This document shows, piece by piece, positions 1 through 8,566 of a stretch of DNA of 8,566 nt (its first letter is position 1; the number at the start of each line of letters is the position of its first letter). The notes below the pieces were generated by a model that made no database searches, had not been told where the DNA came from, and saw nothing but the letters and a program-made list of their open reading frames with translations. Source of the DNA: an uncultured Litorilinea sp. (lineage in GTDB: Bacteria > Chloroflexota > Anaerolineae > Caldilineales > Caldilineaceae); contig CAMPHP010000093.1 in the NCBI GenBank assembly GCA_946885925.1, forward strand, positions 1 through 8,566. The letters run 5' to 3'. The translations under genes were made by a program, and so were the position numbers.

Positions 1-197
1 GTCTCAGATAGATCGTCCGTTATCGTGAGTGGCGATGTGGGCGCGCTGCCCTCCGGCCCAACTCGTACGACTACGGAAGCAAGTGGTGGCGGCGTCAGCC
101 GCAAGGTCGGACGCTCCTGCCCGACAATAGCACAACCTGCCAGCAGGAGCACGAGTAGCACAAGAAGCGAGATAGAGGCAAAGCGACGTGAATGCAT
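1..197 (-). CDS. Lipoprotein, N-terminal part, runs off left edge
   Basis: An open frame runs on the minus strand from an ATG at 197 to the window edge, 65 codons with no stop. The first 22 residues form a textbook lipoprotein signal peptide: MHSRR, a hydrophobic stretch rich in Leu and Val, then the lipobox L-A-G-C with Cys22 as the predicted lipidation site. After Cys22 comes a low-complexity linker rich in Pro, Thr, Val and Ser, typical of the tether of an exported lipoprotein. The body of the protein lies outside the window, so the function is unknown. A longer ORF in another frame (273 to 4) is a shadow: its codons do not make a coherent protein past the first 40 residues, while this frame gives a complete signal sequence. 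No Shine-Dalgarno precedes the ATG, and the promoter lies right next to it. Confidence is good for a lipoprotein; no product name is possible. Confidence 0.75.
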   Translation of the reverse strand, partial: MHSRRFASISLLVLLVLLLAGCAIVGQERPTLRLTPPPLASVVVRVGPEGSAPTSPLTITDDLSE

Positions 198-203
198 AGA
201 CCG

Positions 204-233
204 AGTGTAGCACAAGCCAGATGGCAAAACCAA
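204..233 (-). promoter_or_regulatory. Candidate promoter of the lipoprotein gene, probably leaderless
   Basis: Read on the minus strand, TTGGTT (233-228), an 18-bp spacer and TGC-TACACT (212-204) form a -35 and an extended -10. The -10 ends only 6 nt before the ATG at 197, so transcription would begin at or next to the start codon. No ribosome binding site is present, which fits a leaderless mRNA. This is pattern matching only. Confidence 0.4.
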
Positions 234-354
234 GCAGAGAGCCCATGAACGAAGGATTGCTCACAGATCCCACACTGCCTCCGTCGGGTGCAGGGATAAA
301 ACGGGGCAGGGCACTTGATGTTAATTGACCATTAGGCAGGCTCTCAGATGCTCG

Positions 355-389
355 TTGGTTCGGGGGTGGAGAAGGAGCTATGCTATGAT
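355..389 (+). promoter_or_regulatory. Candidate promoter of the fchA-folD pair
   Basis: Two overlapping -10 candidates are visible. TATGCT (379-384) has TTGGTT (355-360) 18 bp upstream. TGC-TATGAT (381-389) is an extended -10 that would need little -35 contact. Either would start transcription near 391-396 and leave a leader of about 42-47 nt before the ATG at 438. The rest of the 198-437 gap shows no other clear element. Confidence 0.4.
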
Positions 390-437
390 GGGCGCGTGAG
401 ACGCTTGCAGTAGGGTTTGCAACGAGGAAAGGGACTT

Positions 438-1076
438 ATGAAGACCGGTGAAATGACCATTGCCAACTTTTTAGATGCGTTGGCAGCCAAACAACCAACT
501 CCTGGAGGGGGCGGAGCTGCTGCGCTCACTGGCAGCCAGGCGGCTGCGCTTCTGTGCATGGTGGCAAACTTTACGCTGGGGGCCAAAAAGTATGCAGATG
601 TGCATGAGGAAATGCGCGGCTATTTGGCACAAGCCGAGGCATTGCGGCTTAAGCTATTGGCGCTAGCCGATGAGGACGTGGCGGCTTTTAATGGCGTCTC
701 TGCCTGCTATGCGATGCCCAAGGAGAGCGATAGTGAGAAGGCCGCACGCACAGAAGCATTGCAAGCCGCCCTTAAGGAAGCGGCGCGCGTTCCTTTTGTT
801 GCGGCGGAAGCTGCGCTGGAGGTCATGAAGTTGGTGAGTCCCGTGGCGGCAAAGGGCAATCCTAATGTTGTTAGCGATGCGGCGGTGGCGCTCTATCTTG
901 CCGAGGCCGCGCTGCGTGCTTCAATTGTCAACGTTAATATCAATTTGAAATTCATTAAAGACGAACAATTTGTTAAATCATACACCACTGCCCGCAACGA
1001 TCTGCTCGGCGCTGCTGCGACCGCGTCGATTCGGGGCAAAATGGCCTGCCAGCAGGTTTTGGAGATCGAGCTATGA
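438..1076 (+). CDS. fchA: Methenyl-THF cyclohydrolase / formimino-THF cyclodeaminase family protein
   Basis: The product is a 212-residue cytosolic protein of the FTCD C-terminal/FchA family, about the usual length for stand-alone members. Family enzymes convert 5,10-methenyl-THF to 10-formyl-THF or release ammonia from 5-formimino-THF. Visible landmarks are the N-terminal glycine-rich motif [11 protein letters not shown] (residues 20-30), an all-helical Ala-rich body, the DEDVAAF segment (78-84), [10 protein letters not shown] (140-149), and a C-terminal helix ending in EIEL. I chose the ATG at 438 because it follows GAGGAAAGGGA (424-434). A TTG at 417 in the same frame would place the binding site inside the gene. 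The stop overlaps the folD-like start by 4 nt (ATGA), so the two are translationally coupled. The neighbour appears unable to do the cyclohydrolase step, so I favour methenyl-THF cyclohydrolase as the job here. Cyclodeaminase activity in histidine or purine breakdown is the alternative, but no hut gene is in the window. Confidence 0.88.
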
Positions 1077-1938
1077 CTGCACAACTGCTGGATGGCAATG
1101 CGTTATCAAAGACTCTCAAAGCGCGTATTAAAGAGGAGGCCGAACTCTTTCGTCGTCAATATGGAGTTGCGCCGACATTGGCCGTTGTGCAAATCGGTGA
1201 GGACGATGCCGCTGCGGGTTATGCGCGGGCGATTGGCAAGAATTGCAAGAGCGTGGGCATGGTCTACCAGCCCCATGTGTTGGATGCCTCGGTAAGCCAG
1301 GAGGAAGCCGCTGCCTTGGTGCGCCGCCTGAGTGAGGAGCGCCAGGTTCACGGCGTCATGATTTTGGAACCAGTTCCGGCAGGCTTGCAACTTGATGCGT
1401 TAATTGACTTGATTGACCCGCTCAAAGATGTGGATGGGGTACACCCTGTGAACGCGGGCCGCTTGCTGGCAAATCGCCCGCCCTTTATTGTTCCTGCCAC
1501 CCCAGCCGGTGCTCTTTTGCTGCTGGAACAGGCAGGCGTGGCGTTGCAGGGGAAGAATGCGGTGGTGGTTGGGCGTTCGGACATTGTGGGTAAGCCAATG
1601 GCATTGCTGCTGCTCCATCGCAACTGCACTGTCACCATTGCCCACAGTCGTACTGCCGATTTGCCGGGGCTTTGTCGCTCGGCGGATATTCTTTGTGTAG
1701 CCGTAGGCCGCGCCGAGATGGTGAAAGGAACGTGGATCAAGCCTGGTGCTGTAGGGTAGATTTTGGCACTAATTATACCGATGAAGGCTTGAAGGGAGAT
1801 TGCGAGCAAGCCAGTGTAGCAGAAGTCGCCTCCATGTTGACCCCTGTGCCCGGTGGTACTGGCCCGATGACCAATGCAATGCTGATGGCGAATTTGTTGC
1901 AAGCAGCGAAATTGGCCGTGGGCGACTCCGTGGCCTAA
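1073..1938 (+). pseudogene. folD: FolD-type methylene-THF dehydrogenase, frameshifted; cyclohydrolase residues missing
   Basis: FolD oxidises 5,10-methylene-THF to methenyl-THF with NAD(P)+ and normally also hydrolyses it to 10-formyl-THF. The reading frame from the ATG at 1073 (GGAG at 1061-1064) gives 228 residues and stops at TAG 1757-1759, just after the WIKPGAV motif. The family's remaining C-terminus continues at once in the -1 frame from GTA 1756 to TAA 1938: [10 protein letters not shown], then [15 protein letters not shown]. One extra base, most simply a fourth G in GGG at 1754-1756, restores a 288-residue protein of normal FolD length. The N-terminal catalytic domain keeps Tyr50 and Asp121 (KDVDG), and the Rossmann motif [12 protein letters not shown] and the HSRT segment are intact. 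Position 54, the catalytic Lys in E. coli FolD (YVASK), is Ile (YARAI). Position 98, normally Gln in VQLPLP, is Leu (ILEPVP). Both are tied to the cyclohydrolase half-reaction, so this looks like a dehydrogenase served by the upstream fchA. The shift could be a genuine mutation or a sequencing/assembly error; the clean codons downstream mean any mutation is recent. Confidence 0.85.
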
Positions 1939-1962
1939 GTTACCAGCGAACTTGTCGCAGGT

Positions 1963-4215
1963 ATGATCTCTGTTTCTGCTTCGTGCAAAGACCGCGCCAT
2001 GCACCATCCCAAGCTGGGATGGGATCATGGCGCGGTTTTGTTGGCCTATCTGTTGTTGACCCTCGTTATGACCTGGCCCTTGGCTCTCCAGTTCACGACA
2101 GCCATTCCTGGTGACTCGTTTGATGGCTGGCAGAACTATTGGAATCTCTGGTGGGTAAAGCTGGCGTTGGTCGAGCGCAACCAATCTCCCTACACGACCG
2201 ATTTACTTTATTACCCTACGGGCGTCGGTCTCTATTTCCACACGCTCAACCCCTTTAATGGGCTGGTCACGCTGCCTGTGCAACTCGTTGCCGGGTTGAT
2301 CGCAGCCTATAACATGGTGGTATTGATTAGCTGGGTGTTGGCAGGCTATGGCACGTACTTGTTGACGCTGTGGGTGATTGGGTACAGGCCATACAGCCGT
2401 CATTCCGACGAGTCTGCAAGGAGGAATCTCTCTGAGGTATTGGCGGCAGAGAGACCCCTACGGGATGACGGGCGCGAGTCCGTACTGGACGATAGACAAC
2501 GAGCCTGGGCGATCCAGCTAGCGGCGTTTGTCGCGGGTGCGATTTTTACCTTTGCACCCGTGCATATGGCGCATTTGTTGGGTCATATGCAGGTGATGGC
2601 GTTGCAGTGGTTGCCTTTTTATGTGCTAGCACTACTGCGGGGCATGGCGCGTGCGCGCATGGGCAAGCCTTGGCTGCGAGAGGGGCTGCTGGCAGGTCTC
2701 TACCTGACACTAGCAGGGCTTTGTGACTGGTATTTTGTGCTCTACCTCTTTCTCTTGACTGCTGTCGTGATTGGCTGGGGATGGCTGCGCGCTCTATGGC
2801 GGCGCGAGTGGCGCTGGCAAGTGGGGATGGGGACCGTGGGTCCAGCAGCGGTCGGGGGAGTTCTCTTTGCTGTCCTGCTAGCTCCGGTGTTGGTGCCGAT
2901 GGTCTCTGAGGCTGTCCAATACAGCTTTATGGTGCGTCCAGCCAGCGACCTCTATATCCTCAGTGCGACGCTGATGGACTTCTTGATTCCAAACCGGATG
3001 CACACCTTGTTTCGTCCCGACAGCTTTACCTGGTGGGGCAACCAGATTGCACCTGTCAGCGAACGTACCATTGCCGTGGGTTATGCGGCGTTGGGGTTGG
3101 CATTGGTCGCGGTGGCGGCAGTGCGGCGGCGAGCGGCGTTATGGGGGCTGGCTGCTCTCTGCTTTGTATTGCTGGCCCTGGGGCCGCGACCGCACTTGTT
3201 CACCATTACATCGAATGACATTCCTGCTGAGGGAACGCTTGTGCAGGAGTGGTCACTTTATGCTCTGGTCAACCAGCTCGTGCCTTTTATGCGCATCAGC
3301 CGCAGCGTCAGCCGCTTTGCGATTGTGGTGCAGTTGTGTGTGGCAGTGCTGGCAGGGATGGGGTTAGCGTGGTGGCTCAAGCGGTTGCGCCCTTCCGTGG
3401 GCGTGTTGAGCGCAGCAGCGGTTCTCGCTGTGGTGTTGGGCGAATTTTGGGTAGCACCCTATCCGATGAGTCCGCCCGATACGCCTGCCTATTATGCGAC
3501 GCTGGCGCAAGAGCCGGGGAGCGGTGCTGTGCTGAATCTGCCTATGAATTATGACCGTCCTGGTTATTTGCTCTACCAGACGGTACACCACCGCCCATTA
3601 ACAGTGGCCTATATCAGCCGGGATGACCCGCGCACGATGACCGAGCGCGTCCCGCTCTTGCAGCATTGGCGGCATCTTGGAGCCGATATTCTGGCTGATG
3701 ACCCGGTGCAGGTCGGCATGACAGTGCTAAATGACTTGGGCGTGGATGTTGTGGTGCTGGATCGCTACAAGATGCCTGGTGGCGAGGAACGGGAATATAC
3801 CGAAGCCCTGGCAAATGCGCTCTTTGCAGGAGTGACAGCTAGCTTTGCTGACGAGCGCATTACTGTCTATGCGGTGACATCGCCCATATCGCCCCAACCC
3901 TATTTGGAACTTGGGCCATTGCATTGGGGGCCACTGGTTGAGGTGGATGATGCGCGCTATCGCACAGTAGGTGATGGCCCTGCCGAGTTGCTTTTGCGTC
4001 ATGTGGCGCACGGTGCCCAAGTGGAGATTGCGTATCAGAGTTCAGCAGATGCCTTGGTCAGCAGTCCGGATGGTAATCGTTGGAAGTTGCCCGCCGCACC
4101 CTCGGGGGCGACGATTACGGTGACATTGCCGCTGGGCGTGGATCGTTTGACCTTTACCGCACCACCTGAGCAGGTGCGGATAAGTCGTTTGGCATTGATC
4201 TTGCCGGGCAATTAG
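1963..4215 (+). CDS. Large polytopic membrane protein, GT-C / YfhO-like glycosyltransferase-type
   Basis: The 750-residue product has a membrane half and a soluble C-terminal half. Hydrophobic segments lie at about 24-42, 101-139, 184-222, 241-275, 294-314, 368-408, 453-471 and 479-495. The first outer loop (48-95) has [12 protein letters not shown] and [10 protein letters not shown]. Acidic residues there, Asp51 and Asp54, are where GT-C enzymes carry their catalytic acid. Residues from about 500 to 750 form a soluble, probably extracytoplasmic domain ([34 protein letters not shown]). The plan matches bacterial GT-C/YfhO-like proteins that use lipid-linked sugars, but the substrate is unknown. 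The ATG at 1963 is 24 nt after the folD-like stop, with only a poorly spaced AGG before it. An ATG at 1999 would give 738 residues and a shorter N-terminus, but lies in the hairpin stem. Residues about 142-178 are an unusually charged loop encoded partly by a palindromic repeat, which looks like an in-frame insertion. Family assignment is moderate; specific function is unassigned. Confidence 0.72.
1988..2039 (+). terminator. Strong hairpin with T-run after folD, overlapping the next gene's start
   Basis: The arms ACCGCGCCATG (1991-2001) and CATGGCGCGGT (2026-2036) are perfect 11-bp inverted repeats, extendable outward to 1988/2039 with one G-T pair. Inside them CCATCCCA and TGGGATGG (2004-2011 and 2015-2022) pair around a 3-nt loop. 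TTTTG follows the right arm. The shape fits a rho-independent terminator of the fchA-folD transcript. It lies inside the 5' end of the membrane-protein ORF and buries that gene's alternative ATG at 1999, so it could instead act as an attenuator or a translation-blocking hairpin. Confidence 0.6.
2397..2471. repeat. 75-bp palindromic repeat inserted in frame in the membrane-protein gene
   Basis: The ends CCGTCATTCCG (2397-2407) and CGGGATGACGG (2461-2471) are inverted repeats, with 10 of 11 positions matching and the odd one a G-T pair. Inside, TCTCTCT (2427-2433) pairs with AGAGAGA (2448-2454). The unit is 75 nt, exactly 25 codons, and has no stop in the gene's frame. It encodes an Arg/Glu/Asp-rich stretch between two hydrophobic segments, where I would expect only a short cytoplasmic loop. 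The outline (CATTCCG, GGAATCTC, GGGATGAC) resembles small palindromic intergenic repeats I recall from other bacterial genomes; that resemblance is from memory and not checked. No clear target duplication is visible. Confidence 0.6.
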
Positions 4216-4225
4216 CGAGGTCGCC

Positions 4226-4257
4226 GCCGGGAACCCTCCGGGTGGCTTCAAGGAAGG
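4226..4257 (+). repeat. Convergent-junction repeat, copy 1 (bulged hairpin)
   Basis: This 32-nt stretch matches 8485-8516 at 28 of 32 positions in the same orientation. It can fold as GCC (4226-4228) with GGC (4244-4246) and ACCC with GGGT around TCC, leaving a GGGA bulge. It fills the 32-nt gap between the two convergent stop codons and provides the last codons and stop of the metallo-hydrolase gene. The outer stem seen in copy 2 is absent here because the left flank differs, and there is no T-run, so terminator function is uncertain. Confidence 0.6.
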
Positions 4258-5168
4258 GAGGCGCTGTTTTGTGCTACCCAAGTGAGCATCATGCGCAGTT
4301 GCTGGGCATGTCCCTCTGTGCGGTTGGCAGGAGAGACATCGTCCCACGCGCCACCTGTTGGTGTGACCGCGGCATAGTCACAACCTACTGCCACAGCCAA
4401 CTCTGCATCGAGGATCTGCGCCGGGTCGAGGCCGCGTGCGAGGGCGGCGCGGCTGGCTGCTTCTAGCGCATCGAAATAGGCACGGTTGTTCCGGATGAGT
4501 TGGGGGCCGATGGTGGGTGGGGCGTGGCAGTACAGCACTGTATTTGCGCTGATGTCGTCCAAGCTCGCCAACGAAGCACGCAAGTCGGGGAGCGTTGTCG
4601 CACCTTCGGCAAAGGGAAAAGGAAGTTCGGCGGCATCCCCAGCGAAAAGAGTGCTGATCTCTGGAATATAAATGGCGACATGATCGGCGGTATGGCCGGG
4701 GGTGTGGAAGAGGTGAAGGGTTAGGTCGCCGCCATCAATGGTGAGCTTGCCTGTATAGGTCAACGTGGGCTTGGTCAAAATTACATCGCCAAAGATAGCG
4801 GGCTGCTCACGCTGGAACTGCTGTAGCAAGAGATGCGTTTCGGGCAGATCGAAGCGGGCAGCACAGGCCGCATGGGCAATGATGGGGGCTGGGCAGGAGG
4901 CATCTAGCCCGGCGAAGAGCTGGTTGCCCCACGCGTGATCCCAGTCAGCGTGGGTGTTGATAACCAGTAGCTGGCGACCAGTTAAGTGGGGCTGGGCAAA
5001 GTCCACCAGGGCTTGCGCCGTAGTGGCGTTGAGCAGAGTATCCACGAGCACGACATAGCGCTGGGTGATGACCACAAAGACATTGACCAAGTCGCCGTTG
5101 GCGGCAATGTGGATCCGGGAGTCCCAGCCTTGATTGGGTAGCCAGGTGACCTGATTGGTATAGGACAT
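4248..5168 (-). CDS. Metallo-beta-lactamase-fold hydrolase
   Basis: The product is a 306-residue soluble protein of the MBL superfamily. The metal-binding motif appears as NTHADWDHAWGN, with His73, Asp77 and His78. The usual middle His of HxHxDH is Asp75, a variant I recall from other MBL members. Further ligands are His159 in HTPGHT (155-160), Asp178 in FAGDA, and His215 in YCHAPPT. The C-terminal 80 residues are helical and carry no second catalytic motif, so nuclease or glyoxalase assignments are not justified; the substrate is unknown. The ATG at 5168 is preferred over one at 5213. It sits 8 nt after the PuuD-like stop with AGAG before it, while the longer version overlaps the upstream gene by 37 nt. 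It is the last gene of the glutamine synthetase-like operon, so a thioester, lactone or amide hydrolysis in the same amine pathway is a fair inference only. Confidence 0.85.
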   Translation of the reverse strand: MSYTNQVTWLPNQGWDSRIHIAANGDLVNVFVVITQRYVVLVDTLLNATTAQALVDFAQPHLTGRQLLVINTHADWDHAWGNQLFAGLDASCPAPIIAHAACAARFDLPETHLLLQQFQREQPAIFGDVILTKPTLTYTGKLTIDGGDLTLHLFHTPGHTADHVAIYIPEISTLFAGDAAELPFPFAEGATTLPDLRASLASLDDISANTVLYCHAPPTIGPQLIRNNRAYFDALEAASRAALARGLDPAQILDAELAVAVGCDYAAVTPTGGAWDDVSPANRTEGHAQQLRMMLTWVAQNSASLP

Positions 5169-5176
5169 AATGCTCT

Positions 5177-5917
5177 CTAGGTGGGGGTGCGCTTCCGTTC
5201 TTGGCGAATGCACTGGACAGCAGCGATAAAGGCGTCAAAGAGTTGCTGCTGGCGAGGATCGCTGGCCGCGCTCATCTCCGGATGCCACTGGACGGCAATG
5301 AGCCAGGGGTGATCGGGGGCTTCGACTGCTTCAATCGTGCCATCGTCAGCCTGAGCCGCAATGGTGAGGCTAGACGCTACCTTGCGGATTGCTTGGTGAT
5401 GCCAAGAGATGCCGTGAATCGGCCCCGATTGGAGCATGGCAGCGAGCTGCGTCTCCGGCAAAATGGTTAGGGTGTGGGCGGTAGGTTCGTCCGGTTCCTG
5501 GCGATGGACAATTGTGCCATCTACTGCATCGGGCAGATGCTCGACCAAGGTTCCACCCAGCGCGACATTCAAGACTTGCAAGCCGCGGCAGATGCAGAGC
5601 GTGGGCGCGCCGCTGGCAGCAACCTTGCGCGCCAGATCAAGCTCGGTTGCGTCTCGTTCGGCGTCGAGCATATAGATGGTAGGATGGCCGGGGCTGTTGT
5701 AGTGGCTGGGGTCGAGATCACCACCGCCGGAGAGGATCAGCCCGTCTAGCACAGCAAGCAGATCGTCCAGCCGCGGCTCGCCGGGTGGAATGAGCACGGG
5801 GATACCACCGGCGCGGCGTACAGCCTCTACATAGACTGCGGGCAGGGTAAATTCGTCTTCATGGTTACGACCGTAGGTGGTGATGCCAATCAATGGCGGA
5901 GTCATTGGTAGAGTCAT
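5177..5917 (-). CDS. puuD: Gamma-glutamyl-GABA hydrolase-like class I glutamine amidotransferase (peptidase C26)
   Basis: This 246-residue cytosolic hydrolase has a class I glutamine amidotransferase domain of the PuuD type, with normal family length. PuuD releases glutamate from gamma-glutamyl-GABA in the putrescine utilisation pathway. The nucleophile is Cys110 in CICRGLQVLNVALGGT. The His and Glu of the triad are His212 and Glu214 in VQWHPE. ISWHHQAI (170-177) and the N-terminal PLIGITTYGR and ILSGGGDLDP motifs are also typical. No synthetase domain is attached, which separates it from GuaA, CarA or PyrG partners. The ATG at 5917 is 1 nt after the glutamine synthetase-like stop (TAA-T-ATG), so it depends on translational coupling; an ATG at 5905 is possible. 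The longer frame back to 6055 only reads through the neighbour's end in another frame. Substrate specificity (gamma-Glu-GABA versus another gamma-glutamyl amide) is inferred from context. Confidence 0.85.
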   Translation of the reverse strand: MTLPMTPPLIGITTYGRNHEDEFTLPAVYVEAVRRAGGIPVLIPPGEPRLDDLLAVLDGLILSGGGDLDPSHYNSPGHPTIYMLDAERDATELDLARKVAASGAPTLCICRGLQVLNVALGGTLVEHLPDAVDGTIVHRQEPDEPTAHTLTILPETQLAAMLQSGPIHGISWHHQAIRKVASSLTIAAQADDGTIEAVEAPDHPWLIAVQWHPEMSAASDPRQQQLFDAFIAAVQCIRQERKRTPT

Positions 5918-5918
5918 A

Positions 5919-7313
5919 TTAGATGCGCTCGAAATAGCGCTTGCGCTCCCAGTCTGTAACGGCCTTGTCATACGCTGCCTGCTCGACCTGAAAGAAGTGG
6001 ACATAATGATCCACGACGGCATCGCTGAGGACGCGGCGGGCAAAGGAACTGGCATTTAGGTTGTCTGTAGCCTCGCGCAAGGTGGCTGGAACATGGGGCA
6101 GATGTTGTGCGGCATAGACATCGCCCGTGAAGATCTCCGGTGGCTCGATCTGGCTAGCAATCCCATCTAACCCAGAGAAAAGCGCGGCGGCAAAGGCTAG
6201 GTATGGATTGCAGTCGGCACCTGGCACGCGCGATTCGATACGCAGGCTTTGATCTTTGCCGACCACACGAAAGCCAGCGGTGCGGTTGTCATAGCTCCAG
6301 GCGATGCGGGTGGGTGCCCATGACCCAGCCTGGTAGCGTTTATATGAGTTGACGGTGGGCGCGTAGAAGGGCATGAACTCTGGCAGATGGTGGAGCCAGC
6401 CGCCTAGAAACCAGCGGAAGGTATCGCTAGTTTGGAGAGGGCCAAAGGCTTTTTCGCCTGCAAAGGCATTGCGCCCATCGTGCCAGAGACTAAGGTGGAT
6501 GTGACAGCTTGACCCGGCTTGGTTGGCGTCTACCTTTGCCATAAAGGTGACGCTGATGCCCATTTGATCTGCCACTTCTTTAAGGCATTGTTTGTAGATG
6601 GTATGGCGGTCGGCCATCGTTAGCGCGTCGGCATAGCGTACATTAAGTTCATGCTGCCCGTGGCCCCATTCGCCTTTTGAATTTTCAACGGGGACACCAG
6701 AACGCTTGAGGTGGCGGCGTACTGCGCCATTAAAGGCTTCCTCGCGCGTGCCTTGCAATGCGTGATAATCTTCGATATACCAGCCTGCCGCTTCCAGCCC
6801 GCTATAGCCCTTCTGCGCGGCATCGCGATAGGAGTCGCGGAAGATATAGTATTCGAGTTCGGATGCGCCTTGTGCCGAATAGCCCAGATAGCTAGCTTGG
6901 TCAAGCGCGCGCCGGAGAATGGAGCGAGGCGCGTACGGGACAAGGCTGTGGCTTTTTTCGTCTTCCACATCACAAAGTACGAGCGCTGTGCGGTCGAGCC
7001 ATGAAGCATGGCGTAGCGTTTTGAGGTCAGGTAGCAGATGGAAATCGCCATAGCCGCGCTCCCAGTTGGCGTATTCATAGCCAGGCACAGGCTCCATCTC
7101 CATATCCACCGTGAGCAGATAATCGCAGCCGTGGGTTCCGTGGTGAATAACATCGCTTAAGAAGTAGTCGGCGTCAAAGCGCTTTCCCATATAGCGACCA
7201 TATAGATCGGTAAAGACGGCTAGAACAGTGTCGATCTCGCCCCCGCGTACAAACTTGGTTAATTGCTCTACCGTCAACATACCAGGCGTCAACGTGCTGG
7301 CTGTCTGGATCAT
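5919..7313 (-). CDS. Glutamine synthetase family protein, gamma-glutamylpolyamine synthetase (PuuA)-like
   Basis: The 464-residue product covers the whole glutamine synthetase fold: N-terminal beta-grasp (about 15-110) and C-terminal catalytic domain (about 125-464). Active-site residues are in place: Glu152 and Glu154 in SELEYY, Glu210 and Glu215 in PVENSKGEWGHGQHE with Glu222, His271 in SCHIHL, Arg326 in NSYKR, Arg344 in DNRTAGFR, and Glu360 and Arg362 in IESR. The EWGHGQHE spacing and the NSYKRYQAGSWAPTRIAW segment match PuuA/GlnA3-like members better than assimilatory GlnA. I see no adenylylation-loop tyrosine motif of classical GSI. Such enzymes ligate glutamate to an amine with ATP rather than to ammonia. 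Directly downstream sits a PuuD-like hydrolase that would cleave the gamma-glutamyl bond later, which supports amine catabolism. The ATG at 7313 opens the operon; its leader would be only about 12 nt. An assimilatory role cannot be excluded from sequence alone. Confidence 0.88.
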   Translation of the reverse strand: MIQTASTLTPGMLTVEQLTKFVRGGEIDTVLAVFTDLYGRYMGKRFDADYFLSDVIHHGTHGCDYLLTVDMEMEPVPGYEYANWERGYGDFHLLPDLKTLRHASWLDRTALVLCDVEDEKSHSLVPYAPRSILRRALDQASYLGYSAQGASELEYYIFRDSYRDAAQKGYSGLEAAGWYIEDYHALQGTREEAFNGAVRRHLKRSGVPVENSKGEWGHGQHELNVRYADALTMADRHTIYKQCLKEVADQMGISVTFMAKVDANQAGSSCHIHLSLWHDGRNAFAGEKAFGPLQTSDTFRWFLGGWLHHLPEFMPFYAPTVNSYKRYQAGSWAPTRIAWSYDNRTAGFRVVGKDQSLRIESRVPGADCNPYLAFAAALFSGLDGIASQIEPPEIFTGDVYAAQHLPHVPATLREATDNLNASSFARRVLSDAVVDHYVHFFQVEQAAYDKAVTDWERKRYFERI

Positions 7314-7331
7314 GGTGAATCTTTTGCCCCT

Positions 7332-7359
7332 ATTCTATTCGGTAATGGTGGGGTTTCAA
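7332..7359 (-). promoter_or_regulatory. Candidate promoter of the glutamine synthetase-like operon
   Basis: On the minus strand TTGAAA (7359-7354), a 16-bp spacer and TAGAAT (7337-7332) match the sigma-70-type consensus well. Transcription would start near 7325, giving a leader of about 12 nt before the ATG at 7313, with no room for a well-spaced ribosome site. The divergent gap to 7522 also holds TACAAT (7394-7399) on the plus strand, a weak -10 candidate for the nucleoside hydrolase gene without a good -35. Confidence 0.45.
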
Positions 7360-7522
7360 GCGTGTTGTGATGTGAATCAAGGCGCGAAGTGGGTACAATG
7401 GATGCTTGATGAACCTAATGCGGGGCATTCTAACATCAGGGCGGAAGGGGCTGCAACCGTTTGTAAGAGTTAGATTTCGATTCACTTTGTTTGCTCTGGG
7501 GAAAGGATGGTTTTGATCTGTG

Positions 7523-8455
7523 ATGCATCTGATTCATCTGGATACGGACTTGGGCGGTGATATTGACGACCTCTGCGCGCTGGCGCTGTTGCTGCGCTGG
7601 TCAAAAGATGTGCAACTTACTGGCATTACGACCGTTGCGGAGGCAAATGGTAGAAGAGCGGGATATGCGCGGTACGTCTTAGGACTTGAAGGAAGAGATG
7701 ATATTCCGGTTGCGGCAGGAGCCGACGTTTCTCAAGGGTTTTATCGCTATCCTGAACTCGATTATCCGGCAGAGGAACGGTATTGGCCTGAACCAATCAC
7801 CGCTTCACCCAATGCGATGGAAGAAGCAATCCAACTTCTCAAGCAAAGTATCGAGCAAGGCGCGACGATCATCGCCATAGGGCCTTACACGAATTTGTAT
7901 CTGCTCGACCTGCGATACCCAGGGATCTTGATGCAGGCCAAGCTTTTTCTGATGGGCGGGTATGTTTACCCAATCCGACCTGGTTTCCCCAATTGGGGAA
8001 ATGAGATGGACTGGAATATCCAGGTAGATGTGAAGTCGGCGCAGCATGTGCTTCAACATTCAAATCCAACCCTCATCCCGCTTACGATGACCGTAGAGAC
8101 TGCGCTACGAAGAGCCCATCTGGATGACCTGCGAACGGCTGGAAGATTAGGGCAATTGATTGCGCGGCAGGCCGAAGCATTTGCTGTGGATGAGAAGATG
8201 GAAGCAAGATTTGGTGCGAACTATGGAGGAGTACCGCAAGACATTATCAATTTTCAACATGATTCATTGGCTTGCGCGATTGCGCTGGGATGGGATGAGG
8301 GGATTGAAATAGAGGAACTTCCCTTAGTTGTGGAAGAACGAGATGGATGGCTCAGTGAACGCGTTGATCCAGCAGGGAAACTGGTTCAAGTTGTGACGAA
8401 AGTGGATGGGGCGCGCTTTAACGAGATGTGGATCAGCAAAGTGAGTACAAGGTGA
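7523..8455 (+). CDS. Nucleoside hydrolase (inosine/uridine-preferring type)
   Basis: This 310-residue protein is the usual length for the IU-nucleoside hydrolase family, which cleaves the N-glycosidic bond of ribonucleosides with a bound Ca2+. The N-terminal metal motif is DTDLGGDIDDLCAL (7-20), a two-residue-longer version of the common DTDPGxDD. Further landmarks are TTVAEAN (37-43 region), GPYTNL (120-125), LMGG (143-146), MDWNIQVD (162-169; the common Glu before the aromatic is Asp) and QHDSLACA (245-252) with the late His-Asp pair. Base preference cannot be read from these. AAAGGA (7502-7507) is the ribosome site; a GTG at 7520 directly precedes the ATG and could be the start instead. 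The gene is monocistronic, divergent from the glutamine synthetase-like operon, and ends at a strong hairpin. By eye it uses more AGA, GGA and CGA codons than the genes to its left, a mild hint of different ancestry. Confidence 0.85.
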   Translation: MHLIHLDTDLGGDIDDLCALALLLRWSKDVQLTGITTVAEANGRRAGYARYVLGLEGRDDIPVAAGADVSQGFYRYPELDYPAEERYWPEPITASPNAMEEAIQLLKQSIEQGATIIAIGPYTNLYLLDLRYPGILMQAKLFLMGGYVYPIRPGFPNWGNEMDWNIQVDVKSAQHVLQHSNPTLIPLTMTVETALRRAHLDDLRTAGRLGQLIARQAEAFAVDEKMEARFGANYGGVPQDIINFQHDSLACAIALGWDEGIEIEELPLVVEERDGWLSERVDPAGKLVQVVTKVDGARFNEMWISKVSTR

Positions 8456-8473
8456 AGGTGCAAAGCAGAGAAC

Positions 8474-8520
8474 CCTTCCTCGAAGCCGGGAACCCGCTGG
8501 TTGGCTTCGAGGAAGGCTTT
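8474..8520 (+). terminator. Perfect 14-bp hairpin between convergent genes
   Basis: CCTTCCTCGAAGCC (8474-8487) and GGCTTCGAGGAAGG (8503-8516) pair perfectly. The 15-nt loop holds a smaller AACC/GGTT stem. CTTT follows, which is a weak T-run. It lies 18 nt after the nucleoside hydrolase stop and 18 nt from the facing minus-strand stop, so it probably ends transcription from both sides. Confidence 0.65.
8485..8516 (+). repeat. Convergent-junction repeat, copy 2
   Basis: This 32-nt segment matches copy 1 at 4226-4257 at 28 of 32 positions. The inner fold GCC/GGC with AACC/GGTT around CGCT and a GGG bulge parallels copy 1, and the paired bases change together (AACC/GGTT here, ACCC/GGGT there). 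Here the left flank supplies the outer stem, giving the full hairpin described for the terminator. Confidence 0.6.
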
Positions 8521-8534
8521 AGCGACATGTGGTG

Positions 8535-8566
8535 CTATTCGTAGCGCAATGCTTCTGCCGGGTAGC
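8535..8566 (-). CDS. C-terminal end of a probable MacB/FtsX-type ABC transporter permease
   Basis: Read on the minus strand from the right edge, the last codons give YPAEALRYE and then TAG at 8537-8535. The ending (D/Y)P(A/V)EALRYE is characteristic of the cytoplasmic tail of MacB/FtsX-type ABC permeases. Only nine complete codons are visible, so the identification rests on a short but distinctive tail. The stop faces the nucleoside hydrolase gene across the 14-bp hairpin, as expected for a real convergent gene. Confidence 0.45.
   Translation of the reverse strand, partial: YPAEALRYE

Follow-up and report, generated by a model that had tools for sequence, protein, structure and literature searches.

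The two reactions of bifunctional FolD, dehydrogenase and cyclohydrolase, are placed on two proteins in several described systems. In methylotrophs, they are carried by MtdA and FchA, of which MtdA represents a dehydrogenase family unrelated to FolD. Aluri et al. reportedly found in 2016 that FolD of Clostridium perfringens has little or no cyclohydrolase activity and works with a separate FchA, and that E. coli FolD can be replaced only by the two together. Yeast Mtd1 (PDB 1edz) is an NAD-dependent eukaryotic enzyme that is not known to be tied to FchA. Furthermore, fhs/fchA/folD clusters with fchA near folD, annotated as cyclohydrolase/dehydrogenase, were described for Acetobacterium woodii (PMC10472528), and fchA lies near folD with the same annotation in Clostridium autoethanogenum (PMC9618320) and T. 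acetatoxydans (PMC3584212). These are Wood-Ljungdahl clusters of anaerobes, and the passages on them in those papers contain no residue analysis.

Here, we analyzed a stretch of 8,566 nucleotides (the window) from an uncultured Litorilinea sp. of the Chloroflexota. Its plus strand carries fchA (438..1076), encoding a stand-alone protein of 212 aa of the methenyl-THF cyclohydrolase/FTCD_C family (PF04961, 219.8 bits), and folD, whose start overlaps the fchA stop by 4 nt (ATGA, 1073..1076, plus strand). The first part of folD (1073..1759, plus strand; 228 aa) spans the catalytic domain and the greater part of the NAD(P) domain, scoring above the curated cut-offs of both PF00763 (97.3 bits) and PF02882 (131.8 bits). 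The C-terminal part (1757..1938, plus strand) lies in another reading frame behind a frameshift near 1757, as indicated by PF02882 and a homolog, P0001. On the same strand, codon 54 (ATT, 1232..1234) places Ile where bifunctional FolD has its catalytic Lys, and codon 98 (TTG, 1364..1366) places Leu where it has Gln. Tyr50 (TAT, 1220..1222, plus strand) and Asp121 (GAT, 1433..1435, plus strand), both of which serve in folate binding, are kept, as is the NADP-binding Arg/His/Ser set of bifunctional FolD. The initial annotation had named the four residues and the overlap, all of which the codons confirm; it had overlooked the frameshift, and its description of the genes as "fused by overlap" goes too far, since they overlap only. 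Of 142 fchA–folD pairs scored, 100 have an A directly after the inferred folD start codon (ATGA, GTGA or TTGA). In a 333-aa record (P0074), part of PF04961 from the closing section of an fchA-like frame continues into a FolD that breaks off early near the PGG motif; we considered it as a real fchA–folD fusion and read it instead as a join of reading frames at a damaged end, probably in a damaged assembly.

Compared with MtdA/FchA, the window pair would likewise have dehydrogenase and cyclohydrolase on two proteins; however, the dehydrogenase is a FolD and not an MtdA. No MtdA-type dehydrogenase domain was found in the two folD frames, for which Pfam returned FolD domains only. Each frame has 30 NCBIfam matches, and the 25 displayed are without exception FolD models named bifunctional. 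Unlike Mtd1, the window FolD is a bacterial, presumably NADP-dependent enzyme next to fchA. With the C. perfringens pair it would share a dehydrogenase-type FolD and a separate FchA, in another phylum. The Bacillota pairs in our sample carry Ala54, Leu54 or Lys54/Glu98, as opposed to Ile54/Leu98 in the window. The split is not a new principle, as acetogen clusters already pair fchA with folD and a dehydrogenase-only clostridial FolD with FchA has reportedly been published. The biology here is a variant of this known split.

The natural variants sit at the very positions, Lys54 and Gln98, that mechanistic studies have addressed. In the passages on E. coli FolD mutants in PMC5688156, cyclohydrolase activity of K54N is undetectable and its dehydrogenase activity amounts to ~19%, and Q98H retains ~8% dehydrogenase and ~1% cyclohydrolase activity. 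According to the same passages, a K54N strain is viable with very slow growth, and methenyl-THF hydrolysis can also run spontaneously (PMC5688156). For human MTHFD1, a passage argues that, in the dehydrogenase reaction, Lys56 contributes more to binding than to catalysis (PMC9173628). The assumption that the dehydrogenase depends less on the Lys and the Gln is thus half right: it fits K54N, but not Q98H with its low dehydrogenase activity. By analogy with these proteins, little or no cyclohydrolase activity is expected of an Ile54/Leu98 enzyme, and we infer that its dehydrogenase function has had to adapt to the residue changes.

Both residues are well conserved among homologs. Within the 120 homologs listed of 7961, residue 54 is Ile in 118 and Leu in 2, and residue 98 is Leu in all. 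In an alignment of 44 homologs, Ile54 and Glu99 are each conserved to at least 90% and Leu98 is invariant, which also applies to the dehydrogenase-site residues Tyr50, Asp121, Arg168-Ser169, Gly173-Pro175, His191-Ser192, and Pro260-Gly262. As positions 54 and 98 and the dehydrogenase site are conserved together, the alignments argue that Ile54/Leu98 FolDs are a stable enzyme class and not a product of decay. A combination of Arg, Ser, and His binds the 2'-phosphate of NADP in FolD, as stated in a passage of PMC3368264; because this set is kept, the window FolD is predicted to depend on NADP.

We then turned to the gene neighbourhood in Chloroflexota. From 568 confirmed genome loci, the 80 best were taken and 50 were traced to whole genomes, 43 of them with a non-Lys54 FolD. 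fchA adjoins this FolD in 36 of the 43 relatives (less than 1.5 kb, same strand, in the fetched locus, where contig ends can hide a neighbour). Six of the other seven carry PF04961 elsewhere, in G029 about 2 kb away, and G041 has none. PF04961 and Fhs (PF01268) were each detected in 42 of the 43 relatives, and since Fhs is missing from G041 as well, incompleteness of this metagenome-assembled genome is suggested. A second FolD was found in only 1 of the 43 (G024; residues of the second copy uncoded). In 10 of the 43 (G017, G019, G023, G025-G029, G031, G032), fhs lies within ~2 kb of folD, which supports FolD, FchA, and Fhs as one pathway unit.

Among 141 Chloroflexota genomes in total, 137 carry FolD and 108 carry PF04961. 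We coded 156 distinct FolD copies from 136 of the 137 (G125 left out), with further copies in G092 (equal score), G118, G179, and G156 left uncoded and residue 54 of one copy (G117) in an alignment gap. fchA was located near 79 of 111 non-Lys54 copies compared to 0 of 45 Lys54 copies (≤3 kb by genome coordinates), which bears out the expectation that non-Lys54 FolDs adjoin fchA more often. At the level of genomes, stand-alone fchA occurs in 88 of 92 with only non-Lys54 FolD and in 4 of 42 with only Lys54 FolD, the latter four by weaker matches (E 3e-37 to 2e-22). The remaining Lys54-only genomes have either only a PF04961 frame of at least 500 aa (13 genomes) or no PF04961 (25 genomes). Exceptions with a non-Lys54 FolD and no stand-alone fchA are G077, G177, and G185 (no PF04961) and G091 (long frame only). 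Gln98 is kept in 68 of 114 fchA-adjacent Chloroflexota copies. The losses of Lys and Gln can therefore not be taken as two independent strokes, as had been proposed; because most fchA-adjacent Chloroflexota FolDs keep Gln98, these sequences suggest that Lys54 was probably lost first and that Gln98 changed to Leu later in the branch of the window.

Some genomes carry more than one kind of FolD. Tandem copies are present in G100 (L104/L138) and G156 (L102/L236), where an Ile54 copy lies beside a Lys54/Gln98 copy and PF04961 is absent, as if the canonical copy did the work of FchA or both copies assembled into a mixed dimer. In Bacillota, a Gln54 FolD neighbours a Lys54/Gln98 copy at L423 (G257), L430 (G216), L433 (G294), and L437 (G325). 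A second FolD-like paralog with Leu/Val54 and Leu98, mostly with an LLPLP motif, lies away from fchA in Chloroflexota that have an fchA-linked FolD (L209, L214, L215, L216, L219, L220, L221, L197, L207, L228, L234, L134, L135).

The comparison was extended to 426 FolD copies from 398 genomes of several phyla. The combination of Lys54 and Gln98 was found in 0 of 170 fchA-adjacent copies compared to 195 of 256 non-adjacent copies (adjacency again as less than 1.5 kb on the same strand in the fetched locus); a canonical FolD beside fchA, which would have spoken against the proposal, was thus looked for and was absent among these 170. The residues that replace Lys54 differ between phyla: Chloroflexota have Ile, Leu or Val, Armatimonadota have Gln, and some Bacillota have Ala. 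In Armatimonadota, Gln54 is present in 16 of 16 fchA-adjacent copies, and PF04961 is absent from 60 of the 63 canonical-only genomes, the other three carrying only frames of 570-596 aa; G355 is an exception, with an Ile54/Phe98 FolD and no stand-alone fchA. Within the Bacillota sample, two apparently separate solutions follow the gene order (L379-L389 and L392 against L393-L398): Ala54 in 14 of 14 adjacent copies of the order fchA–folD, and Lys54/Glu98 in 22 of 25 of the order folD–fchA, with an aliphatic residue 54 in the other 3. Of 299 Pseudomonadota genomes, 14 have a PF04961 match, 13 of them above cut-off, and the one adjacent FolD is Ala54/Phe98. PF04961 is present in every one of the 48 Bacillota genomes for which non-canonical FolD alone was coded (G047-G049 among them). 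The converse fails, as PF04961 is also found in 24 of 49 canonical-only Bacillota genomes, where it perhaps represents cyclodeaminases. Genomes without PF04961 are canonical-only in 25 of 30 cases in Chloroflexota, 60 of 61 in Armatimonadota, and 25 of 25 in Bacillota (G047-G049 set aside). These counts rest on 102 Bacillota and 85 Armatimonadota genomes that were coded in part, some with further uncoded copies, and on a non-random choice of loci in both phyla: around fchA, around top-scoring FolDs, and then by hand, in Armatimonadota mostly low-scoring ones. On balance, we lean towards a rule that holds across phyla: where FolD is coupled to a stand-alone FchA, its cyclohydrolase site is given up, along several routes that differ in chemistry.

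For the window, it is very likely that two proteins share the work that bifunctional FolD does alone, FolD acting only as dehydrogenase and FchA supplying the cyclohydrolase step. FolD would oxidise 5,10-methylene-THF, or make it in the reverse direction, with NADP(H); having an aliphatic residue instead of the catalytic Lys54 and Leu instead of the partner Gln98, it would be unable to hydrolyse methenyl-THF usefully. FchA, encoded just upstream, would interconvert methenyl-THF and 10-formyl-THF, and Fhs, presumably encoded elsewhere in the genome, would link 10-formyl-THF to formate. Together, the three could run the series formate, 10-formyl-THF, methenyl-THF, and methylene-THF either way, and translational coupling on a single mRNA, as the overlap suggests, probably keeps the synthesis of FchA and FolD in step. 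In evolution, FchA may have been present before Lys54 and later Gln98 were lost. Several points weigh against this proposal, besides the small number of state changes on the trees described below: most Bacillota copies of the order folD–fchA (22 of 25) keep Lys54 and differ only at position 98 (Glu); non-canonical FolDs occur without stand-alone fchA in G077, G177, G185, G091, G041, and G355; the presence of fchA does not enforce the loss, as the canonical-only Bacillota demonstrate; and hydrolysis is possible spontaneously, according to the passage cited above (PMC5688156). Overall, the neighbourhood predicted by the initial annotation passed strongly and its functional inference is likely right, whereas the two losses do not count as independent evidence and the lesser dependence of the dehydrogenase on the residues is only half right. 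We found no paper linking loss at FolD positions 54 and 98 to fchA, nor a multi-phylum residue rule, in the open-licence literature, outside of which most subscription papers lie; passages of PMC10696740 contained nothing relevant. If the proposal is true, many FolDs named bifunctional in databases are dehydrogenases only, and a simple rule of two residues plus neighbour gene would predict which, telling the FolD classes apart. One-carbon flux models would then change for Chloroflexota, Armatimonadota, and part of Bacillota, and the pair would illustrate how an active site for two reactions may be divided once a second enzyme is available.

Shared ancestry could produce a similar pattern. A few FolD lineages might have inherited an old fchA–folD operon, with the residue states as founder effects and no functional coupling. 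We calculated trees with columns 54 and 98 removed, using FastTree (422 rows) and IQ-TREE (127 rows), and found at least four and at least five changes, respectively, between canonical and non-canonical states. With so few changes, the number of independent pairs is too low to reach significance and the pattern carries no phylogeny-corrected p value; a plain Fisher test (171 rows, one duplicate included) ignores kinship and was not counted as evidence. However, adjacency changes 21 times on both trees, the residue-54 class changes ten times, and adjacency is never seen with a canonical FolD. Furthermore, four chemically different states are involved (Ile/Leu/Val, Gln or Ala at position 54; Glu at position 98), and the coded genomes without PF04961 are mostly canonical-only. 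We therefore regard such an accident as unlikely, and it would not exclude the two-enzyme proposal. What emerges is a small number of old losses that differ in chemistry and almost always occur in genomes with fchA: a strong pattern and a weak count of independent events.

Alternatively, the window FolD could still hydrolyse methenyl-THF by means of Lys/Arg56 on the same helix or of Glu99, with FchA only adding capacity. A basic residue occupies position 56 in each of the 43 non-Lys54 copies (Lys in 22, Arg in 21), and the high conservation of Glu99 indicates a site that is held by selection and has not decayed. However, E. coli K54N retains Lys56, and its cyclohydrolase is undetectable in the passages on this mutant (PMC5688156). 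Few genomes with such FolDs lack PF04961, and residual hydrolysis of this kind appears quite improbable to us.

The identity of the neighbour was considered as well. Like FchA, the window protein is a stand-alone PF04961 protein of about 210 aa; however, it reaches only 216.3 bits with the NCBIfam FchA model NF045657 (cut-off 275) and is filed as a family member and not certified as an equivalog. Its best solved relative is 7vg4, a methenyltetrahydrofolate cyclohydrolase (E 8.7e-44) that we take to come from a methylotroph. Given family and closest structure, a function as FchA is predicted. The positions Pro22, Gly23-25, Met41, Asp80, and Asp147 are conserved in 169 adjacent loci and present in the window; we rejected them as discriminator between cyclohydrolase and cyclodeaminase, as they are nearly as conserved in 50 non-adjacent loci. 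If the neighbour were a formimino-THF cyclodeaminase of histidine or purine breakdown, methenyl-THF would have to be hydrolysed spontaneously. Cyclodeaminases do belong to the same Pfam family, the FchA model stays below cut-off, and the viability of the very slow K54N strain agrees with a spontaneous step in the passages of PMC5688156. On the other hand, the closest structure is a cyclohydrolase, fchA is tied to folD and fhs can lie close by, and no histidine-degradation gene was found among the window neighbours with a Pfam match. Long FTCD-type frames occur in 13 Lys54-only and 8 non-Lys54 genomes of the Chloroflexota sample, 7 of these 8 also having a stand-alone fchA, and are never adjacent to FolD there. 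A cyclodeaminase is thus very unlikely, and we retain FchA as the putative cyclohydrolase.

With respect to the frameshift, TAG at 1757-1759 closes the folD frame after 228 aa, at which point positions 1-103 of the 160 of the PF02882 profile are covered. The frame at 1672-1938 matches positions 105-158 of 160 (55.7 bits), i.e., the last third, continuing to 1938. Across the frameshift, relatives read GAVVVDFG or similar, whereas the reading frame of the window is shifted by one base. The homolog P0001 (6 member sequences, 3 contigs) has one open frame of 288 aa; it differs from residues 1-227 of the window FolD at residue 89 only, and its last 58 residues equal the second frame of the window. 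As an intact and near-identical homolog exists, the frameshift looks like a sequence error or a very recent mutation, which is the simplest reading. That this one-base shift marks folD as a decaying pseudogene, with the residue changes as part of the decay, is hardly credible, as P0001 is intact, the frame downstream of the shift is fully conserved, and all 120 listed homologs (of 7961) carry Ile/Leu54 and Leu98, so that the same residues are conserved in intact proteins.

Regarding the other genes of the window, a 750-aa protein is encoded directly 3' of folD (1963-4215, plus strand). It has no Pfam or NCBIfam match, and its long hydrophobic stretches suggest a membrane protein. On the minus strand (4248-7313), a run of overlapping genes encodes a glutamine-synthetase-like protein, a peptidase C26 (gamma-glutamyl hydrolase-like), and a protein with a metallo-beta-lactamase fold, all scoring under the NCBIfam cut-offs; we presume that this could be a gamma-glutamylation (Puu-like) catabolic cluster.
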